A stretch of DNA of 64,000 bases from Catellatospora vulcania (GCF_009720385.1 NZ_WARX01000001.1:868001-932000), one strand, 5' to 3'; positions 1 to 64,000 are shown, counted from the stretch's first letter. The notes: generated from the letters alone by a model not told the origin. Numbers and translations: made by a program.

Positions 1-1
1 C

Positions 2-37
2 AACGCCCTGAAGATCCAGCAGGACCCGCGCCTATGA
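2..37 (+). CDS. C-terminal end of a gene cut by the window edge
   Basis: The first bases read in frame 2 as NALKIQQDPRL followed by TGA. The codons are mostly G/C at the third position, as in the real genes of this window, so this is probably the tail of a plus-strand gene that begins outside the window. Eleven residues are too few to name a product. The 126 bases after it, up to the next gene end, hold nothing I recognise. Confidence 0.35.
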   Translation, partial: NALKIQQDPRL

Positions 38-163
38 GATAGCCGACCAATCCGCCGGCAGTGGTCAGAGCCTCCTCGGGTGCACGACACGCACCACATC
101 GCTCGCGGGCGGCGCTGGATTCGGTTGACGGACGGTCCCGCGCTCCAGGCTGCGAGTGCCCGG

Positions 164-784
164 CTAGGGACAGTCGACGTCGTCCGAGGCGTGCGGGTTG
201 CCGCCTGGGTGGCGCTGCGCGAGCAGGCTGACATACCGGCCAAGCGGGGTGTTCAAGTGCGCACAGACGATCGACCGGCTGATGCTCGTCGTCGCCGTCC
301 TGGTCGACTCGCCGCCGGTCGCGGTGACGGTGACGACCTTGCTGATGGCCCGGCTCTCGACGCCGTTCCCGGTGGGGAACGTGAAAGTCACCAGAATCTT
401 GACGGGACCGGTACCGGTGACTTGAGCGGTGACGGTCGCGACCACGTTGCCGCCGCTCACGTGGCCGGCGATCTGTACAGACTTCAGTTTGCCCGCCGGC
501 TTCGGCGACGGCTTCGGGCTGGGCGCGCGGGTCGGCTTCGGCGACGGGCTCGGCTTCGGTGACGGGCTGGGCACGGAAGACACGGACGGGCCGGCACTCG
601 GCGTCGGCAGCTCGTCCAGCAGCGGCGTGCCGAAGCTCAGCATGCGAGGCGAACCGTTCTGCTGCCCGGCCCACGACCACACGGCGTAGCCGCCGCCCCC
701 GCAGACGACCAGCGCGAGTGCGAGCAGGCCGATCAAAACGCCGCGCCGCAGTCGGGTCGGCGGCTGCCGAGGAAGGTCGCTCAT
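164..784 (-). CDS. Membrane-anchored protein with Pro/Ser-rich linker
   Basis: A 206-residue protein. Residues 1-14 are basic, residues 15-36 form one hydrophobic segment (VLIGLLALALVVCGGGGYAV), so the protein should sit in the membrane with its C-terminus outside. Residues 60-97 are a low-complexity linker made of PSPKP-type repeats, typical of wall-spanning linkers. The remaining part (about 100-206) is rich in Val and Thr with alternating beta pattern and two Cys near the C-terminus, and looks like a small beta-sandwich domain. No catalytic motif is visible. The start has only a weak ribosome-binding site (GCGAGA). Function unknown; a surface adhesin or binding protein is possible but is only inference. 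Confidence 0.7.
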   Translation of the reverse strand: MSDLPRQPPTRLRRGVLIGLLALALVVCGGGGYAVWSWAGQQNGSPRMLSFGTPLLDELPTPSAGPSVSSVPSPSPKPSPSPKPTRAPSPKPSPKPAGKLKSVQIAGHVSGGNVVATVTAQVTGTGPVKILVTFTFPTGNGVESRAISKVVTVTATGGESTRTATTSISRSIVCAHLNTPLGRYVSLLAQRHPGGNPHASDDVDCP

Positions 785-934
785 TGTCTCGCCGTTCTGT
801 GGTCAACGAAGTCGGCTGAACCTACCGGAACGTCAGCGGCGCGGGGCGCCGGCATCCTGGATCGATCGCGCCGCGGGTCGGTCACCCGCGTTGATCATGT
901 GCGGGATGGAGGAGAGCGGCGGGGCCGCACACGT

Positions 935-971
935 CGCCGGCCGGGAGCAGGAAGACCGCTCCCGGCCGGCG
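935..971 (-). terminator. Hairpin terminator of the secreted repeat protein gene
   Basis: Perfect 14-bp arms CGCCGGCCGGGAGC (935-948) and GCTCCCGGCCGGCG (958-971) around a 9-base loop lie just past the stop of the minus-strand gene that ends at 979. There is no T tract, as is usual for actinomycete hairpin terminators. Confidence 0.7.
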
Positions 972-978
972 GGCCAGG

Positions 979-3318
979 TCAGCTGTACGCGTACGTCAGC
1001 GTGGCCGGGCCGGTCGGTGTGATCGGCACGTTCGTGGCGGTGGCGAAGCCGGTGCCGCCGTACCAGCCGAACCGGTCACCGTTGCCGGCCGAGTACTGGA
1101 ACCGCACCTGCTGCCCGTGGAGGATGAGCAGGCTGACCTCGTCACCGGACTGTTCGGCGTATCCGATCGCGGCCAGGTCGCCGGTGGCGACGTTGAACGC
1201 GGCCGGCTCGCCGCCGTCCGGCCCGCCGGTGACGGTGACCCGCACCTGGGTTCCCCGCTTGAGCTGCTGGTCGAAAACGGTGGTCTGCTCGGCGGCGACG
1301 GGCACCTTCACCGCGTCGTGCCGTTTGGCGATCGCGCCGCTCCACTGCCAGGCATGCTCGGCGACCCGGAACTGCAGCGGCCACTGGTACGGCCCGAGCC
1401 ATCCGATCGTGTAGTGCCCGGTGCTGTCGATGGTGGCGCCGCCGCGGCTGCCGTTGCCGATGGTCGGGGTGACCATGGACACGACGCCGCCGGTGACCGG
1501 TTGGCCGTCCGCGCCGGTCACCACGCCGGTCACCGTCCCGGCCCGATCCATCTTGATCCGCTGGATCTGCCGCGTCTCGCCGGGTGCGAGTGTGATCGAG
1601 CGGGCATCCTGCTGGCTGCCGGTGCCGTGCCCGTCCTTGCCGAACCACTGCGCGCCGTACGGCGAACCGCCGGCGGGCAGCACGAACAGCTGCATCGTGC
1701 CCGGGTCCACGTGGTCGAGGGTCAGCGTGCCGTCCGGTCCGCTCTCGCCGGGGCAGCCCTGCCAGGTGCGGAAGCTCTGCCTGGTGGCGGGGAAGACGCA
1801 GACCCCGGCGAGCGGCTCTCCCGTCACGGCGTCGACGACCTTCGTGGTGATGTGGGCGTAGGGCGTGAGGGACACCTCCAGCTCGGTCGTCTGTCCGGCC
1901 GTGACCGTCACCGGGAACAGCTGGTAGCGGTATCCAGGGGCGTGCACCGCGACCTCGACCTGGCCCGCCGGCGCCCCGAGGAGCACCGCCACGCCGTGCT
2001 CGGCCGTCACGTACTGCTGGCCCAGCGACACGTCGAACGCGTCGAGCGCCGCCGCGGTGGCCGCATCCTTGGCCGTGATCCGGATCGACGTCGCGGGAAT
2101 GACCGTGTCGTTGACGACGAGGGTCTGTCCCGACTGGAGCGTGAACCTGGTCGCGTCCTGTTCTTGAGCCTTGCCGTAGGCGTACTGAAACACCTGGTGC
2201 GCGGGGGAGCTGAAACGCACCGTGTAGACGCCCGCGGTCATGCCCGTGGAGGTCCAGTCCCCGCTGGTGTTGGTGGTGGCCGTCCGGTACGAGCCCCATT
2301 CGCTGGTGATGCGCACCTCGACGTCGGGCACGCCGTGCCCGGCGGCGTCGACGAGCCGCCCCCGCATGGTGGCGGGGGAACCCGGCAGGCCCAGCTGTGT
2401 CTCATCGACCGTGGTGACCACGCCTGCGACCAGGTCAAACACCGTCGCACCGGCGATATACCGCTGCTGCGGCACGTACTGCTCGCCGACGGCGTTGGTG
2501 ACGACGATCCGGTACTGCCCGGGCAGCGCCTCGATGCGGTATGCGCCGTTTTCGTCGGTGCTGGCCCCGATGCCGCTCAGACGGTCGGTGACATCGGACA
2601 GTGACACCGAGGCCGAGGCGGCCGGAGCGCCGTCGGGTCTGGTGATGTGGCCGGTGACCACGGCCCGCTCGGTCTGGGCCTCACTGACGTCCAGCGTCTG
2701 CCCGACCGTCACCGTGAAGGTGGCGCCGTCGTCGTAGAAGGCCTGCCCGGGTACCCACTGCTGCTGTGTCCAGTAGCTGCTGAAGCCGACCTTGTAGGTG
2801 CCCGCCGGCGCCGCCGCCGTGTAGCGGCCGTCGGCGTCGGTCTCGGCCCAGGTTCGGTATCCACCGTTGGTGGATCGAAGCTCGACCGAGCCGTTGAGCA
2901 GCGGTTCGCCGGTGTGTGTGGTGAACCGGCCGGTGATGAAACCGACGGGGAAGAGGCTGTCGTCTACCACGGTCTCCGTGTCGGCGACGACGGTGAACTC
3001 GGTCGAGCCTTCCCATTCCAGGGACTGGTAGGCGTATTGGTTGGGCCGGCCGGGTGGGTAGTAAATGACCCGGTAGTCGGTGCCCGGCGGTAGATCGGTG
3101 ACCCGGTAGTAGCCGTCGGCGTCGGTGGTGGTGTCACGGTAGGTGACGCCGCCCCAGACGCTGACCCAGGCGTTGGCGACCGGGCTGCCGTTGTCGGTCA
3201 GGTGCCCGGAGATCGCGCCGGTGCCGGGATCGGCGTGCGCGGGCGTGGCCAGTCCCATGATGGCGACTGTCACGGCGAGCAGCGTCGAGCCGAGCCGGCG
3301 CAGGGTGGTTCTGCGCAT
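979..3318 (-). CDS. Secreted protein of repeated carboxypeptidase-regulatory-like (Ig-like) domains
   Basis: Encodes about 779 residues. The frame is open for 13 more codons upstream, but the ATG at 3318 is preceded by GAGGA at good spacing and starts directly with a basic N-terminus and a signal peptide (hydrophobic LLAVTVAIMGLATPAHA, cleavage after AHA), so this start is chosen. The mature protein is about seven copies of a 75-100-residue beta-sandwich repeat. Each shows the same pattern: V/I-x-G-x-(V/L)-T/V near the start, a D/S-x-D-G-x-Y core turn and an LPPG or APAG turn, as in CarboxypepD_reg and Cna-B domains. No enzyme domain, LPXTG signal or transmembrane tail is seen. It is probably a stalk, adhesin or scaffold; its ligand is unknown. 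Confidence 0.8.
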   Translation of the reverse strand: MRRTTLRRLGSTLLAVTVAIMGLATPAHADPGTGAISGHLTDNGSPVANAWVSVWGGVTYRDTTTDADGYYRVTDLPPGTDYRVIYYPPGRPNQYAYQSLEWEGSTEFTVVADTETVVDDSLFPVGFITGRFTTHTGEPLLNGSVELRSTNGGYRTWAETDADGRYTAAAPAGTYKVGFSSYWTQQQWVPGQAFYDDGATFTVTVGQTLDVSEAQTERAVVTGHITRPDGAPAASASVSLSDVTDRLSGIGASTDENGAYRIEALPGQYRIVVTNAVGEQYVPQQRYIAGATVFDLVAGVVTTVDETQLGLPGSPATMRGRLVDAAGHGVPDVEVRITSEWGSYRTATTNTSGDWTSTGMTAGVYTVRFSSPAHQVFQYAYGKAQEQDATRFTLQSGQTLVVNDTVIPATSIRITAKDAATAAALDAFDVSLGQQYVTAEHGVAVLLGAPAGQVEVAVHAPGYRYQLFPVTVTAGQTTELEVSLTPYAHITTKVVDAVTGEPLAGVCVFPATRQSFRTWQGCPGESGPDGTLTLDHVDPGTMQLFVLPAGGSPYGAQWFGKDGHGTGSQQDARSITLAPGETRQIQRIKMDRAGTVTGVVTGADGQPVTGGVVSMVTPTIGNGSRGGATIDSTGHYTIGWLGPYQWPLQFRVAEHAWQWSGAIAKRHDAVKVPVAAEQTTVFDQQLKRGTQVRVTVTGGPDGGEPAAFNVATGDLAAIGYAEQSGDEVSLLILHGQQVRFQYSAGNGDRFGWYGGTGFATATNVPITPTGPATLTYAYS

Positions 3319-3777
3319 GCGTTTCCTCAAAAGTGAGAAGTGGATGTGTGCACGCACAGGGGTTTACGAAGATCCCCCGTCGTATGGCCGACACCATAGC
3401 GGCGTCGCCTGACACCGGGCGGGCCCTTTTGGATCTTCACCTCGGCCGCCCGCCTCGCGGCAGCAATCCTGATCCAGCTCAGTCGACAGGCCTGCGCCGA
3501 CTGGGCACGTCTGGAATATCCGATCGGCCCGGCGGCGAGCCGCCGTGGACCGGTCTTGCTGCAGTGCGTCACTCGGATGCGCTAAGCCTTCGGGCTGGTC
3601 CAGGAGCAGGCGTCGGCTTGTCGGCAGCGACCACCCACTACAGACGATCACTCTTCGGGTCGCCCGGTGGCCGGGCCCGTCGGGACTGCCGCCGCACAGC
3701 CACTCCGCCCGGGGGCGATCACCCCGGTACCCGATGCGCCTATGCTGCACGCGTTGTTTCGGAACGGGGGAGGGCTC
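3319..3777. other. Intergenic stretch without a gene
   Basis: This 459-base stretch lies between the divergent secreted repeat protein gene and the lipoprotein gene. Frames are open here on both strands, but they have no ribosome-binding site and poor third-position G/C bias. It must hold both promoters; I cannot pick convincing -10/-35 boxes. Confidence 0.5.
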
Positions 3778-4524
3778 GTGCAACGACGGATCGGCCTGTG
3801 TGCCATGGCCGCGCTGCTGACACTGACCGGTTGCGGTGACCCGTCCCCGGCCGAGCAGGCCGAGGAGGACGCCACGAGCGCGGTGTCCGTCGCTTACGCG
3901 AGCATGCGGAACAACAACCGGATCATGCCTGCGGAACTGGTCGGTCGGATGGCAGTCGACCGGGATCTGGAGGTGCTGGAGGTGATCGGCACGGAGGCCG
4001 GCCGCGAAGAGGGCCCAGGGGTCACGCTGATCGTGCGTGTCGTCGGCCATGGGGCCGACCACGATTTCTACGGCATGGAGGAGAACGCGGTCGATCTGCC
4101 GTTCTGCTTCCGACTTCAGTTCACCGGCATGCACGTCGGGCACGACCCCGAGCTGGTCAGCTGCCCGGCGAAGCCTGCGATCGCGTATCCGCCGCTGCCC
4201 GCCCCGGCGAGCTTCCCTGCGCAGGACGCGGTGGAGGAGGTGTTCGCGAAGGTGCCCGCCGACGTCGCCGCTGCACGTCAGGCGCTGCAACGCCTCAAGG
4301 TGGACCAGCGGCTGGAGATCGACGTCGCCGCGGATGCCGCGGCGGTCGGCGTCGCGCTGCGTGCCCGGGGCCCGTTCGGCGAGCGCGCCGGCTGCATGCT
4401 GATCCGGGCCGAGCGCGGCGTTGTCGAGGCGTGGACCCTGTCGCGCGCCCAGGACCAGCCCGGCGAGCTCGGCTGCACCGCTGCCGAGGCACTTGGTCGG
4501 CAGGGCAACCGTCCGCCGCACTGA
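3778..4524 (+). CDS. Putative lipoprotein, function unknown
   Basis: Encodes about 248 residues from the GTG at 3778, which follows GGGGGAGGG. The frame is open 37 codons further upstream, but only this start puts a short signal peptide at the N-terminus: basic QRR, hydrophobic core, then the lipobox LTGC with the lipidated Cys near residue 19. The mature protein has a Glu/Asp-rich start (PAEQAEEDA), then mixed alpha/beta sequence with four more Cys in the second half (CFR, SCPAK, GCMLI, LGCTA), which could pair as disulfides outside the membrane. No family is recognised. It stands alone on the plus strand. Confidence 0.7.
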   Translation: MQRRIGLCAMAALLTLTGCGDPSPAEQAEEDATSAVSVAYASMRNNNRIMPAELVGRMAVDRDLEVLEVIGTEAGREEGPGVTLIVRVVGHGADHDFYGMEENAVDLPFCFRLQFTGMHVGHDPELVSCPAKPAIAYPPLPAPASFPAQDAVEEVFAKVPADVAAARQALQRLKVDQRLEIDVAADAAAVGVALRARGPFGERAGCMLIRAERGVVEAWTLSRAQDQPGELGCTAAEALGRQGNRPPH

Positions 4525-4695
4525 CCTGCCCGGCATGCTCGCGGCCGGCACCGCCCTTCCGGGTTGACCCGGCAGACGACGTCACAGCACGGTGGCGGTC
4601 TGCCCATCCTTCTGGATTCGAGCCTGGGGCGGACTTCTTCCCGCGTCCATCGGTCCGGGCTCCGGGGACACGCAGGACGTGGTCTCATACTCGCT

Positions 4696-5346
4696 GTGAA
4701 CCTCACCGCGGCTGAATTCCGCGAGCGGCTCAGCGGGTTGCGGTCCGCGGACGGCTCGCTGCCCATGCGCGAGATCTTCAAACTCGCCAAGGAGTACGCC
4801 CACCTGCCACCGGCCGAGATCGAGAAACTCCTCGACGGGGAGACCCACGACGAGCGGGTCGGCGCGGTCAGCGTCATGGGCCACCAGGCGCAGCGCAAGC
4901 AGACCACGCCGGACCGCCTGCGCGAGTTGTACGAGCTCTACCTGCGCCGCACCGACCGGATCGCGACCTGGGACCTGGTGGACGTGAGCGCCCACCACGT
5001 CGTCGGCCGCTACCTGTTCGACAAGCCCCGGGACGTGCTCTGCGGGCTGGCCCGGTCGCCGCTGCCGCAGGAGCGCCGGATCGCGATCTTCTGCACGCTG
5101 CACTTTCTGCGCCACGGGCAGGTCGACGACACCTTCGCGCTCGCCGAGATCCTGGCCGACGACGATCATCTGATGCTCGCCTCGACCACGGGAGGCATGC
5201 TGCGCGAGGCCGGCAAGACCGACCGCGCCCGGCTGCTGGACTTCCTCGACCGGCACGCGGCTACGGCGCCGCGCGTCCTGCTGCGGGCGGCGATCGAGCA
5301 CCTGGAGCCGGAGCAGCGGCGGCACTACCTGGCCTTCGGTCGCTGA
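4696..5346 (+). CDS. DNA alkylation repair protein (AlkD-like HEAT-repeat)
   Basis: Encodes 216 residues from the GTG at 4696; the longer frame from 4564 adds 44 residues of non-protein-like sequence. The body is an all-helical array in which residues about 30-205 fit the AlkD/AlkC fold: an N-terminal part with GDETHDERVGAV-type sequence, then RTDRIATWDLVDVSAHHVVG, which matches the conserved D-x-W-D-x-V-D segment of the family, then LARSPLPQERRIAIF. AlkD-type glycosylases remove N3- and N7-alkylated purines by flipping the damaged base without a classic pocket. The neighbours give no operon context. Confidence in the family is good; activity on a given lesion is inference. Confidence 0.8.
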   Translation: MNLTAAEFRERLSGLRSADGSLPMREIFKLAKEYAHLPPAEIEKLLDGETHDERVGAVSVMGHQAQRKQTTPDRLRELYELYLRRTDRIATWDLVDVSAHHVVGRYLFDKPRDVLCGLARSPLPQERRIAIFCTLHFLRHGQVDDTFALAEILADDDHLMLASTTGGMLREAGKTDRARLLDFLDRHAATAPRVLLRAAIEHLEPEQRRHYLAFGR

Positions 5347-5563
5347 GCCGCGCCGCGTTGATCATGGGGCAGGGGAAGCCGACGCCGCGAGGTGGAGCCG
5401 GCATCGGCGGGCGAGGTGGCGCGTTGTCCAACGGCGGGATCGCCGGGTATCGACTCCGACTCGTCGCATTCCTCACCCGGGGTCGTACGAACTACGGTTC
5501 CGACCTGGCGTCGAGGGCATTCTGTCGACAAAAGTCTGTGTACTGGAGAGCGGACACTGGGGC

Positions 5564-5959
5564 TCAGGCTGCTGCGGGCACCGGGTCGGCGGTGCCGTAG
5601 GCAACGGTGGCGCGGCATCGCAACAGGCGCTGCCAGATCATCCGGGTGCCCGCCCAGGTGCCGTGGCGGCGCACCGCCTCCAGGCCGAACGCGCTGCAAC
5701 TGGGGCTGAACCGGCAGCGGGCGGCGGTGCGCGCGGAGATCCGGTGCTGGTATTCGCGGATCAGGTTCTCGGCCAGCCGGGCGGTGATCCCGAGCCGCGG
5801 CCCGTCGGCCGGCTCAGCCGTGAACAGCCCCGCCACCGCCCGCAGCACCACCTCGGGCAGGTGCGCCCAGGCGGCGAGGTCATCCACGCCTCCGCCGCAA
5901 CACATGCCGCCGGGGCAGCACGCGAAGCAGGCGGGGAACGGCGGTTCCAGAGCAGCCAT
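5564..5959 (-). CDS. yidD: Membrane protein insertion efficiency factor YidD
   Basis: Encodes 131 residues from the ATG at 5959, which has a perfect AGGAGG five bases upstream; the longer open frame is discarded. The family core is clear in the second half: LIREYQHRISARTAARCRFSP, then PSCSAFGLEAVRRHGTW, with the conserved Cys pair of CRFSPSCS. YidD is a small amphipathic protein at the inner face of the membrane that helps YidC insert proteins. The N-terminal 40 residues are unusual: a Cys-rich stretch (ACFACCPGGMCCGGG) not found in the 70-90-residue textbook protein. The gene stands alone and not in the usual rpmH-rnpA-yidD-yidC cluster, so this may be a second copy. Confidence 0.88.
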   Translation of the reverse strand: MAALEPPFPACFACCPGGMCCGGGVDDLAAWAHLPEVVLRAVAGLFTAEPADGPRLGITARLAENLIREYQHRISARTAARCRFSPSCSAFGLEAVRRHGTWAGTRMIWQRLLRCRATVAYGTADPVPAAA

Positions 5960-6258
5960 GGCATCCTCCTGCGGGGTCTCACGCAGAAAGTTAGCGGGCG
6001 GGTCGCCGGGAACGGTGCAGGTCGTGTGGAGGATCCCGGCGGATCCGGCGGACGCCGGATGCTGCTCGCGGGCCGCGGCCGTGGATTGTCGCGGGGTGGT
6101 GCCAGACTCCGCGCCGCCGTCCACGAACCTGGGGACGACGTTCCGCAGCCGGTCCAGGAACTGGACCACTGAGTCCGCGAGCGGCTCGAATCCCGGCATC
6201 GCGACGACCGGCTGGGGACATCGGTGCCAAGATCCGGCGTTCGCTGCTACCATCGAGA

Positions 6259-6278
6259 TTCGAACATATGTTCGAATG
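6259..6278. promoter_or_regulatory. LexA (SOS) box
   Basis: A 20-bp perfect palindrome, ATTCGAACATATGTTCGAAT. Its core TCGAAC-N4-GTTCGA matches the LexA site of actinobacteria in every position. It lies 54 bases before the GTG of the small plus-strand gene at 6333 and 300 bases from yidD, so the small gene is the likely target. Confidence 0.85.
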
Positions 6279-6332
6279 CTGGATCCGGGTCGCCTCCGAG
6301 CGGTCCGATCTCGTCGGCGGGGAGGTAGGTGC

Positions 6333-6626
6333 GTGGTGCGCAAAGGGGCGGGCGGTATCTGGCGCGGCGAGCTGTCGCAACGTGTGCGCGACAATCAGGT
6401 GCTGTACGTAGTGCGGCGGGACTGGCCATATCCGGCGACCCACGAGTTCGTCCTGCCGCGGTTGACCGAGGCCGAGGCGCTGCGAGCCGCTGTCGCCGAC
6501 TTCCGGTACTGGCGGCCCGGCCCGATGCGCCCGCGGCTGAGGGTGGTGCAGATCAGCGCGAACGATCTGCGTATACACCGCCGCCGTCGCGATTGCATGG
6601 CGCCCGACTGCCCGGGGGGACGCTGA
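6333..6626 (+). CDS. Small basic protein of unknown function, probably SOS-controlled
   Basis: Encodes 97 residues from the tandem GTG codons at 6333/6336, preceded by GGGGAGG. Codon use is typical of real genes here, while the much longer open frame upstream is not. The protein is basic and mixed alpha/beta: a start of the type KGAGGIWRGELSQ, then VLYVVRRDWPYPATHEFVLP, an Ala-rich helix, then a basic C-terminus (HRRRRDCMAPDCPGG) with two Cys. I recognise no family. The perfect LexA box just upstream suggests induction by DNA damage. Candidates would be an SOS cell-division inhibitor or a DNA-binding accessory factor; neither can be chosen from the sequence. Confidence 0.7.
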   Translation: MVRKGAGGIWRGELSQRVRDNQVLYVVRRDWPYPATHEFVLPRLTEAEALRAAVADFRYWRPGPMRPRLRVVQISANDLRIHRRRRDCMAPDCPGGR

Positions 6627-6851
6627 CCCGGCCCCCGTCCGGCAGCCGATCCGGTGAGCCGGAGCGCACATTCGCCGTCTGGTTAGTCTGTATCGCCACG
6701 GCTACTTTCGGTGCACATCGCTACTGCAGCCACATTGGATAGACGCGTGACTTCTCCAGACACGCCGGCGGGCACTGGCGCCGACGACGCCGACGACGCG
6801 ATCCCGATACCCAGGCCACCGGCGGAGTCGGTGCCATCGTGTGGGCGCTGG

Positions 6852-7328
6852 TCAGCCGGAGGTTCCGCTGTCCTCGTCGGACAGGACCCGGATCTGCGAG
6901 CCAGGAGGAGTGTCCCTGGTCAAGGCGTACCAGTAGAACTGGAAGAGGTCGTGCTCCGGGCCGACGGTGAGCCGCTTGGCCACCTTGGTGTGGGGGTATC
7001 CGTGCAGCCCGTTCGGCATCTCCACCACGGCCTCACGATGGCGGGAGTCGTACCGCCATCGGCCACCGCCGTTGCGCACCATCAGCTCGCCCAGGTATGC
7101 GCCCATGGCCATGATCATGGAATGCTGGACGTCTGCCGACGGGCGGGAGTTCAGAAACGCTCCGCACAGGCTGTCCAGCCGCGAGGCCTCGACGGACTCC
7201 CAGCCGAAGGCCTCGCCCTCCTCCGCCGCGCCCTGCACGAACGCCTCGGCGAGTGCGCGCATGCGTGTCGCCGTCTCGGCATCCGACGGAACAGCCCGCC
7301 CGCGAAGCCGCGCCCAGAAACCCTTCAT
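6852..7328 (-). CDS. Hypothetical protein (DUF3806-like)
   Basis: Encodes 158 residues from the ATG at 7328 (a GTG one codon upstream is possible). Predicted mainly helical in the first 80 residues, with a run that looks like one small globular domain: AFVQGAAEEGEAFGWESVEA, then a glycine-rich strand segment GELMVRNGGGRWRYD and HREAVVEMPNGLHGYPHTKV. The last pieces resemble DUF3806-type proteins that have a short helical half and a G-x-W strand half; I am not sure of this. No signal peptide or membrane segment. The gene stands alone. Stretch 6627-6851 before it holds no gene. Confidence 0.65.
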   Translation of the reverse strand: MKGFWARLRGRAVPSDAETATRMRALAEAFVQGAAEEGEAFGWESVEASRLDSLCGAFLNSRPSADVQHSMIMAMGAYLGELMVRNGGGRWRYDSRHREAVVEMPNGLHGYPHTKVAKRLTVGPEHDLFQFYWYALTRDTPPGSQIRVLSDEDSGTSG

Positions 7329-7451
7329 CACGTTTCCCCGTCCGCCCTTCCCAGCACGCGGTCGCGAAGCCTACCGCGAAACAGGCATCAGAGGTTCCCG
7401 AGGATCCGCCCCGGCTCGCGGTCAGCGCTGCACCCGTTGGCAGGTTGCTGA

Positions 7452-7682
7452 TCGTCGATACTGTCGCGCGATGAGTGCGATCCGGCGCCGGCTGCGAGAG
7501 CGCGGTTCAGCCGTGATCGGACGGGAACCAGCCGGCTGCCGGAGTCTGCCAGCAGCGCCGAAGCCACCTGGAGCGCCTTGCACGGCATAGGCGTCCTGGC
7601 AGACAGCGGCCACATCCCCGCGGACGCACAGGAGCAGCGGCTCGAACTCCTCATCACCCAGCTGTCCGACACCGCGAAGTGA
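7452..7682 (+). pseudogene. Possible gene remnant without a start codon
   Basis: Within the 378 bases between two minus-strand genes, one plus-strand frame reads as plausible protein for its last 50 codons (for example ATWSALHGIGVLADSGHIPA and EQRLELLITQLSDTAK, then TGA) with normal codon bias. It has an in-frame stop just upstream at 7449 and no ATG or GTG. A 39-codon ORF from the ATG at 7471 overlaps it in another frame. I read it as the tail of a decayed or frameshifted gene. The rest of 7332-7706 shows nothing. Confidence 0.25.
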
Positions 7683-7706
7683 CGCCCGGCAGCGGTACGG
7701 CGGTGG

Positions 7707-8075
7707 TCAGAGGATCGGGCGCAGGCGCGGCGCGGTGCGTCGGGGGGATCCGCTCGGCGTCGGTCGTCGCGGGCCCAGCGGCGCGAGCCCCTGCCGCCGG
7801 GTGAGGGTTGCCATCAGGCGGCGGCCCGTGGGCTCGCTGTACTCGCCCGCCGGTCGGAAGGTGCGCAGTCGGAACGCGTAGTTCATCGCCGCGCGCCTGC
7901 GCCCCGAGGCGGCCATCCGGGAGACGAGCCTTCGGGCGCCGAGCGTCGTGCGGCGTTCCCGAACCGGAGACGCGGCGACGGTTCGCCCGGCCTTGCGTAT
8001 GGCGTACCAGTAGCGGACGAGTAGCGAGATCGCAAAGCCCGTCAGCGCCAGCCGCACCATTACTTCATTGCTCAT
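7707..8075 (-). CDS. Small basic membrane protein, unknown
   Basis: Encodes 122 residues from the ATG at 8075, chosen because GGAGGA lies eight bases upstream; the longer frame to 8243 has no such site. Residues 6-25 (MVRLALTGFAISLLVRYWYA) form the only membrane segment. The rest is very basic and Arg-rich with low complexity at the C-terminus, so it should lie in the cytoplasm next to nucleic acid or phospholipid. No family is recognised. It is divergent from the GlsB-type gene, sharing the 186-base spacer 8076-8261. Confidence 0.55.
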   Translation of the reverse strand: MSNEVMVRLALTGFAISLLVRYWYAIRKAGRTVAASPVRERRTTLGARRLVSRMAASGRRRAAMNYAFRLRTFRPAGEYSEPTGRRLMATLTRRQGLAPLGPRRPTPSGSPRRTAPRLRPIL

Positions 8076-8261
8076 CGCCGTTCCTCCAGGTACGTCGTCC
8101 GCGACAGGCGCATGTCCATCCTGCGCTGTTTCAAACCTCGGGCCCGGTGGACGGCAGACCGGATCAGTGCGTACTGCCATCGATGCGCCGGGGGGTGTTT
8201 GCGGCGTGGGCACAGGGGGCAGACAGACGGCAGAAGACTTCACGCGCTTAAGGAGAAGGTC

Positions 8262-8978
8262 ATGACTGTCGCCGGAATCATCTCGGCTCTCATCGTCGGT
8301 CTGGTCATCGGCGCGCTCGGCCGGCTCGTGCTGCCCGGCCGCCAGAGCCTGCCGATCTGGCTGACCATCGTGGTCGGCATCGTCGCCGCCCTGATCGGCA
8401 CCGCGATCGCGCAGGCCGTCGGTGTCGCCGTCACCGACGGCATCGACTGGATCGAGCTGGTCTTCCAGGTCGGCCTCGCGGCCCTCGGCGTCGCGCTGCT
8501 GTCCGGCTTCCGTGGACGCAGCACGGTCGGAGCCGCCTCCACCCGGGCGCGGGGCCCCAACGTAGGTTGGGGCCCCGCGCCACGTGCGGTGAAAGTCCGG
8601 ACGCCGCCCAGGTTTGAGCCAGCAGGGTTCAGGGAAGCGAGCCGGGGGTGGTTTTCTCTACCGGAAGGCAGTGGCAGGCATGACGACCGCATTGGCGCCG
8701 CGACAGGTGGTGCCCGCAGCCAGGTCCGGGGCGCTGCGTCCCGCCGCGGAGCTCGACGATGCGCAGCTGCGCGTGGAGCTGGCCAACACCCACGCGGTCG
8801 GCCGTCTCGTACACCTGCGGGCGGTTCCGCTGGACCGGGCCATGCTGCAGACCCGCCTCGACGAACTGGACGGGGAGTATCTGCGCCGCTTCCCCCAGGC
8901 TGCGGCGACGTGGCCGTGGACGCGCTGAGTCTCCGCGCGCACCTGCCACGCTCGGGGCGAGCCGTCAGTCGCGCCTGA
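8262..8978 (+). CDS. GlsB/YeaQ/YmgE-type small membrane protein with an abnormal C-terminal extension
   Basis: The ATG at 8262 follows AGGAGAAGG. Residues 1-88 are a complete member of the transglycosylase-associated/GlsB family: three hydrophobic helices, a glycine-rich first helix (GIISALIVGLVIGALGRLVL), a conserved P-G-R-Q loop, and the end ALGVALLSGFRGR. Family members end here, at 85-95 residues. In this sequence no stop follows: the frame runs on to 8978, through a strong terminator hairpin (8548-8581) and antiparallel in sense to nothing but on top of the next gene (8680-8928) in another frame. The tail is Arg/Gly/Pro-rich and not protein-like. A lost stop or a sequencing error near 8525 is likely. 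The family is linked to general stress responses. Confidence 0.6.
   Translation: MTVAGIISALIVGLVIGALGRLVLPGRQSLPIWLTIVVGIVAALIGTAIAQAVGVAVTDGIDWIELVFQVGLAALGVALLSGFRGRSTVGAASTRARGPNVGWGPAPRAVKVRTPPRFEPAGFREASRGWFSLPEGSGRHDDRIGAATGGARSQVRGAASRRGARRCAAARGAGQHPRGRPSRTPAGGSAGPGHAADPPRRTGRGVSAPLPPGCGDVAVDALSLRAHLPRSGRAVSRA
8548..8581 (+). terminator. Perfect 15-bp hairpin terminator
   Basis: Arms GCGCGGGGCCCCAAC (8548-8562) and GTTGGGGCCCCGCGC (8567-8581) with a GTAG loop. It marks the expected end of the GlsB-type transcription unit even though that reading frame stays open through it. Confidence 0.75.
8680..8928 (+). CDS. Small DUF6158-like protein
   Basis: Encodes 82 residues from the ATG at 8680 (a GTG three codons upstream is possible; GGAAGG lies before both). 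The core pattern LDDAQLRVELANTHAVGRLV followed by helix and DELDGEYLRRFPQ matches small actinobacterial proteins annotated DUF6158, which carry D-x-Q-L-x-x-E-L and E-Y-L-R-R-x-P. They are helical, cytoplasmic and of unknown role. The gene overlaps the aberrant tail of the upstream frame, which supports the view that that tail is not real coding sequence. Confidence 0.7.
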   Translation: MTTALAPRQVVPAARSGALRPAAELDDAQLRVELANTHAVGRLVHLRAVPLDRAMLQTRLDELDGEYLRRFPQAAATWPWTR

Positions 8979-9201
8979 CGCGCCGGGAGCCGCGCTCGAC
9001 GTCGTCGGCGATCAGCACCGTGGCGACCAGGCCCGCGACGACGATGCTCAGGAACCACGTGTCGTCGTCGGACAGCCAGGCGGTGAACGGGGCATACGCG
9101 GACATCACCAGGAACGCGGCCCACATGCCGCGCCGCTGCACGCGGCTCAGAAATCCAGTCACCCGAAAAGGGTGCCATCGTCGTATTACGATCCTGGACA
9201 C
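8965..9201 (-). CDS. Small two-helix membrane protein
   Basis: Encodes up to 78 residues. Two hydrophobic segments are visible, about residues 26-45 (MWAAFLVMSAYAPFTAWL) and 48-66 (WFLSIVVAGLVATVLIADD), followed by a charged tail (ERGSRRVRRD). The start is uncertain: the GTG at 9201 and a GTG 13 codons later are both possible, and neither has a strong ribosome-binding site. No family recognised. It lies between the DUF6158-like gene (convergent) and a GNAT gene. Confidence 0.5.
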   Translation of the reverse strand: MSRIVIRRWHPFRVTGFLSRVQRRGMWAAFLVMSAYAPFTAWLSDDDTWFLSIVVAGLVATVLIADDVERGSRRVRRD

Positions 9202-9272
9202 TCTTTCGGATGAATCTGTCCCCGGAAAGGTTTACCGGCCCGACCCGACGGCAACAGATCCGGGCGAGCCGG

Positions 9273-9797
9273 TCAAGCCTCGGCGGGTAGAACGGCGTAC
9301 ACCGCCACGGGCGGGTCGTCGGGGTCGTAGCGGTCCGACAGCCCCTCGAAGGTCAGGCCGGTCTTCTCCGCGACCCGGCGTGAGGCCATGTGCTCGGGGT
9401 GGATGAGCGCCACCAGCCGGTTGATGCCGTTTCGCCGGGCATGGGCTGTCGCCGCGAGCGCGAGCTCCGTGGCGTAGCCGCGACCCCAGAAGGGCCGGGC
9501 GAGGTGCCAGCCGATCTCGTACTCTCCGGCCAGGCCGTCGACCGGTCGCACGTAGACGTCGCCGACGAACATGGCGTCGGGCGTCGTGACGGCCCAGAAG
9601 CCGCAGCCCGGACCGCGCTCGGCGACCGCCTGCCAGCGGGGGATGTCGGCCGCGATGACCTCGATGTCGCGGGGCGGCTCGTCGCCGGTGAAGCGGCAGA
9701 CCTCGGGGTCCGACCACATCGAGAAGGCCGCGGCGGCGTCGGCGTGGTGGAACGGCCGTACCACCAGGCGTTCGGTGGTGAACAGGACGGTGGACAC
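9273..9797 (-). CDS. GNAT-family N-acetyltransferase (RimJ/RimL type)
   Basis: A complete 174-residue protein. It opens with the family start LFTTERLVVRPFHHADA and carries the acetyl-CoA loop as RPFWGRGYATELALAA (about residues 100-116; the Q/R-x-x-G-x-G/A pattern), preceded by YEIGWHLA and followed by the IHPEHMASRRVAEKTG segment typical of RimJ/RimL-like enzymes that acetylate protein N-termini or small amines. The substrate cannot be read from the sequence. The gene is divergent from the XRE regulator at 9871, separated by 73 bases. Confidence 0.85.
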   Translation of the reverse strand: MSTVLFTTERLVVRPFHHADAAAAFSMWSDPEVCRFTGDEPPRDIEVIAADIPRWQAVAERGPGCGFWAVTTPDAMFVGDVYVRPVDGLAGEYEIGWHLARPFWGRGYATELALAATAHARRNGINRLVALIHPEHMASRRVAEKTGLTFEGLSDRYDPDDPPVAVYAVLPAEA

Positions 9798-9870
9798 CGG
9801 AGGAAGGATACGGCTGCCAGGTACTGGTGGTTCCTCCCGGGCGCGACGGTGATCGACATACAGTCGGCGG

Positions 9871-10719
9871 GTGGGTGTGAAGGACGAGATCCGCGACTTC
9901 CTGCTGGCCAGGCGGGCCCGGGTGTCGCCCGGCCAGGCCGGGATCGCGGTACACGGCGAGCGGCGGGTGGCCGGACTGCGCCGCGAGGAGGTCGCCCGGC
10001 TGGCCGGGATCAGCGTCGAGTACTACATCCGGCTCGAACGCGGCAACGCCCGCGGCTTCTCCGATGACGTGGTCTCGGCCGTCGCCGGGGCACTGCGGCT
10101 CGACGAGGCCGAGCGCGAGCACCTGTTCGACCTCGTACACCTGGCCAACGCCCGTTCCCGGCGCACCAGGAAGCCGGTGGGTCAGCCGGTGCCGGACGGC
10201 GTGCGGCGCCTGCTCGACGCGATGGCGACGGCCCCCGCGTACGTCTGGAACGGCCGACTCGACATCCTGGCGGTGAACCCGCTGGGCCGGGCGCTGTTCG
10301 CGCCGCTGTTCGACGGCCCGGACGGCCCGGTCAACCAGGCCCGGTTCCTGTTCCTCGACCCGGCGGCGCCCGACTTCTTCCCGGACTGGGCGCAGCTCGC
10401 CCATGACGCCGTCGCCGTGCTGCGCCGCACCCCGCAGGACCGGCGGCTGGAGGCCCTGGTGGGGGAGCTGTCGGCGGGCAGCGGCACGTTCCGGGACATG
10501 TGGACGGCGTATGACGTGCGGACCCGGCACACCGGCGTCAAGCGCTTCCGGCACCCGGTCGCCGGGCCGATCACCGTGGAATTCCAGTCGATGGCGCTGA
10601 TCACCGACCCCGATCTGCGGATCACCGCGGGCGCCGCCGAGCCGCACTCCGCATCCGCGGCGGCACTGCAGTTCCTCGCCGGCTGGAGCACCGGCCGGCG
10701 ACAGACCCTCACCACGTAA
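9871..10719 (+). CDS. XRE-family regulator with MmyB-like ligand-binding domain
   Basis: A 282-residue protein. Residues about 10-80 are a helix-turn-helix domain with the signature GLRREEVARLAGISVEYYIR of this actinobacterial family. Residues about 100-270 are the MmyB-like domain, identified by VWNGRLDILAVNPLGRALFA and the later Arg/His-rich strand pair (RTRHTGVKRFRHPVAGPITV). In characterised relatives this domain is thought to bind a small hydrophobic molecule. It ends nine bases before the isochorismatase-fold gene, so the two form one operon, and the regulator probably controls that gene or the divergent GNAT. Confidence 0.88.
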   Translation: MGVKDEIRDFLLARRARVSPGQAGIAVHGERRVAGLRREEVARLAGISVEYYIRLERGNARGFSDDVVSAVAGALRLDEAEREHLFDLVHLANARSRRTRKPVGQPVPDGVRRLLDAMATAPAYVWNGRLDILAVNPLGRALFAPLFDGPDGPVNQARFLFLDPAAPDFFPDWAQLAHDAVAVLRRTPQDRRLEALVGELSAGSGTFRDMWTAYDVRTRHTGVKRFRHPVAGPITVEFQSMALITDPDLRITAGAAEPHSASAAALQFLAGWSTGRRQTLTT

Positions 10720-10727
10720 GGATCAGC

Positions 10728-11276
10728 ATGACCCGCTCCGCGCTGCTCGTGATGGACGTCCAGGAGGCCGTCGTCGCCCGCTACCCCGACCCTGACTACC
10801 TGCCCCGCCTGCGTGCCGCGATCGATGCGGCCCGCCCGGCCGGCTTGATGGTGATCTACGTGACGGTCGCCTTCCGGCCGGGCGCACCGGAGGTCAGCCC
10901 GGACAACCGGATGTTCGGCGCCCTCGCCGGGCGCACCGTCGCCCAGCCCAACGACATCCACGCCGACGTCGCACCGCTGCCGGGCGACATCGTCGTGGTG
11001 AAACGCCGGGTGTCCGCCTTCGCGGGCAGCGACCTGGACCTGCTGCTGCGCGCCCAGCGGATCGACCACCTGGTGCTGACCGGGATCGCGACCAGCGGCG
11101 TCGTGCTGTCGACCCTGCGGCAGGCCGCCGACCTGGACTACCGCCTCACCGTGCTCGCCGACGGCTGCCACGACGGCGACCCCGAGGTGCACACCGTGCT
11201 CACCGCCAAGGTGTTCCCGACCCAGGCGGAGGTCACCACCATCGCGCGCTGGGCCGAGACGCTGGCGTCGAAGTGA
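10728..11276 (+). CDS. Isochorismatase-fold (cysteine hydrolase superfamily) protein lacking the catalytic Cys
   Basis: A 182-residue protein of the usual length. The fold is clear: LLVMDVQEAV with the catalytic Asp (D10), and a Lys at the expected place (K92 in VVVKRRVSAF). The third residue of the triad is missing: the motif that reads G-x-A-T-x-x-C-V in nicotinamidases reads GIATSGVV here, putting Val at position 125. True isochorismatases have Gly there, so hydrolysis of an enol ether is possible, but an amidase using Cys is not. Many actinobacterial homologues share this ATSGVV form. It is co-transcribed with the XRE regulator upstream. Confidence 0.82.
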   Translation: MTRSALLVMDVQEAVVARYPDPDYLPRLRAAIDAARPAGLMVIYVTVAFRPGAPEVSPDNRMFGALAGRTVAQPNDIHADVAPLPGDIVVVKRRVSAFAGSDLDLLLRAQRIDHLVLTGIATSGVVLSTLRQAADLDYRLTVLADGCHDGDPEVHTVLTAKVFPTQAEVTTIARWAETLASK

Positions 11277-11278
11277 CG

Positions 11279-11316
11279 CGCGGATCGGCCCCGGCGCAGG
11301 CCGGGGCCGATCCGCG
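11279..11316. terminator. Bidirectional hairpin terminator
   Basis: Perfect 16-bp arms (11279-11294 and 11301-11316; core CGGATCGGCCCCGG) with a 6-base loop lie between two convergent genes and should serve both. Confidence 0.8.
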
Positions 11317-11325
11317 GGCAGGTCG

Positions 11326-12135
11326 TCAGCGGTTGCCGCCGTCGAGGGCGGCGACCTCGCGTACGGCGTCGGCGATGGCGCGGAAGTCCTTGCGCAGGAT
11401 CGCGCCGTGGTTGCTGGGGACCTTCGCGCTGATCTTGATGTTCGGGTTGCGGGCGGTCACCGCGTCGAGGCCGGCGCGGATGCGCTCCTGCTCGTCACCC
11501 TTGCTGCCCAGGGACGTTCCCGAGGCGACCACGTACCGCGCCGGGACGGTGACGGCGTCGAGCACCGGGCCCAGTGCGCGTTCGCGGGAGATGACGCCGA
11601 TCTCGATGTTGCTGTCGGCCTGCTGGTCGGCGGTCATCCGGGGGACCAGGCCGGTCGGGCGCAGCAGCGGCATGAACCAGCCCATCCGGCGGAACATCGT
11701 GCGGATCCGCTGCTCCATGGCCTCGTCGAGCCAGTCGTACGGGAACGCGCCGTCGACCAGGACCGCGCCGATGGTGCGGGCCGGGTTGCGGCTGGCCCAG
11801 TGCGCGCCGACGAACGCGCCGTAGGACCAGCCCACCAGCAGCGCCCGGTCCACGCCCCGGGCCGCGAGCACGGCGTCGACGTCGCGGACGGCGGCCTCGA
11901 AGGAGTAGTCCGCCGAGCGACCCGACTTCCTGCCGCGGGCCCGCTCGTCGTAGGTGATGTGCCGCCATCCCGGGCCCAGGTCGGCGATGACGCGCCGCCA
12001 GTACCCCTGGGTGGCGAACTGGCCGTTGAGGTAGAGCACGGGGATGCCGGGGCCGGCGGTGTCGGTGACGGCCAGGGCGGTGTCGTCGACCGGGACCATG
12101 CCGGTCCACGGTGCGCTGTTCGAGGGGGTGTTCAT
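11326..12135 (-). CDS. Alpha/beta-fold hydrolase
   Basis: Encodes 269 residues from the ATG at 12135, which follows AAGGAG. The fold shows strand VLYLNGQFATQGYWRRV, the oxyanion region NGQF, the nucleophile elbow GWSYG (Ser about 104), and a late histidine in SNHGAI. There is no signal peptide. The substrate is unknown; the family includes esterases, haloperoxidases and acyl hydrolases. It starts 17 bases after the DUF4097 gene and is therefore the second gene of that operon, under control of the divergent MarR-like regulator. Confidence 0.85.
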   Translation of the reverse strand: MNTPSNSAPWTGMVPVDDTALAVTDTAGPGIPVLYLNGQFATQGYWRRVIADLGPGWRHITYDERARGRKSGRSADYSFEAAVRDVDAVLAARGVDRALLVGWSYGAFVGAHWASRNPARTIGAVLVDGAFPYDWLDEAMEQRIRTMFRRMGWFMPLLRPTGLVPRMTADQQADSNIEIGVISRERALGPVLDAVTVPARYVVASGTSLGSKGDEQERIRAGLDAVTARNPNIKISAKVPSNHGAILRKDFRAIADAVREVAALDGGNR

Positions 12136-12152
12136 GACTGGTGGCTCCTTCT

Positions 12153-12824
12153 TCACAGGCTGCGGGCGGTGATGTCGCCGTGGTCGGTGGTCGCGTGGAT
12201 GTTCAGCCCGGCCCCGGCGCCCTCGGTGTTGCTCAGCGCGTTGTGGATCCGGCCGTAGCGGGTGCCGGCGTTCATCGAGGCGGAGACTCCGCGGGCGGCG
12301 CCGACGGTCACGTCACCCATCCGGGTGCTCAGCACGACGTTGCCGGAGACGGCCTCGGCGATGTGGATGGCGCCCTGCTGGACGGTGATCTCGGCGGGGC
12401 CGGTGAGGCGGCCGACGGTGACGTCACCGGCGTGGGCGCTCAGTCGCACGCCGGCGGCCTCGTCGATCTTGATCGTGCCGTGGGCGCCTTCGCAGGCGAC
12501 GTCGCCGAGCCGTCCGACGCCCCGGAACTCGGCGGCTTCCGCCTTGGCCGCGACGCGGGAACCGGCGGGCAGCTGGATGGTCACCTCGATGGATCCGGAC
12601 GGGCCGAGGATCTGCTTCGTCTGCGCTGGGGCTTTGATCCGCAGCACGCCGTCGTCGAAGGCGACCTCGGTCTGTTCGGCGGCCTTCACGTCGCGGCTCT
12701 TGCCGGGATTGGCCGGCCGGATCTCGACGGTGGTGTCGGCGCGGTCGGCGGCGATGACCTGGATGCGTCCGGCGGGGATGTCCAGGACGGCGGTGATCGC
12801 GGCGGGGGTGGCGAACTTCTGCAT
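12153..12824 (-). CDS. DUF4097-family beta-strand repeat protein
   Basis: Encodes 223 residues from the ATG at 12824, chosen because GAGGAG lies at good spacing and the longer frame runs back across the divergent promoter. The protein is a right-handed beta-helix-like stack with repeated G-D/N-V units: VGRLGDVACEGAHGTI, LSAHAGDVTVGRLTG, VLSTRMGDVTVGAARG, IHATTDHGDITARSL. DUF4097 proteins often sit beside transmembrane sensors or transporters; here there is neither a signal peptide nor a membrane segment. First gene of an operon with the hydrolase downstream. Confidence 0.85.
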   Translation of the reverse strand: MQKFATPAAITAVLDIPAGRIQVIAADRADTTVEIRPANPGKSRDVKAAEQTEVAFDDGVLRIKAPAQTKQILGPSGSIEVTIQLPAGSRVAAKAEAAEFRGVGRLGDVACEGAHGTIKIDEAAGVRLSAHAGDVTVGRLTGPAEITVQQGAIHIAEAVSGNVVLSTRMGDVTVGAARGVSASMNAGTRYGRIHNALSNTEGAGAGLNIHATTDHGDITARSL

Positions 12825-12847
12825 CTTGCTCTCCTCGTGCGTTTCTT

Positions 12848-12867
12848 CGTTTCCGACAACGGAAACG
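12848..12867. promoter_or_regulatory. Inverted-repeat operator before the DUF4097 operon
   Basis: CGTTTCCG (12848-12855) and CGGAAACG (12860-12867) form a perfect 8-bp inverted repeat with a 4-base spacer, 24 bases upstream of the DUF4097 start. Probably bound by the divergent regulator. Confidence 0.55.
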
Positions 12868-12942
12868 CTACGTTGCGTTCGATAAATCGGCAACCAGATC
12901 GTTGCTATGGAGAAGCGTATTAGCAGTTGAGGGCAATGATTT

Positions 12943-12996
12943 CGTTGCAACGGGCCTGAAGCTGAATGCAATGAGCGACCCAGTGATCGTTGCATT
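12943..12996. promoter_or_regulatory. TTGCA-type palindromes before the MarR-like regulator gene
   Basis: Two palindromes share one core: CGTTGCAACG (12943-12952) and AATGCAA...TTGCATT (12965-12971 and 12990-12996). They lie 60-110 bases before the regulator gene and may be its autoregulatory operators. Confidence 0.45.
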
Positions 12997-13054
12997 GGGC
13001 TGGGCGCGAACGCTACGCTGGCGGCGACAGTCAAAGCACGAAGGGAGTTCGCGC

Positions 13055-13798
13055 GTGCCGGGAGGCAGACTCACCCAGCAGGAACGGCAGCAGATCGCGC
13101 TGGGGCTGGCCGACGGCCTCGCCTACGCCGAGGTCGCCCGGCGTCTCGACCGCCCCACCTCGACGATCACGCGCGAGGTGATGCGCAACGGCGGCCCCAC
13201 CGCCTATCGGGCCGACCTGGCCCACCGCGCCACCGAACGCCGCGCCCACCGACGAAAGCTCAGCCCGCCCCGGGAGCAGGGGGCGCTGGTACAGGGCCCC
13301 GGGCGCGACCCCGAGGCCGTGCGCGAGTACGAGGAGGCCTTCGCCACCCTGATGATGCACCAGGGCCTGCCCAAGATGATGGCCCGTGTGCTGACCTGCC
13401 TGTTCATCGCCGACGCGGGCAGCCTCACCGCGTCCGAACTCGTCTCGCACCTGCAGGTCAGCCCGGCGTCGGTCTCCAAGGCGATCACGTTCCTCGAAGA
13501 GCAGGGCCTCATCCGCCGGGTCCGCGACGAACGCCGCCGCGAGCGCTACTTCGTCGACGACGGCGTCTGGTACCAATCGACGATCGCCAGCGCCCGTGGC
13601 ATCGCCCAGGTCGCCGAGACCGCGCGCAAGGGCGTCAGCGTCCTCGGCCCCGGCACCCCGGCCACCGTCCGCCTGGAGAACATCGCCCGCTTCAGCGACT
13701 TCATCAGCGAGAGCATCCTGCGCGCCGCCGAGCAGGTCCGCGAGATCCTCTACACCAAGCCCGAAGCGAGCCCAGGCGACACCGTCAAGCCGGGCTGA
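13055..13798 (+). CDS. Regulator combining an IS30-type HTH with a GbsR/MarR winged helix
   Basis: Encodes 247 residues from the GTG at 13055 (AAGGGAG upstream). Residues 1-70 match the N-terminal HTH of IS30-family transposases: RLTQQERQQIALGLADG, YAEVARRLDRPTSTITREV, then a basic tail RATERRAHRRK. Residues about 90-245 are a GbsR/MarR domain with LTASELVSHLQVSPASVSKA (recognition helix), FLEEQGLIRRVRDERRRERY (wing) and a long C-terminal dimer helix. The protein thus has two DNA-binding modules in one chain. Divergent orientation and palindromes in the 230-base spacer point to repression of the DUF4097/hydrolase operon and of itself. Confidence 0.85.
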   Translation: MPGGRLTQQERQQIALGLADGLAYAEVARRLDRPTSTITREVMRNGGPTAYRADLAHRATERRAHRRKLSPPREQGALVQGPGRDPEAVREYEEAFATLMMHQGLPKMMARVLTCLFIADAGSLTASELVSHLQVSPASVSKAITFLEEQGLIRRVRDERRRERYFVDDGVWYQSTIASARGIAQVAETARKGVSVLGPGTPATVRLENIARFSDFISESILRAAEQVREILYTKPEASPGDTVKPG

Positions 13799-13844
13799 CC
13801 GGTTCCGTCAGCGCCGTGACCTGGCCCGACGAGGGCGGGAAGCC

Positions 13845-13901
13845 GTGTCAGGGGCCGTGTCAGAAGCGTGTCAGGGTGGTGACAGGCCGGATCTCGATAG
13901 T
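13845..13901 (+). promoter_or_regulatory. SARP-type heptamer array and leaderless promoter of the exporter operon
   Basis: Four direct heptamers GTGTCAG/GTGACAG begin at 13845, 13857, 13868 and 13879, spaced 12, 11 and 11 bases, one helical turn each. Ten bases after the last is a GATAGT -10-like hexamer (13896-13901), and the ATG of the ABC gene follows seven bases later, so the mRNA is probably leaderless. Direct heptamers at 11-bp pitch are the hallmark of SARP activators. Confidence 0.8.
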
Positions 13902-13908
13902 CATCGGC

Positions 13909-14850
13909 ATGACGAATTCAGCGATCGCGGTCTCCGGACTGCGGAAGGCCTACAAGGACAAGGTCGTGCTCGACGGCATCGACTTCGAGGTCCGCGCAGG
14001 AACGGTGTTCTCCCTGCTCGGCCCGAACGGCGCCGGCAAGACGACGACGGTGAACGTGCTGACCACGCTGCTGAGCGCCGACGCCGGCACGGTCCGGGTC
14101 GCCGGGCACGACGTGGCGAGCAACGCGAAGGCGGTGCGGGCGGCGATCGGGGTCACCGGTCAGTTCGCGGCGGTCGACGAGCTGCTGACCGGCCAGGAGA
14201 ACCTGCAGCTGATGGTGGACCTGAACCGCGCGGTCGCCGGTGACGGCAAGCGGATCGTCGCGGACCTGCTGGAGCGGTTCGAGCTGACCGCGGCGGCGGG
14301 CAAGCCCGCCTCGACCTACTCCGGGGGTATGCGCCGCAAGCTCGACCTGGCGATGACGCTGGTCGGCAACCCGCAGATCATCTTCCTGGACGAGCCGACG
14401 ACCGGGCTGGACCCGCGCAGCCGCCGCACCATGTGGTCGATCATCCGCGGCCTGGTCGCCGACGGCGTGACCGTCTTCCTCACCACCCAGTACCTGGAGG
14501 AGGCGGACCAGCTCGCCGACCGGATCGCGGTGCTGGACAAGGGCCGGCTGGTCGCGCAGGGCACCGCCGACGAGCTCAAGCGGCAGATCCCCGGCACTCA
14601 CATCCGGTTGCGGTTCACCACCGCCGCCGAACTCGACGCGGCCGCCCGGGTGCTGACCGACGCCACCCGCGACGACGAGGCGCTGGCCCTGCGGGTGCCC
14701 GGTGACGGCGGCACCAAATCGCTGCGGGCGCTGCTGGACCGGCTCGACGAGTACTCCCTCAGCGCCGAGGAGTGCTCGGTGCACACCCCCGACCTCGACG
14801 ACGTTTTCCTCGCCCTGACGGGCCACACCACGGAGGTGGAAGCGAAATGA
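13909..14850 (+). CDS. DrrA-family ABC transporter ATP-binding protein
   Basis: Encodes 313 residues from the ATG at 13909. Motifs in order: Walker A GPNGAGKTT (about 38-46), Q-loop in VTGQFAAVDELLTGQ, signature YSGGMRRKLDLA, Walker B IIFLDEPTTGLD, switch His replaced by Gln in LTTQYLEEADQLAD, as is usual for DrrA-type proteins. The C-terminal 80 residues are the DrrA-specific domain that contacts the permease. The longer frame (from 13816) runs through the operator and is rejected. Its stop overlaps the start of the permease gene (ATGA). Relatives export anthracyclines and other secondary metabolites. Confidence 0.92.
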   Translation: MTNSAIAVSGLRKAYKDKVVLDGIDFEVRAGTVFSLLGPNGAGKTTTVNVLTTLLSADAGTVRVAGHDVASNAKAVRAAIGVTGQFAAVDELLTGQENLQLMVDLNRAVAGDGKRIVADLLERFELTAAAGKPASTYSGGMRRKLDLAMTLVGNPQIIFLDEPTTGLDPRSRRTMWSIIRGLVADGVTVFLTTQYLEEADQLADRIAVLDKGRLVAQGTADELKRQIPGTHIRLRFTTAAELDAAARVLTDATRDDEALALRVPGDGGTKSLRALLDRLDEYSLSAEECSVHTPDLDDVFLALTGHTTEVEAK

Positions 14851-15593
14851 GCAAGTCGCACTCGCTGGTCATGCTGCGCCGCAACTTCAAGCACATCGCC
14901 CGGAACCCGACCTCGGTCTTCAACGCGGTCCTGATGCCGATCATCATCATGCTGATGTTCGTGTACATGTTCGGTGACGCGTTCAGTGTCGGCGTCGACT
15001 ACATCGACTACGCGACACCGGGGCTGATCCTGCTGGCCGTCTGCTACGGGCTGGGGGCCACCGCGACGGCGGTGAACTCCGACATGACCAAGGGCATCAT
15101 CAACCGGTTCAAGGTCATGGACGTGTCCCGCGGCGCGGTGCTGACCGGCCACGTCATCGCCAGCGTGCTGACCAACGTGATCGCCATCGCGGCGCTGATC
15201 GGGGTGGCTTTCCTGCTGGGCTTCAGCCCGGCGGCGAGCCTGCCGCACTGGCTCGGCGTGGTCGGGATGATCGTGCTGCTCGGCTTCGCGGCCGGCTGGC
15301 TCACCGTCGCGCTGGGACTGTCCGCGAAGTCGCCGGAGACGGCGGGTCTGGCCGCGGTGCCGCTGGTCATGCTGCCGTTCTTCAGCAGCGCGATCGTCCC
15401 CGCCGAGAAGATGGGCCCCGGCCTGCGCCAGTTCGCCGAGTACCAGCCGTTCACGCCGATCATCGAGACCATGCGCGGGCTGCTCAACGGCGCGCCGGAC
15501 ACCACCGACGCGATCGTCGCGGTCGCCTGGTGCGTCGTGATCGCGCTCGTCGGCTACCTGTGGGCGCGGTCCACGTTCAAGAAGCGAGCGTGA
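14847..15593 (+). CDS. ABC-2 type permease (DrrB-like)
   Basis: Encodes 248 residues from the ATG at 14847 inside the ATGA overlap with the ATPase gene. Six membrane segments are visible, starting with VFNAVLMPIIIMLMFVYMFG and ending with IVAVAWCVVIALVGYLWA. The ABC-2 signature region between helices 5 and 6 (FAEYQPFTPIIETMRGLLNG) is intact. With the ATPase it should form a two-gene exporter of the DrrAB type. Its last 17 bases overlap the convergent end of the SARP gene. Expression is expected to follow the SARP heptamer promoter upstream. Confidence 0.92.
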   Translation: MSKSHSLVMLRRNFKHIARNPTSVFNAVLMPIIIMLMFVYMFGDAFSVGVDYIDYATPGLILLAVCYGLGATATAVNSDMTKGIINRFKVMDVSRGAVLTGHVIASVLTNVIAIAALIGVAFLLGFSPAASLPHWLGVVGMIVLLGFAAGWLTVALGLSAKSPETAGLAAVPLVMLPFFSSAIVPAEKMGPGLRQFAEYQPFTPIIETMRGLLNGAPDTTDAIVAVAWCVVIALVGYLWARSTFKKRA

Positions 15594-18500
15594 CCTCGGC
15601 CAGCTCGGCCCAGCTCGTCTGAACACCTTCCGCAGCCGCCTCGGCGAACCTTGTGTCGCCGAGGCGGCTGCGTGCTGCCCGCTCGATCCGGCCCGTGTCC
15701 GGCAGCGAACGGTCCGCCAGCCCGCGTACGGCGTCGCTCGCCGCCAGCAGCCGGGCGGCCTGCTCGGGCTGGTCACGGCGCAATGCCAGGTCCGCTATGC
15801 CCACCAGCACCTGGGCGATCATGGGCACGTGCCCGGTCTCGGTCGCCGCCTGGTAGGCCGCGGTGCGGTGCGCGCGGGCCTCGTCCAGGTCGTCGGCGAG
15901 GTAGCCGAGCAGGTCGTGGGTCAGCGCGCGGAGCTTGTCCGCCTTGTCGCCCAGCATGGCGGTCGCCGCGTCGAGCTGCCGGCGGGCCTGCCCGGCGTCG
16001 CCGCGCCAGCGGGCCAGTTCCGCCTTCGCCAGGGCCAGCTCCGCCAGCGCCTCCGGCCAGGTGACCCGCTCGGCGTGGCGTTCGGCCTCGGCCATCGCGG
16101 CCTCGCCGGCGGCGGCGTCACCGAGCAGCCAGTACAGCTGCGCCTGGCGCGACCGCATCCGGATGACGTCCTCGACGGCGCCGACCTCGGTGACCACCGC
16201 GATCGCCTGCTCGTAGTACTCGCTCGCGGCGGCGAACTCGCCCCGGGTGGCGATGCGGTCCGCCAGCACGGTCAGCGCGAACGAGATCCCGAACCGTTCG
16301 CCGAGCGCCTGGAACTCGGTCAGCGCCGTCCGCAGGTCCGTGTCCGCGTCCTGCCCGGCGTGGCCGAGCAGGATCCGCGACTTGCCCAGATGCAGCCGGG
16401 CCAGCGCGCGTACCCAGGGGTCCTCGTGGTCGAGCATCGACTCCCACGCGGGCAGGATCGCGTCCGGTCCGGCCAGCATGCGTTCCAGCGGGACCACCAC
16501 GGCCAGCACGGGATTGCCCGACCGGCTGCGCCCGGCGAACCGGTACGCCTGATGGATCCATTCCGCCACCTGGTGTTCGTCGGCGGCCCGGCCGGAACTG
16601 GCGAACGTCACGGCGTGGCCGTAGACGGTGGCCCGGATCTCGTCGTCCACCTCGCCGGGCAGCCCGGCGGCCGCGGAGATCAGCTCCATGCCTTCGGCCC
16701 GGTGCCCGCTGAGCCACCAGTACCAGCCGGCCCCCGCCGCGAGCCGCATCGGCGCCTGGGCTTGTCCGGCGGCGAGCGCACCACGCATCGCGGCGGTGAT
16801 GTTGTCGTGCTCGGCGTCGAGCGTCGCCAGCCATGTCAGCTGCTCGGCGCGGCGCAGGTGCGGGTCCGCCTTCTCGGCGAGTTCGGTGAAGTAGGCCAGG
16901 TGCGCGTCGCGCGCCAGGTCCGACTCCGCCGCCTCGGCGAGCCGCTGGGCGGCGTACTCCTTGATCGTGCCGAGCATCCGGTAGCGCGGCGCGCTGTCAC
17001 CCGCGGCGACCAGCAGCGACTTCTCGGTCAGCGCGGTGAGCAGCTCGAGCACGTCCTCGGGCGCGACGTCGTCGCCGACGCAGACCCGTTCGGCCGCTTC
17101 CAGGCTCGCCCCGCCCGAGAACACCGACAGCCTGCGCAGAACCACCCGTTCGGCGTCGGTGAGCAGCTCCCAGCTCCAGTCGACCATCGCGCGCAGGGTC
17201 CGGTGCCGGGGCAGCGCGGTGCGGCTGCCGCCGGTCAGCAGCCGGAACCGGTCGTCGAGCCGGTTCGCGAGCTGGTCGATCGTCATGGTGCGCAGCCTGG
17301 CCGCGGCCAGTTCGATCGCCAGCGGCATCCCGTCCAGGGCCCGGCAGACCCGCGCCATCGTCGTCAGGGTGTGCGCGTCGAGCACGAGATCCGTGCGTAC
17401 CGCACCGGCCCGGTCCAGCAGCAACCGGACGGCCGGCGCGGCCGCGATCCCGGCCGGGTCGGCGTCCTTGGCGGGCAGGGCCAGCGGCGCGACCGGCCAC
17501 AGCGCCTCACCGGTGATGCCCAGCGGTTCCCGGCTCGTCGCCAGGATCCGCAGCCGCCGGCACTCCCCGAGCAGGCGGTGGGCGAGTTCGGCGGCCGGCT
17601 CGATCACGTGCTCGCAGTTGTCCAGGATCAGCAGCATCTCCCGGTCCCCGATCGCGGCGATGAGCCGGTCCCTGGGCTCCAGGTTCGACGGCTCCCCGAG
17701 CAGCGCGTCGCGCAGGCCGAGGGCCGCGAGCGTCGCCTGCGCCACGTCACCGTCGGCGCCGATGGCCGCGAACTCGACCAGCCAGGCCCCGTCGGGCAGG
17801 TCGGCGAGCAGTCCGCGCCCGGTTTCGTTGGCCAGCCGCGTCTTGCCCGACCCGCCCGGCCCGATCAGGGTGGTGAGCCGGTGCTCGGCGACGAGACCGG
17901 CGACCGCGGCCACGTCGGCGTCCTTGCCGATGTAGCTGGCCAGTTCGGCCCGCAGGTTCGTGTTCCGGTTCTCCTGCCGCCGTCCCGACTCGCCGCGCAG
18001 CAGCGCGACGTGCAGCGCGGACAGCTCCGGCGAGGGGTCCACGCCCAGCGCGTCGGCCAGGGCCTCCCTCGTGCGCTGATACACCTGCAGGGCCTCGGTG
18101 TCCTGCCCGGCGCTCATCAGGGCCCGCATGAGCGCACCGGCGAGCCGTTCGCGCAGCGGGTGCGCGGCGACCAGGTCGGTCAGTTCCGTGACCAGGTCCG
18201 CGCCGTGGCCGAGGCCGAGCTCCGCGTCGAAGCGGTCCTCCGTGGCGGTCAGGCGCAGCCGGTCGAGCCGGGTGACCGCAGCATCCAGCGCCAAGCTGTC
18301 GGGCAGGCCGACGTCCTGCATGGCCGCACCGCGCCACAGGGCGAGGGCCTCGCGCAGCCGACGTACGCGCTGCGGGCCGTCGTCGTCGCGCACCCGGCCC
18401 ACCAGGCGTTCGAAACGCACCGCGTCGACGGCGTCGGGCTCGACCGCCAGCCGGTAGCCGTCCGAATGCCCCTCGATCGAGCCGTCCGGCAGCGCCTTGC

Positions 18501-18711
18501 GCAGCCGGGAGACCAGGCGGTGCAGCGCGTTCGTCGCGTCGGCGGGCGGGTTCTCGCCCCAGATCCAGTCGAGCAGCGTCGCCTTCGGGACCACCCGACC
18601 CGGTTCCAGGGCCAGCGCGACCAGCAGCCCGCGCAGCCGCGCACCCGGCACGTCGGCGGCGGTGCCGTCGTCCGTGCGCACCTCGAACGGTCCGAGCATC
18701 GCGATCTGCAC
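15577..18711 (-). CDS. AfsR-type SARP transcriptional activator with NB-ARC and TPR-like domains
   Basis: Encodes 1044 residues from a GTG. Residues 1-95 are the OmpR-like DNA-binding domain (ENPPADATNALHRLVSRLRK), 100-240 the BTAD domain ending SAGQDTEALQVYQRTREALA, 260-600 an NB-ARC/STAND ATPase with P-loop GPGGSGKT (284-291), Walker B LLILDNCEHV and the ATSREPLGI sensor, and 620-1040 helical repeats. Such proteins bind 11-bp-spaced heptamers and recruit RNA polymerase; the ATPase part gates this by ligand or phosphorylation. Identical heptamer arrays lie before the neighbouring exporter operon and before the gene at 18941, so both are likely targets. Length is normal for AfsR-type proteins. 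Confidence 0.92.
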   Translation of the reverse strand: MQIAMLGPFEVRTDDGTAADVPGARLRGLLVALALEPGRVVPKATLLDWIWGENPPADATNALHRLVSRLRKALPDGSIEGHSDGYRLAVEPDAVDAVRFERLVGRVRDDDGPQRVRRLREALALWRGAAMQDVGLPDSLALDAAVTRLDRLRLTATEDRFDAELGLGHGADLVTELTDLVAAHPLRERLAGALMRALMSAGQDTEALQVYQRTREALADALGVDPSPELSALHVALLRGESGRRQENRNTNLRAELASYIGKDADVAAVAGLVAEHRLTTLIGPGGSGKTRLANETGRGLLADLPDGAWLVEFAAIGADGDVAQATLAALGLRDALLGEPSNLEPRDRLIAAIGDREMLLILDNCEHVIEPAAELAHRLLGECRRLRILATSREPLGITGEALWPVAPLALPAKDADPAGIAAAPAVRLLLDRAGAVRTDLVLDAHTLTTMARVCRALDGMPLAIELAAARLRTMTIDQLANRLDDRFRLLTGGSRTALPRHRTLRAMVDWSWELLTDAERVVLRRLSVFSGGASLEAAERVCVGDDVAPEDVLELLTALTEKSLLVAAGDSAPRYRMLGTIKEYAAQRLAEAAESDLARDAHLAYFTELAEKADPHLRRAEQLTWLATLDAEHDNITAAMRGALAAGQAQAPMRLAAGAGWYWWLSGHRAEGMELISAAAGLPGEVDDEIRATVYGHAVTFASSGRAADEHQVAEWIHQAYRFAGRSRSGNPVLAVVVPLERMLAGPDAILPAWESMLDHEDPWVRALARLHLGKSRILLGHAGQDADTDLRTALTEFQALGERFGISFALTVLADRIATRGEFAAASEYYEQAIAVVTEVGAVEDVIRMRSRQAQLYWLLGDAAAGEAAMAEAERHAERVTWPEALAELALAKAELARWRGDAGQARRQLDAATAMLGDKADKLRALTHDLLGYLADDLDEARAHRTAAYQAATETGHVPMIAQVLVGIADLALRRDQPEQAARLLAASDAVRGLADRSLPDTGRIERAARSRLGDTRFAEAAAEGVQTSWAELAEVTLAS

Positions 18712-18791
18712 CTGACAGATCCTGCCACGAACGATGATCAGGAAGGAACCGGCCGATGTCCGGGGTCGCCGCCGTCAGGCGTTCTGTCGCG

Positions 18792-18868
18792 GTGTCAGTG
18801 CTCGGAGCGCGGTGTCAGTGCCCGTGTCAGGGCGGTGGCAGACCGGTGTCAGGCGCGACGCCGATGGT
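18792..18868 (+). promoter_or_regulatory. SARP-type heptamer array before the small gene
   Basis: Heptamers GTGTCAG, GTGTCAG, GTGGCAG and GTGTCAG begin at 18812, 18824, 18835 and 18846, with the same 12-11-11 spacing as the array at 13845. A further copy lies at 18792. Ten bases after the last one is GATGGT (18863-18868), again the same distance as before the exporter gene. The array sits in the spacer between this gene and the SARP gene itself, so it may also serve autoregulation. Confidence 0.8.
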
Positions 18869-18940
18869 TGACCCATGACAGAAACCGGCACGGCCCGCCC
18901 CACCGGTTCACGTGAGTTCCGTACGAAGGAGTGCACCGCC

Positions 18941-19345
18941 ATGACCATCACCATCTCCGAGCAGGACCAGACCACGCTGCGCCTGGCCGCTTACGGCGCC
19001 GTCACGCTGCTGGCCGCCGCAGGCGCCGCCGGCGGCTCACCTCACAAGATCGCGACGAACGGCAGTATCGCGCTGGGCTCGGCCACCGGCCTGGTCGGGC
19101 ACGTGCTCGCCAAGTACCCGAAGGGCAAGGACCTCAACGGCAAGTCCGTGGCCGAGATCGCCGACCGGGTGCTGCCGGCGCTGACCGCGTCGATGACCCT
19201 GCTCAAGGGGCAGTCCCCGGCGGAGGCGGACAACTTCCGCAGCGCCGTCGTCACCGCGATCGAGTCCGCCACGCACCACAGCCAGCCCGGCCCGGTGGTC
19301 GCCGACATGATCAACAAGATCACGAAGGCGCTCGACGCCGCCTGA
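18941..19345 (+). CDS. Small Ala-rich protein of unknown function, probable SARP target
   Basis: Encodes 134 residues from the ATG at 18941, which has GAAGGAG nine bases upstream. An in-frame ATG at 18875 lies where a leaderless transcript would begin (six bases after the -10-like box) and would add 22 residues; I cannot exclude it. The protein begins TITISEQDQTTLRLAAYGAV, then a glycine/alanine-rich segment, then a helical C-terminal half (VAEIADRVLPALTASMTLLK). No family, signal or catalytic motif is recognised. The heptamer array before it, matching that of the exporter operon, suggests it belongs to the same regulon. Confidence 0.75.
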   Translation: MTITISEQDQTTLRLAAYGAVTLLAAAGAAGGSPHKIATNGSIALGSATGLVGHVLAKYPKGKDLNGKSVAEIADRVLPALTASMTLLKGQSPAEADNFRSAVVTAIESATHHSQPGPVVADMINKITKALDAA

Positions 19346-19359
19346 CAGAACGCGCAACA

Positions 19360-19399
19360 AGCAAGGGTGTGCCACAGGATCCTGTGGCACACCCTTGCT
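19360..19399. terminator. 40-bp perfect palindrome, bidirectional terminator
   Basis: A perfect dyad of 20 bp per side centred between 19379 and 19380 (left side begins AGCAAGGGTGTGCCACAGG) lies between two convergent genes. It would form a long hairpin with essentially no loop on either strand's RNA. Confidence 0.8.
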
Positions 19400-19416
19400 G
19401 TGATCAGGGGCAGTCG

Positions 19417-20355
19417 TCACGTGCTGCGGAAGGTACGCCGGTACGCGTCCGGGGCCACCCCCACGGTGCGGTGGAAGTGCCGGCGCAAGGTCGTGGCGGT
19501 GCCCATGCCGGCCGCCGCCGCGATGGCGTCGATGCTGTCGTCGGTGTTCTCCAGCAGCTCCTGGGCCCGGCGGATGCGCTGGGTCGACAGCCACTGCAGC
19601 GGGGTGACGCCGGTCGCCGACCGGAAGTGGCGGGCCAGGTGGCGCGAGCTCAGGTTCGCCTGGCGGGCCAGGTCCTCCACGGTCAGCGGGCGGTCCAGCC
19701 GGGCCATCACCCAGGGGAGCAGGCCGGCGAGAGGATGGTCGTCGCGGGCGGGCACCGGGGTGGTGACGAACTGCGCCTGGCCACCGGCCCGGTGCGGCGG
19801 CACGACCAGGCGGCGGGCGACGGCGTTGGCGACCGTCGAGCCGTGGTCGCGACGGATGAGGTGCAGGCACAGGTCGATCGCGGCGGCCTTGCCGGCCGAG
19901 GCGAGCACGTCGCCGTTGTCGACGTAGAGCACGTCCGGGTCCACCGTGACCTGGGGGTAGCGGGCGGCCAGCGCGTCGGTGTGGGCCCAGTGCGTGGTCG
20001 CGCGTCGCCCGTCCAGCACCCCGGCGGCGGCCAGCACGAACGCGCCGGTGCACAGCGAGACCATCCGGGCGCCCGCCTCGTGGGCCGCGCGTACGGCGTC
20101 GAGCAGGCCGGCCGGGATGTCCGCGTCGACGTCCGCGACGGCGGGGACGATCACGGTGTCGGCGCGGGCGAGCCGGTCCAGCCCGTCGTCCGGTGTCAGC
20201 TGGAATCTGCCGATGCCGACCGGGCCCGGCCCGCAGATCACCAGGTCGTACCACGGGTCGGCCAGGCCGGACGGGTCGCGGACGAACACCTCGCAGGCCA
20301 TGGCGAGCTCGAAGTGCAGCATTCCGTCGGTGGCGGCGAGCGCGACAGTGGCCAT
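19417..20355 (-). CDS. GlxA-family AraC-type transcriptional regulator
   Basis: Encodes 312 residues from the ATG at 20355. Residues 1-190 are a DJ-1/PfpI-like domain (class I amidotransferase fold) with MVSLCTGAFVLAAAGVLDGR, where Cys sits in the nucleophile elbow position, and RATTHWAHTDALAARYPQV, the typical GlxA signature. Residues about 215-312 hold the two AraC helix-turn-helix motifs (TVEDLARQANLSSRHLARHF and IDAIAAAAGMGTATTLRRHF). The longer frame upstream is not protein-like. It is divergent from the reductase gene at 20460 (104-base spacer), which is the likely target. Confidence 0.9.
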   Translation of the reverse strand: MATVALAATDGMLHFELAMACEVFVRDPSGLADPWYDLVICGPGPVGIGRFQLTPDDGLDRLARADTVIVPAVADVDADIPAGLLDAVRAAHEAGARMVSLCTGAFVLAAAGVLDGRRATTHWAHTDALAARYPQVTVDPDVLYVDNGDVLASAGKAAAIDLCLHLIRRDHGSTVANAVARRLVVPPHRAGGQAQFVTTPVPARDDHPLAGLLPWVMARLDRPLTVEDLARQANLSSRHLARHFRSATGVTPLQWLSTQRIRRAQELLENTDDSIDAIAAAAGMGTATTLRRHFHRTVGVAPDAYRRTFRST

Positions 20356-20459
20356 GTCCGAAATTGTATGGGGCTTGGCGTTCCAGACACTCGTCCGGGC
20401 CTGCCGCCGCTGACAGGATCTCCTCAGTCGATCTTTTGCAAAGCGCGGAGGAACCACAG

Positions 20460-21521
20460 ATGAGTGCGAACAAGACCGTGGCGGTGTTCGGCGCGTATGG
20501 ACACACCGGACGGTTCCTGGTGGCGGAGTTGCTCGGTCGCGGGTTCGTCCCGCTGCTCGTCGGCCGTGCTGCGGGCAGGCTCCAGGAACTGGCGGCGCGG
20601 CATCCGGGGCTCGCCTACCGGGTGGCGTCGGCCGACGATCCGGCCTCGCTGGACCGGGCGCTGGCGGGTGCGGCCGCGGTTGTCAACAGCGCCGGACCGT
20701 TCGCGTCGACCGCGGGGCCCGTGATCGAGGCCGCTCTGCGCAACCGTGTTCCGTACGTGGACGTGGCGGCCGAGATCGAGGCCAACGTCGACACGTTCAC
20801 GCACTTCGCCGACCGGGCTAAGGCTGCGGGCGTCGCGGTGGTCCCGGCGATGGCGTTCTTCGGAGGGCTCGGCGACCTGTTGGTCACCACGGCGATGGGG
20901 GACTGGACGGCGGCCGACGAGGCGCACGTCGCGTACGGGCTGAGCAGCTGGCACCCCACGGCCGGGACTCTCGTCTCCGGCGCCGTCTCCCGGGAAAGGC
21001 GCGACGGGCAGCGGGTCCGCTACACCGGCGGCCGGCTGGAGTACTACGTCGCCGAGCAGGCCCTGCCGACCCTGGACTGGGACTTCCCCGCACCGATGGG
21101 CACTCGGTCCGTGCTCGGCGAGTTCACCATGGCCGACGTCGTCACCGTGCCCAGCCACCTGGCGATCCCCGAGGTGCGCACTTACATGACCACCGACGCG
21201 GCCCGGGACCTGGCCGCCCCGGACTCGCCCGCCCCGGCCGCGGTCGACGAGCTGGGCCGGTCGGCGCAGCTGTTCACCGTCGACGTCGTCGTGCGCTCCG
21301 GCGACACGCGTCGGCGCGTCGTCGCCAGGGGCCGGGACATCTACGCCGTCAGCGCCCCGCTGGCGGTCGAGGCGGTCCACCGCATCCTCGCCGGGCAGAC
21401 GAGGACGACCGGTGTCGCCTCCGCGGGTGAGATCTTCGACGCGCCCGATTTCCTGCGCGCGCTGTCCGCGCACCTGGCGATCGAACTGCACGACGAGTCG
21501 AGCGTGCCGCAGTTCGCCTGA
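20460..21521 (+). CDS. Saccharopine dehydrogenase-like NAD(P)-dependent reductase
   Basis: Encodes 353 residues from the ATG at 20460, after GGAGGAA. The N-terminal Rossmann motif is VAVFGAYGHTGRFLVAELLG (G-x-x-G-x-x-G), followed by VVNSAGPFASTAGPVIEAAL and VPYVDVAAEIEANV, as in saccharopine-reductase-like and trans-acting enoyl reductase proteins. These use NAD(P)H on a bound or carrier-linked substrate. The middle part has no membrane helix, unlike the mycobacterial enzymes. The divergent GlxA-type regulator suggests that an inducer controls it. Confidence 0.85.
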   Translation: MSANKTVAVFGAYGHTGRFLVAELLGRGFVPLLVGRAAGRLQELAARHPGLAYRVASADDPASLDRALAGAAAVVNSAGPFASTAGPVIEAALRNRVPYVDVAAEIEANVDTFTHFADRAKAAGVAVVPAMAFFGGLGDLLVTTAMGDWTAADEAHVAYGLSSWHPTAGTLVSGAVSRERRDGQRVRYTGGRLEYYVAEQALPTLDWDFPAPMGTRSVLGEFTMADVVTVPSHLAIPEVRTYMTTDAARDLAAPDSPAPAAVDELGRSAQLFTVDVVVRSGDTRRRVVARGRDIYAVSAPLAVEAVHRILAGQTRTTGVASAGEIFDAPDFLRALSAHLAIELHDESSVPQFA

Positions 21522-21526
21522 TCGGA

Positions 21527-21552
21527 GGCCGCCCCGACGGATCGGGACGGCC
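21527..21552. terminator. Imperfect hairpin between convergent genes
   Basis: GGCCGCCCCGA (21527-21537) pairs with TCGGGACGGCC (21542-21552) with one mismatch and a CGGA loop, between the convergent stops of the reductase and hydrolase genes. Confidence 0.55.
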
Positions 21553-21560
21553 GGTGGCGC

Positions 21561-22475
21561 TCAGGCGGCGTCGGAGGTCACCGGTCCTGCGGCGAGGCGG
21601 GCCTGGGCGGCCATGTCGTCGGCCAGCGTGGTCCACACGTGTTCGGGCAGGATGTGGCCCATGCGCGGGTAGACGACCGAGCGTGCGCCGGGGATCCGGC
21701 GGGCCAGCGCGGCCCCGGCGGACGGCCGGATGAGCGGGTCGTCGGCGCCGTTGACGATCAGGGTCGGCGCGGTGATCTCACCCAGCCGGCGGCCCGTGGT
21801 CCCGAGGTTGAGCCCGGCGGCGGTCTGGCGCTGCGTCGTGCTGGGGTCGCGTGGGGCGCGCGCGTGGCTGACCTCGGCCACGGACCGGGCCCATTCCTCT
21901 TCGAACGGATGGTGCGGCGAGGACAGCAGCCGGATCATGTCGACCAGGGTCTGGACCGCTCCCTCGTCGGTGGCGGGGTGCTTGATCCGGGCGAAGCGGG
22001 GGAAGACGCCGAAGTTCACGTACCGCAGCATGTTGAGCTTCCCCGGCGGCGCACCCATGATCGCGGTGACGGTGCGCACCCGCTGCGGGTGCAGGACGGC
22101 GGTGGCCAGGGCGAGTCCGCTGCCGAGGGAGGTGCCGCACACGTGGGAGGAGTCCCAGCCGAGGGCGTCCATCACGGCCAGGCCGTCGGCGACCATGTCC
22201 GATCCGGTGTACGCCGGTTTGCGGCTGCCCCGGAACAGCACCTTGAACGGGTTCTCCGGCTCGGGCGAGGAGAAGTGGGTGGACAGGCCCGCGTCCCGGT
22301 TGTCGAAGCGGGCGACGTGGAAGCCGCGTGCGGCCAGCGCCTGGCAGAGGCCGTCGGGCCAGTACGTCATCTGGAAGTCCAGGCCCATGATGAGCAGCAG
22401 CGGCTCGCCGCCGGGCGCGCCGAAGGTCTCGTACGCGAGCTGGACGTCGCCGTTGTGTGCCGTCCGTATGGTCAC
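21561..22475 (-). CDS. Alpha/beta-fold hydrolase
   Basis: A 304-residue protein of normal family length. The oxyanion region is LLLIMGLDFQMTYWP, the nucleophile elbow CGTSLGSG (Ser116), the acid is in TLIVNGADDPLIRP and the histidine in YPRMGHILPEH. N-terminal sequence RTAHNGDVQLAYETFG is typical of this actinobacterial esterase/lipase-like group (TAP-like relatives). No signal peptide. Divergent from a TetR regulator gene with a perfect operator between them, so expression is probably repressed until an ester or lactone ligand is present. Confidence 0.87.
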   Translation of the reverse strand: MTIRTAHNGDVQLAYETFGAPGGEPLLLIMGLDFQMTYWPDGLCQALAARGFHVARFDNRDAGLSTHFSSPEPENPFKVLFRGSRKPAYTGSDMVADGLAVMDALGWDSSHVCGTSLGSGLALATAVLHPQRVRTVTAIMGAPPGKLNMLRYVNFGVFPRFARIKHPATDEGAVQTLVDMIRLLSSPHHPFEEEWARSVAEVSHARAPRDPSTTQRQTAAGLNLGTTGRRLGEITAPTLIVNGADDPLIRPSAGAALARRIPGARSVVYPRMGHILPEHVWTTLADDMAAQARLAAGPVTSDAA

Positions 22476-22497
22476 CGTGGCCTCTTCGCGCTAGCTT

Positions 22498-22519
22498 TTG
22501 CAATGCGACTGCATTGTAA
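22498..22519. promoter_or_regulatory. TetR operator between the hydrolase and tetR genes
   Basis: CAATGC-GACT-GCATTG (22501-22516) is a perfect 6-bp inverted repeat that extends by flanking TT/AA pairs. It lies 22 bases before the hydrolase start and 23 before the regulator start. Confidence 0.7.
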
Positions 22520-22541
22520 CCGGGAAGGATAGGTTCTGGCC

Positions 22542-23147
22542 ATGCCCCGCAAGGTCGACCACGAGCAGCGCCGCCGCCACATCGTCGAATCGCTGCTGCG
22601 CATCACGGGCACGCAGGGCCTGGAAGCGGTCTCCCTGCGCGAGGTCGCCCACGAGGCGGGCGTGTCGATGGGCGCCGTCCAGCACTACTTCGCCACCAAG
22701 GACGAGATGCTGCTCTACGCGCTGCAGCACTGGCTGAGCCTCAGCGTGCACGACCGCTTCGCCGAGCGGGTGCGCGCCCGGCTCACCCGCGAACCCTCCG
22801 GCGAGCCGACCGCGGCACTGCGCGCCATCGCCGCCGAGTACCTGCCCTATGACGAAGCCTGCCGATCCGAGGTGCTGGTCAGCATGGCGTTCCTGTCCCG
22901 GGCCGCCGTCGCGCCCGCCCTGGCCGCCGCCCTCGCCCCAGCCTTCGCCGGTTTCGCCCACACGCTGAGCACCGTGCTTCAGGGCGCAGGAGTATCGATC
23001 GACGCCCCGGCCGAAGCGCAGCGGCTCGCCGCGCTGCTCGACGGACTGCGGCTACCGGTGCTGGTCGGTGCGCTTTCATACCAGGACGCGCTGGCCGTGG
23101 TGGACCGCCACCTTGCCCTGCTCCCGACCGGAGACCTGCTCGCCTGA
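22542..23147 (+). CDS. TetR-family transcriptional regulator
   Basis: A 201-residue protein. The HTH spans about residues 10-55: HIVESLLRITGTQGLEAVSL, REVAHEAGVSMGAVQHYFAT, KDEMLLYAL. The C-terminal ligand domain is of the common TetR_C_6 length and Ala/Leu-rich, with no recognisable effector signature. It faces away from the alpha/beta hydrolase gene and shares the spacer with the palindrome at 22498-22519, which makes repression of that hydrolase and of itself the simplest model. Confidence 0.9.
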   Translation: MPRKVDHEQRRRHIVESLLRITGTQGLEAVSLREVAHEAGVSMGAVQHYFATKDEMLLYALQHWLSLSVHDRFAERVRARLTREPSGEPTAALRAIAAEYLPYDEACRSEVLVSMAFLSRAAVAPALAAALAPAFAGFAHTLSTVLQGAGVSIDAPAEAQRLAALLDGLRLPVLVGALSYQDALAVVDRHLALLPTGDLLA

Positions 23148-23215
23148 CCGGGGACCGCACGGCCTGTTGCCGCCCCGGCGGTCGGCGCATCCGCCCGCTG
23201 GCACAATCCCCGGCC

Positions 23216-23851
23216 ATGGGGACCTCGGCCGTGTACCGGATACACACCGGCGACGACGTCGTCGCCGTCCACGCGATGGCGCGGCGGCTGCTCGACCGGC
23301 GGTCGACCGGCTGCTGCCGGGCGTATGTGGCAGTGGACGTCGAAGTCGACACCCATCGGGACCTCGCCCGCTACCTGACGCTCGGTAGCGCCTACCTCGT
23401 GGTGACGCTTCCCGCGGAGCTGGTGGAGCAGGCGACGCCGGTCCTCGGCCCGCACCTGTCGGCCGCCGACCGCTGGAAAACGTCCCGTGACGGCAGCCTG
23501 CCTTTGATGATCGACTTCGACGGCGCGGTCGTCACGGCGTTGCGCCGGCTTCCACCGCTGGAATGCAGGATCTCCACCTATGAGTGCGAGCTGGAGGACG
23601 ATCCTGCCGGATCTCTGCTGTCGGCGGTGGGCTCGGATCCGGCCTCGGTCTTGTGGCGTGTGTGCTGGCCTGGTGAGCACAAGTACGCGGGTTTCGAGTT
23701 GGGTCTCAACGGCATCGAGCTGTACCACCGCGACCCGCCGCCCGGCCACAGCCTCTACCTGCACGTCCGTTCGAACGGGGAAGAACTGGCACAGGCCCTG
23801 GCCACCACGGTCGGGGCCGGTGCCGTCGGCGACGCCGCGCTCGGACGGTGA
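23216..23851 (+). CDS. Hypothetical protein
   Basis: A 211-residue protein without a recognised family. It looks like one cytoplasmic alpha/beta domain: AVYRIHTGDDVVAVHAMARR, VAVDVEVDTHRDLARYL, VVTLPAELVEQATPVLGPHL, LPLMIDFDGAVVTALRRLP, then a second half with SVLWRVCWPGEHKYAGF and HSLYLHVRSNGEELAQAL. Codon use is typical of native genes. No signal peptide or membrane segment. It has no clear operon partner: the tetR gene ends 68 bases upstream and the next gene is convergent. Confidence 0.65.
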   Translation: MGTSAVYRIHTGDDVVAVHAMARRLLDRRSTGCCRAYVAVDVEVDTHRDLARYLTLGSAYLVVTLPAELVEQATPVLGPHLSAADRWKTSRDGSLPLMIDFDGAVVTALRRLPPLECRISTYECELEDDPAGSLLSAVGSDPASVLWRVCWPGEHKYAGFELGLNGIELYHRDPPPGHSLYLHVRSNGEELAQALATTVGAGAVGDAALGR

Positions 23852-23886
23852 CGCCGGCGCGCGCCCTTCGTCCGGCCGTCTCCGGC

Positions 23887-24180
23887 TCAGGCCGCCACGA
23901 ACGAGTGCAGCGGGTAGAGCTTGGCCTGTTCCGTCACGCCGACTTCATCCATGATCGGCTTCAGCTTGTCGGCGAACTGGCGGCAGGCGTCCTCGTCCTC
24001 CCACACGTCGACCACCCGGAAGCCGTTGTCGCCCTGGCCGGCGACGTGCACCAGCAGCCCTTCGACGGGCCAGTCGGCCAACGACTCCATGCGGGTCTTT
24101 CCGCCGGTCATCCTGCGGACGATCTCGACGTACTGCTCTTCGGTGAAGGTAGGGCCTTCGTGGACCAGCACGATCGCCAT
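23887..24180 (-). CDS. Small dimeric alpha/beta-barrel-like protein (ABM-type fold)
   Basis: A 97-residue protein with the alternation strand-helix-strand seen in dimeric ferredoxin-like proteins such as antibiotic-biosynthesis monooxygenases: IVLVHEGPTFTEEQYVEIVR, VEGLLVHVAGQGDNGFRVVD, VWEDEDACRQFADKLKPIMD. The VVDVWEDEDACRQF pattern is common in this group. Whether it binds a metabolite or acts as an oxygenase cannot be decided. The start is an ATG; upstream lies the repeat-rich divergent spacer 24181-24523. Confidence 0.65.
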   Translation of the reverse strand: MAIVLVHEGPTFTEEQYVEIVRRMTGGKTRMESLADWPVEGLLVHVAGQGDNGFRVVDVWEDEDACRQFADKLKPIMDEVGVTEQAKLYPLHSFVAA

Positions 24181-24282
24181 CGCGTACCCCTGTCTCGATC
24201 TTGGACTGTGGGATCAGCATAGGTCGGGTGACGGCTCGGCTACGGGCTGTTGTGGAACTTCTCCGCGCCTTCTCGCTCCGCG

Positions 24283-24349
24283 GAAGATCACTGTTTGCGG
24301 TCGAAAAGTACGGCCAGGCCTTACTTTTCGACCGCAAACAGTGATCTTC
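24283..24349. repeat. 28-bp perfect inverted repeat in a divergent spacer
   Basis: The arms 24283-24310 and 24322-24349 are exact reverse complements over 28 bases (left arm begins GAAGATCACTGTTTGCGGTC) with an 11-base loop. It lies between two divergently transcribed genes, where no terminator is needed. The arms are less GC-rich than their surroundings. It looks like a REP/MITE-like element or a structured RNA. Confidence 0.8.
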
Positions 24350-24376
24350 GCCCGTGCGCTCCGCGACCACCGTTAA

Positions 24377-24420
24377 GAAGGGCACCTTCTAATACGTATG
24401 GCGATGTGAAGGTGCCCTTC
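24377..24420. repeat. GAAGGGCACCTTC palindromic repeat, copy 1
   Basis: Arms GAAGGGCACCTTC (24377-24389) and GAAGGTGCCCTTC (24408-24420) enclose an 18-base loop ending GCGATGT. A second member with the same geometry and loop end lies at 41823-41868. This copy also sits in a divergent spacer. Confidence 0.75.
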
Positions 24421-24489
24421 CTTCGCTTCAGGCGCAGGTGACGGATGTGTGAGTCGATGTTGATGTAGCGGCGGCTCAGAGGCTATTGA

Positions 24490-24507
24490 CTTCAAGTGGA
24501 CTTGAAG
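24490..24507 (+). promoter_or_regulatory. MerR-type operator before the questin-oxidase-like gene
   Basis: CTTCAAGT-GG-ACTTGAAG is a perfect 8-bp dyad that begins inside a TTGACT -35 box (24486-24491), the layout typical of MerR-family operators that lie between -35 and -10. No merR gene is in the window, and the -10 box is not clear. Confidence 0.55.
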
Positions 24508-24523
24508 CCGGAAGCTTTTGGCC

Positions 24524-25570
24524 ATGACAAACGGGGTTCTCGACGAGGCATACCAGCGGCTGCAGCACACCGGACCGGAGCGCGACGGCTGGCTGTCCAA
24601 CCACGCGCCGATGGCGGCGGAGGCGCTGGTCCGGCACGGCTACGGCGATCAGGTGCATGCCTGGATCGACGGCTATGCCGACCGGCTGTCCGAACGCCCC
24701 CGCGGCATCCAGCGCATCTCGGCAGGCGAGTGGCGCGATCCGCTGGGCGACCCGGTCCGGACCGGCGACTGGCTCACCTTCTTCGAGCGGCAACTCGGCG
24801 AGCGGCCCTGGCGCGAGGTGCTGATCGAGTGGTGGCCCCGGCTGCTGCCGGGCGTGGCAGCCGGGGCGACGCACGGCGTCATCAGGGTGGGGCACGCGGT
24901 GCGCGCCCTGCTCGACAGCGAGCAGGACGGCGTGGCGACTCCGGCCCGGGTGGCCGAACTGGCAGCAGGGCTCGGCTACTGGGCCGCCCGCTGGCAGCCG
25001 CTGGCACCGGCCGGCAAAGGCCCGTACCGGTCGACCGATCCGCGTGCGGCGCTGGACGCCGTGCCCCGGGTGCCGCACCAGCGTTCGGGCATCCGTGCCC
25101 GGCTCGCGCAGCTCGCCGACCTGCCCGGCTGGCCGGAGTCGGTCGGCGCGGTCCCCGGTGACGCCGCAACCGGTGTGCCCGACCGGCTCGCCGCCATCGT
25201 CGAGGCGGCGGTGCTGCGCTTCGGCACACACGGGCACGGCAACCCGGTGATGCTGGTCCACGCGGCGACCGCGCCGAACGCGATCGCCCGCGTCCTGCCG
25301 GTGCTGCCCGCCGCGCTGTGGGAGCCGAGCATCGAGGCCGCCTGGGCCGCCACCGCTGCGGTGACCAGCGCGTACTCGCCCGCGACGGCTCGGGCGATGC
25401 CGGTCGGGGAGGCCGTGGACCCGGCCGACCTGATGGCCCGCGGCCTGCACGACCAGGATTCGCACGGAATCAAGTTCATCGACGCGGCTCTCGACGTGCA
25501 CCGCCGCACCGGCGAACAGGCGGTGCTGGATGTGGCGGTGTACGCCAACGACCTGATCGTCCGGGGCTAG
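24524..25570 (+). CDS. Questin oxidase-like (DUF4243) protein
   Basis: Encodes 348 residues from the ATG at 24524. The family marks are present: NHAPMAAEALVRHGYGDQV near the start, THGVIRVGHAVRALLD in the middle and HDQDSHGIKFIDAALDVH near the end, where His residues are conserved. Fungal questin oxidase performs a Baeyer-Villiger-type ring cleavage with NADPH and oxygen; bacterial members are mostly uncharacterised. It stands alone; its stop codon overlaps the stop of the convergent phosphodiesterase gene by two bases. A MerR-type palindrome in its promoter suggests induction by a redox-active or aromatic compound. Confidence 0.82.
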   Translation: MTNGVLDEAYQRLQHTGPERDGWLSNHAPMAAEALVRHGYGDQVHAWIDGYADRLSERPRGIQRISAGEWRDPLGDPVRTGDWLTFFERQLGERPWREVLIEWWPRLLPGVAAGATHGVIRVGHAVRALLDSEQDGVATPARVAELAAGLGYWAARWQPLAPAGKGPYRSTDPRAALDAVPRVPHQRSGIRARLAQLADLPGWPESVGAVPGDAATGVPDRLAAIVEAAVLRFGTHGHGNPVMLVHAATAPNAIARVLPVLPAALWEPSIEAAWAATAAVTSAYSPATARAMPVGEAVDPADLMARGLHDQDSHGIKFIDAALDVHRRTGEQAVLDVAVYANDLIVRG

Positions 25571-27639
25571 CGCGGCTGCGCCTGCCCTGCCGGATCCGGC
25601 GGGTCCGCGCGGCGGGCCTGATCGGCCGGCTCCAGCCGCGCTCGGCTGCCTGAATCTTCCAGCCAGCCGATCAGCTGCCGGTGGACCGCGTCGGCGCCGA
25701 CGAGCGGGCCCGGGGCCGCCCAGCCGGCGGGGTGGATCAGCACCGGCCTGGTCTGCGCGCCGCCCAGCCCGCCGTGACAGCCGACCAGCTCCTCGAACGC
25801 CGCGACCTCGCCGGTCGAGGCGTCGAGCAGGCTGTTGAGCACGATGTCGCCGACGTGCGGCAGGGTGTCGTGCCGCCGCAGGTCGGCTGCCGCGTGCGGG
25901 CCGAACGGGGCCAGCGGGTCCGTGCCGTCGACCCGCCCGTCGGCCAGATGGTGGACGCCGTCGCGGCCGAGGGCGACCGGCCCGCGGGCACTCGATCGCA
26001 CCACCACGAACCCGACGCCGGGATGCGCGATCAGGCCGGTCAGCAGGTTCGGGTGCCGGGCCTCGATCTCTTCCAGCGTCAGGCGGCGGCGCTCCCGGGC
26101 CAGATACACCATGCCCAGGTTGCCGGACGCGACGACGACCAGCTCCGCGCCCTGCGCCGGCGCGGGTGGCTCCTCCTTCGCCCGCAGCACGCCGCCGGTC
26201 AGCCTGCCGACCAGCTGCTGCTCGCCGCTGACCTCGGTGAGCAGGGCGCGGACCCGGCCCCACTGCTCGTTGTCGGGTGCGGTCGACACGTCCGTGCCGT
26301 CGCCCGCCATCAGCCTTCGGACCAGGACCTCCAGCGTGTACCCGTACCGCTGGAGGAAGGTCGCACCCTGGCTCTGGCCGTGATCGGACAGGACCACGAG
26401 GTGGTACGGGCGCGGCGCGCTCGCGGCAAGCTGCTCCAGCGTGCCCAGGACCCAGTCGATGCCGTCGAGCGAGGCCAGCGACTCGGCCCGGGTCGGTCCC
26501 GCGTGGTGGGCGATCTCGTCGTAGTCGACGAAGTCGCAGTAGATCGCCGGTGCGCCCCGCATCATGTGCTCGGCGGCCAGGTTCAGGTTGAGGTCGCGCA
26601 GCAGCACGTTGGTCACGCCGCGCAACGCCACGTAGGAGGCGGCGCGGTGCACCCGGGGCTCGATGTCGCGGGCCCGCTGCCGCCGGGCCTGGAACACCTC
26701 TTTGATCATTTCTCCGGCGGTCAGGACCAGCGACCGGGTGAGCCCGAACGGATCGACGAGATAGCTGCTGACCTCGCGGGTGGGGCCGCGCCGGGAGCTT
26801 TTGCGGGCGACGGTGCTCATGGTCAGCAGGCTGGTCGGCGCGTCGCCGGAGAAGACGTTGGACAGGCTCACCCCGCCGTCGGCGAGCAGGCCCCGGCCGT
26901 CGGAGAAGCCGCGCTCGACGTACTCGGCGTCCTTGGGATGGTTGGTGACGACGAGCCGGCCGGTCTCCTTCTCCAGCCAGCGGAACGCCGGCACGTGCGC
27001 GCTGGCCCCGTGCAGCAGGCCGGCCTGGCTGGCGGGGGTGGTCGCGGGCAGCTGCGCGTGCCATTCGACCAGCGTGTGGCTGCCCGAGCGGATCCACCGG
27101 GTCAGCGTCGGCAGGTTGCCCGCCTGGATCGCCCAGCGTGCCAGCGGGGCGGACAGCCCGTCGATCTGGATCATCACGACCCCGGGGACCGCGGTGGTGG
27201 CCGCCGCGCGGCGGGTCTTCTTCGTGGTCCGCAGCAGGTGTGCCAGCACGGCGGAGTTGTCGCCCGCGGTGACGACCCACATGGCCGCACTGACCAGGGC
27301 GGAGTAGATCCACGACGCCCAGAACGCGGGCCAGAAGCCGTCGACCTGGATGTGCGGGGCCAGCGACAGGGCCAGGTAGACGAGCAGCGCCTGGGTCAGC
27401 AGCCAGCCCGCCACGACACCGGCCCAGCCCAGCCGGGCGGCGAACGCGGCGAACAGCGGCCGCAGCACCGCGGCGGCGACCGCGAGCAGCACCGCGGCCA
27501 GCAGGACGTCCCAGCCGGTGCTCGCGGACAGCCCCGGCGTGACCGCGATCGCGATGCTCAGCGCCGCCCAGTCCAGCAGCAGCACCGGGACCGCCGTGCG
27601 CAGTTGGGCGCCGATCCACCCGGGGTTCACGGCTGCCAT
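25567..27639 (-). CDS. Membrane-anchored alkaline-phosphatase-superfamily phosphodiesterase
   Basis: Encodes 690 residues from the ATG at 27639; a GTG at 27630 that overlaps the previous stop (GTGA) is an alternative. Residues 1-135 have four hydrophobic segments of the phage-holin-superfamily-IV type. From about residue 155 the phosphatase-superfamily domain follows: VVMIQIDGLS (metal-binding Asp), PATTPASQAGLLHG (Thr nucleophile region), YCDFVDYDEIAHHAGPTRAE and VVLSDHGQSQGATFLQRYGY (metal-binding D-H-G). This resembles nucleotide pyrophosphatase/phosphodiesterases that act on phosphate diesters at the membrane. Last gene of the six-gene DyP operon, overlapping its upstream neighbour by 13 bases. 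Confidence 0.85.
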   Translation of the reverse strand: MAAVNPGWIGAQLRTAVPVLLLDWAALSIAIAVTPGLSASTGWDVLLAAVLLAVAAAVLRPLFAAFAARLGWAGVVAGWLLTQALLVYLALSLAPHIQVDGFWPAFWASWIYSALVSAAMWVVTAGDNSAVLAHLLRTTKKTRRAAATTAVPGVVMIQIDGLSAPLARWAIQAGNLPTLTRWIRSGSHTLVEWHAQLPATTPASQAGLLHGASAHVPAFRWLEKETGRLVVTNHPKDAEYVERGFSDGRGLLADGGVSLSNVFSGDAPTSLLTMSTVARKSSRRGPTREVSSYLVDPFGLTRSLVLTAGEMIKEVFQARRQRARDIEPRVHRAASYVALRGVTNVLLRDLNLNLAAEHMMRGAPAIYCDFVDYDEIAHHAGPTRAESLASLDGIDWVLGTLEQLAASAPRPYHLVVLSDHGQSQGATFLQRYGYTLEVLVRRLMAGDGTDVSTAPDNEQWGRVRALLTEVSGEQQLVGRLTGGVLRAKEEPPAPAQGAELVVVASGNLGMVYLARERRRLTLEEIEARHPNLLTGLIAHPGVGFVVVRSSARGPVALGRDGVHHLADGRVDGTDPLAPFGPHAAADLRRHDTLPHVGDIVLNSLLDASTGEVAAFEELVGCHGGLGGAQTRPVLIHPAGWAAPGPLVGADAVHRQLIGWLEDSGSRARLEPADQARRADPPDPAGQAQPR

Positions 27640-28385
27640 GTCAGCCTGCTGCCCGGGGCCAGCACCCGCACCTCGGTGGGCAGCTCGCGGGCCGCGACGG
27701 CGTCGGCGAAGGCACGGGCGGGTTCCCGGAGCCGGCCGGGATAGAAGACCCCCAGCCCGTACGGGAACAGCGTGCCCCAGTGGATCGGCACGGCGCGGCG
27801 TGGGCGCAGCAGGGCGACGGCCTCGGCGGCCCGTTGCGGGTTCAGGTGCCCCGGGCCGAGGTTCGGCCCCCATCCCCACACCGGGATCAGGGCGAGATCG
27901 AGGTCGGGGCACAGCTCGCGCATCCCGGCGAACAGGTCGGTGTCGCCGGCGAAGTACGCGACGGCCTGCGCGGTCCCGATGAGGTATCCGACCGCGGCGG
28001 CCCGGGGCCCGAACGGTTCCCGCCGCCCGTCGTGCACCGCCGGGGTCGCGGTCACGGTCACCGCGCCGACGGTGTGGGATTGACCGGCCTTCAGCGTGAC
28101 GACGCGCCGGAATCCTCGCCGCCGGAGGAAGTCCGCGGCGCCGTCGGGCGCGACGAGTGGCACGTCGCGTCCGAGCAGCGCCAGCGAGCGCAGGTCGCAG
28201 TGGTCGTGGTGCAGGTGGGACAGCACGACGACGTCGATGTCGGCGTGGTCGGCGGCGGCCACCGGCGCGGCCACCCGGCGCAGGAACGTCAGCCGCCCGC
28301 GCAGCACCGGATCGGTGAGCACCCGGACGCCGCCGAGGTCGAGCAGGACCGTCGAGTGGCCCAGGAACACCAGCGAGGACGTCAC
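27627..28385 (-). CDS. Metallo-beta-lactamase-fold hydrolase (UlaG/NAPE-PLD-like)
   Basis: A 252-residue protein from a GTG with GAGGGG upstream. The metal site is complete: HSTVLL near the start, SHLHHDHCDL (H-x-H-x-D-H form), a His in TPAVHDGRREPFGPR, YFAGDTDLF (bridging Asp) and a late His in AVPIHWGTLFP. The pattern GHSTVLLDLGG with IPVWGWGP is that of the UlaG/NAPE-PLD-like branch, whose members hydrolyse phosphoester or lactone bonds. Fifth gene of the operon, nine bases after the transporter gene. Confidence 0.87.
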   Translation of the reverse strand: MTSSLVFLGHSTVLLDLGGVRVLTDPVLRGRLTFLRRVAAPVAAADHADIDVVVLSHLHHDHCDLRSLALLGRDVPLVAPDGAADFLRRRGFRRVVTLKAGQSHTVGAVTVTATPAVHDGRREPFGPRAAAVGYLIGTAQAVAYFAGDTDLFAGMRELCPDLDLALIPVWGWGPNLGPGHLNPQRAAEAVALLRPRRAVPIHWGTLFPYGLGVFYPGRLREPARAFADAVAARELPTEVRVLAPGSRLTWQP

Positions 28386-28394
28386 GGGAACCCC

Positions 28395-29264
28395 TCAGGT
28401 CCGGGGTTCGGCCCGGCGGCGGGCCAGCGCCGCGGTGATGGGGATGGCGGCGCAGAGGCCGCTGAGCAGGATGGCGGCGACCGCGCCGAGGACGGCGGGC
28501 TGGTCGCTGAACGCGATCCCGATGGCGGCCAGGGCCGGGCCGAGGTTGCGTACCGCGGTGACCGCGCCCATGGTGGTGCGCCGGGCCGGTGATCCGGTGG
28601 ACAGCAGCGTGCCCAGGCCGAAGGCGAGGGCGGAGAACAGGAACCCGGCGAGCAGGGTACGCGAGCCCAGCAGGTCGACGACGTCGCTCCAGCTGCCCAG
28701 AATCATCCCGGCCAGCACGATCAGGAACGTCACGTTGGAGACCTTGATCGCGACCGGGTGCCAGGCCAGTGCGGTTTCGGCGGTGTGGTGGCGCAGCAGC
28801 AGGCCGATCGCGAACGGCACGAGCTGCAGGATCGCGACGGTGCGCACCAGCGCGCCGACGTCTAGGGAGATGCCGCCGCCGACGTTCGCCGCGGTCAGCA
28901 GGACGTTGGCGGTGAGCGCGAAGGTGACACTGCCGATGGCCGCGAGCAGCACCTGCATCGCGGCGCCGGTGGTGACGTCGCCGCGCTGGATCATGCCGAG
29001 TTTGGCTCCGAACGGACCGCCCGGCGAGGACGCGATCAGGATCAGCGCGATGAACGGTGCGGACGCGAGCTGGAACAGGGCCGCCAGCCCCCAGCCCAGC
29101 AGCGGGACGACGACCAGGTTGGCCAGCAGCACGAGCGCCAGCAGCGGCACGTCGGTGAACGCCCGGCGCAGCGCGGGCAGGGTCGCGCCGAGGCCGGCGG
29201 CGAACATGGTCGTCGAAATGAAGATCACGGTCACCGCGTTGAGCAGCAACTGCAGCGTGTCCAC
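28395..29264 (-). CDS. BASS-type (bile acid:sodium symporter-like) transporter
   Basis: Encodes 289 residues from the GTG at 29264 (AGGAG six bases upstream), which begins VDTLQLLLNAVTVIFIST. Nine to ten hydrophobic helices are visible. Family marks are SSPGGPFGAKLGMIQRGDVT, corresponding to the conserved substrate-loop region of SBF/BASS proteins, and AVRNLGPALAAIGIAF near the end. BASS proteins move organic anions with sodium. The substrate is unknown, but the place in the DyP operon suggests import or export of the peroxidase pathway's substrate or product. Confidence 0.83.
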   Translation of the reverse strand: MDTLQLLLNAVTVIFISTTMFAAGLGATLPALRRAFTDVPLLALVLLANLVVVPLLGWGLAALFQLASAPFIALILIASSPGGPFGAKLGMIQRGDVTTGAAMQVLLAAIGSVTFALTANVLLTAANVGGGISLDVGALVRTVAILQLVPFAIGLLLRHHTAETALAWHPVAIKVSNVTFLIVLAGMILGSWSDVVDLLGSRTLLAGFLFSALAFGLGTLLSTGSPARRTTMGAVTAVRNLGPALAAIGIAFSDQPAVLGAVAAILLSGLCAAIPITAALARRRAEPRT

Positions 29265-29292
29265 CGTGGTCTCCTGCCTGCGGTCGGATGGG

Positions 29293-30603
29293 TCAGTCGG
29301 TGAGTTCGCCGAGCCAGCGCAGGGCGCTGAGGCTGGGCATGAACGCGTACTCGCCGCCGCGGGTGGTGACGAAGCGCGGCACGGCCGGCAGCCGCCGCCG
29401 CACCGGCCGGCGGGGGATCGTGTAGTCGGACAGGCCCTCACCGGAGCCGACGATGGGGTCCCGGGCGTCGTCGCCGCCGAAGAACACGCCGTCGTTCATC
29501 CACTGCGACTGCGCGAACTCGAACTGCCGGCCCAGATGGGCGCCGACGAAGGCGAAGATGAGCCCGCGGTCGGCGCCGTCGTCGTCGAGCACGCCCTCGG
29601 GCAGCAGCGGCCCGTACGCGGTGCCGCGCCGGATCATGCGGTGCAGGCGGGGTTCGCCCGCGACGGCCGAGTCGCGCGGGTTGGCGCGGCGGATGTGGCT
29701 GCCGCCGGGGGTGGCGAACCCGTCCGGGTCGTCCTGCCGGAACAGGAACGCGTTGTTGCGGTCCCGGTCGGCGCCGACTTCCGGATCGTCGTGCACGGGG
29801 CACAGGGCCAACGGTGCGCCGCTGCGCCAACGTCCCATGAGCTTGGCGGCGAGCTGCTCCTCCTCGTCAGGCCCGGCCGAGTTGGCCCGCAGGAAGCGCC
29901 GGAACCCGGCCACGTCCTGGTGCAGTTTGCGGAAGGCGACGTAGCTGCCGTTGCGGCCGAGCACGTCCGGCGTGGTGGTCTGCACACCGCCGAGTTCGTC
30001 GGGGTAGCCGAGCACGAACTCGCCGGCCGCCAGCGGCTTCTCCAGAGGATTGGAGCCGGGGATGCCGCTGCCGTCGACGGCCGGATGGCTGATGCCGTCG
30101 CGGTAGCCGAACGGCTCGGTCTCGGTGGGCAGGGCGTGGCAGTTCTGCCGCCAGATCGCGGTCACCCCGCTCAGGCCCTCGTAGGCGGGCCGGGCGCGGT
30201 CGATCGCGGCTTCGAGGGTCGGCTCGTCGGGTGCCAGCGCGACCAGGACGACGTGCACGTCGGGGCTGCCCAGCGGGGCTTCCCAATGTTCGGGGGCGCT
30301 GCCGGCGGTGTCGGACAGGGCGGTGGCGCGGGCGGCCATGCCCTGGCGGAACTCCCAGGCCATGGTGTCGAGCGCAGGTTGGGGCACGCCGAGCGCGCGC
30401 AGACCGTGGTAGGTGACGGCGACGCTGACCCAGGTCTCGCCCAGCGGGCTGAGCGTGTCGGCGGCGCTGGTGACCGCGGCGGCGATGCGGCGCATCAGCT
30501 CCCTGCCGTGGGCCCGGTCGTCGATGCGGAACAGGAGGTAGGTGGCCGCGTACGGCGACGGCCGAGGGCTGAGGACCCCGCGCTGGATGTCGTGCAGCTC
30601 CAC
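29293..30603 (-). CDS. DyP-type heme peroxidase
   Basis: Encodes 436 residues from a GTG with GGGAGG upstream. The family signature GYRDG is at 166-170 (distal Asp169), the proximal heme His is H303 in GSHIRRANPR, and the NGSYVAFRKLHQDV strand precedes it. There is no Tat signal, unlike EfeB, so the enzyme works in the cytoplasm or is packaged otherwise. DyP peroxidases oxidise dyes, phenolics and sometimes lipids or hopanoids with hydrogen peroxide. Third gene of a compact operon; its two upstream neighbours are uncharacterised proteins. Confidence 0.9.
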   Translation of the reverse strand: MELHDIQRGVLSPRPSPYAATYLLFRIDDRAHGRELMRRIAAAVTSAADTLSPLGETWVSVAVTYHGLRALGVPQPALDTMAWEFRQGMAARATALSDTAGSAPEHWEAPLGSPDVHVVLVALAPDEPTLEAAIDRARPAYEGLSGVTAIWRQNCHALPTETEPFGYRDGISHPAVDGSGIPGSNPLEKPLAAGEFVLGYPDELGGVQTTTPDVLGRNGSYVAFRKLHQDVAGFRRFLRANSAGPDEEEQLAAKLMGRWRSGAPLALCPVHDDPEVGADRDRNNAFLFRQDDPDGFATPGGSHIRRANPRDSAVAGEPRLHRMIRRGTAYGPLLPEGVLDDDGADRGLIFAFVGAHLGRQFEFAQSQWMNDGVFFGGDDARDPIVGSGEGLSDYTIPRRPVRRRLPAVPRFVTTRGGEYAFMPSLSALRWLGELTD

Positions 30604-30616
30604 GTCGCGCCTCCCG

Positions 30617-31630
30617 CTAGAGCGTGACGATGTTGCGCCAGAAGTTGCGCAGGCTGTCGTCCGCGCCGAACAGGGTGCTGAAGATGGTCGAGTCGGCCAT
30701 CAGGATGTCGCCGGCCCGGTCGCCCGCGGGCGGCAGCCACAGGAACATGTTGAACTCGGTGTTGCCCGCCTCGGTGAACGGGTGCGGCTTGGCCAGGTCG
30801 ATGGGCTGGCGGCCCAGCACGCGTACGGCCTGCTCGTCGCTGGTCGTCACGGCGTAGTGCGGCAGGTGCATGTGGAAGTTGAAGCTGGTCACGTCGGCCA
30901 GCCAGCCCTTGGTGTCCAGGTCGCGGTTGATCGACAGCGGGGCGATGCGCTTGGGCGCGGCGACGGCCGGGCGCAGGCCGTAGCGGTTCTCCACCGGCAC
31001 GCCGAGCGCCTCCATCAGCGAGCGGGTGTACCGGCCGAAGCGCTGCTGGCGCGGCACCAGCGCGTCGCCGTGGTGGTGGTACTCCACGTCGCGCACGGCG
31101 AGGTCGTCGCCCGCGCCGACGTCGTGGTGCGGGCCGAGCACCAGGCGGGTGCCGTCCCGGCCCACCCACTCGCGCAGCGCCTGCACCTCCTCGGCGGTGG
31201 CGTCCTGGCCGGTGACCATATGGTCCAGCCCGAAGACGAACAGCGTGTCGGTGTCGGCCAGCACCCGCTCGTCGAGCGGGGTGACCACACCCGCCTGGTC
31301 GACGCGCTGGTACATCGCCACCGGGTGGCCGGTGGTCTCGGCGGCGAAGTCCTGGAACGGCGCCCAGGCCCAGAAGAACAGTTCGAGCGCGCCGGAGATG
31401 CCCTGCTGGAAGCGCATCGGGTCGGACCACTGCGGGTCCTCGTACGCGGGCCAGGTGACCCGGCGCACCTCGGTCATCGTGGAGAACCGGTTGTCGAGCT
31501 CGGCCGGGTTGCGGCCGGCCTCGGCGGGGTAGCTCCACGCGACGTAGATGCTGACCCGCCGCCGTCCCGGCGTGTACGGGCGGGGCTGGTGGCGGGTGTT
31601 GTAGACGCGGGCGGGTCGCGGGTCGCTCAT
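30617..31630 (-). CDS. Uncharacterised DyP-operon protein, amidotransferase-like fold
   Basis: A 337-residue protein from an ATG with GAGGA five bases upstream. It begins with a basic proline-rich stretch, then RVSIYVAWSYPAEAGRNPAE and WPAYEDPQWSDPMRFQQG. The central part (about 130-175), TDTLFVFGLDHMVTG, then EVQALREWVGRDGTRLVLGP and HHDVG, has the strand-helix-strand form of ThuA/DUF4350-type class I amidotransferase-like domains, without a clear Cys nucleophile. The last third is rich in aromatic residues (TSFNFHMHLPHYAV). It lies seven bases after the first gene of the operon and 13 before the peroxidase gene. Its job is unknown. Confidence 0.72.
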   Translation of the reverse strand: MSDPRPARVYNTRHQPRPYTPGRRRVSIYVAWSYPAEAGRNPAELDNRFSTMTEVRRVTWPAYEDPQWSDPMRFQQGISGALELFFWAWAPFQDFAAETTGHPVAMYQRVDQAGVVTPLDERVLADTDTLFVFGLDHMVTGQDATAEEVQALREWVGRDGTRLVLGPHHDVGAGDDLAVRDVEYHHHGDALVPRQQRFGRYTRSLMEALGVPVENRYGLRPAVAAPKRIAPLSINRDLDTKGWLADVTSFNFHMHLPHYAVTTSDEQAVRVLGRQPIDLAKPHPFTEAGNTEFNMFLWLPPAGDRAGDILMADSTIFSTLFGADDSLRNFWRNIVTL

Positions 31631-31637
31631 GAAGTCC

Positions 31638-32171
31638 TCACTGCAGTTGGTCGAGCATCTCCGACAACGCGCCCTTGATCCGCAGCGCCTTCTTGATCTC
31701 GTCGGCGGTGACGTACGGGTACTCGCCGTACTCGATGAAGCTCGGGCACTGGTGCTCGCGCACGAACCGGATGAACGCCTCGGGGTTGGTCTTCCAGTCC
31801 TCCGGGAAGCCTTCGAGGTTCTCGAACGCGGTGTTGACCCCCGACTTGCCGAACAGCGCGACGGCGTCCTCGGTGTACTTGTCGAAGTCGGTGTCGAAGA
31901 TGCCCTGGTACATGAACCGGGTGTCGTCGTCGAACAGGACCCACCGCAGGTAGTGCAGTTTCAACGGGGCCAGCAGGTACGGGTCGGACTCCAGCGCCTT
32001 GGCCAGGGTGTTGCCGTACTCGCGCATGGTGTCCGCGCGACCCGGCTTCACCTTCGCGATGATGGTGAACCCGTAGCAGGCCGGGGTGCGGGGGAAGACC
32101 GGGCCGTACTTGCCCTGTTCGAGATGGCTGGTGTCCTTGGGGATCACCATGGCCGCAGGCTTGAGTTCCAT
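31638..32171 (-). CDS. Uncharacterised first protein of the DyP operon, ferredoxin-like barrel
   Basis: Encodes 177 residues from the ATG at 32171 (GGGAAG upstream); ATG 32183 and GTG 32192 in the same frame would add 4 or 7 residues. The sequence shows a dimeric alpha+beta pattern: CYGFTIIAKVKPGRADTMRE, LKLHYLRWVLFDDDTRFMYQ, GIFDTDFDKYTEDAVALFG. This is the strand-helix-strand form shared by the EthD, chlorite dismutase and DyP superfamilies, so it may be a heme- or substrate-handling relative of its neighbour. Charged Lys/Asp-rich C-terminus. Spacer 32172-32284 holds an AT-rich stretch with TATGGT on the minus strand, a possible promoter. Confidence 0.72.
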   Translation of the reverse strand: MELKPAAMVIPKDTSHLEQGKYGPVFPRTPACYGFTIIAKVKPGRADTMREYGNTLAKALESDPYLLAPLKLHYLRWVLFDDDTRFMYQGIFDTDFDKYTEDAVALFGKSGVNTAFENLEGFPEDWKTNPEAFIRFVREHQCPSFIEYGEYPYVTADEIKKALRIKGALSEMLDQLQ

Positions 32172-32284
32172 CGCGCTTCCCATCGCAGGCACACCCCGTG
32201 GTCACGGTGGCGACCAGCCCATCATGCCCACAGACCATACTGAAAATATGCAAATCGACCCGACTGAACCGGTCCTCGGGGAAG

Positions 32285-33685
32285 TCAGGGCGTCCGGGTC
32301 GCCGCGGGTGCGGGGGTTCGCGGCAGCTTCGCGGCCGCCCACAGCCCGGCGATCGCCACCACGGCGAGCACGGCCATGGCCAGCCCGTAGGCGCGTTCGG
32401 GGGTCGCGGTGATGCCCGCGACGAGGATGGTGCCGGCGACGGCGGTGCCCAGGCAGGAGCCGAGGTTGGACACGCTGCGCGACAGCCCGGAGATCTCGCC
32501 CTGCTGGTCGTCGCTGAAGCTGGACTGCACGATGTTGACCGACGGGGTCAGCATCAGGCCCAGCCCGAGCCCGATGAGCAGCAGGCCGGGCGCGAACGCC
32601 CAGGCCCCGGGCGTGCCGGTGACCAGGGCCAGCAGCACGACCACGCCGATCGCGGTGAGCACGAAGCCGGCCCGGATCAGGGTGCGCTGCGGGCGGCGTT
32701 TGGCCAGGCGCTCGGCTGCCAGCGACGAGATCAGCAGACCGGCCGTCGCGGCGGTGAAGATGACACCGGTCTGGATCGCGTCGTAGCCGCGGACCACCTG
32801 CAGGTACGCGGACACGGTGAAGGACGTGCCCATCAGGATCAGCCACTGGGTGTTCTGGGTGACCAGGCCGAAGTTGGAGGTGCGGTTGCGGAAGAGCGTG
32901 GTCGACAGCAGCGGTTCGCGGCCGGCGCGTTCCTGGGCGCGTACCCAGCGGAAGAACAGGAACAGCAGCAGCAGGCCCGCGACGATCAGGGCGAGCATCA
33001 GCCAGAGGTTGTCGTCGGCGGCGAGGATGCCGGCGACGACGAGGATGAGCCCGCCGGCCGACAGCACCGCGCCGCGGGTGTCGAACGGCCGGGTCGGGTC
33101 CGGCGGCAGCGGGTCGAACAGCTTGCGGCCGAGCACGACGATCACGGCCACCACGAGTGCCTGGAACACGAACGCCCAGCGCCAGCTCAGCGCCGAGGTG
33201 ATCAGGCCGCCGATGAGCGGTCCCGCGGCCGCGCCGACGCCGCCCATCGCGCTGATCATGCCGAACGCCTTGGCGCGGGAGGTGACGCTGGTGAACAGCA
33301 GCGTGGTGAGGATGTAGACGGGTGGAATGAGCAGCGCGGTGCCCACACCCTCCAGGATCGAGTTGCCGAGGATGAGCACGCCCAGCCCGGGTGACACCGC
33401 GCTGAGCAGCGCGCCGATGCCGTAGAGGATGAGGCCGGCGAGGAAGCAGCGCTTGCGGCCGTACCGGTCGGTGAGTTTGCCGCCGGGGATCATGAGGGCG
33501 GCCATCACCAGCAGGAAGATCGTGATGGCGATCTGGACACCCTGCACGGTCGTGTTCAGGTCCGTGCTGATGTCGTTGATCATCACGTTCATGTTGGTGC
33601 CGGCGAAGCTGCAGATGAACTGCGCCAGCGCGAGCGGCACGAGCATCTGCCGCAGCGACCCCGCGGGCGGCATGGCGGTGCTCAT
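32285..33685 (-). CDS. MFS exporter, DHA2 (EmrB/QacA) family
   Basis: A 466-residue, 14-helix transporter. Motif A of the family is present after helix 2 (GGKLTDRYGRKRCFLAG) and the antiporter motif C region in helix 5 (GVGAAAGPLIGG). Helices continue to the charged C-terminus. Such proteins expel drugs, dyes or metabolites against protons. The start ATG overlaps the stop codon of a 19-codon leader ORF (ATGA), and a TetR-type palindrome lies 30 bases before the leader. No regulator gene is adjacent, so the repressor must be elsewhere. Confidence 0.9.
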   Translation of the reverse strand: MSTAMPPAGSLRQMLVPLALAQFICSFAGTNMNVMINDISTDLNTTVQGVQIAITIFLLVMAALMIPGGKLTDRYGRKRCFLAGLILYGIGALLSAVSPGLGVLILGNSILEGVGTALLIPPVYILTTLLFTSVTSRAKAFGMISAMGGVGAAAGPLIGGLITSALSWRWAFVFQALVVAVIVVLGRKLFDPLPPDPTRPFDTRGAVLSAGGLILVVAGILAADDNLWLMLALIVAGLLLLFLFFRWVRAQERAGREPLLSTTLFRNRTSNFGLVTQNTQWLILMGTSFTVSAYLQVVRGYDAIQTGVIFTAATAGLLISSLAAERLAKRRPQRTLIRAGFVLTAIGVVVLLALVTGTPGAWAFAPGLLLIGLGLGLMLTPSVNIVQSSFSDDQQGEISGLSRSVSNLGSCLGTAVAGTILVAGITATPERAYGLAMAVLAVVAIAGLWAAAKLPRTPAPAATRTP

Positions 33686-33741
33686 CGGCTCGCGAACCGT
33701 TTCACGCCGGCCGCGACGAACTGCTCAATCGCGGTGGGCAT
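33682..33741 (-). CDS. 19-residue leader peptide coupled to the MFS gene
   Basis: MPTAIEQFVAAGVKRFASR from the ATG at 33741, with a strong AGGAGGAG eight bases upstream. Its TGA overlaps the ATG of the exporter gene. The exporter has no ribosome-binding site of its own other than one inside this ORF, so translation is probably coupled. Amphipathic helix in appearance. It may be a translated leader only or a small functional peptide. Confidence 0.55.
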   Translation of the reverse strand: MPTAIEQFVAAGVKRFASR

Positions 33742-33771
33742 GGGTCACTCCTCCTGCTGGCGGGCCGACAT

Positions 33772-33793
33772 GGACAGCGTAGTAAAGCTGTCC
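33772..33793. promoter_or_regulatory. TetR-type operator before the exporter
   Basis: GGACAGC (33772-33778) and GCTGTCC (33787-33793) form a perfect 7-bp inverted repeat with an 8-base AT-rich spacer (GTAGTAAA) that could contain the -10 region of the minus-strand promoter. Confidence 0.55.
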
Positions 33794-33877
33794 GATTCAT
33801 GCCGGTATACCGGGAGATCGCTGCGGAGAGGGGACGGGCGGTTGCGTTTTTGGTGTTTACTGCGGCATGGTTGACGC

Positions 33878-34384
33878 ATGAGAGGCGACTCCGACGACGA
33901 CCTGATGACGACGAGCGAGGCGGCGGCGCTGCTGCGTTCGTCACGTCAGCATGTGGTCGACCTGTGTGAGCGGGGAGCCCTTCCCTTCGTCAGGGTGGGG
34001 ACGCACCGGCGGATCGCCAGGGCGGACGTGCTCGCCATGCTGCGTCCGGAACTGACCCGCGACCAGCTCAAGTCGCTGTGGCTGCACCGCGCCGTGGCCG
34101 GCCGTCTCGTCGCCGACCCCGACAACGTGCTGGCCGACGCCACTGAGAACCTGCACAGACTCCAGCGCGTACACCCGGACGGCATGGCGGCGATGTGGCT
34201 CGAACGCTGGCGGCAGGTCCTCGATGCCGGAGCCGAGGCGGTGCTCGAGGTCCTGACCTCACGGAGCCGCGACGCCGCCGACCTGCGCCAGAACTCGCCG
34301 TTCGCAGGCGTGCTTCCCGAAGGCACCCGCCAGGCTGTGCTGGCCGCGTTCGCCGAGCGCTGGCGCAGGGAGCGGATGGCGTGA
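33878..34384 (+). CDS. Excisionase/MerR-type HTH protein, first gene of a two-gene module
   Basis: A 168-residue protein. Residues 9-56 are a helix-turn-helix of the HTH_17/excisionase type: LMTTSEAAALLRSSRQHVVD, LCERGALPFVRVGTHRRIAR, ADVLAML. The rest is helical, with LHRAVAGRLVADPDNVLADA and a [20 protein letters not shown] segment, a form seen in antitoxin-like proteins of this type. The stop overlaps the start of the nucleotidyltransferase gene (GTGA), so the two proteins are made together. Inferred role: DNA-binding antitoxin or autoregulator. Confidence 0.8.
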   Translation: MRGDSDDDLMTTSEAAALLRSSRQHVVDLCERGALPFVRVGTHRRIARADVLAMLRPELTRDQLKSLWLHRAVAGRLVADPDNVLADATENLHRLQRVHPDGMAAMWLERWRQVLDAGAEAVLEVLTSRSRDAADLRQNSPFAGVLPEGTRQAVLAAFAERWRRERMA

Positions 34385-34932
34385 ACCGCGAGCAGCTGGA
34401 GCACGTGCTCCGGGCCGCGTCGCAGATCGCGCAGGAGCCCGACATCCTGGTCATCGGCAGCCAGTCGATCCTCGGCGCCATACCCGAGGACAGGCTGCCC
34501 GCCGCGGCGACGGCGTCGATCGAAGTGGACGTCGCGTTCTTCGACGATCCGGACGATCTCAAGGCGGACCGGGTGGACGGGGCGATCGGCGAGCTGTCGC
34601 CCTTCCACGAAACCTTCGGCTACTACGCCCAGGGTGTGAGCGTTTCCACCGCAGTGCTCCCGGCAGGCTGGCGGCAGCGACTGGTGGTGGTCGACACGCC
34701 AGGTACCGCGCCTGGGCGTGGTCACCTGCTCGACCCGCACGATTGTGTGGTTTCGAAGCTCGTCGCGGGCAGGGAGAAGGACCACGTCTTCGCGGCGGCG
34801 CTGCTGGAACACGGGTTGATCGACGCTGCTGTTCTCACCGAGCGGGTGGAGACCGTGGACGTGACCGCTGCTCACCGGCAGCGCTTGCGCCAGTGGATCA
34901 ACTATCACGCACGGCGGGGAGCGCCCAGCTGA
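34381..34932 (+). CDS. DUF6036-like nucleotidyltransferase, second gene of the module
   Basis: Encodes 183 residues from the GTG at 34381, inside the GTGA overlap. The nucleotidyltransferase core is ILVIGSQSILGAIPE, then ATASIEVDVAFFDDPDDLKAD, where Gly-Ser and the Asp pair (D-V-A) correspond to the G-S and D-x-D of the NTase fold. Next comes HDCVVSKLVAGREKDHVFAA, the K-L-x-x-x-R-x-K-D segment shared with AbiEii/DUF6036 proteins. In AbiEii and MenT toxins this fold adds nucleotides to tRNA or proteins and stops growth. The pairing with an HTH partner fits a toxin-antitoxin or phage-defence unit; this is inference. Confidence 0.8.
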   Translation: MNREQLEHVLRAASQIAQEPDILVIGSQSILGAIPEDRLPAAATASIEVDVAFFDDPDDLKADRVDGAIGELSPFHETFGYYAQGVSVSTAVLPAGWRQRLVVVDTPGTAPGRGHLLDPHDCVVSKLVAGREKDHVFAAALLEHGLIDAAVLTERVETVDVTAAHRQRLRQWINYHARRGAPS

Positions 34933-34945
34933 GCGGCCGCGTACC

Positions 34946-35599
34946 TCACCCGATCCCGTTGAGCTGCCGTGCCATGTCGCGGTGGACAGCGACCAGCTCG
35001 GTCATGGGAATCGGCCGCCGGGAGGCCTTCCCGAGATCCTTGCCTTCCTTGCTCCAGGGCGGCGGAAGCGTGTGGATGCCCTGGTCGAGCCGGCAGGCGG
35101 CGACCTCGGCCGGCCAGCCGGGCCAGCGAAGGGTGTCGTAGAAGGGCTCGATCGCGCCCATCAGCATGGCGGTCAGCCAGGCCGCGTACCCCAGCTCGAG
35201 GTCCTGCCAGTCCAGCGCGTCCGGGCCGAAGTAGTGCACCGTCGGGGCGTCGCCCGGTGAGCCCTGCGCCCACGCGAACACACCGCCGAGCACGTCATGC
35301 GCCACCACCAGGCCGAACGAGTCCGGCTGGTTGGCGGCGACGATGTCGGTCAGCCCGCGGCCGATGCTGCCGGAACCCAGGACACGAAGCCAACCGCCGT
35401 CGACGACGATGCCGCCGCTGAGATAGGTGACGGCGCCCAGCCAGGACCCGGTGGTGACCTGCAGGTGGTGCAGGCAGGACGCCGGCATGCCCTCGTCGGC
35501 GGGCAGGACTTCGACGATATGGGGCGACTGCGCGACGACGCCCAGGATCTCCGCCCAGGCAGACTGATCGCCGACCACCAGCTCGTCCAGTTCGCGCAC
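34946..35599 (-). CDS. DUF2625-family protein
   Basis: Encodes 217 residues from the GTG at 35599, the length of the family; the longer frame adds 36 low-complexity residues. Family marks are VRELDELVVGDQSAWAEI at the start, VAHDVLGGVFAWAQGSPGDA and VHYFGPDALDWQDLELGYAA in the middle, and the end GWPAEVAACRLDQGI. DUF2625 proteins are cytoplasmic and of unknown function. Convergent with the nucleotidyltransferase gene (13 bases apart) and divergent from the sigma factor gene. Confidence 0.82.
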   Translation of the reverse strand: MRELDELVVGDQSAWAEILGVVAQSPHIVEVLPADEGMPASCLHHLQVTTGSWLGAVTYLSGGIVVDGGWLRVLGSGSIGRGLTDIVAANQPDSFGLVVAHDVLGGVFAWAQGSPGDAPTVHYFGPDALDWQDLELGYAAWLTAMLMGAIEPFYDTLRWPGWPAEVAACRLDQGIHTLPPPWSKEGKDLGKASRRPIPMTELVAVHRDMARQLNGIG

Positions 35600-35728
35600 G
35601 CCGCCAAGGTACCCGCCGGTCTGCCGCTGCGGGACGCGGCCGTGAACCCGAATCGGCCCTGGCGCAGAGACATGGCTGTCAGGTCGGTTTTCGGGAGGAG
35701 GGACCACGGTGCATTGGCCACATCAGCG

Positions 35729-36310
35729 ATGACGACGGCGGAGCTGTCCGGCGACGCGGCGGTGATCGCCGCGTCCAGGCACGACGCGGAGGCGTTCGGG
35801 GTCATATACGACCGGTACGCCGCCGGGCTGCACCGGTACGCGTACCGGCGGCTCGGGCCGCAGACGGCGGAGGACGCGGTCGCGGAGACGTTCCTCGCCG
35901 CATTCCGCCACCGCGACCGCTACGACCTGGGGCGCGAGGACGCCCGTCCGTGGCTGTTCGGGATCCTCACCAAGGAGATCGCCCGGCGGTGGCGCACGGA
36001 GCAGGCCAGATACCGGGCGCTGAGCCGAGCAGGCGAAGCCGAGGCCGTCGAGGGCTTCGCCGACGAGGTCGACGCGGCGGTCAGCGCCCAGGCGACCCGC
36101 GGCGCGCTCGCCGACGGGCTGCGCGGACTCGCCGCGCGTGATCGCGACGTGCTGCTGCTCGTCGCGTGGAGCGGCCTGACGTACGAGGAGGTCGCGCAGA
36201 CGCTGCGGATCAAGGTCGGCACGGTGCGCTCCCGGCTGCACCGGGCGCGACTCAAGCTGCGCGAGGCCCTCGGCGAGGACACGATGACCGACTTTTTCGA
36301 GGTGGAGTGA
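35729..36310 (+). CDS. ECF-type RNA polymerase sigma factor
   Basis: Encodes about 193 residues from the ATG at 35729. TTG 35714 (11 bases after GGAGGG) and ATG 35672 are alternative starts in frame. Region 2 is FGVIYDRYAAGLHRYAYRRL with AEDAVAETFLAAFRHRDRYD; region 4 is LAARDRDVLLLVAWSGLTYE, EVAQTLRIKVGTVRSRLHRA. There is no long C-terminal extension. The stop overlaps the start of the next gene by one base, and that gene encodes a membrane protein that probably holds or modulates the sigma factor. Confidence 0.9.
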   Translation: MTTAELSGDAAVIAASRHDAEAFGVIYDRYAAGLHRYAYRRLGPQTAEDAVAETFLAAFRHRDRYDLGREDARPWLFGILTKEIARRWRTEQARYRALSRAGEAEAVEGFADEVDAAVSAQATRGALADGLRGLAARDRDVLLLVAWSGLTYEEVAQTLRIKVGTVRSRLHRARLKLREALGEDTMTDFFEVE

Positions 36311-37293
36311 TGGACGAGATGACGATGCTGGACGATTTCGGCGCTGCCCTGGACCCGGACGGTCCGCCGCCGCGGGACCTGCGCCGGCGGGTGCTCACCG
36401 GGGTGATGCGCCCGCAACCGGTCTGGCGCCGCATGCTCACCGGGCGTACCGGGATGCGGGTCGCGGTCGGCGGCGGGCTGGCCGCGGTGCTCACCGCGGC
36501 GGTGCTGGCGGCGCAGGTCGTGCCGTTCGGCGGCAGTGGACCGGCGGCCCAGGCGCAGGCCGCGGACATCCTCGCCGGTGCCGCCGAGCAGGCCCGGCAC
36601 CAGCCGGACGTGCCGGTGCGCGGGGATCAGTTCGTGCATGTCGAGTCAGTCGCGACGGTGCTCGGGATGAACGAGGCGACGAAGCAGTCGTCGACGGCCG
36701 TGATCGCACGCCGGGTCTGGCTGTCGGTGGACGGGACCCGCGACGGGCTCATCCAGCAGCGGCCGCGGTCCGGCGGGGACTGGACGGACACCGCCCTGCC
36801 CGGCTGCCACGGCGGGGTCGTCACGCAGACCAAGGGTGGGGTCACCGTCACGAACGCGTGCACGCCGACGCCCGCCTATCGGGGCGGCCTGCCGACCGAC
36901 GCGGACGCGATGCTGGCCCACCTCTACCGCATCGCCGACGAGCAGCCGAACAAGAACCCCCGCGACCAGCGGGCGTTCACCGCTGCGGTGGACCTCGTCG
37001 CCGAGGCGTACCTGTCGCCGGCGTCACTGGCCGCGGTCTTCGGCGCCGTGGCCAGGATCCCCGGGGTCAGCGTGGTCGGCGACGTGACCGACGAGGCTGG
37101 CCGCGACGGCGTCGCAGTGGCCCTGCACGAGGTGCAGGGCACCCGCGCCGAACTCATCTTCGACCGGGACAGCCACGCCTACCTGGGCAACCGTTCGGTC
37201 GCCCTGCAGGACGGCGACGGCCTGCGGGCCGGACAGGTGATGTACTCGGCCGCGGTGCTGACGGTCGAGATCGTCGACCGGGCCGGCGTGTGA
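36310..37293 (+). CDS. CU044_5270-family membrane protein, partner of the sigma factor
   Basis: A 327-residue protein. Residues 1-50 are cytoplasmic and acidic then basic (DLRRRVLTGVMRP), residues 54-72 form one membrane helix (VAVGGGLAAVLTAAVLAAQV), and the remainder is extracytoplasmic with two Cys (PGCHGG and NACTP) and repeated beta strands. CU044_5270 proteins are commonly encoded directly after ECF sigma genes of this type and replace a classic anti-sigma factor. Translational coupling (TGATG) supports joint function. The signal sensed is unknown. Confidence 0.85.
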   Translation: MDEMTMLDDFGAALDPDGPPPRDLRRRVLTGVMRPQPVWRRMLTGRTGMRVAVGGGLAAVLTAAVLAAQVVPFGGSGPAAQAQAADILAGAAEQARHQPDVPVRGDQFVHVESVATVLGMNEATKQSSTAVIARRVWLSVDGTRDGLIQQRPRSGGDWTDTALPGCHGGVVTQTKGGVTVTNACTPTPAYRGGLPTDADAMLAHLYRIADEQPNKNPRDQRAFTAAVDLVAEAYLSPASLAAVFGAVARIPGVSVVGDVTDEAGRDGVAVALHEVQGTRAELIFDRDSHAYLGNRSVALQDGDGLRAGQVMYSAAVLTVEIVDRAGV

Positions 37294-37411
37294 GGGTTGC
37301 TTGACGGCGGGCCGTGGCGTACGCGCCGCGGCCCGCCGCGAGGCCGGTTTCGGACAGACAGGTATTGCGCAGTCCAGGGCTTTCGCCCCAGGGGACGCCG
37401 AAGCTCGGCGC

Positions 37412-38788
37412 ATGATTATCGATATCTCGCGGCGCACCGCCGCGACCGTCGCCGCGGCCGTGCTGCTGGCCGCCACCGTGGCGGCCCAGCCTGCCCACGC
37501 GGCAGATCCCGTGCACAAGTCCACCCTGCGGCTCTGCGACCCGACCGGCTGCTACGTGGCCTGGCGGGTCGTCGACTCCGATCACGACGGCGTCGGCGAC
37601 GCCGACGAGCTGATGGCGGGCACCGACCCGTGGGACCCGACCAGCCGCCCGCCCCTGAAGCTGGTCGTGGAAGTAGCACTGGAGCGCAGACTGCCCTCGT
37701 TCGAGGCAGGTCTGGGCGCGTTCCTCGCCATGCCCCAGGAGATCGTCGAGGCGCGGGAGAAGATCGGCATGGACGTGCTCGGCGCGTTCGGCATGGCCTC
37801 ACGGCGGGACACGCTCACCCACTTCGGCCTCACCTTCGGTGAGATCCAGACCGGCGGTGTGGACGTCGATCCCAGCCACGGGTTCACGATCGGCATGGCG
37901 GGCAAGGGCGGCATCGGCTCCCTGCCCGGCGCCCGCGTCGGCGGGGTCTCCGTCGGGCTGATCTCCGCGGGCTCCGTCGACCCGAAGCACCAGTTCGGCC
38001 AGGAGCACGGCGGCGTCAAGAGCACCAAGCCGATCGAGGGCGGGACCGGCACCCACATCGAGTTCAACGACGGCGCGTCCCAGACCACCAGGTCCGACGG
38101 CGCGGGCGGATTCAACAGGACCACTACGAACGCCGACGGTAGCGCGGGCCCCAGCACCACCGGCCAGGCCCGGGAATCCAGCGACGGCGAAGGCGGCACC
38201 CGGCACGAGGAGAAGCAGACCACGACCGACGCCGACGGTGACCTGGACAGCGTCACCTATACCGACGAGCACCGCTTCGCCGGCGGGGCGGTCAGCACCA
38301 TCACGACGACCACCAAGTTCGTCCGGGACTCAGACGGCAACGTCACCGGCTCCCAGAGAACGACCGTGGTCAGCTACATCTCCGCCGACGGCGAGTACGG
38401 CTCCGCGGACACCACGGTCGAGGACTGCGACTCCGCGGGCAACTGCACGATGGTGGACTCCGACTACGAGGACAGCGACACCGTCGACGACGAGGAGTAC
38501 TACAACCCCGACGCCGACACCACGGTCGTGACCTTCGAGACGGAGAAGAACGTGCTGCGTACCCGTGGCGCGGCGGTGAAGGTGGTGCCCGGCTGGGCCG
38601 CGCCCGGTTTCGAGGGCGAGCCGGCCGACCCGAACGATCCGAGCCTGGTGGCGCTGATCGACTCCGACCTGTCCGGTGGCTACCTGCTGGTGTCGCCGAC
38701 GCGGGTCACCAAGGCCCAGCCCGAGTACCGCGACGACCTGCCCCGCGTGGGCGTGCCCGCGCCCGGGGGCTGCCCGAGCTGCGGCTGA
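37412..38788 (+). CDS. Secreted acidic protein with calcium-binding-type Asp motif
   Basis: Encodes 458 residues from the ATG at 37412. Signal peptide with hydrophobic core AATVAAAVLLAATVAA and cleavage after AHA. A CDPTGC pair comes next, then DSDHDGVGDADELMAGTDPW, a thrombospondin type 3-like calcium loop. From about 210 to 400 the protein is Thr/Asp/Gly/Ser-rich with irregular repeats (TTTNADGSAG, TTDADGDLDS, RDSDGNVTGS) and a strongly acidic stretch (DSDYEDSDTVDDEEYY). The C-terminus ends CPSCG. No enzyme domain. A wall- or matrix-associated calcium-binding protein is likely. Confidence 0.75.
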   Translation: MIIDISRRTAATVAAAVLLAATVAAQPAHAADPVHKSTLRLCDPTGCYVAWRVVDSDHDGVGDADELMAGTDPWDPTSRPPLKLVVEVALERRLPSFEAGLGAFLAMPQEIVEAREKIGMDVLGAFGMASRRDTLTHFGLTFGEIQTGGVDVDPSHGFTIGMAGKGGIGSLPGARVGGVSVGLISAGSVDPKHQFGQEHGGVKSTKPIEGGTGTHIEFNDGASQTTRSDGAGGFNRTTTNADGSAGPSTTGQARESSDGEGGTRHEEKQTTTDADGDLDSVTYTDEHRFAGGAVSTITTTTKFVRDSDGNVTGSQRTTVVSYISADGEYGSADTTVEDCDSAGNCTMVDSDYEDSDTVDDEEYYNPDADTTVVTFETEKNVLRTRGAAVKVVPGWAAPGFEGEPADPNDPSLVALIDSDLSGGYLLVSPTRVTKAQPEYRDDLPRVGVPAPGGCPSCG

Positions 38789-38795
38789 CCGCCCA

Positions 38796-38826
38796 GGACC
38801 GGCCGTGGCGTGCTCACGGCCGGTCC
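38796..38826. terminator. Bidirectional hairpin terminator
   Basis: GGACCGGCCGTG (38796-38807) and CACGGCCGGTCC (38815-38826) are perfect 12-bp arms with a 7-base loop between convergent genes; the right arm overlaps the last codons of the GNAT gene. Confidence 0.75.
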
Positions 38827-39500
38827 ACCTCCGGGATGTGCACCGACCCCATGCTGATCGGGCGGCGCAGCCGGAAGCCGAGCCGCTCGTACAGGGCGAG
38901 CGCTCCGGTGTTGTCGTGGGCCACGTGCAGGAAGGCGTGATCGCCGCGCTCGCGCATACCGGCGATAAGCGCGCGGACCAGCCGGACGGCCAGGCCCTGG
39001 CGCCGGTGGGCGGGGTCGGTGCAGACGGCGCTGAGCTCGGCCCAGCCCGTCGGGCGCAGCCGCTCGCCGGCCATCGCCACCAGCGCCCCGCCGCGGCGGA
39101 TACCCAGGTAGGTGCCCAGTTCCAGGGTGCGCGGCGTGAACAGGCGGCCGTTGCGGTGGCGGGCGACGAACGCGACGATCTCGGGTACGTCGGCCGGACC
39201 CAGCCGCACTGCCTCGTCGTCGGTCCGCGGTTCGGCGTCGTCCTCGACGAGCTGCAGTCCGGGCCCGACCCCGGTGACCTTCCAATCGGGGTGCGGGGCC
39301 ACGACGATGCCGGCGATCGGGGCCTGCTCCGGGCCGACCAGCGCGGCGGCGTCCGCCCAGTCTTCGGCGGTGGTCGGATGCGGGATCGTGATGAACCGCG
39401 ACAGCTCCGGCGGGTAGCGCAGGATGCGGCCCCGCCGCTGCGCCAGGTGGGCATGCGGGCCGGTCAGCGCGGACCGTACGGGGTCGTCGAGTGGGTCCAT
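38814..39500 (-). CDS. GNAT-family N-acetyltransferase
   Basis: A 228-residue protein. The N-terminal 100 residues are a degenerate domain, and the GNAT core is in the C-terminal half: LSAVCTDPAHRRQGLAVRLV carries the acetyl-CoA loop (R-R-Q-G-L-A), followed by HVAHDNTGALALYERLGFRL, the usual N-x-x-A-x-x-x-Y-x-x-x-G-F end. The form matches the large group of FR47-like or tandem GNAT enzymes. Substrate unknown. It stands alone on the minus strand. Confidence 0.85.
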   Translation of the reverse strand: MDPLDDPVRSALTGPHAHLAQRRGRILRYPPELSRFITIPHPTTAEDWADAAALVGPEQAPIAGIVVAPHPDWKVTGVGPGLQLVEDDAEPRTDDEAVRLGPADVPEIVAFVARHRNGRLFTPRTLELGTYLGIRRGGALVAMAGERLRPTGWAELSAVCTDPAHRRQGLAVRLVRALIAGMRERGDHAFLHVAHDNTGALALYERLGFRLRRPISMGSVHIPEVDRP

Positions 39501-39622
39501 GGCGTCCTCGGGTCGGCGTTAGCGCTGCGCAGACTCTAACCTGACAATCATGATCGTGGATGGATGCGCGGGCGCTGCGGCGGCGGGTGAATCCGTGTTG
39601 CCCACCGACAGACAATGGGCGG

Positions 39623-40282
39623 ATGGGAATGCGAAGCGGCTTGGCCGAGATGTCGGATGCGGAGTTGTTCGCCGCCGCGGCGGCCGAGATTCCCGAGGAC
39701 GACTACCTGGACCCGGTTCCCCACCTGGTCGCCCTGCACGAGCGGCCGACCCGGCAGGTGTTCGCCACCGCGGTGCGGCTGCTGACCGACGACGACCCCG
39801 ATGCGCGGGAACTCGGCGCCCGGGTGCTGCGCGAGCTGGGGCCGCGGGACGACGAAGGGCGCCGGCCGTTCGGCGCGGAGGCGATACCGCTGCTGGTCGG
39901 GCGGCTCGATCAGGAGCGGGACCCGCGGGTGCTGCAGTGGGTGATCTCCGCGCTCGGATTCAACTGCGCACGGGAGGCACTCGGCGAGGTGCTCCGGTTC
40001 ACCGGGCACCCGAACCGGTGGGTTCGCTTCCACGTCGCGGCAGCGCTGCCGGCGCTGGTGGACCCGGATCGGATCGAACCGGGCGCGCTGGAGGCGCTGC
40101 GGACACTGTGCGGCGACGAGGAGGCGGACACCCGGTATTACGCCCTGCACGCCATGGTCGAGGAGATCTCCGGCGCGGACCCGGAACTCGTCACGCGGTC
40201 GCTCGCCGACCTGCTGGACGACCCCGATGAGCAGATCCGCGAACTCGCCAGGACACACCTGACCGCTGTGGACCGGGGCTGA
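39623..40282 (+). CDS. HEAT-repeat protein
   Basis: Encodes about 219 residues from the ATG at 39623 (ATG at 39629 or 39650 are also possible). After an acidic start (SDAELFAAAAAEIPEDDYLD) come about four HEAT-type helix pairs: RQVFATAVRLLTDDDPDARE, RDPRVLQWVISALGFNCARE, HPNRWVRFHVAAALPALVDP, DTRYYALHAMVEEISGADPE and DDPDEQIRELARTHL. Such proteins act as binding scaffolds; the partner is unknown. Its stop touches the stop of the convergent DUF998 gene with no gap. Confidence 0.78.
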   Translation: MGMRSGLAEMSDAELFAAAAAEIPEDDYLDPVPHLVALHERPTRQVFATAVRLLTDDDPDARELGARVLRELGPRDDEGRRPFGAEAIPLLVGRLDQERDPRVLQWVISALGFNCAREALGEVLRFTGHPNRWVRFHVAAALPALVDPDRIEPGALEALRTLCGDEEADTRYYALHAMVEEISGADPELVTRSLADLLDDPDEQIRELARTHLTAVDRG

Positions 40283-40969
40283 TCAGCGCTGGGCTGAGCG
40301 GGCGCGCCAGATCACCACGCCGAGCACCACGGTCCAGACGGTGAGCGGGTCGAAGCCGAGCCGCTCCGCGCCGCCGACGCCCAGGCCCAGATGCAGGCCG
40401 CTGGCGAACAGCGCGCAGCCCACGATCCCGACGACGCCCATGGCCAGGGAGAAGACCCGCTCCCGCGGCCGCTCACCGGGTGTGGCGAGGCCGAGCAGCA
40501 GCGGGCCGATCGCCCCGGGGAACTGCAACCCGGCCCCGACCAGGTGCAGCGGCATGTTCACATCGCCGGGAGCCAGGCCCACGAGCACCGCGCCTACGCC
40601 GCTGACGGCCACCAGCGCCAGGCCCGCCCCGGCGAGGCGGTGACGCGGCCACCAGCCCCGAGTGGTCAGCGCGCCCGCCGCGGTGAACAGGCCCACCAGT
40701 ACGAAGGCCACGTTCATGAGCGCGTGCCTGGGCGAGCAGAGGAAGGTCCCCGGCCGCCAGGATTCGCCGGTGGGCGCGCAGCGGGCGTTGCCGAGATCGC
40801 TGATCGTGTTGTCGGCGAAGCTGTACGCGGGATCCCAGGCCGCCGCGACCACCGGCTGCACCAGGAAGTAGACGATCGTCAGCATCCAGCAGACCGCACC
40901 CAGCCGTTGTCTCACCAGGTCGAGATTAGACCGGCTGTCCAGCAGCGGTCCGGCCCGGTAAATTGTCAT
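40283..40969 (-). CDS. DUF998-family membrane protein
   Basis: A 228-residue protein with six hydrophobic helices. The family signature is present in the first extracytoplasmic loop: SFADNTISDLGNARC, with N-T-I-S-D-L-G as in all DUF998 proteins, followed by CSPRHALMNVAFVLVG. The role of the family is unknown. An in-frame GTG at codon 19 would also be a reasonable start. Convergent with the HEAT-repeat gene and divergent from the gene at 41005. Confidence 0.83.
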   Translation of the reverse strand: MTIYRAGPLLDSRSNLDLVRQRLGAVCWMLTIVYFLVQPVVAAAWDPAYSFADNTISDLGNARCAPTGESWRPGTFLCSPRHALMNVAFVLVGLFTAAGALTTRGWWPRHRLAGAGLALVAVSGVGAVLVGLAPGDVNMPLHLVGAGLQFPGAIGPLLLGLATPGERPRERVFSLAMGVVGIVGCALFASGLHLGLGVGGAERLGFDPLTVWTVVLGVVIWRARSAQR

Positions 40970-41004
40970 ATCGAGGTGGACGCGGGCGCGGTTACGGTCG
41001 GCGC

Positions 41005-41790
41005 ATGGACCGCCTTTCCGAGATCACCTTCCGCCTGCCCGCGACCGCGGAGTCACGTGCCTTCCTCGACGGGCTGGGGCTGCTGCTCGCCGACGTCCCC
41101 TACGCCGCGCGGAAGGCCGATCGGCTGACGCTCACCCCGCCGCGGCCCGGCGACGCCCGCCCCATCACGACGTTCGCGCTGGCCGACGTGCCCGCGCCCG
41201 AGGTCGCCCTGGACACCGGCCAGGTCATTCGCGTCGTACGCGGCCCCGGCGCCGACGCGGTCACGCTGCCGGGCCGGGTCGAGCTGCCGGAGTTGGGCCG
41301 CCGCCTCGCCGGGCACGTCCGCCGGGTCGACCACACGGGCGTCAACCTGCCCGTCGGCACGTCCGTCGAGCAGTGGGACGACCTGGTCGGCGCGGTCGCC
41401 GCGGCGTCCGCGATGTACCGCTATCCCACCGGCGAGCAGTGGCCCTTCGTCCTGCCCGCGTCACCGGCGGAGCTCGACGACGATGTCCGCGATTTCGTCG
41501 TCGGCCGCGAGCCCCGGTTCGAGCTGGTATTCGAGCAGCGGCTCACGCAGACGTCGTGGCAGATCGCGCTGTGGACCGATCTGACCCGCGCAGAGCTGGA
41601 ACTGCTGTTCCCCGAGCCCGAGGGGCTGACCTTTCCGGGTCTGGAGGAAATCTTCCGCGTCGTGCCGGTCCGCCATCCGTGGCCAGACCTGGGCATCCGT
41701 TTCGACCTGTGCTACCGCGGCGAGGGCGGCGGCCCGTCGGACTGGGAGACCGGCGAATGGCTGGTCACCGAGGGCGGCCGCATCCGCTGA
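41005..41790 (+). CDS. Hypothetical protein
   Basis: Encodes 261 residues from the ATG at 41005. Two parts are visible: residues 1-110 with SEITFRLPATAESRAFLDGL and RRVDHTGVNLPVGTSVEQWD, and residues 120-261 with YPTGEQWPFVLPASPAELDD, EPRFELVFEQRLTQTSWQIA, LWTDLTRAELELLFPEPEGL, then GIRFDLCYRGEGG. The shape, and the pattern D-H-T-G-V/N near residue 108, resemble actinobacterial proteins of the VOC/glyoxalase type, but no metal triad is clear. Not recognised with confidence. A palindromic repeat that may act as terminator follows 32 bases after the stop. Confidence 0.62.
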   Translation: MDRLSEITFRLPATAESRAFLDGLGLLLADVPYAARKADRLTLTPPRPGDARPITTFALADVPAPEVALDTGQVIRVVRGPGADAVTLPGRVELPELGRRLAGHVRRVDHTGVNLPVGTSVEQWDDLVGAVAAASAMYRYPTGEQWPFVLPASPAELDDDVRDFVVGREPRFELVFEQRLTQTSWQIALWTDLTRAELELLFPEPEGLTFPGLEEIFRVVPVRHPWPDLGIRFDLCYRGEGGGPSDWETGEWLVTEGGRIR

Positions 41791-41822
41791 CCCGGCAGGC
41801 GGGCTCCGCCCACAGGCGTTAG

Positions 41823-41868
41823 GGAAGGGCGCCTTCTACGTCGCTTAGCGATGTGAAGGCGCCCTTCC
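41823..41868. repeat. GAAGGGC palindromic repeat, copy 2, possible terminator
   Basis: Arms GGAAGGGCGCCTTC (41823-41836) and GAAGGCGCCCTTCC (41855-41868) enclose an 18-base loop that ends GCGATGT, as in the copy at 24377. Here it lies between convergent genes and could terminate both. Confidence 0.75.
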
Positions 41869-41875
41869 TTCGGCC

Positions 41876-43378
41876 TTACGAGTTGAGGGGGCGTCGGGCC
41901 ACCAGCAGGAGGTGGGTGACCGGCCAGTCGAGCGGGGTGCCGTCGGGGTCGGTGAGGGTGGCCACCGGGGCGATCCGGTTGTCGACGATCCAGTCGTTGC
42001 GGCTGGTCCCGGAGGCCGGGTCCAGTTCGAAGCCGACGTCGGTGAGCAGGCGGCGCCAGTCCGCGTACGCCATGCCGCAGAACTGCTCGCGGGTCTCCGC
42101 CAGCCAGCTCGCGGAGTAGTCCTTGCGGGTCAGGTAGTCCATGGCGTCGCCCAGGGCGAGCTGGACCGTGTCGCCGGTGGCGGTGTGCGGCACGCCGAAG
42201 GCGAAGTCGACGGTGAACTGGTCGAAGCGGGCCCGCGTGGACAGGCCCGCGACATAGGCCGCGACCTGCCCGGAAGGCAACCCGGCCAGGTCGGTGCGCG
42301 GGTGCCGCGGGTTCTCGCCGTCGCCGCTTTCCAGGCGCAGCAGCACCTGCCGGTCGCGGTCGTCGGGCCCGCAGACGTCGCTGTTGATCCAGACGCCGCC
42401 CGGCACGGTGTGCTCGAAGATGGCCTGGGCGAAGGCGCGCAGCGACTTCTCCTGGTCACCGTAGGACCAGATCTCGTGCGTGAGCGCGAAGGTCAGCGTC
42501 GTGTTGATCGACCGGGCCGGGAACACCGCGCCGCCGAGCACGTTGCGGCGGTAGAAGAACACGTTCGGGTTGGCGAAGACCCCCTGCGCCTTGCGGTGTA
42601 CGCACTCGTCGAACAGGTGGCGGGCGACCTCGACCCCGATGAGGTCGCTCTCGCGCAGGGCCGGCTCCCGGTCGGCCAGTTCGAGCACAGCCCCCGCGCC
42701 GCAGCCGATGTCGACGACCCGGCCGGGCTGGACGTGCTCGCGGGCCGCGGCCCACTTGCGGGCGGCGCTGTCGGCGAACGCCTCCACGTAGCTGCGGTAG
42801 TCGCGGGTCGTGGTCAGCCCGCCCTCGTCCCCGACGACCGGGTCGTTGACGACCCTGCGCACGGTGTCGGTGAGCCGGTAGCGGTCGAAGACGTCCACGG
42901 TGGCGGGATGCGCCAGCTCGCGCCACGTCTCGTCACCGGCGGCCAGGCGCAGCAGGACGTCCCAGGGCCGTTCGGCCGCCGGGGACTGCCCGGCCTCGAC
43001 GGGGTCGATCGCGAAGCCGAGCCGCTCGTACAGCGCGGCGACGTCGGGGGTGGAGCAGGCCACCACGGTGTTGTGCGGCGTCAGCTCGATACCGGTGGCC
43101 GCGGTGATGTTCTTGATCGTCACCTCGGCGAAGCGCGGCGTCGGCGGCATGTCGAAGACCGGCACCACCACCGAGCGCAGGCCGGTGGTCGCGCTGAACC
43201 GTTCGATGGCGGCCTCCCGCCGGTGGTAGGGCACCGGGTTGCGGCGGGTGTTGTCGTGGTTCGCCGAGGTCACCGCCCAGACGATGGTCGCGCCGTGCCG
43301 GGCGGCCAGGTCGACGAGCCGGCCGGCCTGGAACCGGGTCAGCAGGTGGTGGCGTCCGGGGAACAGCACGTATTTCAT
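41876..43378 (-). CDS. Fusion of a nucleotidylyltransferase-like domain and a SAM methyltransferase
   Basis: Encodes 500 residues from the ATG at 43378. Residues 1-150 look like a nucleotidylyltransferase/NMNAT-like Rossmann domain: KYVLFPGRHHLLTRFQAGRL (in place of GRFQPFHxGH), TIVWAVTSANHDNTRRNPVP and RREAAIERFSATTGLR. Residues about 215-495 are a class I SAM-dependent methyltransferase with motif I VVDIGCGAGAVLELAD, the acidic motif II region LIGVEVARHLFDECV, and FEHTVPGGVWINSDVCGPDD. The combination is uncommon. It stands alone on the minus strand and its substrate is unknown. I am sure of the methyltransferase part, less of the N-terminal part. Confidence 0.75.
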   Translation of the reverse strand: MKYVLFPGRHHLLTRFQAGRLVDLAARHGATIVWAVTSANHDNTRRNPVPYHRREAAIERFSATTGLRSVVVPVFDMPPTPRFAEVTIKNITAATGIELTPHNTVVACSTPDVAALYERLGFAIDPVEAGQSPAAERPWDVLLRLAAGDETWRELAHPATVDVFDRYRLTDTVRRVVNDPVVGDEGGLTTTRDYRSYVEAFADSAARKWAAAREHVQPGRVVDIGCGAGAVLELADREPALRESDLIGVEVARHLFDECVHRKAQGVFANPNVFFYRRNVLGGAVFPARSINTTLTFALTHEIWSYGDQEKSLRAFAQAIFEHTVPGGVWINSDVCGPDDRDRQVLLRLESGDGENPRHPRTDLAGLPSGQVAAYVAGLSTRARFDQFTVDFAFGVPHTATGDTVQLALGDAMDYLTRKDYSASWLAETREQFCGMAYADWRRLLTDVGFELDPASGTSRNDWIVDNRIAPVATLTDPDGTPLDWPVTHLLLVARRPLNS

Positions 43379-43563
43379 CGGACCTTGATACCGCACGCGG
43401 CGGCGGGGCTGCTCACCGCAGGTCCGCCATCCCGCTGCCGGACTATGCTGGCCGAGGCATTTGCCCGTTTCGGCGACTCCGGGGAAAGTTCCGGGCCCCG
43501 GACCGATGAGTTTGCCGGGCGGCGGCGGTCTACCTGGACATGACCCGAGAAGGAGATGCTCCG

Positions 43564-44430
43564 ATGACGGAAGCGAAGACCTACACCCTCGACGTTCCCG
43601 GCGCGGTCCTGCACTACGACGTGCGCGAGAACGCGGAGAGCAGCGAGCCGGTCCTGATGCTGTTCGGCTCGCCCATGGACGCCCGCGGGTTCACCACGCT
43701 CGCCGGGTACTTCCCCGACCGCACCGTGGTCACCTACGACCCCCGCGGCGCCGAACGCAGCATCCGCACCGCCGACGCCGGGGAGTCGACGCCCGACGTG
43801 CACGCCGACGACCTGCACCGGCTGATCGCCGAACTCGGCGGGGGACCGGTCGACATCTTCGCCAGCAGCGGCGGGGCCGTCAACGCGCTGGCCCTGGTCG
43901 CCCGGCACCCCGCGGACGTGCGCACGCTGGTCGCCCACGAGCCGCCGGCGGGCACCCTGCTGCCCGACCGGGAGCGGGCGCTCGCCGCGATCCGGTTCAT
44001 CCGCGACCTGTACCAGGCGAAGGGTTCCGGAGCCGGGATGGCGGCGTTCATCGCCGCGGTCGGGCACCAGGGCGAGTTCCCGGCGGACTACGCCGTGGCG
44101 CCGGACCCGGCGCAGTTCGGCATGCCGGCCGAGGACGACGGCTCCCGTGACGACGTGCTGCTGGGCCAGAACCTGATCAGTTGCACGCATTACGAGTACG
44201 ACCTCGACGCGCTGCGCGCGGCGCAGACCCGGATCGTGCCGGTGGTCGGCGAGGAGTCCGAGGGCCAGATGGCCTACCGCGGCGGGGTCGCGGTGGCCGA
44301 GCGGCTCGGCACCACGGCGGTCGTGTTCCCCAGCAACCACGGCGGTTTCATGGGCGGCGAGTTCGGCATGCCGGGCAAGCCGGAGGAGTTCGCTGCCAAG
44401 CTGCGCGAGGTCCTGTCCGCGAACGCCTGA
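43564..44430 (+). CDS. Alpha/beta-fold hydrolase
   Basis: Encodes 288 residues from the ATG at 43564, after AAGGAG. The fold shows PVLMLFGSPMDARGFTTLAG, DPRGAERS and the nucleophile elbow FASSGGAVNALAL, where the first Gly of G-x-S-x-G is Ala. The catalytic histidine is in VVFPSNHGGFMGGEFG near the end. Such A-x-S-x-G hydrolases are frequent in actinobacteria. No signal peptide. Terminator at 44437-44473 separates it from the convergent gene. Confidence 0.83.
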   Translation: MTEAKTYTLDVPGAVLHYDVRENAESSEPVLMLFGSPMDARGFTTLAGYFPDRTVVTYDPRGAERSIRTADAGESTPDVHADDLHRLIAELGGGPVDIFASSGGAVNALALVARHPADVRTLVAHEPPAGTLLPDRERALAAIRFIRDLYQAKGSGAGMAAFIAAVGHQGEFPADYAVAPDPAQFGMPAEDDGSRDDVLLGQNLISCTHYEYDLDALRAAQTRIVPVVGEESEGQMAYRGGVAVAERLGTTAVVFPSNHGGFMGGEFGMPGKPEEFAAKLREVLSANA

Positions 44431-44436
44431 CAGAGT

Positions 44437-44473
44437 CCCGAACGGGGCGAGCCGCAGGGCCGCCCCGTTCGGG
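44437..44473. terminator. Bidirectional hairpin terminator
   Basis: CCCGAACGGGGCG (44437-44449) and CGCCCCGTTCGGG (44461-44473), perfect 13-bp arms with an 11-base loop, fill the gap between two convergent genes. Confidence 0.8.
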
Positions 44474-44956
44474 TCAGGCGGTACGGGACAGGTCCATGAC
44501 CCAGTTGGTCCGCCAGTTCGAGCCCTGGTCGTAGGAGAACGACTGCTGCCACCGGGCGGTGTCCGCGCCCTCCCTGGTCCACTCGAACCGGACCTTGACC
44601 GGGTGTCCGCCGAGCACGTCGTCGCAGTCGAAGACGCCCCGCCCGTCGCGCCAGGCGCCCTCGACGGGCGGGTCGAGGTGGCCGGGGTTGCGGCTGGACG
44701 CCCACCAGATCCGCCAGACCCGGGCCTGCGGGTCGAACTGCCGCAGCGTGAACCCCTCGAACGGCTCCTCGCCGGGCGGGGCGTCGGTCCAGATGCGGTC
44801 GACGTGGCCGAGCCCGCCGAGGATCGGCTCGGCGTGCGCGGTGGCGTCGAACTCGACCCACTCGGTGCAGGCCGGGTCGGTGACGTCGCGCAGCTTGCGG
44901 TTGCGCACCTGCCAACGGCCGAAGATGAAGTCGAAGTCGGCGCGGCCGTCGTCCAT
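44474..44956 (-). CDS. DUF1579-like small beta-barrel protein
   Basis: Encodes 160 residues from the ATG at 44956, with AAGGAG eight bases upstream. It begins DGRADFDFIFGRWQVRNRKL, the D-F-x-x-G-x-W start of DUF1579/heme-binding-barrel-like proteins, followed by antiparallel strands: TEWVEFDATAHAEPILGGLG, FEGFTLRQFDPQARVWRIWW, FDCDDVLGGHPVKVRFEWTR. The role is unknown. The start chosen removes 28 residues of the longer frame, which lacks any ribosome-binding site. Confidence 0.75.
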   Translation of the reverse strand: MDDGRADFDFIFGRWQVRNRKLRDVTDPACTEWVEFDATAHAEPILGGLGHVDRIWTDAPPGEEPFEGFTLRQFDPQARVWRIWWASSRNPGHLDPPVEGAWRDGRGVFDCDDVLGGHPVKVRFEWTREGADTARWQQSFSYDQGSNWRTNWVMDLSRTA

Positions 44957-45109
44957 GATCGTCTCCTTGCGGCGGGGCGGCTCAGTCACCGTGATCATGC
45001 CGGTGGCCCCCGACGATGTGCGCGCTGAAGCTCCTGGCACGGCGGGCGCAGTTGGTATCTGAGCGCGCCCGCGGCGGTGCAGGTGTGGCTCGACGGCGAT
45101 CGGTGCAGT

Positions 45110-45430
45110 TCAAAGGACGTGCAGGTCGTGGAGCACGAACGCCCAGCGGTCGTCGATCCGCACCAGGTCGAACAGTGCGGTGAGGTCGCTCCATTCGCCG
45201 TTGAGCGGGAGGTCGAAGTCGATGTGGGGCGGCCGATCGTCATACCGGCTCACCTCACGCAGGGGGACGAGGTCTCCGCCTGCGCTGTTGACCGGGGTGA
45301 CGTACATGCGCCGGCCATCGTCCAGCGGTTCCCAGGAGCCGTAGTTCGCGATATAGGTCCTCAGGCTCTCCGCGGTCCACTTCTCGGTGGGGATGGCCCC
45401 GTCCGGTGGGTGCAGGAACGCAGTATCGGC
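45110..45430 (-). pseudogene. 5'-truncated gene, DUF7668-like
   Basis: The minus frame reads as convincing protein for about 100 codons: TEKWTAESLRTYIANYGSWE, PLDDGRRMYVTPVNSAGGDL, DFDLPLNGEWSDLTALFDLV, then FVLHDLHVL and stop. The E-W-S-D-L-T and L-x-D-L-H-V-L pieces match small actinobacterial proteins of this type. No ATG, GTG or TTG follows within a sensible distance, and the region upstream belongs to the tetR gene on the other strand. It is probably a gene whose 5' end was lost. Confidence 0.45.
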
Positions 45431-45493
45431 CGTCCGGCGCGTTCCCGGCCCGCTCGCCGGGGCGGTCGGCTGCGCCGCCCGTACGCTTCGGGC

Positions 45494-46096
45494 ATGGCTG
45501 GTGGACAGGTGAAGCGGGCGGAGCGCGGGCCGGGGCGCCCGCGGGAGGAACGCGTCACGGGCGCGGTGCTGTCCGCCGTGCTCGACCTGGTCACCGAGCA
45601 GGGCATGGAAGCGGTCACCATGGACGCGGTGGCCGCCCGCGCCGGGGTGAGCAAGCCCGCCATCTACCGGCGCTGGCCGGGCAAGCACGACCTGATGATC
45701 GCGGCCGCGGAGACCCGGATCGGTGTGCTCACCGTGCCCGACCTGGGGGATTTCCGCGCCGAGCTGCGTGCGGTGCTGGACGCGCGGGTCGAGGTCTACC
45801 GGATGCCGGGAACGGCGCGGCTGCTGGCAGGGCTGATCGCCGCCGCGGAGGAGGGCGGTGAGGTGCGTGGCGCGTACCAGAGCTATGCCGCCCGGATCAT
45901 GAGCGAGACGCGGAAGATCCTGGAGCGCGGCAAGGCTCGTGGCGACGTGCGGGCCGATGTCGACGTGCGGGCCGCGGCGACGCTGGTGGCCGCACCGATG
46001 ATCTTCCGGTTGGTGATCGAGCAGCAGCTGCCCGACGAGGGCTTCGCCGCGGATCTGGCCGACATGATCGCTCGGGCGGTGGGTGCACCGGCCTGA
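45494..46096 (+). CDS. TetR-family transcriptional regulator
   Basis: Encodes 200 residues from the ATG at 45494. HTH: AVLSAVLDLVTEQGMEAVTM, DAVAARAGVSKPAIYRRWPG, KHDLMIAAAE. The C-terminal part (LAGLIAAAEEGGEVRGAYQS) is a TetR_C_11-like domain (AcrR type). It lies 100 bases upstream of, and in the same direction as, the dioxygenase-MFS-ALDH operon and is the natural candidate for its local repressor. No clear palindrome is visible in that 100-base gap. Confidence 0.88.
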   Translation: MAGGQVKRAERGPGRPREERVTGAVLSAVLDLVTEQGMEAVTMDAVAARAGVSKPAIYRRWPGKHDLMIAAAETRIGVLTVPDLGDFRAELRAVLDARVEVYRMPGTARLLAGLIAAAEEGGEVRGAYQSYAARIMSETRKILERGKARGDVRADVDVRAAATLVAAPMIFRLVIEQQLPDEGFAADLADMIARAVGAPA

Positions 46097-46196
46097 GCTG
46101 GTCCCGCCCCGAAGAATCCCACCGTCAGGCCTCTTGCGTCGCCGATCACTAATAACGATACTGCGGGTAACGCATTCGACGTGTCGGAGGTCACAC

Positions 46197-47117
46197 ATGA
46201 ATACCGCTGCCAGTGCCGCCCCCGCGTACGGCAAGCCGCTGATGCGCTACGGCCGGCGCGTGCTGGACCGCACCGCGCCCGGGACCCGGGCCGAGCCGTA
46301 CGAGCTGCTGCAGGTCAGCCCGATGACGCCGCACATCGGCGCGGAGATCTCCGGCGTCGACCTGTCCGTGCCCGCCGGTGCCGCGCTGGCCGCCGAACTC
46401 AAGCGTGCCCTGCTGGAGTGGAAGGTCCTCTTCTTCCGCGACCAGCACGGCTTCGACCCGTACTCCCAGCAGGTCTTCGCCGGGCTGTGGGGTCCGCCGG
46501 AGCCCAACCCGTTCTTCCCCAAGGGCGACACCGCCGGGGTCTCCCGGCTGGCCAAGGACGCCACCGCGGTGGGCAACGAGAACATCTGGCACAGCGACCA
46601 CTCGTTCATGGCCGCGCCCGCGCTGGGTTCGGTGCTGCGCGCCGTGGAGATCCCGCCCGCCGGCGGCGACACCATGTGGGCCGACATGGCCGCCGCCTAC
46701 GACAACCTCTCCGACGCGATGAAGGCCCGCATCGACGGGCTGACCGCGGTGCACGACTGGATCCCGTCCTGGGGCCAGACCATGACCTCCGACCAGATCG
46801 CCGCCCTGCGCCCCGGCCTGCCCGCGGTCGAGCACCCCGTGGTCGTACGCCACCCGGTCACCGGCCGTCGCACGCTCTACGTCAACGAGCCGTTCACCAC
46901 GCACATCGTCGGGATGTCCGCCGACGAGAGCCGCGAGCTGCTCAACGAACTCGTGCTGCAGGCCCGCGTCCCCGAGTTCCAGGTGCGCTTCCGCTGGCAG
47001 CCCGACTCGGTCGTGATCTGGGACAACATCGCCACCCAGCACTACGCGATCAACGACTACTACCCGGCGCGCCGGGTCATGGAGCGCATCGCCATCGCCG
47101 GCGTCCCGCTGTCCTGA
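46197..47117 (+). CDS. TauD/TfdA-family Fe(II)/2-oxoglutarate dioxygenase
   Basis: Encodes 306 residues from the ATG at 46197 (GGAGG upstream). The iron-binding facial triad is complete: H132 and D134 in NIWHSDHSF and H282 in NIATQHYAIND; the 2-oxoglutarate Arg is at about 293-297 in ARRVMERIAI. The N-terminal part (TPHIGAEISGVDLS) is the standard TauD start. Members cleave taurine, alkyl sulfates, phenoxyacetates or other substrates by hydroxylation. The next two genes encode an anion-type MFS importer and an aldehyde dehydrogenase, so the hydroxylation product probably breaks down to an aldehyde. Confidence 0.9.
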   Translation: MNTAASAAPAYGKPLMRYGRRVLDRTAPGTRAEPYELLQVSPMTPHIGAEISGVDLSVPAGAALAAELKRALLEWKVLFFRDQHGFDPYSQQVFAGLWGPPEPNPFFPKGDTAGVSRLAKDATAVGNENIWHSDHSFMAAPALGSVLRAVEIPPAGGDTMWADMAAAYDNLSDAMKARIDGLTAVHDWIPSWGQTMTSDQIAALRPGLPAVEHPVVVRHPVTGRRTLYVNEPFTTHIVGMSADESRELLNELVLQARVPEFQVRFRWQPDSVVIWDNIATQHYAINDYYPARRVMERIAIAGVPLS

Positions 47118-47155
47118 ACCACCCCCGACCTTCCCTCCCAGCCCGCGGAGCCACC

Positions 47156-48460
47156 GTGACCGACACCGAAGTCGCACCCGCAACGCCCGCCAGACCCGCC
47201 GCGCAGACCCGAGACGATCGCCGTCACGCGTGGCTCGTCACCGCCATGCTCGTCGCCTTCATGATGATCAATTTCGCGGACAAGTCCATTCTGGGCCTGG
47301 CCGCCGACCCGATCCGGGCGGACCTGGGCCTGTCCGCGACCCAGTTCGGCACGGCGAACAGCGCGTTCTTCCTGCGGTTCTCGATCTTCGGGGCGGTCGG
47401 CGGGCTGCTGGCCGACCGGGTGCGTCCACGGTGGCTGCTGCTGGGCATGGTCCTGCTGTGGTCGGTGTCGCAATCGCCGATGGCGCTCGGCGCGGGCGTG
47501 GCCATGCTGTTCACCTCCCGGATCCTGCTGGGCGCGGCGGAGGGCCCCGCCTTCCCGATCGCCCAGCAGACCGCCCTGTCCTGGTTCCCGAACAGCAGGC
47601 GCAACCTGCCCAGCGCGCTGGTCACCGCGGGCACCACGTTCGGCGTCGTCATCGCCGCACCCGGCCTGACCTGGGTGATCACGGAGCACGGCTGGCGGTC
47701 CGCGTTCGGGGTGGTGGCCGTCGCCGGTGTGCTGTGGGCGCTGGTGTGGGCCATCGTCGGCGGTGAGGGACGGCACGCGGTGGCGGCCGACCCGGCAACC
47801 GGTGACGAGGCGGAGCAGGTCGCGGACAAGGTCGGCTACCGGCGCATCCTGGCCACCCGATCCTGGATTGGCGTCACCGCCGGGTACTTCGGCACCTACT
47901 GGATGGTCGCGCTGACCGTGGCCTGGCTGCCCTCGTACCTGAACGACGGTCTCGGCTACTCGAAGACGGCCTCGGCCAACCTGGTGGCGCTCATGTGGGC
48001 CGTCAACGCGATGGCGCTGCTCGGCCAGGCCGGGCTGACCGGGTGGCTGCTGCGCCGCGGCGTCGGCAGCCGCTGGGCCCGGGCCCGGGTAGGCGGCATC
48101 ACCCTGCTCGTCAGCGCGGCGGGCTGCGCCGCCCTCGCGGCCGGTCAGGGCGGCCCGCTCACCGTGCTGCTGCTGATCGCCGGATTCGGGATCTGCGGGG
48201 TGATGGCGACCATCGCGGTCACCACGGTGGCCGAGATCGTGCCGGCCGGTCGTCGCGGCGGCGCCCTGGGCATCATGAACGGCGTCGTGACGACCGCGGG
48301 CCTGATCGCGCCCATCCTGGTCGGCCGCCTGGTCGACACCCAGGGCGCAGCCGGATACCAGCAGGCGGTGCTGATCTCGGCAGGCGTGCTCCTGCTCGGC
48401 GGCATCGCCACGGTCACGCTCGTCGACCCGGCCCGCGACAGGCAGCGCCTCGCGCGGTGA
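47156..48460 (+). CDS. MFS importer, anion:cation symporter-like
   Basis: Encodes 434 residues from the GTG at 47156 (GCGGAG upstream). Twelve helices are visible; the first is VTAMLVAFMMINFADKSILG, with the charged D-K pair of this family in helix 1, and motif A-like GGLLADRVRPRWLLLG after helix 2. EGPAFPIAQQTALSWFPN in helix 4 is typical of the ACS group, which imports organic anions such as sugar acids, phthalate and hydroxycinnamates. It begins 38 bases after the dioxygenase gene and probably brings that enzyme its substrate. Confidence 0.87.
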   Translation: MTDTEVAPATPARPAAQTRDDRRHAWLVTAMLVAFMMINFADKSILGLAADPIRADLGLSATQFGTANSAFFLRFSIFGAVGGLLADRVRPRWLLLGMVLLWSVSQSPMALGAGVAMLFTSRILLGAAEGPAFPIAQQTALSWFPNSRRNLPSALVTAGTTFGVVIAAPGLTWVITEHGWRSAFGVVAVAGVLWALVWAIVGGEGRHAVAADPATGDEAEQVADKVGYRRILATRSWIGVTAGYFGTYWMVALTVAWLPSYLNDGLGYSKTASANLVALMWAVNAMALLGQAGLTGWLLRRGVGSRWARARVGGITLLVSAAGCAALAAGQGGPLTVLLLIAGFGICGVMATIAVTTVAEIVPAGRRGGALGIMNGVVTTAGLIAPILVGRLVDTQGAAGYQQAVLISAGVLLLGGIATVTLVDPARDRQRLAR

Positions 48461-48533
48461 CCCGCGCCGCGACCCGGCCGCCCGCTGCCGCGACACCTCT
48501 GGCGAACAACCTCACGGCGACAAGGAACCACCG

Positions 48534-50249
48534 ATGACGATCAGCACCGCGACCATCGCGCAGCTGGACCAGATGCTCGCCACGCTGCGCGACGGCGAAC
48601 GAGGCTGGGCGGGCGAGACGCTCGCCTCGCGCCGCGCCCTGCTGCTCCAGGTCCACGCCAACGTCGCCGCGCAAGCCGACCAGTGGGTGCGCACGGCCGG
48701 GAGCATCAAGCAGCTGCCTGCCGGGTCGCCGCTGCTCGGCGAGGAGTGGATCAGCGGTCCGTGGGCCGTCCTCGGCTACGCCGCCGCGCTGGCCGACACC
48801 CTGGCCCGCATCGAGTCGGGACGCGACGTGCTCGCCGGGTATCGCGTCGGCAACGCGCCCGGCGGCCGGGTCGCCGTCGACGTGCTCCCGCACGGCATCC
48901 ACGACCGGCTGCTGCTCAGCGGTTTCCGCGCCGAGGTCTGGACGGAGCCCGGCACCACCGAACAGCAGCTCCGCGAACATGCCGGGCTGGGCCAGCTCGC
49001 CCCGGAGCTGACGGCCGGGGTCGCCGTGGTGATGGGCGCGGGCAACATCACCTCGATCGCGCCGCTGGACGTGCTCTACCAGCTGTACGCGTACAACCGG
49101 GTGGTCCTGCTCAAGCTCAACCCCGTCACCGACGCGCTGCTGCCGGTGTTCGCCGCGGTGTTCGCGCCGTTCATCAAGCGCGGTTACCTGCGCATCGTCA
49201 CCGGCGACGCGCAGGTCGGCGACCACCTGGTGACCCACGCGGGCGTAGACGCGGTACACATCACCGGCAGCGAGGCGACCCACGACGCGATCGTGTGGGG
49301 GACCGGCCCGGCCGGCGCGGCGGCGAAGGCCGCGGGCGCGCCGCGCCTGGACAAGCCGATCACCAGTGAACTCGGCGGCGTCTCGCCGACCATCGTGGTG
49401 CCCGGCCGCTGGTCGAAGGCCGACCTCCGCTTCCAGGCCGAGCACATCGCCACCCAGCGCCTGCACAACAGCGGCTTCAACTGCATCGCCGCGCAGCTCG
49501 TCATCGTCAGTCGCGACTGGCCGCAGAAGCGGGAGTTCCTCGACGCGCTGCGCGAGGCGTACGCCACCGCACCCGTGCGCCCCGCCTGGTATCCGGGCTG
49601 CGCCGCGCGGGTGGCCGGCGCGCGGCAGGCGCATCCGCGCTTCGAGGCCGTCGGCGGCACCGCCGAGCGCACCATCCTGTGGGGACTGCACCTGGACGAC
49701 CCGGCGGAGTCCGCGTTCGGCACCGAGTACTTCGGGCCGGTCCTCGGCGTGGCCGAGCTGCCCGGCACCGGCATGGAGTTCGTCGACGCCGCGGTCGAGG
49801 CCGCCAACGAGCGGCTGCACGGCACGCTGGGCGCCAACCTGGTGATCGACCCGCGCACCCTGCGCAGGCTCGGCGCGCGGCTGCGGGAGGGCATCGCGCG
49901 CCTGCGCTACGGCACCGTCGGGGTCAACGCCTGGACCGGCGTCGGCTACCTGACCGCCCGCGCCACCTGGGGAGCCTTCCCCGGGCACCCGCTCGACGAC
50001 ATCGCCAGCGGCCGCGGCGTCGTGCACAACGCGCTGCTGCTGCACCGCCCGGAACGCACCGTCGTGTACGGGCCGTTCCGGCCGCTGCCCCGCTCGATCA
50101 TGACCGGGCAGTTCAGCCTCACCCCGAAGCCGCCGTGGTTCGTGACGAACCGCACGGCCGCGACGACCGGCCGTCGGCTGGTCGAGTTCTCGGCCCGCCC
50201 CCGCTTGTCGGCGCTGGCCGCCGTCTTCGCCTCCGCGCTGCGGGGCTAG
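48534..50249 (+). CDS. Aldehyde dehydrogenase family protein
   Basis: Encodes 571 residues from the ATG at 48534. The catalytic residues are present: Glu279 in TSELGGVSPTIVV and Cys317 in HNSGFNCIAAQLV (normally G-Q-x-C). NAD binding is marked by VVMGAGNITSIAPLDVLYQL and VHITGSEATHDAIVWGTG. The protein is about 70 residues longer than classic enzymes, with an N-terminal helical extension and a C-terminal tail (SIMTGQFSLTPKPPWFVTNR) typical of a less studied actinobacterial branch. Third gene of the operon; it should oxidise the aldehyde released downstream of the dioxygenase. Confidence 0.88.
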   Translation: MTISTATIAQLDQMLATLRDGERGWAGETLASRRALLLQVHANVAAQADQWVRTAGSIKQLPAGSPLLGEEWISGPWAVLGYAAALADTLARIESGRDVLAGYRVGNAPGGRVAVDVLPHGIHDRLLLSGFRAEVWTEPGTTEQQLREHAGLGQLAPELTAGVAVVMGAGNITSIAPLDVLYQLYAYNRVVLLKLNPVTDALLPVFAAVFAPFIKRGYLRIVTGDAQVGDHLVTHAGVDAVHITGSEATHDAIVWGTGPAGAAAKAAGAPRLDKPITSELGGVSPTIVVPGRWSKADLRFQAEHIATQRLHNSGFNCIAAQLVIVSRDWPQKREFLDALREAYATAPVRPAWYPGCAARVAGARQAHPRFEAVGGTAERTILWGLHLDDPAESAFGTEYFGPVLGVAELPGTGMEFVDAAVEAANERLHGTLGANLVIDPRTLRRLGARLREGIARLRYGTVGVNAWTGVGYLTARATWGAFPGHPLDDIASGRGVVHNALLLHRPERTVVYGPFRPLPRSIMTGQFSLTPKPPWFVTNRTAATTGRRLVEFSARPRLSALAAVFASALRG

Positions 50250-50255
50250 CCGCGG

Positions 50256-50288
50256 GGCCGGTGCGGAGCGGTGAGATCCGCACCGGCC
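50256..50288. terminator. Bidirectional hairpin terminator
   Basis: GGCCGGTGCGGA (50256-50267) and TCCGCACCGGCC (50277-50288), perfect 12-bp arms with a 9-base loop, lie between the stops of the aldehyde dehydrogenase and GH43 genes. Confidence 0.78.
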
Positions 50289-50346
50289 GTCTGCGGCGGG
50301 ACTCCGGCGAGCGACCCGCATCCGGGTCCGATCGCCGGGACACCCG

Positions 50347-52458
50347 CTAGGGGGTGGTCAGGTCGAACCTGGACACCGTAACCGAGCCGCCCAGTGCCTG
50401 GGTGGCGTAGTTGAAGATGCCGAAGCGGTAGCCCATGAAGAACTGCCAGGCGTTGTTGAGGGTGAACGCGGAGCCCAGCGACGTGAAGTTGACGCCGTCG
50501 GTGCTGTAGGAGAAGCGCGCCTGGCGTCCGCTGCCCGGCCGGATGTCGGCGTTGACGCGCAGCCAGATCCGGCCCCCGGACACCGCCGCGGAGGCGTTCT
50601 CCGCACCGGTGCCGGTGGTGTTCCAGCTGCTGTCCATGGTGAGTCCGTTGGTCATGACGACCCTGGTCGCGCCGTTGTCGCGTTTGACGCCGATCCAGGC
50701 AGAGGAGTCGCGCAGCATGGCCAGCCCGGACCGGTCGCCGTCGCGCATGGTCGAGTAGTCGAGCTGGATCGTGGCGGTCGAGGTCGGGCCCTGGATGCGG
50801 TGGGTGAGCGTGTTGCGGGCGTTGTAGAGATCGTTGGTGACGGTCGCGGTCTGCAGGCGCAGGCCGTTGTTGACGGAGTAGCGGCTGGTGTCGGGGTTGT
50901 GGTTCCACTCCCACTGCGGGCCGAGCGTGGTGCCGGCGAAGGTGTCGGCGCCGATCATCGGCTTGACCTGGCGCGGCGGGGCGGGCAGGTTCGGCTTGGG
51001 GTAGCTCGCGCCCCAGGCGTTGTTGACGAGCTGGAGCTGCGGCCAGCCGTCGGCGGTCCAGGTGACGGGCGCGAGCACGGGGATGCGGCCGCCGGGGTAG
51101 GAGTCGACGAAGGCCATGTAGTACCAGTCGCCGTTCTGGGTCTGCACCAGACCGCCCTGGTGGGGCACGCCGCCACCGGAGACCGGGCCGGGCAGGTTGA
51201 GCAGGACCTGCTGCATCGTGTACGGGCCCCACGGGCTCGACGACTTGAGGACGTACTGGCCGTTGGCGGGGCGGGTGAGGAAGATGTAGTAGCTGCCGTT
51301 GCGCTTGTAGAAGCGGGCTCCTTCGAGGGTGCCGACGCTGGACGGGGTGGTGAACACCTGCTGCGTGCGTACCTGGCTGAGCCCGTCGGCGGACAGCTGC
51401 GCGACGCTGATGCTGCTGTTGCCGTACGCGACGTACATCGTGTCGTTGTCGTCGACGAGCAGGCCGGCGTCGTAGTAGCAGTTGTTGATGGTGGAGCGCT
51501 TCGACCAGGTCCCGTCGACCGCCGAGGCGGTGTAGACGTAGGTCTTGTTGAACTCCATGCAGCCCATCCAGTAGAAGGTGCTGTTGGAGGGGCGGTAGTT
51601 CAGCGTCGACGCCCAGATGCCCTTGACGTAGGCACGCCCGCCGCTGAGGTTGTACGCGCTGGAATGGTCGAGCACCGGCACGGAGTGCCCGGCGAACTCC
51701 CAGTTGACCAGGTCGTACGAGCGCAGGATCGGCGCGCCCGGGGAGTAGTGCATGGTCGAGGCGGAGTAGTAGTAGGCGTCGCCGACGCGGATGATGTCGA
51801 TGTCGGCGAAGTCCTGCCACAGCACCGGGTTGGCGTAGTTGCCGCCGCTGGGCGGGGGCGAGGTCGACGCGCTCGGGGTGGGGTTGGCGCCGACGCGGAC
51901 GAGCTGCCATTGCTGGTTGGCGCCGCCCCAGTCGTCGTACTGGACGATGTTGGCCCCGTCGGCGGTCGACGCGCCCTGGACCTCCAGTGCCTTGTTGCTG
52001 TTGCGGTTGACGAAGCGGACGTAGCCGTCGGTGGAGTCGGCCAGCCGCCACTGCTGGTTGCTGCTGTTGTTGTCGGTCCACTGCACGACGGCCGCGCCGT
52101 TGGCGGTGGAGAAGCCGGAGACGTCGAGGACCTTGCCGGAGTGGCGGGATTTGATGCGGTAGTAGCCGCTGCCGGAGTCGACGAACTGCCATTGCTGGTT
52201 GTTGGCGGTGCCTCGGGTCCACTGGGTGATGCGTCCGCCGTCGGCGGTCGAGAAGTTGTACACGTCGAGGGCCTTGCCGCTGTTGCGGTTGACCAGGATG
52301 TACCAGGCGCTGGTGTCGACGGTGGCGGCCTGCGCGCCGCTGGTGCCGACGACGATCATTCCCATGCTGGCCAGCGCGGTGACCACGACGGTGATCAACG
52401 CGGTGCGCCAGCCGCGTCGTGAAGGCTGGGTTCGGGGGGTGGTGCCGATGCCGCTCAC
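50347..52458 (-). CDS. Secreted GH43 glycosidase with N-terminal ricin-type lectin (CBM13)
   Basis: A 703-residue protein. Signal peptide to about residue 45 ([18 protein letters not shown], then AQA). CBM13 from 47 to 187 with three Q-x-W repeats (NNQQWQF, SNQQWRL, NQQWQLV). A Pro/Ser linker follows, then the GH43 five-blade propeller from about 205: DFADIDIIRVGDAYYYSAST carries the catalytic base Asp, and GTLEGARFYKRNGSYYIFLT the acid Glu. The C-terminal 190 residues are the GH43 beta-sandwich (FSYSTDGVNFTSLGSAFTL). GH43 enzymes of this layout are beta-xylosidases or arabinofuranosidases. Third gene of the xylan locus. Confidence 0.92.
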   Translation of the reverse strand: MSGIGTTPRTQPSRRGWRTALITVVVTALASMGMIVVGTSGAQAATVDTSAWYILVNRNSGKALDVYNFSTADGGRITQWTRGTANNQQWQFVDSGSGYYRIKSRHSGKVLDVSGFSTANGAAVVQWTDNNSSNQQWRLADSTDGYVRFVNRNSNKALEVQGASTADGANIVQYDDWGGANQQWQLVRVGANPTPSASTSPPPSGGNYANPVLWQDFADIDIIRVGDAYYYSASTMHYSPGAPILRSYDLVNWEFAGHSVPVLDHSSAYNLSGGRAYVKGIWASTLNYRPSNSTFYWMGCMEFNKTYVYTASAVDGTWSKRSTINNCYYDAGLLVDDNDTMYVAYGNSSISVAQLSADGLSQVRTQQVFTTPSSVGTLEGARFYKRNGSYYIFLTRPANGQYVLKSSSPWGPYTMQQVLLNLPGPVSGGGVPHQGGLVQTQNGDWYYMAFVDSYPGGRIPVLAPVTWTADGWPQLQLVNNAWGASYPKPNLPAPPRQVKPMIGADTFAGTTLGPQWEWNHNPDTSRYSVNNGLRLQTATVTNDLYNARNTLTHRIQGPTSTATIQLDYSTMRDGDRSGLAMLRDSSAWIGVKRDNGATRVVMTNGLTMDSSWNTTGTGAENASAAVSGGRIWLRVNADIRPGSGRQARFSYSTDGVNFTSLGSAFTLNNAWQFFMGYRFGIFNYATQALGGSVTVSRFDLTTP
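51898..52320 (-). repeat. Ricin-lectin module, copy in the GH43 gene
   Basis: Codes for CBM13 residues 47-187. Near-identical copies lie at 52689-53111 and 55289-55711. This copy differs by ANGAAVVQ, NSSNQQ and RFVNRNS. Confidence 0.85.
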
Positions 52459-52515
52459 GGCATCCTCCTTGTCTCAGGCCGGAATGGGCCGGGTATGGGG
52501 GGTCACCCGTGGAAA

Positions 52516-52554
52516 CCGCCGGTGCGCGGGCTGCGGCGGCCCGCGCACCGGCGG
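52516..52554 (-). terminator. 16-bp hairpin between the GH10 and GH43 genes
   Basis: CCGCCGGTGCGCGGGC (52516-52531) and GCCCGCGCACCGGCGG (52539-52554) are perfect arms with a 7-base loop. A second hairpin, TGACCGTG (52588-52595) with CACGGTCA (52603-52610), overlaps the GH10 stop. Together they should stop or attenuate transcription before the GH43 gene. Confidence 0.7.
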
Positions 52555-52607
52555 CTGTTCATGGAGCGGTGGTCGCGTCCGAGGTCATGACCGTGACGTA
52601 GCCACGG

Positions 52608-54317
<1,710 letters not shown>

Positions 54318-54325
54318 TCAGGACC

Positions 54326-55849
54326 TCAGCGCTGCAGCGTCAGCAGACCCGGCCGGTACGGCAGCAGGCCGTAGTCACCGCCGGAGTTCGGCGAGCGGCC
54401 CTGGTAGAGCAGCTGCAGGTTGCAGGGGTCGATGGTCATGGTCTGGTCGGCGTTGCTACGGATCAGCTCGCCGTGGCTGATGTCGTTGGTCCAGGTGGCG
54501 CCGCTGTTGGCCTTGCCGGCGAAGGGGTTGGACTCGGTCGCGGCCTGCGGGGTCCAGGAGCCGCCGAGGCTGGTGGCGGTGAAGGAGCGGAAGTAGCGGC
54601 CCTGCGAGCCGATCGCCTCGACGAGCATGAGGTACTGGTTCTGGCCCGCGACCTTGTACACCTGGACCGCTTCGAACAGGTTGTTCGTCGTGTCGCTCAT
54701 GACGACCGTCGAGGCCGAGCCGAAGCTGCCCGGGAAGTTCCCGATCGGCATGCTGGCCCGGTAGATCTTGCCGTTGTCCCCGGCGAAGAACAGGTACATG
54801 TTCGTGCTGTCACCGATGACGGCCTGGTCGATCGGGCCGGTGCCGGAGCCGGAGATGCTCCCGGAGAACAGCGTCTGCGCCGACGACCAGCTGTTGACGT
54901 TGGCGGGGTCGGTCGAGGTCCGGTAGGAGAACGCGGGACCACCCCACTGGTAGGCCATCACCCAGAGGTTGCGCGGGGCGAAGTAGAACAGCGACGGCGC
55001 GACGGCGGCGAACGGCATCCGGTTCTGGGCGGCCGAGGCCATGTCAGACCAGTTCGAGAACTGGCCGAAGTTCATCGAACCCCAGGTCGACCCCGTGTCG
55101 TGCGTCGTCGCGTAGACGAGGTGCCGACCGTTGTACGGGGCGTGGGTGAAGTCCTTGAGCGAGACCCACCCGTTCGCGGGGTTCGCCAGCGACCCCGTCG
55201 ACGTCCAGCGGTAGCTCGACGGAAGCGAGCAGTTGCCGGGCGGCTGCGGCGAGGAGGACGCGGTCGGGCTGGGCGTGGCGCCGACGCGGACGAGCTGCCA
55301 CTGCTGGTTGGCGCCGCCCCAGTCGTCGTACTGGACGATGTTGGCCCCGTCGGCGGTCGACGCGCCCTGGACTTCGAGGGCCTTGTTGCTGTGGCGGCTG
55401 ATGAGGCGCACGTAGCCGTCGGTGGAGTCGGCCAGGCGCCACTGCTGGTTGTTGCTGTTGTTGTCGGTCCACTGGACGATCGCGCCGCCGTTGGCGGTGG
55501 AGAAGCCGGAGACGTCGAGGACCTTGCCGGAGTGGCGGGACCTGAGGCGGTAGTAGCCGCTGCCGGAGTCGACGAACTGCCACTGCTGGTTGTTGGCGGT
55601 GCCTCGGGTCCACTGGGTGATGCGTCCGCCGTCGGCGGTGGAGAAGTTGTACACGTCGAGGGCCTTGCCGCTGTTGCGGTTGACCAGGATGTACCAGGCG
55701 CTGGTGTCGACGGTGGCGGCCTGCGCGCCGCTCGTGCCGACGACGACCAGGCCCACGCTGGCCAGCGCGGTGACCACAACGGTGATCAACGCGGTGCGCC
55801 AGGCTTGTCTGCGGGAGATGGTCGGTGGGATGGTGCTGATGCCGGTCAC
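54326..55849 (-). CDS. Secreted GH62 alpha-L-arabinofuranosidase with N-terminal ricin-type lectin
   Basis: A 507-residue protein. Signal peptide to about 45, almost the same as in the GH43 protein. CBM13 from 47 to 187, short linker, and GH62 from about 203 to the end, recognised by [80 protein letters not shown] and [13 protein letters not shown]. These contain the Asp/Glu residues of the five-blade propeller active site. GH62 enzymes remove arabinose from arabinoxylan. It is the first gene of the locus, so its 880-base upstream stretch must carry the main promoter. Confidence 0.93.
55289..55711 (-). repeat. Ricin-lectin module, copy in the GH62 gene
   Basis: CBM13 residues 47-187 of the GH62 enzyme. 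Its first half matches the GH43 copy including the upstream signal peptide, and its central part matches the GH10 copy: a mosaic. Confidence 0.85.
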
Positions 55850-56730
55850 GGCATCCTCCTTCGATATCGGTGCGGCCCGTCGGCCGGATGAGTACGCGAC
55901 GCAGCGCCGTGGGCCGGCCGATGGGTACGGCCGTCCACGGGGGTGCGGTCACTGAGCTGATCGGGAAATGGTTATCGGTCACATCGTCGCCGTGGAGCAC
56001 GTCCTAAATGACGTCGCCCTGCTCCTGGTCTAGCTGATGGCGCTGTGACGCTTGCGTGTCTCGCCGTCCCGTCAGTCGAATGTGAACGATAACAAGGCGT
56101 ACGTCAATACCGGCGAAAATGTTTCGAACATGTGCGCCGGGGACCGGACCGCCCAGCCCGCCAGGGGTGGCCTGATCCGGAAGCGGCTGCCTGCGCAGGC
56201 GACCACGGCGCCATGCCGCGCATAACACTTCGCGACGGCAGAGTTTTTGCGAACAGCGTCGTAAAATCCAACGGAAAAAGTGTTATCCCAGCTCTGTAGC
56301 GCGGTCGCAGAGAACATTCCATTGCAATGTCAGATGGCCTTGATAACGGCATCTGGCTGGGCAAACGCTTCAACGCCTCCGCTTTTCGGGGGCGGTTGAA
56401 AGGCTTCTTCGGGCCGAGTCGAGTACTGGCTCTTGATAGCGGGGAAACAATCTGGCAATCTCGTCGGATATCGATGGAAGCACCAGATGACGGCTGGCCG
56501 ACGAACAGGAGCATTCGCATGGACTGAAGCCGATGTGAGGCGTGTCGAGGTCGCGTCGCCCCGCTCCCTGCCCCGCCCGAGCCGTCCCGTCCCGTCCGTT
56601 CCCCACATGCACGTGTGCTGCGCGCGCACGTCCCAGACTGCTTGAAAGACCGCCGGCGCTGAGCGCGAGCGCCGCACGGCCGTACGGAATGGTGTGGTGG
56701 CGTTGCTCCCACCTCTGGCACGATGCCGCC
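55850..56730. other. Long regulatory stretch upstream of the xylan locus
   Basis: An 881-base region without a convincing gene. From about 56040 to 56530 it is clearly less GC-rich than the rest of the window. It holds a dyad ATAACACTT (56222-56230) with AAGTGTTAT (56278-56286), and a 66-codon plus-strand ORF (56327-56527) with atypical codons and no ribosome-binding site, which I do not call. Promoters for the GH62 gene and for the gene at 56731 must lie here. Confidence 0.5.
56114..56126. promoter_or_regulatory. CGAAA-N3-TTTCG palindrome, possible xylan-gene operator
   Basis: CGAAA-ATG-TTTCG lies about 265 bases before the GH62 start. It resembles the CGAAA-N-TTTCG palindrome reported upstream of Streptomyces xylanase genes, but with a spacer of three bases instead of one. 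Confidence 0.4.
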
Positions 56731-58032
56731 GTGGAGCTGCTGCCCTGCGGTCATATCGCGTATGCCGGACCTGGTCGGATGTGTCGACACCTGGTCGGCG
56801 ACGACGCCGAGGCGGCTCACGTCCGACTGCTGACCGGTCACGGCCTCGAATTCGACATGTGCTGCCCGGCGTGCGGCGAGGCCGTCGCCGAGGGTCGGCC
56901 TGTGGAACTGCTGATCGCCTGCGACGGCTGTGTCGCCCGCTGTGCGGACTCGGACGGGCACCTGCGCGCCTGGCGCGGCACCCCGGGGATCGCAGAACGC
57001 CCCGGGCCGCTCGATCCGACCGTGCGGGAGACACCGCTACCGGTCGACGCGGTGGATTTCGCCCCGGTCGACGCGGCCGACTCGGTGTGGCTGCTGCTGG
57101 ACCGCGACGGGTGGATCGGGCGGTTCGCCGCGGACACCCGCGACTGGACGGTGCTGGCCAGGTCGACCGTGCCCGCGGAACCCGAGCACGAGCCCTGGGC
57201 GGGGCACGAGCTGCGCCGCCGGCTGCACACCTACGGCGACGGCCGGTTCGCGGCGGTGGTCAACGACTTCGGCCGGCACGGCCAGGTGCTCGACCTGCGC
57301 ACCGGCGCGGTGACGCTGACGCTGGACGGCGGCGACCACCGGCCTGACACGGTGCCGTTCTCCCTGGCGATGTTCGAGCGGAACGACCGGACCCTGGTCA
57401 TCCACCGATCCGACTGGAACCGGCTCGACGTCTCCGACGCCGCCACGGGTGAGCTGCTCACCGCCCGCGCGGCCGAGCCGTATCGCCAGAGCGAGCCGCT
57501 GCCGGAGCACTATCTCGACTACTTCCACGGCGGCCTGGCCCTGTCGCCGGGCGGGGAGTTGCTGCTCGACGACGGCTGGGTGTGGTCGCCTTTCGGGGTG
57601 CCCTGCGTATGGAGCGTCGACCGGTGGCTCGACGTGAACATCTGGGAGTCCGAGGACGGCCCGAGCCTGCTGGGGCTCGCGCAGCGGGACTACTACTGGA
57701 ACAGGCCCATGTGCTGGCTCGACGACCGGCGGGTGGCGCTGTCCGGGATCGGTTCCGACGAGCGGGCCATGCTGGCGGGCATACGTGTCTTCGACGCCGT
57801 CACCGGTCGGCAGGTGTCGGCGTTCGCGGGGCCGGACGGCGAGCTGTTCGCCGACGGGACGCGGCTCTACGCCGCCGGGGCCGCCGGTCTTGAGGTGTGG
57901 GATCCGGTCACCGGCGAGCGCACCGGCGTCGTGCCCGGCTTCGCGCCGACCCGCCATCACCGCGGCACGGGTGAACTGGCTTGCCTCGGCGGCAGCGTGC
58001 TGCGGCGCTGGCGGACCGCGGGTGCCGCGTAA
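56731..58032 (+). CDS. Cys-rich N-terminal domain plus beta-propeller-like protein
   Basis: Encodes 433 residues from the GTG at 56731; an ATG 14 codons upstream is possible. Residues 1-80 hold eight Cys and several His in zinc-ribbon-like spacing (LLPCGH, GRMCRHLV, DMCCPACGEA, IACDGCVARC). From about 100 to the end are six to seven short repeats of a propeller type (VWLLLDRDGWIGRFAADTRD, RTLVIHRSDWNRLDVSDAAT, DGTRLYAAGAAGLEVWDPVT) with W-D-x-x-T/G-E as in WD/YVTN proteins. Function unknown; protein-protein interaction is likely. Its stop lies 55 bases before the furA start. Confidence 0.75.
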   Translation: MELLPCGHIAYAGPGRMCRHLVGDDAEAAHVRLLTGHGLEFDMCCPACGEAVAEGRPVELLIACDGCVARCADSDGHLRAWRGTPGIAERPGPLDPTVRETPLPVDAVDFAPVDAADSVWLLLDRDGWIGRFAADTRDWTVLARSTVPAEPEHEPWAGHELRRRLHTYGDGRFAAVVNDFGRHGQVLDLRTGAVTLTLDGGDHRPDTVPFSLAMFERNDRTLVIHRSDWNRLDVSDAATGELLTARAAEPYRQSEPLPEHYLDYFHGGLALSPGGELLLDDGWVWSPFGVPCVWSVDRWLDVNIWESEDGPSLLGLAQRDYYWNRPMCWLDDRRVALSGIGSDERAMLAGIRVFDAVTGRQVSAFAGPDGELFADGTRLYAAGAAGLEVWDPVTGERTGVVPGFAPTRHHRGTGELACLGGSVLRRWRTAGAA

Positions 58033-58044
58033 GATCATCTGTGT

Positions 58045-58066
58045 ATTCTTGACTGATTCCAGAAAA
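58045..58066 (+). promoter_or_regulatory. FurA box before furA-katG
   Basis: An AT-rich segment with core TTGACTGATTCCAG lies 20-40 bases before the GTG of furA. I recognise this as the conserved operator/promoter of actinobacterial furA-katG operons, where FurA represses its own transcription. Confidence 0.8.
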
Positions 58067-58084
58067 CAGACCAGACTACGGGGC

Positions 58085-58516
58085 GTGCCCACGACCACGG
58101 ACTTCGAGCAGTTACTGCGCGGAGCCGCGTTGCGGGTGACCCGTCCCCGGCTGGCGGTGCTGAGCGCGGTGCTCGCGCATCCGCACGCCGACACGGACTC
58201 GATCATCGGTGCCGTGCGCGGTGACCTTCCCGAGGTCTCGCACCAGACCGTGTACGACTCGCTGCAGACGCTGACGGCCGCGGGCCTGGTGCGGCGCATC
58301 CAGCCCGCCGGCTCGGTGGCCCGCTACGAGTCGCGGGTCGGGGACAACCACCACCACATGGTCTGCCGGTCATGCGGGCTCATCGCCGACGTCGACTGCG
58401 CGGTCGGCGACGCGCCCTGCCTGACCGCGTCCGACGGCAACGGCTTCTCGGTCGACGAGGCCGAGGTCGTCTACTGGGGCCGGTGCCCCGGCTGCTCCAC
58501 CGCAGGCAGTTCCTGA
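58085..58516 (+). CDS. furA: FurA, Fur-family repressor of catalase-peroxidase
   Basis: A 143-residue protein from a GTG. N-terminal winged helix: LRVTRPRLAVLSAVLAHPHA, VSHQTVYDSLQTLTAAGLVR. The metal sites are visible: the His cluster and Cys pair in GDNHHHMVCRSCGLIADVDC, and a second pair in WGRCPGCS at the C-terminus, which would hold the structural zinc. FurA-type proteins release DNA when peroxide oxidises them. The katG gene starts 33 bases after the stop, in the same direction, as in mycobacteria and streptomycetes. Confidence 0.93.
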   Translation: MPTTTDFEQLLRGAALRVTRPRLAVLSAVLAHPHADTDSIIGAVRGDLPEVSHQTVYDSLQTLTAAGLVRRIQPAGSVARYESRVGDNHHHMVCRSCGLIADVDCAVGDAPCLTASDGNGFSVDEAEVVYWGRCPGCSTAGSS

Positions 58517-60781
<2,265 letters not shown>

Positions 60782-60793
60782 TCCGTTCGTCGA

Positions 60794-60826
60794 CGAAGCC
60801 CGCCGGAACGCATCCGGCGGGCTTCG
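60794..60826. terminator. Hairpin terminator of furA-katG
   Basis: CGAAGCCCGCCGGA (60794-60807) and TCCGGCGGGCTTCG (60813-60826), perfect 14-bp arms with a 5-base loop, lie just past katG and before the convergent gene. Confidence 0.82.
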
Positions 60827-60839
60827 CCGATGGCGGACG

Positions 60840-61532
60840 TCAGTACTTCATGACGCAGTAGACGACCGTCGGGTGCAGGAACCGGTACCAGTGGTTCCAC
60901 TTGAGGTCCTTGGTGCACTTGTCGCCGTTGGACCCGCCGCGCACGATGTCGATGATGTGCACGGTGCCCTTGGCCTTGCACTTCGGCGCGGCGACCGCGA
61001 AGGTGGTGTCCGTCGGAAGCTTGTAGCAGTAGGTGCGCACCAGGTACAGCTCCAGGCAGAGCCGGTAGCCGTCGGTGGTGATCCACGCCCCCTTGGGGTC
61101 GGCGCAGTCGCCCTGCGCACGGTCGACGGACAGCACCCGGTAGGTCCCGCGCGAGCCGTTGCAGTTGCCGAGCCCGAGGAAGTCACCGGTCTCGTTGACG
61201 GAGATGCAGTCGCCGACGGCGGCCGGCGCGGGCAGCGGGGCCTCCGTCGTCGGGATCACCTCGGGCGGCGAGTACAGGTCGGACGGGCGGCTGGTCTGCT
61301 GGGTGGCCGGTGAGGGCGAACCGTTCGCATACGGGCTCTCGTCGTCGTTGAGGTAGTTGTAGGCCAATCCGCCCCCGCAGAGGCCGACCAGGCACAGCAC
61401 CACCACGCCGACCACCAGGCCGATGATGAGGGGGGTGTTGTTCTTCTTCGGCGGGGGCGGCTGGACCGCGCCGGGTCCCCAGGGGGCGGCGCCGGGGTAG
61501 CCGGGAGGATTCGGCGGTGGAGGCAGCGTCAC
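60840..61532 (-). CDS. Pro-rich membrane protein with Cys-rich extracellular domain
   Basis: Encodes about 230 residues from the GTG at 61532. Residues 1-30 are proline-rich and cytoplasmic (PPPPNPPGYPGAAPWG), residues 34-58 a membrane helix (LIIGLVVGVVVLCLVGLCGG), then a Ser/Thr/Pro linker and an outside domain (about 110-230) with eight Cys spaced as in disulfide-paired proteins: GDCISV, LGNCNG, GDCADP, RLCLEL, TYCYKL, PKCKAK, DKCTKD, VYCVMKY. Actinobacteria carry several such proteins (LppU/SCO3897-like), often substrates of the cell-surface oxidative folding system. Function unknown. Confidence 0.75.
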   Translation of the reverse strand: MTLPPPPNPPGYPGAAPWGPGAVQPPPPKKNNTPLIIGLVVGVVVLCLVGLCGGGLAYNYLNDDESPYANGSPSPATQQTSRPSDLYSPPEVIPTTEAPLPAPAAVGDCISVNETGDFLGLGNCNGSRGTYRVLSVDRAQGDCADPKGAWITTDGYRLCLELYLVRTYCYKLPTDTTFAVAAPKCKAKGTVHIIDIVRGGSNGDKCTKDLKWNHWYRFLHPTVVYCVMKY

Positions 61533-61670
61533 CACTGGAGTCTCACACGGCCCGGCAAGGCCGTGCCAAGCGATTGCCTCCACATCAGACTGAGGTCACA
61601 CCCGCCCGCCGGCGGGCACCACGAGCACCCGGGGTTAGCTTCGGTGCTGCTCAGCAGGCACACTTCGGGG

Positions 61671-62297
61671 GTGACCGACGATCTCGCCGCGGTGGCCGCG
61701 CTGCACGACCCGGTGCGCCGGGCGCTCTACGACTATGTCGCGGCCCAGGGCCGGGCCGTGGGGCGCAACGAGGCGGCGCAGGAGGCGGGGATCTCGCGTA
61801 CCCTCGCGGCCTTCCACCTGGACAAGCTCGCCGAGGCGGGCCTGCTGGAGGTCGACTTCATGCGGTTGACCGAGGCCAGGCCGGGTCCGGGCGGCGGGCG
61901 TCCGGCGAAGGTCTACCGACGGGCGGCCGCCGACCGGAAGGTCACCCTGCCCCACCGGGATTACGAGCAGCTGGCCGCGCTGCTTGCCGATGCGGTCCAT
62001 GACCTGGCTGCCGACGACCGCGCCGTGGCGGCGGCGGCCGCGGCGGGGCAGCGGCTGTACGAGCCCGGCGGGTGGCTGGCGGCGCTGCGGGCGCGCGGCT
62101 ACGAGCCCTATGCCGACGGCGGGCGGGTGCGCCTGCGCAACTGTCCTTTCCGGCTGGTCGCGCAGGCGCAGCCGCTGCTGGTGTGTGCGATGAACCTGGC
62201 GCTGTGTCAGGGGATCGCGGGCGGGGACGCGAACGCGGAACTCGATCCGCGGCCGAACGAATGCTGCGTCTCGTTCTCTAAAAACAATTCGGATTGA
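61671..62297 (+). CDS. ArsR/SufR-like regulator with a Cys-rich sensor half
   Basis: Encodes 208 residues from the GTG at 61671. Winged helix in residues 8-75: LHDPVRRALYDYVAAQGRAV, NEAAQEAGISRTLAAFHLDK, LAEAGLLEVDF, with the G-G-G-R-P-A-K-V-Y-R wing. The C-terminal half has five Cys in a pattern like the cluster-binding end of SufR-type regulators: RLRNCPFRLVAQ, LLVCAMNLALCQG and PNECCVSF. Binding of an iron-sulfur cluster or metal is therefore likely but unproven. It starts a short operon with the DUF3291 gene, 31 bases downstream. Confidence 0.82.
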   Translation: MTDDLAAVAALHDPVRRALYDYVAAQGRAVGRNEAAQEAGISRTLAAFHLDKLAEAGLLEVDFMRLTEARPGPGGGRPAKVYRRAAADRKVTLPHRDYEQLAALLADAVHDLAADDRAVAAAAAAGQRLYEPGGWLAALRARGYEPYADGGRVRLRNCPFRLVAQAQPLLVCAMNLALCQGIAGGDANAELDPRPNECCVSFSKNNSD

Positions 62298-62328
62298 CAT
62301 AGAACCGGCGGGGTGGTCCGATCGAGCC

Positions 62329-62772
62329 ATGCATCTCGCGCAGCTCAACGTCGGGCGGTTGATCGCCCCGATCGACGCCCCGGAACTGGCCGAGTTCGTC
62401 GCCCTGCTCGAACCGATCAACGCGCTGGCCGACGGCGCGCCCGGGTTCGTGTGGCGGTTGCGGGAGTCCGAGTCCGACCCGGCGCTCACCTACCGGCACG
62501 ACTTCGGCGACGACCTGCTGATCAACATGTCGGTCTGGCGCGGCCGGCAGGACCTGTGGGACTACGTCTACCGGACGCGCCACCTCGCCGTGCTGCAGCG
62601 GCGCAGGGAGTGGTTCCAGCGGACCGTCGAGATCCACAGCGTGATGTGGTGGATTCCGGACGGGCACCTGCCGAGCGCCGCGGAGGGCATGGCGCGCCTG
62701 GCCCTGCTCGCCGAGCACGGCCCCGGGGCGGACGCCTTCACGTTCCGGGACTTTCACGGACCGCCCGCCTGA
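62329..62772 (+). CDS. DUF3291-family protein
   Basis: A 147-residue protein with the full family pattern: HLAQLNVGRLIAPIDAPELA at the start, INALADGAPGFVWRLRES, LLINMSVWRGRQDLWDYVYR and HSVMWWIPDGHLPSAAEGMA. It has a dimeric alpha+beta-barrel (ABM-like) form. The family is of unknown function; members are often encoded beside ArsR-type regulators. Here the Cys-rich regulator lies directly upstream on the same strand. Confidence 0.87.
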   Translation: MHLAQLNVGRLIAPIDAPELAEFVALLEPINALADGAPGFVWRLRESESDPALTYRHDFGDDLLINMSVWRGRQDLWDYVYRTRHLAVLQRRREWFQRTVEIHSVMWWIPDGHLPSAAEGMARLALLAEHGPGADAFTFRDFHGPPA

Positions 62773-62891
62773 TCCAATTTCCGCGCCCGACCGCGGCCCG
62801 TCGCTCCTGTGCCGATTTACGCCCGATGTACCCGAATTGGTCACTTCGGCGGCCGAGTCAGGGCAGATTGGTCGCAAGGAGAGGAGCCGGG

Positions 62892-64000
62892 ATGGACAGG
62901 ATTCTCGCCGACCAGACCAGGGCGGCCGACAGCACCGTGGATCAGCGCGACCCCGCCGGGAGCACGACACCGCCGGTCAGACGCTGGATCGCCGAACGCG
63001 AGCGGTGGGCGGCCGCCATCGCCGAGCGCGGGGTCGACTGGGACCACCCCCGTTCGGTGCACTGGAACGCCGCCTGCGGGACGGAGGCCGCGGCCGACTT
63101 CGCCGCCGTACGCCGGGAGGCGCGGGACTACGACGACATCGCCCCCGCGTTCGAGGAGACCGCCGGCCGGCGGGAGGAGCGGGCGCGGACCGCCGAGGCC
63201 ATGGGCGACCTGGTGACCGCGCGGGAGAACTACTTCATCGCGGCCGTGCACTGGAGCGCGGCACAGTGGCCCGGCCACGCCGACGACGCCGCCGGCCGCC
63301 GGTACCACGAGCGCAAACGTGCCTGCTACACCCGCTACGCCGAGCTGGCCGACCACCGCGTCGAAGCGGTGTCGATCCCGTTCCCGGGGACCCACCGCGG
63401 CTCGCTGCCGGCCTGGCTGCACCTGCCGCCGGGCTACACCGACGGGCAGATCCCCGTCGTCGTGGCAGTGCCGGACCTGGACAGCGGCAAGGAGGCGACG
63501 GTGGCCCTGCACGGCGACCGGTTCCTCAGCCGAGGGTTCGCCGTGCTCGCGATCGAGGGGCCGGGCCAGTACGAATGCACGCTGCTGGGCACCCACTTCA
63601 GCGTGCCCGCCTGGGCGCAGGTCGGCACCGCCTGCCTGGACTGGCTGGCCGGACGGGCCGAGCTCGACCCGGCGCGGGTCGTGCTGACCGGCAGCGGCTT
63701 CGGCTCGTTCGCCGCGACCGTCGCGGCGGCCCACGAGCCCCGGATCCGCGCCTGCGCCGTCGCGGAGGTCTTCCTCCAGCCCGGCTGGACGACCGTGTTC
63801 GAGCAGGCGTCGCCGACCTACAAGATGCGCTTCATGTACATGACCGGGCACACCGACGAGGCGGAGTTCGACCGGTTCACCCGGACCCTGACCTGGCAGG
63901 GGCACGCCGAGCGGATCCGGATGCCGTTCCTGGCCGTCACGGGCGAGAAGGACGAGCTGAGCCCGCTCGAACACACCCGCGGCCTGCTCGCCGCGGCGCA
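62892..64000 (+). CDS. FrsA/DPHPO-hydrolase-like alpha/beta hydrolase, cut by the window edge
   Basis: Begins at the ATG at 62892 (GAGGAG and GGAG just upstream) and runs without a stop to the end of the window, giving 369 residues so far. Residues 1-150 are a helical cap (TARENYFIAAVHWSAAQWPG is typical of this group); the hydrolase core starts near 155 with AVSIPFPGTHRGSLPAWLHL and PVVVAVPDLDSGKE. The nucleophile elbow reads LTGSGFGSF, with Gly where Ser is expected in G-x-S-x-G. The acid is in FLAVTGEKDELSP. The family includes 2,6-dihydroxypseudooxynicotine hydrolase and FrsA; without the Ser this protein may not be an ordinary esterase. Confidence 0.83.
   Translation, partial: MDRILADQTRAADSTVDQRDPAGSTTPPVRRWIAERERWAAAIAERGVDWDHPRSVHWNAACGTEAAADFAAVRREARDYDDIAPAFEETAGRREERARTAEAMGDLVTARENYFIAAVHWSAAQWPGHADDAAGRRYHERKRACYTRYAELADHRVEAVSIPFPGTHRGSLPAWLHLPPGYTDGQIPVVVAVPDLDSGKEATVALHGDRFLSRGFAVLAIEGPGQYECTLLGTHFSVPAWAQVGTACLDWLAGRAELDPARVVLTGSGFGSFAATVAAAHEPRIRACAVAEVFLQPGWTTVFEQASPTYKMRFMYMTGHTDEAEFDRFTRTLTWQGHAERIRMPFLAVTGEKDELSPLEHTRGLLAAA

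Follow-up and report, generated by a model that had tools for sequence, protein, structure and literature searches.

Predicted GTGTCAG-Type Operators of a Large SARP Regulator Adjacent to drrAB in Catellatospora vulcania

Genes of the Locus

The 64,000-nucleotide stretch of Catellatospora vulcania DNA analyzed here (hereafter, the window) carries drrA and drrB, a convergent gene encoding a large SARP and a gene for a small helical protein (Table 1). The drrA product scores 315.1 bits against TIGR01188, above the curated cut-off of 312.45, and the adjacent gene encodes an ABC-2 permease recognized by PF01061, a combination that identifies a DrrAB exporter; the drrB product falls below the cut-off of the DrrB subfamily model TIGR01247. 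The drrB start was set from the ATGA overlap, and its orthologs align from about residue 25-27 of the longer open reading frame onward. The 3' end of drrB overlaps the SARP gene. An upstream gene (12902-13798) with HTH_38 and MarR-type helix-turn-helix matches ends 46 bp before array 1.

Table 1. Features of the locus and of the third array (positions counted in the window unless a contig is given).
Feature	Position	Strand	Description
Predicted SARP operator 1 (array 1)	13845..13885	+	GTGTCAG-N5-GTGTCAG-N4-GTGTCAG-N4-GTGACAG
Predicted -10 element GATAGT	13896..13901	+	10 nt after array 1
drrA, DrrA-type ABC exporter ATPase	13909..14850	+	TIGR01188, PF00005; predicted leaderless
drrB, ABC-2 type membrane subunit	14847..15593	+	PF01061; ATGA overlap with drrA
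Large SARP	15577..18711	-	1044 aa, GTG start; PF00486, PF03704, weak PF13401
Extra GTGTCAG	18792..18798	+	20 bp upstream of array 2, out of 11-bp register
Predicted SARP operator 2 (array 2)	18812..18852	+	GTGTCAG-N5-GTGTCAG-N4-GTGGCAG-N4-GTGTCAG
Predicted -10 element GATGGT	18863..18868	+	10 nt after array 2
In-frame upstream ATG	18875..18877	+	alternative leaderless start; also in G004
Ribosome-binding site GAAGGAG	18925..18931	+	9 nt before the ATG at 18941
Target gene of array 2 (predicted)	18941..19345	+	134-aa helical protein; no Pfam/NCBIfam family
Third array	G000:C3, last three heptamers 152544-152572		CTGTCAG-N5-GTGTCAG-N4-GTGTCAG-N4-GTGGCAG

The regulator shows the domain order of the SARP family, an N-terminal OmpR-type winged helix (PF00486, 35.1 bits for a cut-off of 26.2) followed by a BTAD (PF03704, 127.4 bits for a cut-off of 22.1), and then a probable NTPase region and a putative C-terminal sensor region. 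It matches the SARP structure of AfsR (8hvr), which phmmer returns together with the AfsR structures 8k60 and 8jke. The AAA_22 match (PF13401) is weak, at 23.8 bits for a cut-off of 27; the alignment with AfsR nevertheless spans residues 3-598, supporting the NTPase part, and the C-terminal TPR part gave no significant match. With 155.2 bits against the NCBIfam AfsR equivalog NF053617, for a cut-off of 1430, the protein is a large SARP but is not AfsR itself. Shorter SARP paralogs, with frames of 810-844 aa, are found at three related loci (L023, L025 and L026, in G002, G005 and G004, respectively). Over their N-terminal 660-710 residues they share 76-79% identity with the window SARP, but the C-terminal region is unmatched, which suggests that the sensor part may have been exchanged or lost.

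The 134-aa protein has homologs in 61 of the 201 genomes of the family. Its AlphaFold model (pLDDT 85) has six helices, and a Foldseek comparison with the PDB returned no match at E <= 0.001 (best E 0.56).

Heptamer Arrays in the Window and in the Genome

The two arrays of the window share the same geometry. The units are GTGTCAG (13845), GTGTCAG (13857), GTGTCAG (13868) and GTGACAG (13879) in array 1 and GTGTCAG (18812), GTGTCAG (18824), GTGGCAG (18835) and GTGTCAG (18846) in array 2, with a 12-11-11 spacing in both. The hexamer that follows lies 7 nt before an ATG (13909) for array 1 and 6 nt before an ATG (18875) for array 2. The earlier note had described this succession of heptamers, hexamer and ATG, and every element of it is exact in the sequence. 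A search for the four-heptamer pattern that tolerated up to three mismatches found it at 13845 and 18812 and nowhere else in the window, and 100 dinucleotide shuffles contained no copy. Lone GTGTCAG is not over-represented in the window (12 observed, 10 expected); since it stays at background, the signal is the array and not the heptamer. The extra GTGTCAG upstream of array 2 is missing at the matching place in the ortholog L005 and is probably incidental. On the minus strand upstream of the SARP start (18711), array geometry was not seen, and control of the SARP through an array of this kind in its own promoter was therefore rejected; two degenerate heptamers, CTGTCAG (18718) and GTGGCAG (18728), lie there 10 bp apart.

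Over the whole 8.83-Mb genome, a pattern of three heptamers, 10 nt and GANNNT with up to three mismatches gives exactly three arrays, all of them just upstream of genes, and the reversed pattern gives no match. The third array is followed after 10 nt by GAGTCT and, 7 nt further, by the ATG of a CPBP/Rce1-like membrane protease gene (PF02517) located on a different contig. The idea of a small regulon confined to the surroundings of the AfsR-type gene is not upheld, because this third predicted promoter extends the predicted regulon beyond the neighborhood.

Promoter Architecture and Leader Length

SARP operators are made of heptameric direct repeats with an 11-bp or 22-bp pitch, the 3' repeat being located 8 bp from the -10 element (PMC10936776). 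The present arrays are likewise heptameric direct repeats of 11-bp pitch, with a first interval of 12. The 10 nt between the last heptamer and the hexamer correspond to 6 bp after a full 11-bp repeat, close to the published 8 bp but not identical. A logo of 76 arrays, picked on their heptamers alone so that the hexamer was not selected, shows a constant 10-nt gap to (C)GANNGT; 93% of the hexamers have A at position 2, and 91% have T at position 6. The cryo-EM structure of AfsR places one repeat at -40 to -30 and the other at -29 to -19; the protomers touch the first 8 bp of each repeat, and region 4 of sigma is held above them (PMC10936776). If transcription starts at 18875 for array 2, the last heptamer begins at -29 there and at -29 or -30 in array 1. 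Thus, the two proximal heptamers coincide with the AfsR dimer, and the two distal ones would represent extra sites.

In Streptomyces, many mRNAs lack a leader, 22% of them in S. avermitilis (PMC8780764), which makes transcription starts at the ATG of drrA and of the CPBP gene plausible. In most orthologs of these two genes, the start codon is located 6-7 nt past the hexamer, and both genes look leaderless from this comparison. The earlier note had proposed leaderless promoters for drrA and for the gene behind array 2; the proposal fits drrA but is not upheld for the second gene, the orthologs of which have leaders of variable length (about 18-72 nt). A start at the distance of 18875 is shared with only one other ortholog, in G004, and is absent from G005, G006 and the more distant orthologs examined, so that this upstream start was rejected. 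Most plausibly, the gene starts at 18941, behind GAAGGAG; with this motif and the variable leaders of its orthologs, it is probably not leaderless.

Conservation Across Actinobacteria

The association of arrays with these genes was examined without recourse to the motif, by taking the drrA genes located near SARPs in a set of 80 loci from named actinobacteria, the SARPs of which are 37-77% identical. Where the neighboring SARP reaches 55% identity or more, 22 of 23 drrA genes have an array upstream, versus 35 of 920 trials with shuffled heptamers that attain the same score (p = 4e-28), and the array is nearly always followed by a hexamer 10 nt downstream and a start codon 6-7 nt further on. 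The hosts include Nocardia, Micromonospora, Streptomyces, Kribbella, Actinoplanes, Promicromonospora, Catenulispora and Phytoactinopolyspora. Over the full set of 80 loci, arrays were found on 31 locus strands, and twelve shuffled heptamers gave none. Arrays also precede 18 of 30 orthologs of the 18941 gene and 17 of 30 CPBP orthologs, against 0 of 600 with shuffled heptamers in each case. In G004 and G005, which belong to the same genus, arrays likewise stand before drrA and before the 18941 and CPBP genes. Elsewhere, arrays are also found before genes for a cytochrome P450, a DUF4097 protein and a FAD-binding protein.

An array match was obtained in 97 of the 201 family genomes. Array and SARP ortholog occur together in 68 of them, the SARP alone in 6, the array alone in 29 and neither in 98; the array is thus present in 68/74 genomes with the SARP versus 29/127 without it (Fisher p = 4e-23). 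Across the phylum, the strict pattern occurs in 3 of 396 genomes, including that of the window, a count that is uninformative because this sample consists mostly of distant lineages. Taken together, these genome comparisons indicate that the operator-regulator pair is real and widely conserved. At six further loci (L282-L287, in G065, G040, G108, G097, G116 and G084), the SARP has about 46-52% identity and a gene for a distant 18941 protein homolog lies nearby, with DrrA/DrrB homologs adjoining in most; in this clade of about 50% identity beside drrAB, no arrays of the window geometry were found.

Recognition of the Heptamer

In the alignment with AfsR, SARP residue 65 corresponds to Thr88, one of the two AfsR residues that touch specific bases (PMC10936776). 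This residue covaries with bases 3 and 4 of the heptamer. Base 3 is G in all 92 units associated with Arg65 SARPs versus 51 of 72 with Ala65 (p = 5e-9), and loci with at least one non-G unit at this base number 0 of 21 and 12 of 13, respectively; these p-values overstate the case because related sequences are not independent. The GTATCAG variants of the Ala65 SARPs come from Nocardia, Streptosporangiaceae and Jiangella. In the gene tree, the Nocardia Ala65 group is nested among Arg sequences, which suggests that the Arg/Ala change happened repeatedly, a single origin being also compatible with the tree. In AfsR numbering, residue 88 contacts base five of the repeat and residue 92 base three (PMC10936776), and the covariation at residue 65 is therefore near the expected contact, not on it.

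A sister SARP clade has arrays of CCGTCAG, CGGTNNG or CGGTCAG with the same geometry, placed directly downstream of its own SARP genes. At the loci concerned (L116, L122, L126, L127, L130, L134, L135 and L136), a 10-nt gap leads to an ANNNT hexamer, with an ATG 6-7 nt later, before the next gene. Where the only close relative is a SARP of 57-64% identity, arrays occur in 11 of 12 genomes; all twelve SARPs examined have Val65, and they are unlinked to the arrays where checked, consistent with action in trans. In five genomes (G113, G145, G160, G166 and G169), the last heptamer is often GTGCAAG, not GTGNCAG, and the SARP is a Val65 variant (PGARSR, KALPKG), possibly a further covariation. Five genomes of genus g12 (G121, G130, G133, G136 and G142) carry several arrays, up to nine, and no close SARP was found in them, the only shared candidate being an Ala65-type relative of 47-48% identity. 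The arrays of this genus (L186-L188, L191) precede, among others, several paralogs of the 18941 type, CPBP genes and an ABC ATPase gene.

Overall, the case for the window SARP itself reading the heptamer is good, though not decisive. The link between the arrays and this SARP, as drawn in the earlier note, gains support from the way the arrays track it across actinobacteria, from their AfsR-like register and from the covariation in the recognition helix.

Proposed Mechanism and Alternatives

We consider it highly likely that the SARP binds the GTGTCAG arrays and, in an AfsR-like manner, acts as an activator of drrAB and of the 18941 and CPBP genes; very probably, it binds the two arrays on either side of its own gene. 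Direct contact with the arrays, a positive and not a negative effect, the positions of the transcription starts and the nature of the signal are inferred. The N-terminal OmpR-type domain would read GTGTCAG on one face of the helix, at the 11-bp pitch. The two promoter-proximal heptamers, in about the register of the AfsR protomers (-40, -29), would replace the contact of sigma with a -35 element, and the two distal ones would add more SARP subunits. In this way, the SARP would turn on three or more promoters, each with GANNNT as a weak -10 element: those of drrAB, translated without a leader, of the 18941 gene, with a short leader and its own ribosome-binding site, and of the unlinked CPBP/Rce1-like membrane protease gene, again leaderless. 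In AfsR, the NOD and TPR regions have a modulating role (PMC10936776). For the NTPase and C-terminal regions of the present SARP, a role as sensor of a toxic compound or of envelope stress is probable, and the set would therefore be an inducible export/detoxification regulon. The targets, comprising an exporter, a protease-like protein, a P450, a FAD enzyme and a small helical protein, look like such a response. Activation of DrrAB and of the 18941 gene by the SARP, as initially envisaged, is accordingly favored in its main line by the sequence comparisons, with two amendments, the leader of the 18941 gene and a wider regulon.

Two observations run against this proposal, namely the arrays of genus g12 in genomes without a close SARP and the unlinked arrays of the Val65 genomes. 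In a rival reading, the arrays are operators of another regulator, which could be a different SARP or belong to an unrelated class of DNA-binding proteins, and the SARP of the locus is a neighbor that travels with drrAB. The arrays in genomes without a close SARP speak for it, as do those of G006 and G077, which are unlinked to the SARP. We hold this reading to be improbable, since recognition helix and heptamer covary, a second SARP clade has a different heptamer, the register is AfsR-like and co-occurrence is strong even where SARP and arrays are unlinked, as with the Val65 SARPs.

It is conceivable that the SARP binds the arrays mainly as a repressor relieved by the signal, as Atr32, an NB-ARC SARP, negatively regulates atratumycin production (PMC6835768). 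This is very unlikely, because the operators lie upstream of a weak -10 element in the activating register typical of the class, not over the start site, and because SARPs are otherwise mostly activators (PMC10972967). That the arrays have no regulatory function, arising by chance or repeat expansion, can hardly be maintained: slippage can create short tandem repeats, but none appeared in the shuffles, the arrays are kept across families while their spacers vary, and hexamer and start codon stay at a constant distance. A chance or simple-repeat origin was rejected on the shuffles, the reversed pattern and this conservation.

The mechanism would be of a known kind, and the export/detoxification-type regulon unusually wide. 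SARPs are known chiefly as activators of antibiotic clusters. Here, an uncharacterized large SARP gains a precise predicted operator and a conserved, drug-export-linked target set; because arrays precede the same few genes in many actinobacteria, this set constitutes a testable list of predicted targets. The covarying helix residue opens DNA recognition by SARPs to direct testing. On a broader view, to which we give an even chance, an ancient actinobacterial family of large SARPs would act as one-component sensors of toxins or stress beside DrrAB-type exporters. In that view, the promoter geometry would be fixed and the heptamer specific to each clade (GTGTCAG, CGGTCAG and others), and sequence would then reveal a residue-to-base recognition code as well as the regulon of each clade. 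A core resistance regulon outside biosynthetic clusters, including the 134-aa and CPBP proteins, would be under the control of the GTGTCAG clade.

Comparison With Known Systems

The earlier note had not recognized the heptamer as one known for a SARP, and GTGTCAG was not found as a SARP site in the literature searched; a known SARP heptamer was thereby rejected, and this one is apparently undescribed there. The closest system is AfsR of Streptomyces coelicolor, acting at the afs box of afsS. It shares with the window SARP the N-terminal and NTPase architecture, and its direct repeats, also of 11-bp pitch, have a poor -35 element on one side and a suboptimal -10 element on the other, in a register close to that seen here (PMC10936776). 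However, AfsR uses two units of the repeat CGTT(T/C)ATCGNN (PMC10972967) instead of three to four of GTGTCAG, and a -10 element CACTGT (PMC10936776) instead of GANNNT. Its target is afsS, whereas those predicted here are an exporter, a protease-like protein and a 134-aa protein, and the NF053617 score of the window SARP, given above, is far from that required of an AfsR equivalog.

For PimR, a SARP-LAL, three heptamers (CGGCAAG) separated by 4-nt spacers were tested by promoter engineering (PMC5930380). The spacing is as here, but the heptamer is another one, the operator does not overlap the -35 element and the regulator serves a single target gene in an antibiotic cluster. DnrI of Streptomyces peucetius is a SARP for which binding to the resistance genes drrAB and drrC has been reported (reference 47 of PMC7559539). 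Unlike the large SARP described here, with predicted targets conserved across several families, it belongs to the daunorubicin pathway (PMC7559539).

In Amycolatopsis sulphurea, an AfsR/SARP regulator gene also lies beside drrAB, and its point mutations accompany chelocardin resistance (PMC7559539); the likeness concerns drrAB adjacency and regulator type, and this protein may belong to another clade. All nine of the nine resistant mutants analyzed had point mutations in this gene, and overexpression of drrAB alone gave no resistance (PMC7559539). By analogy, these genetics point the same way as the export/detoxification reading proposed here. The authors proposed that the regulator has additional target genes (PMC7559539), and the operator motif described here provides a tool for finding further targets of that kind.
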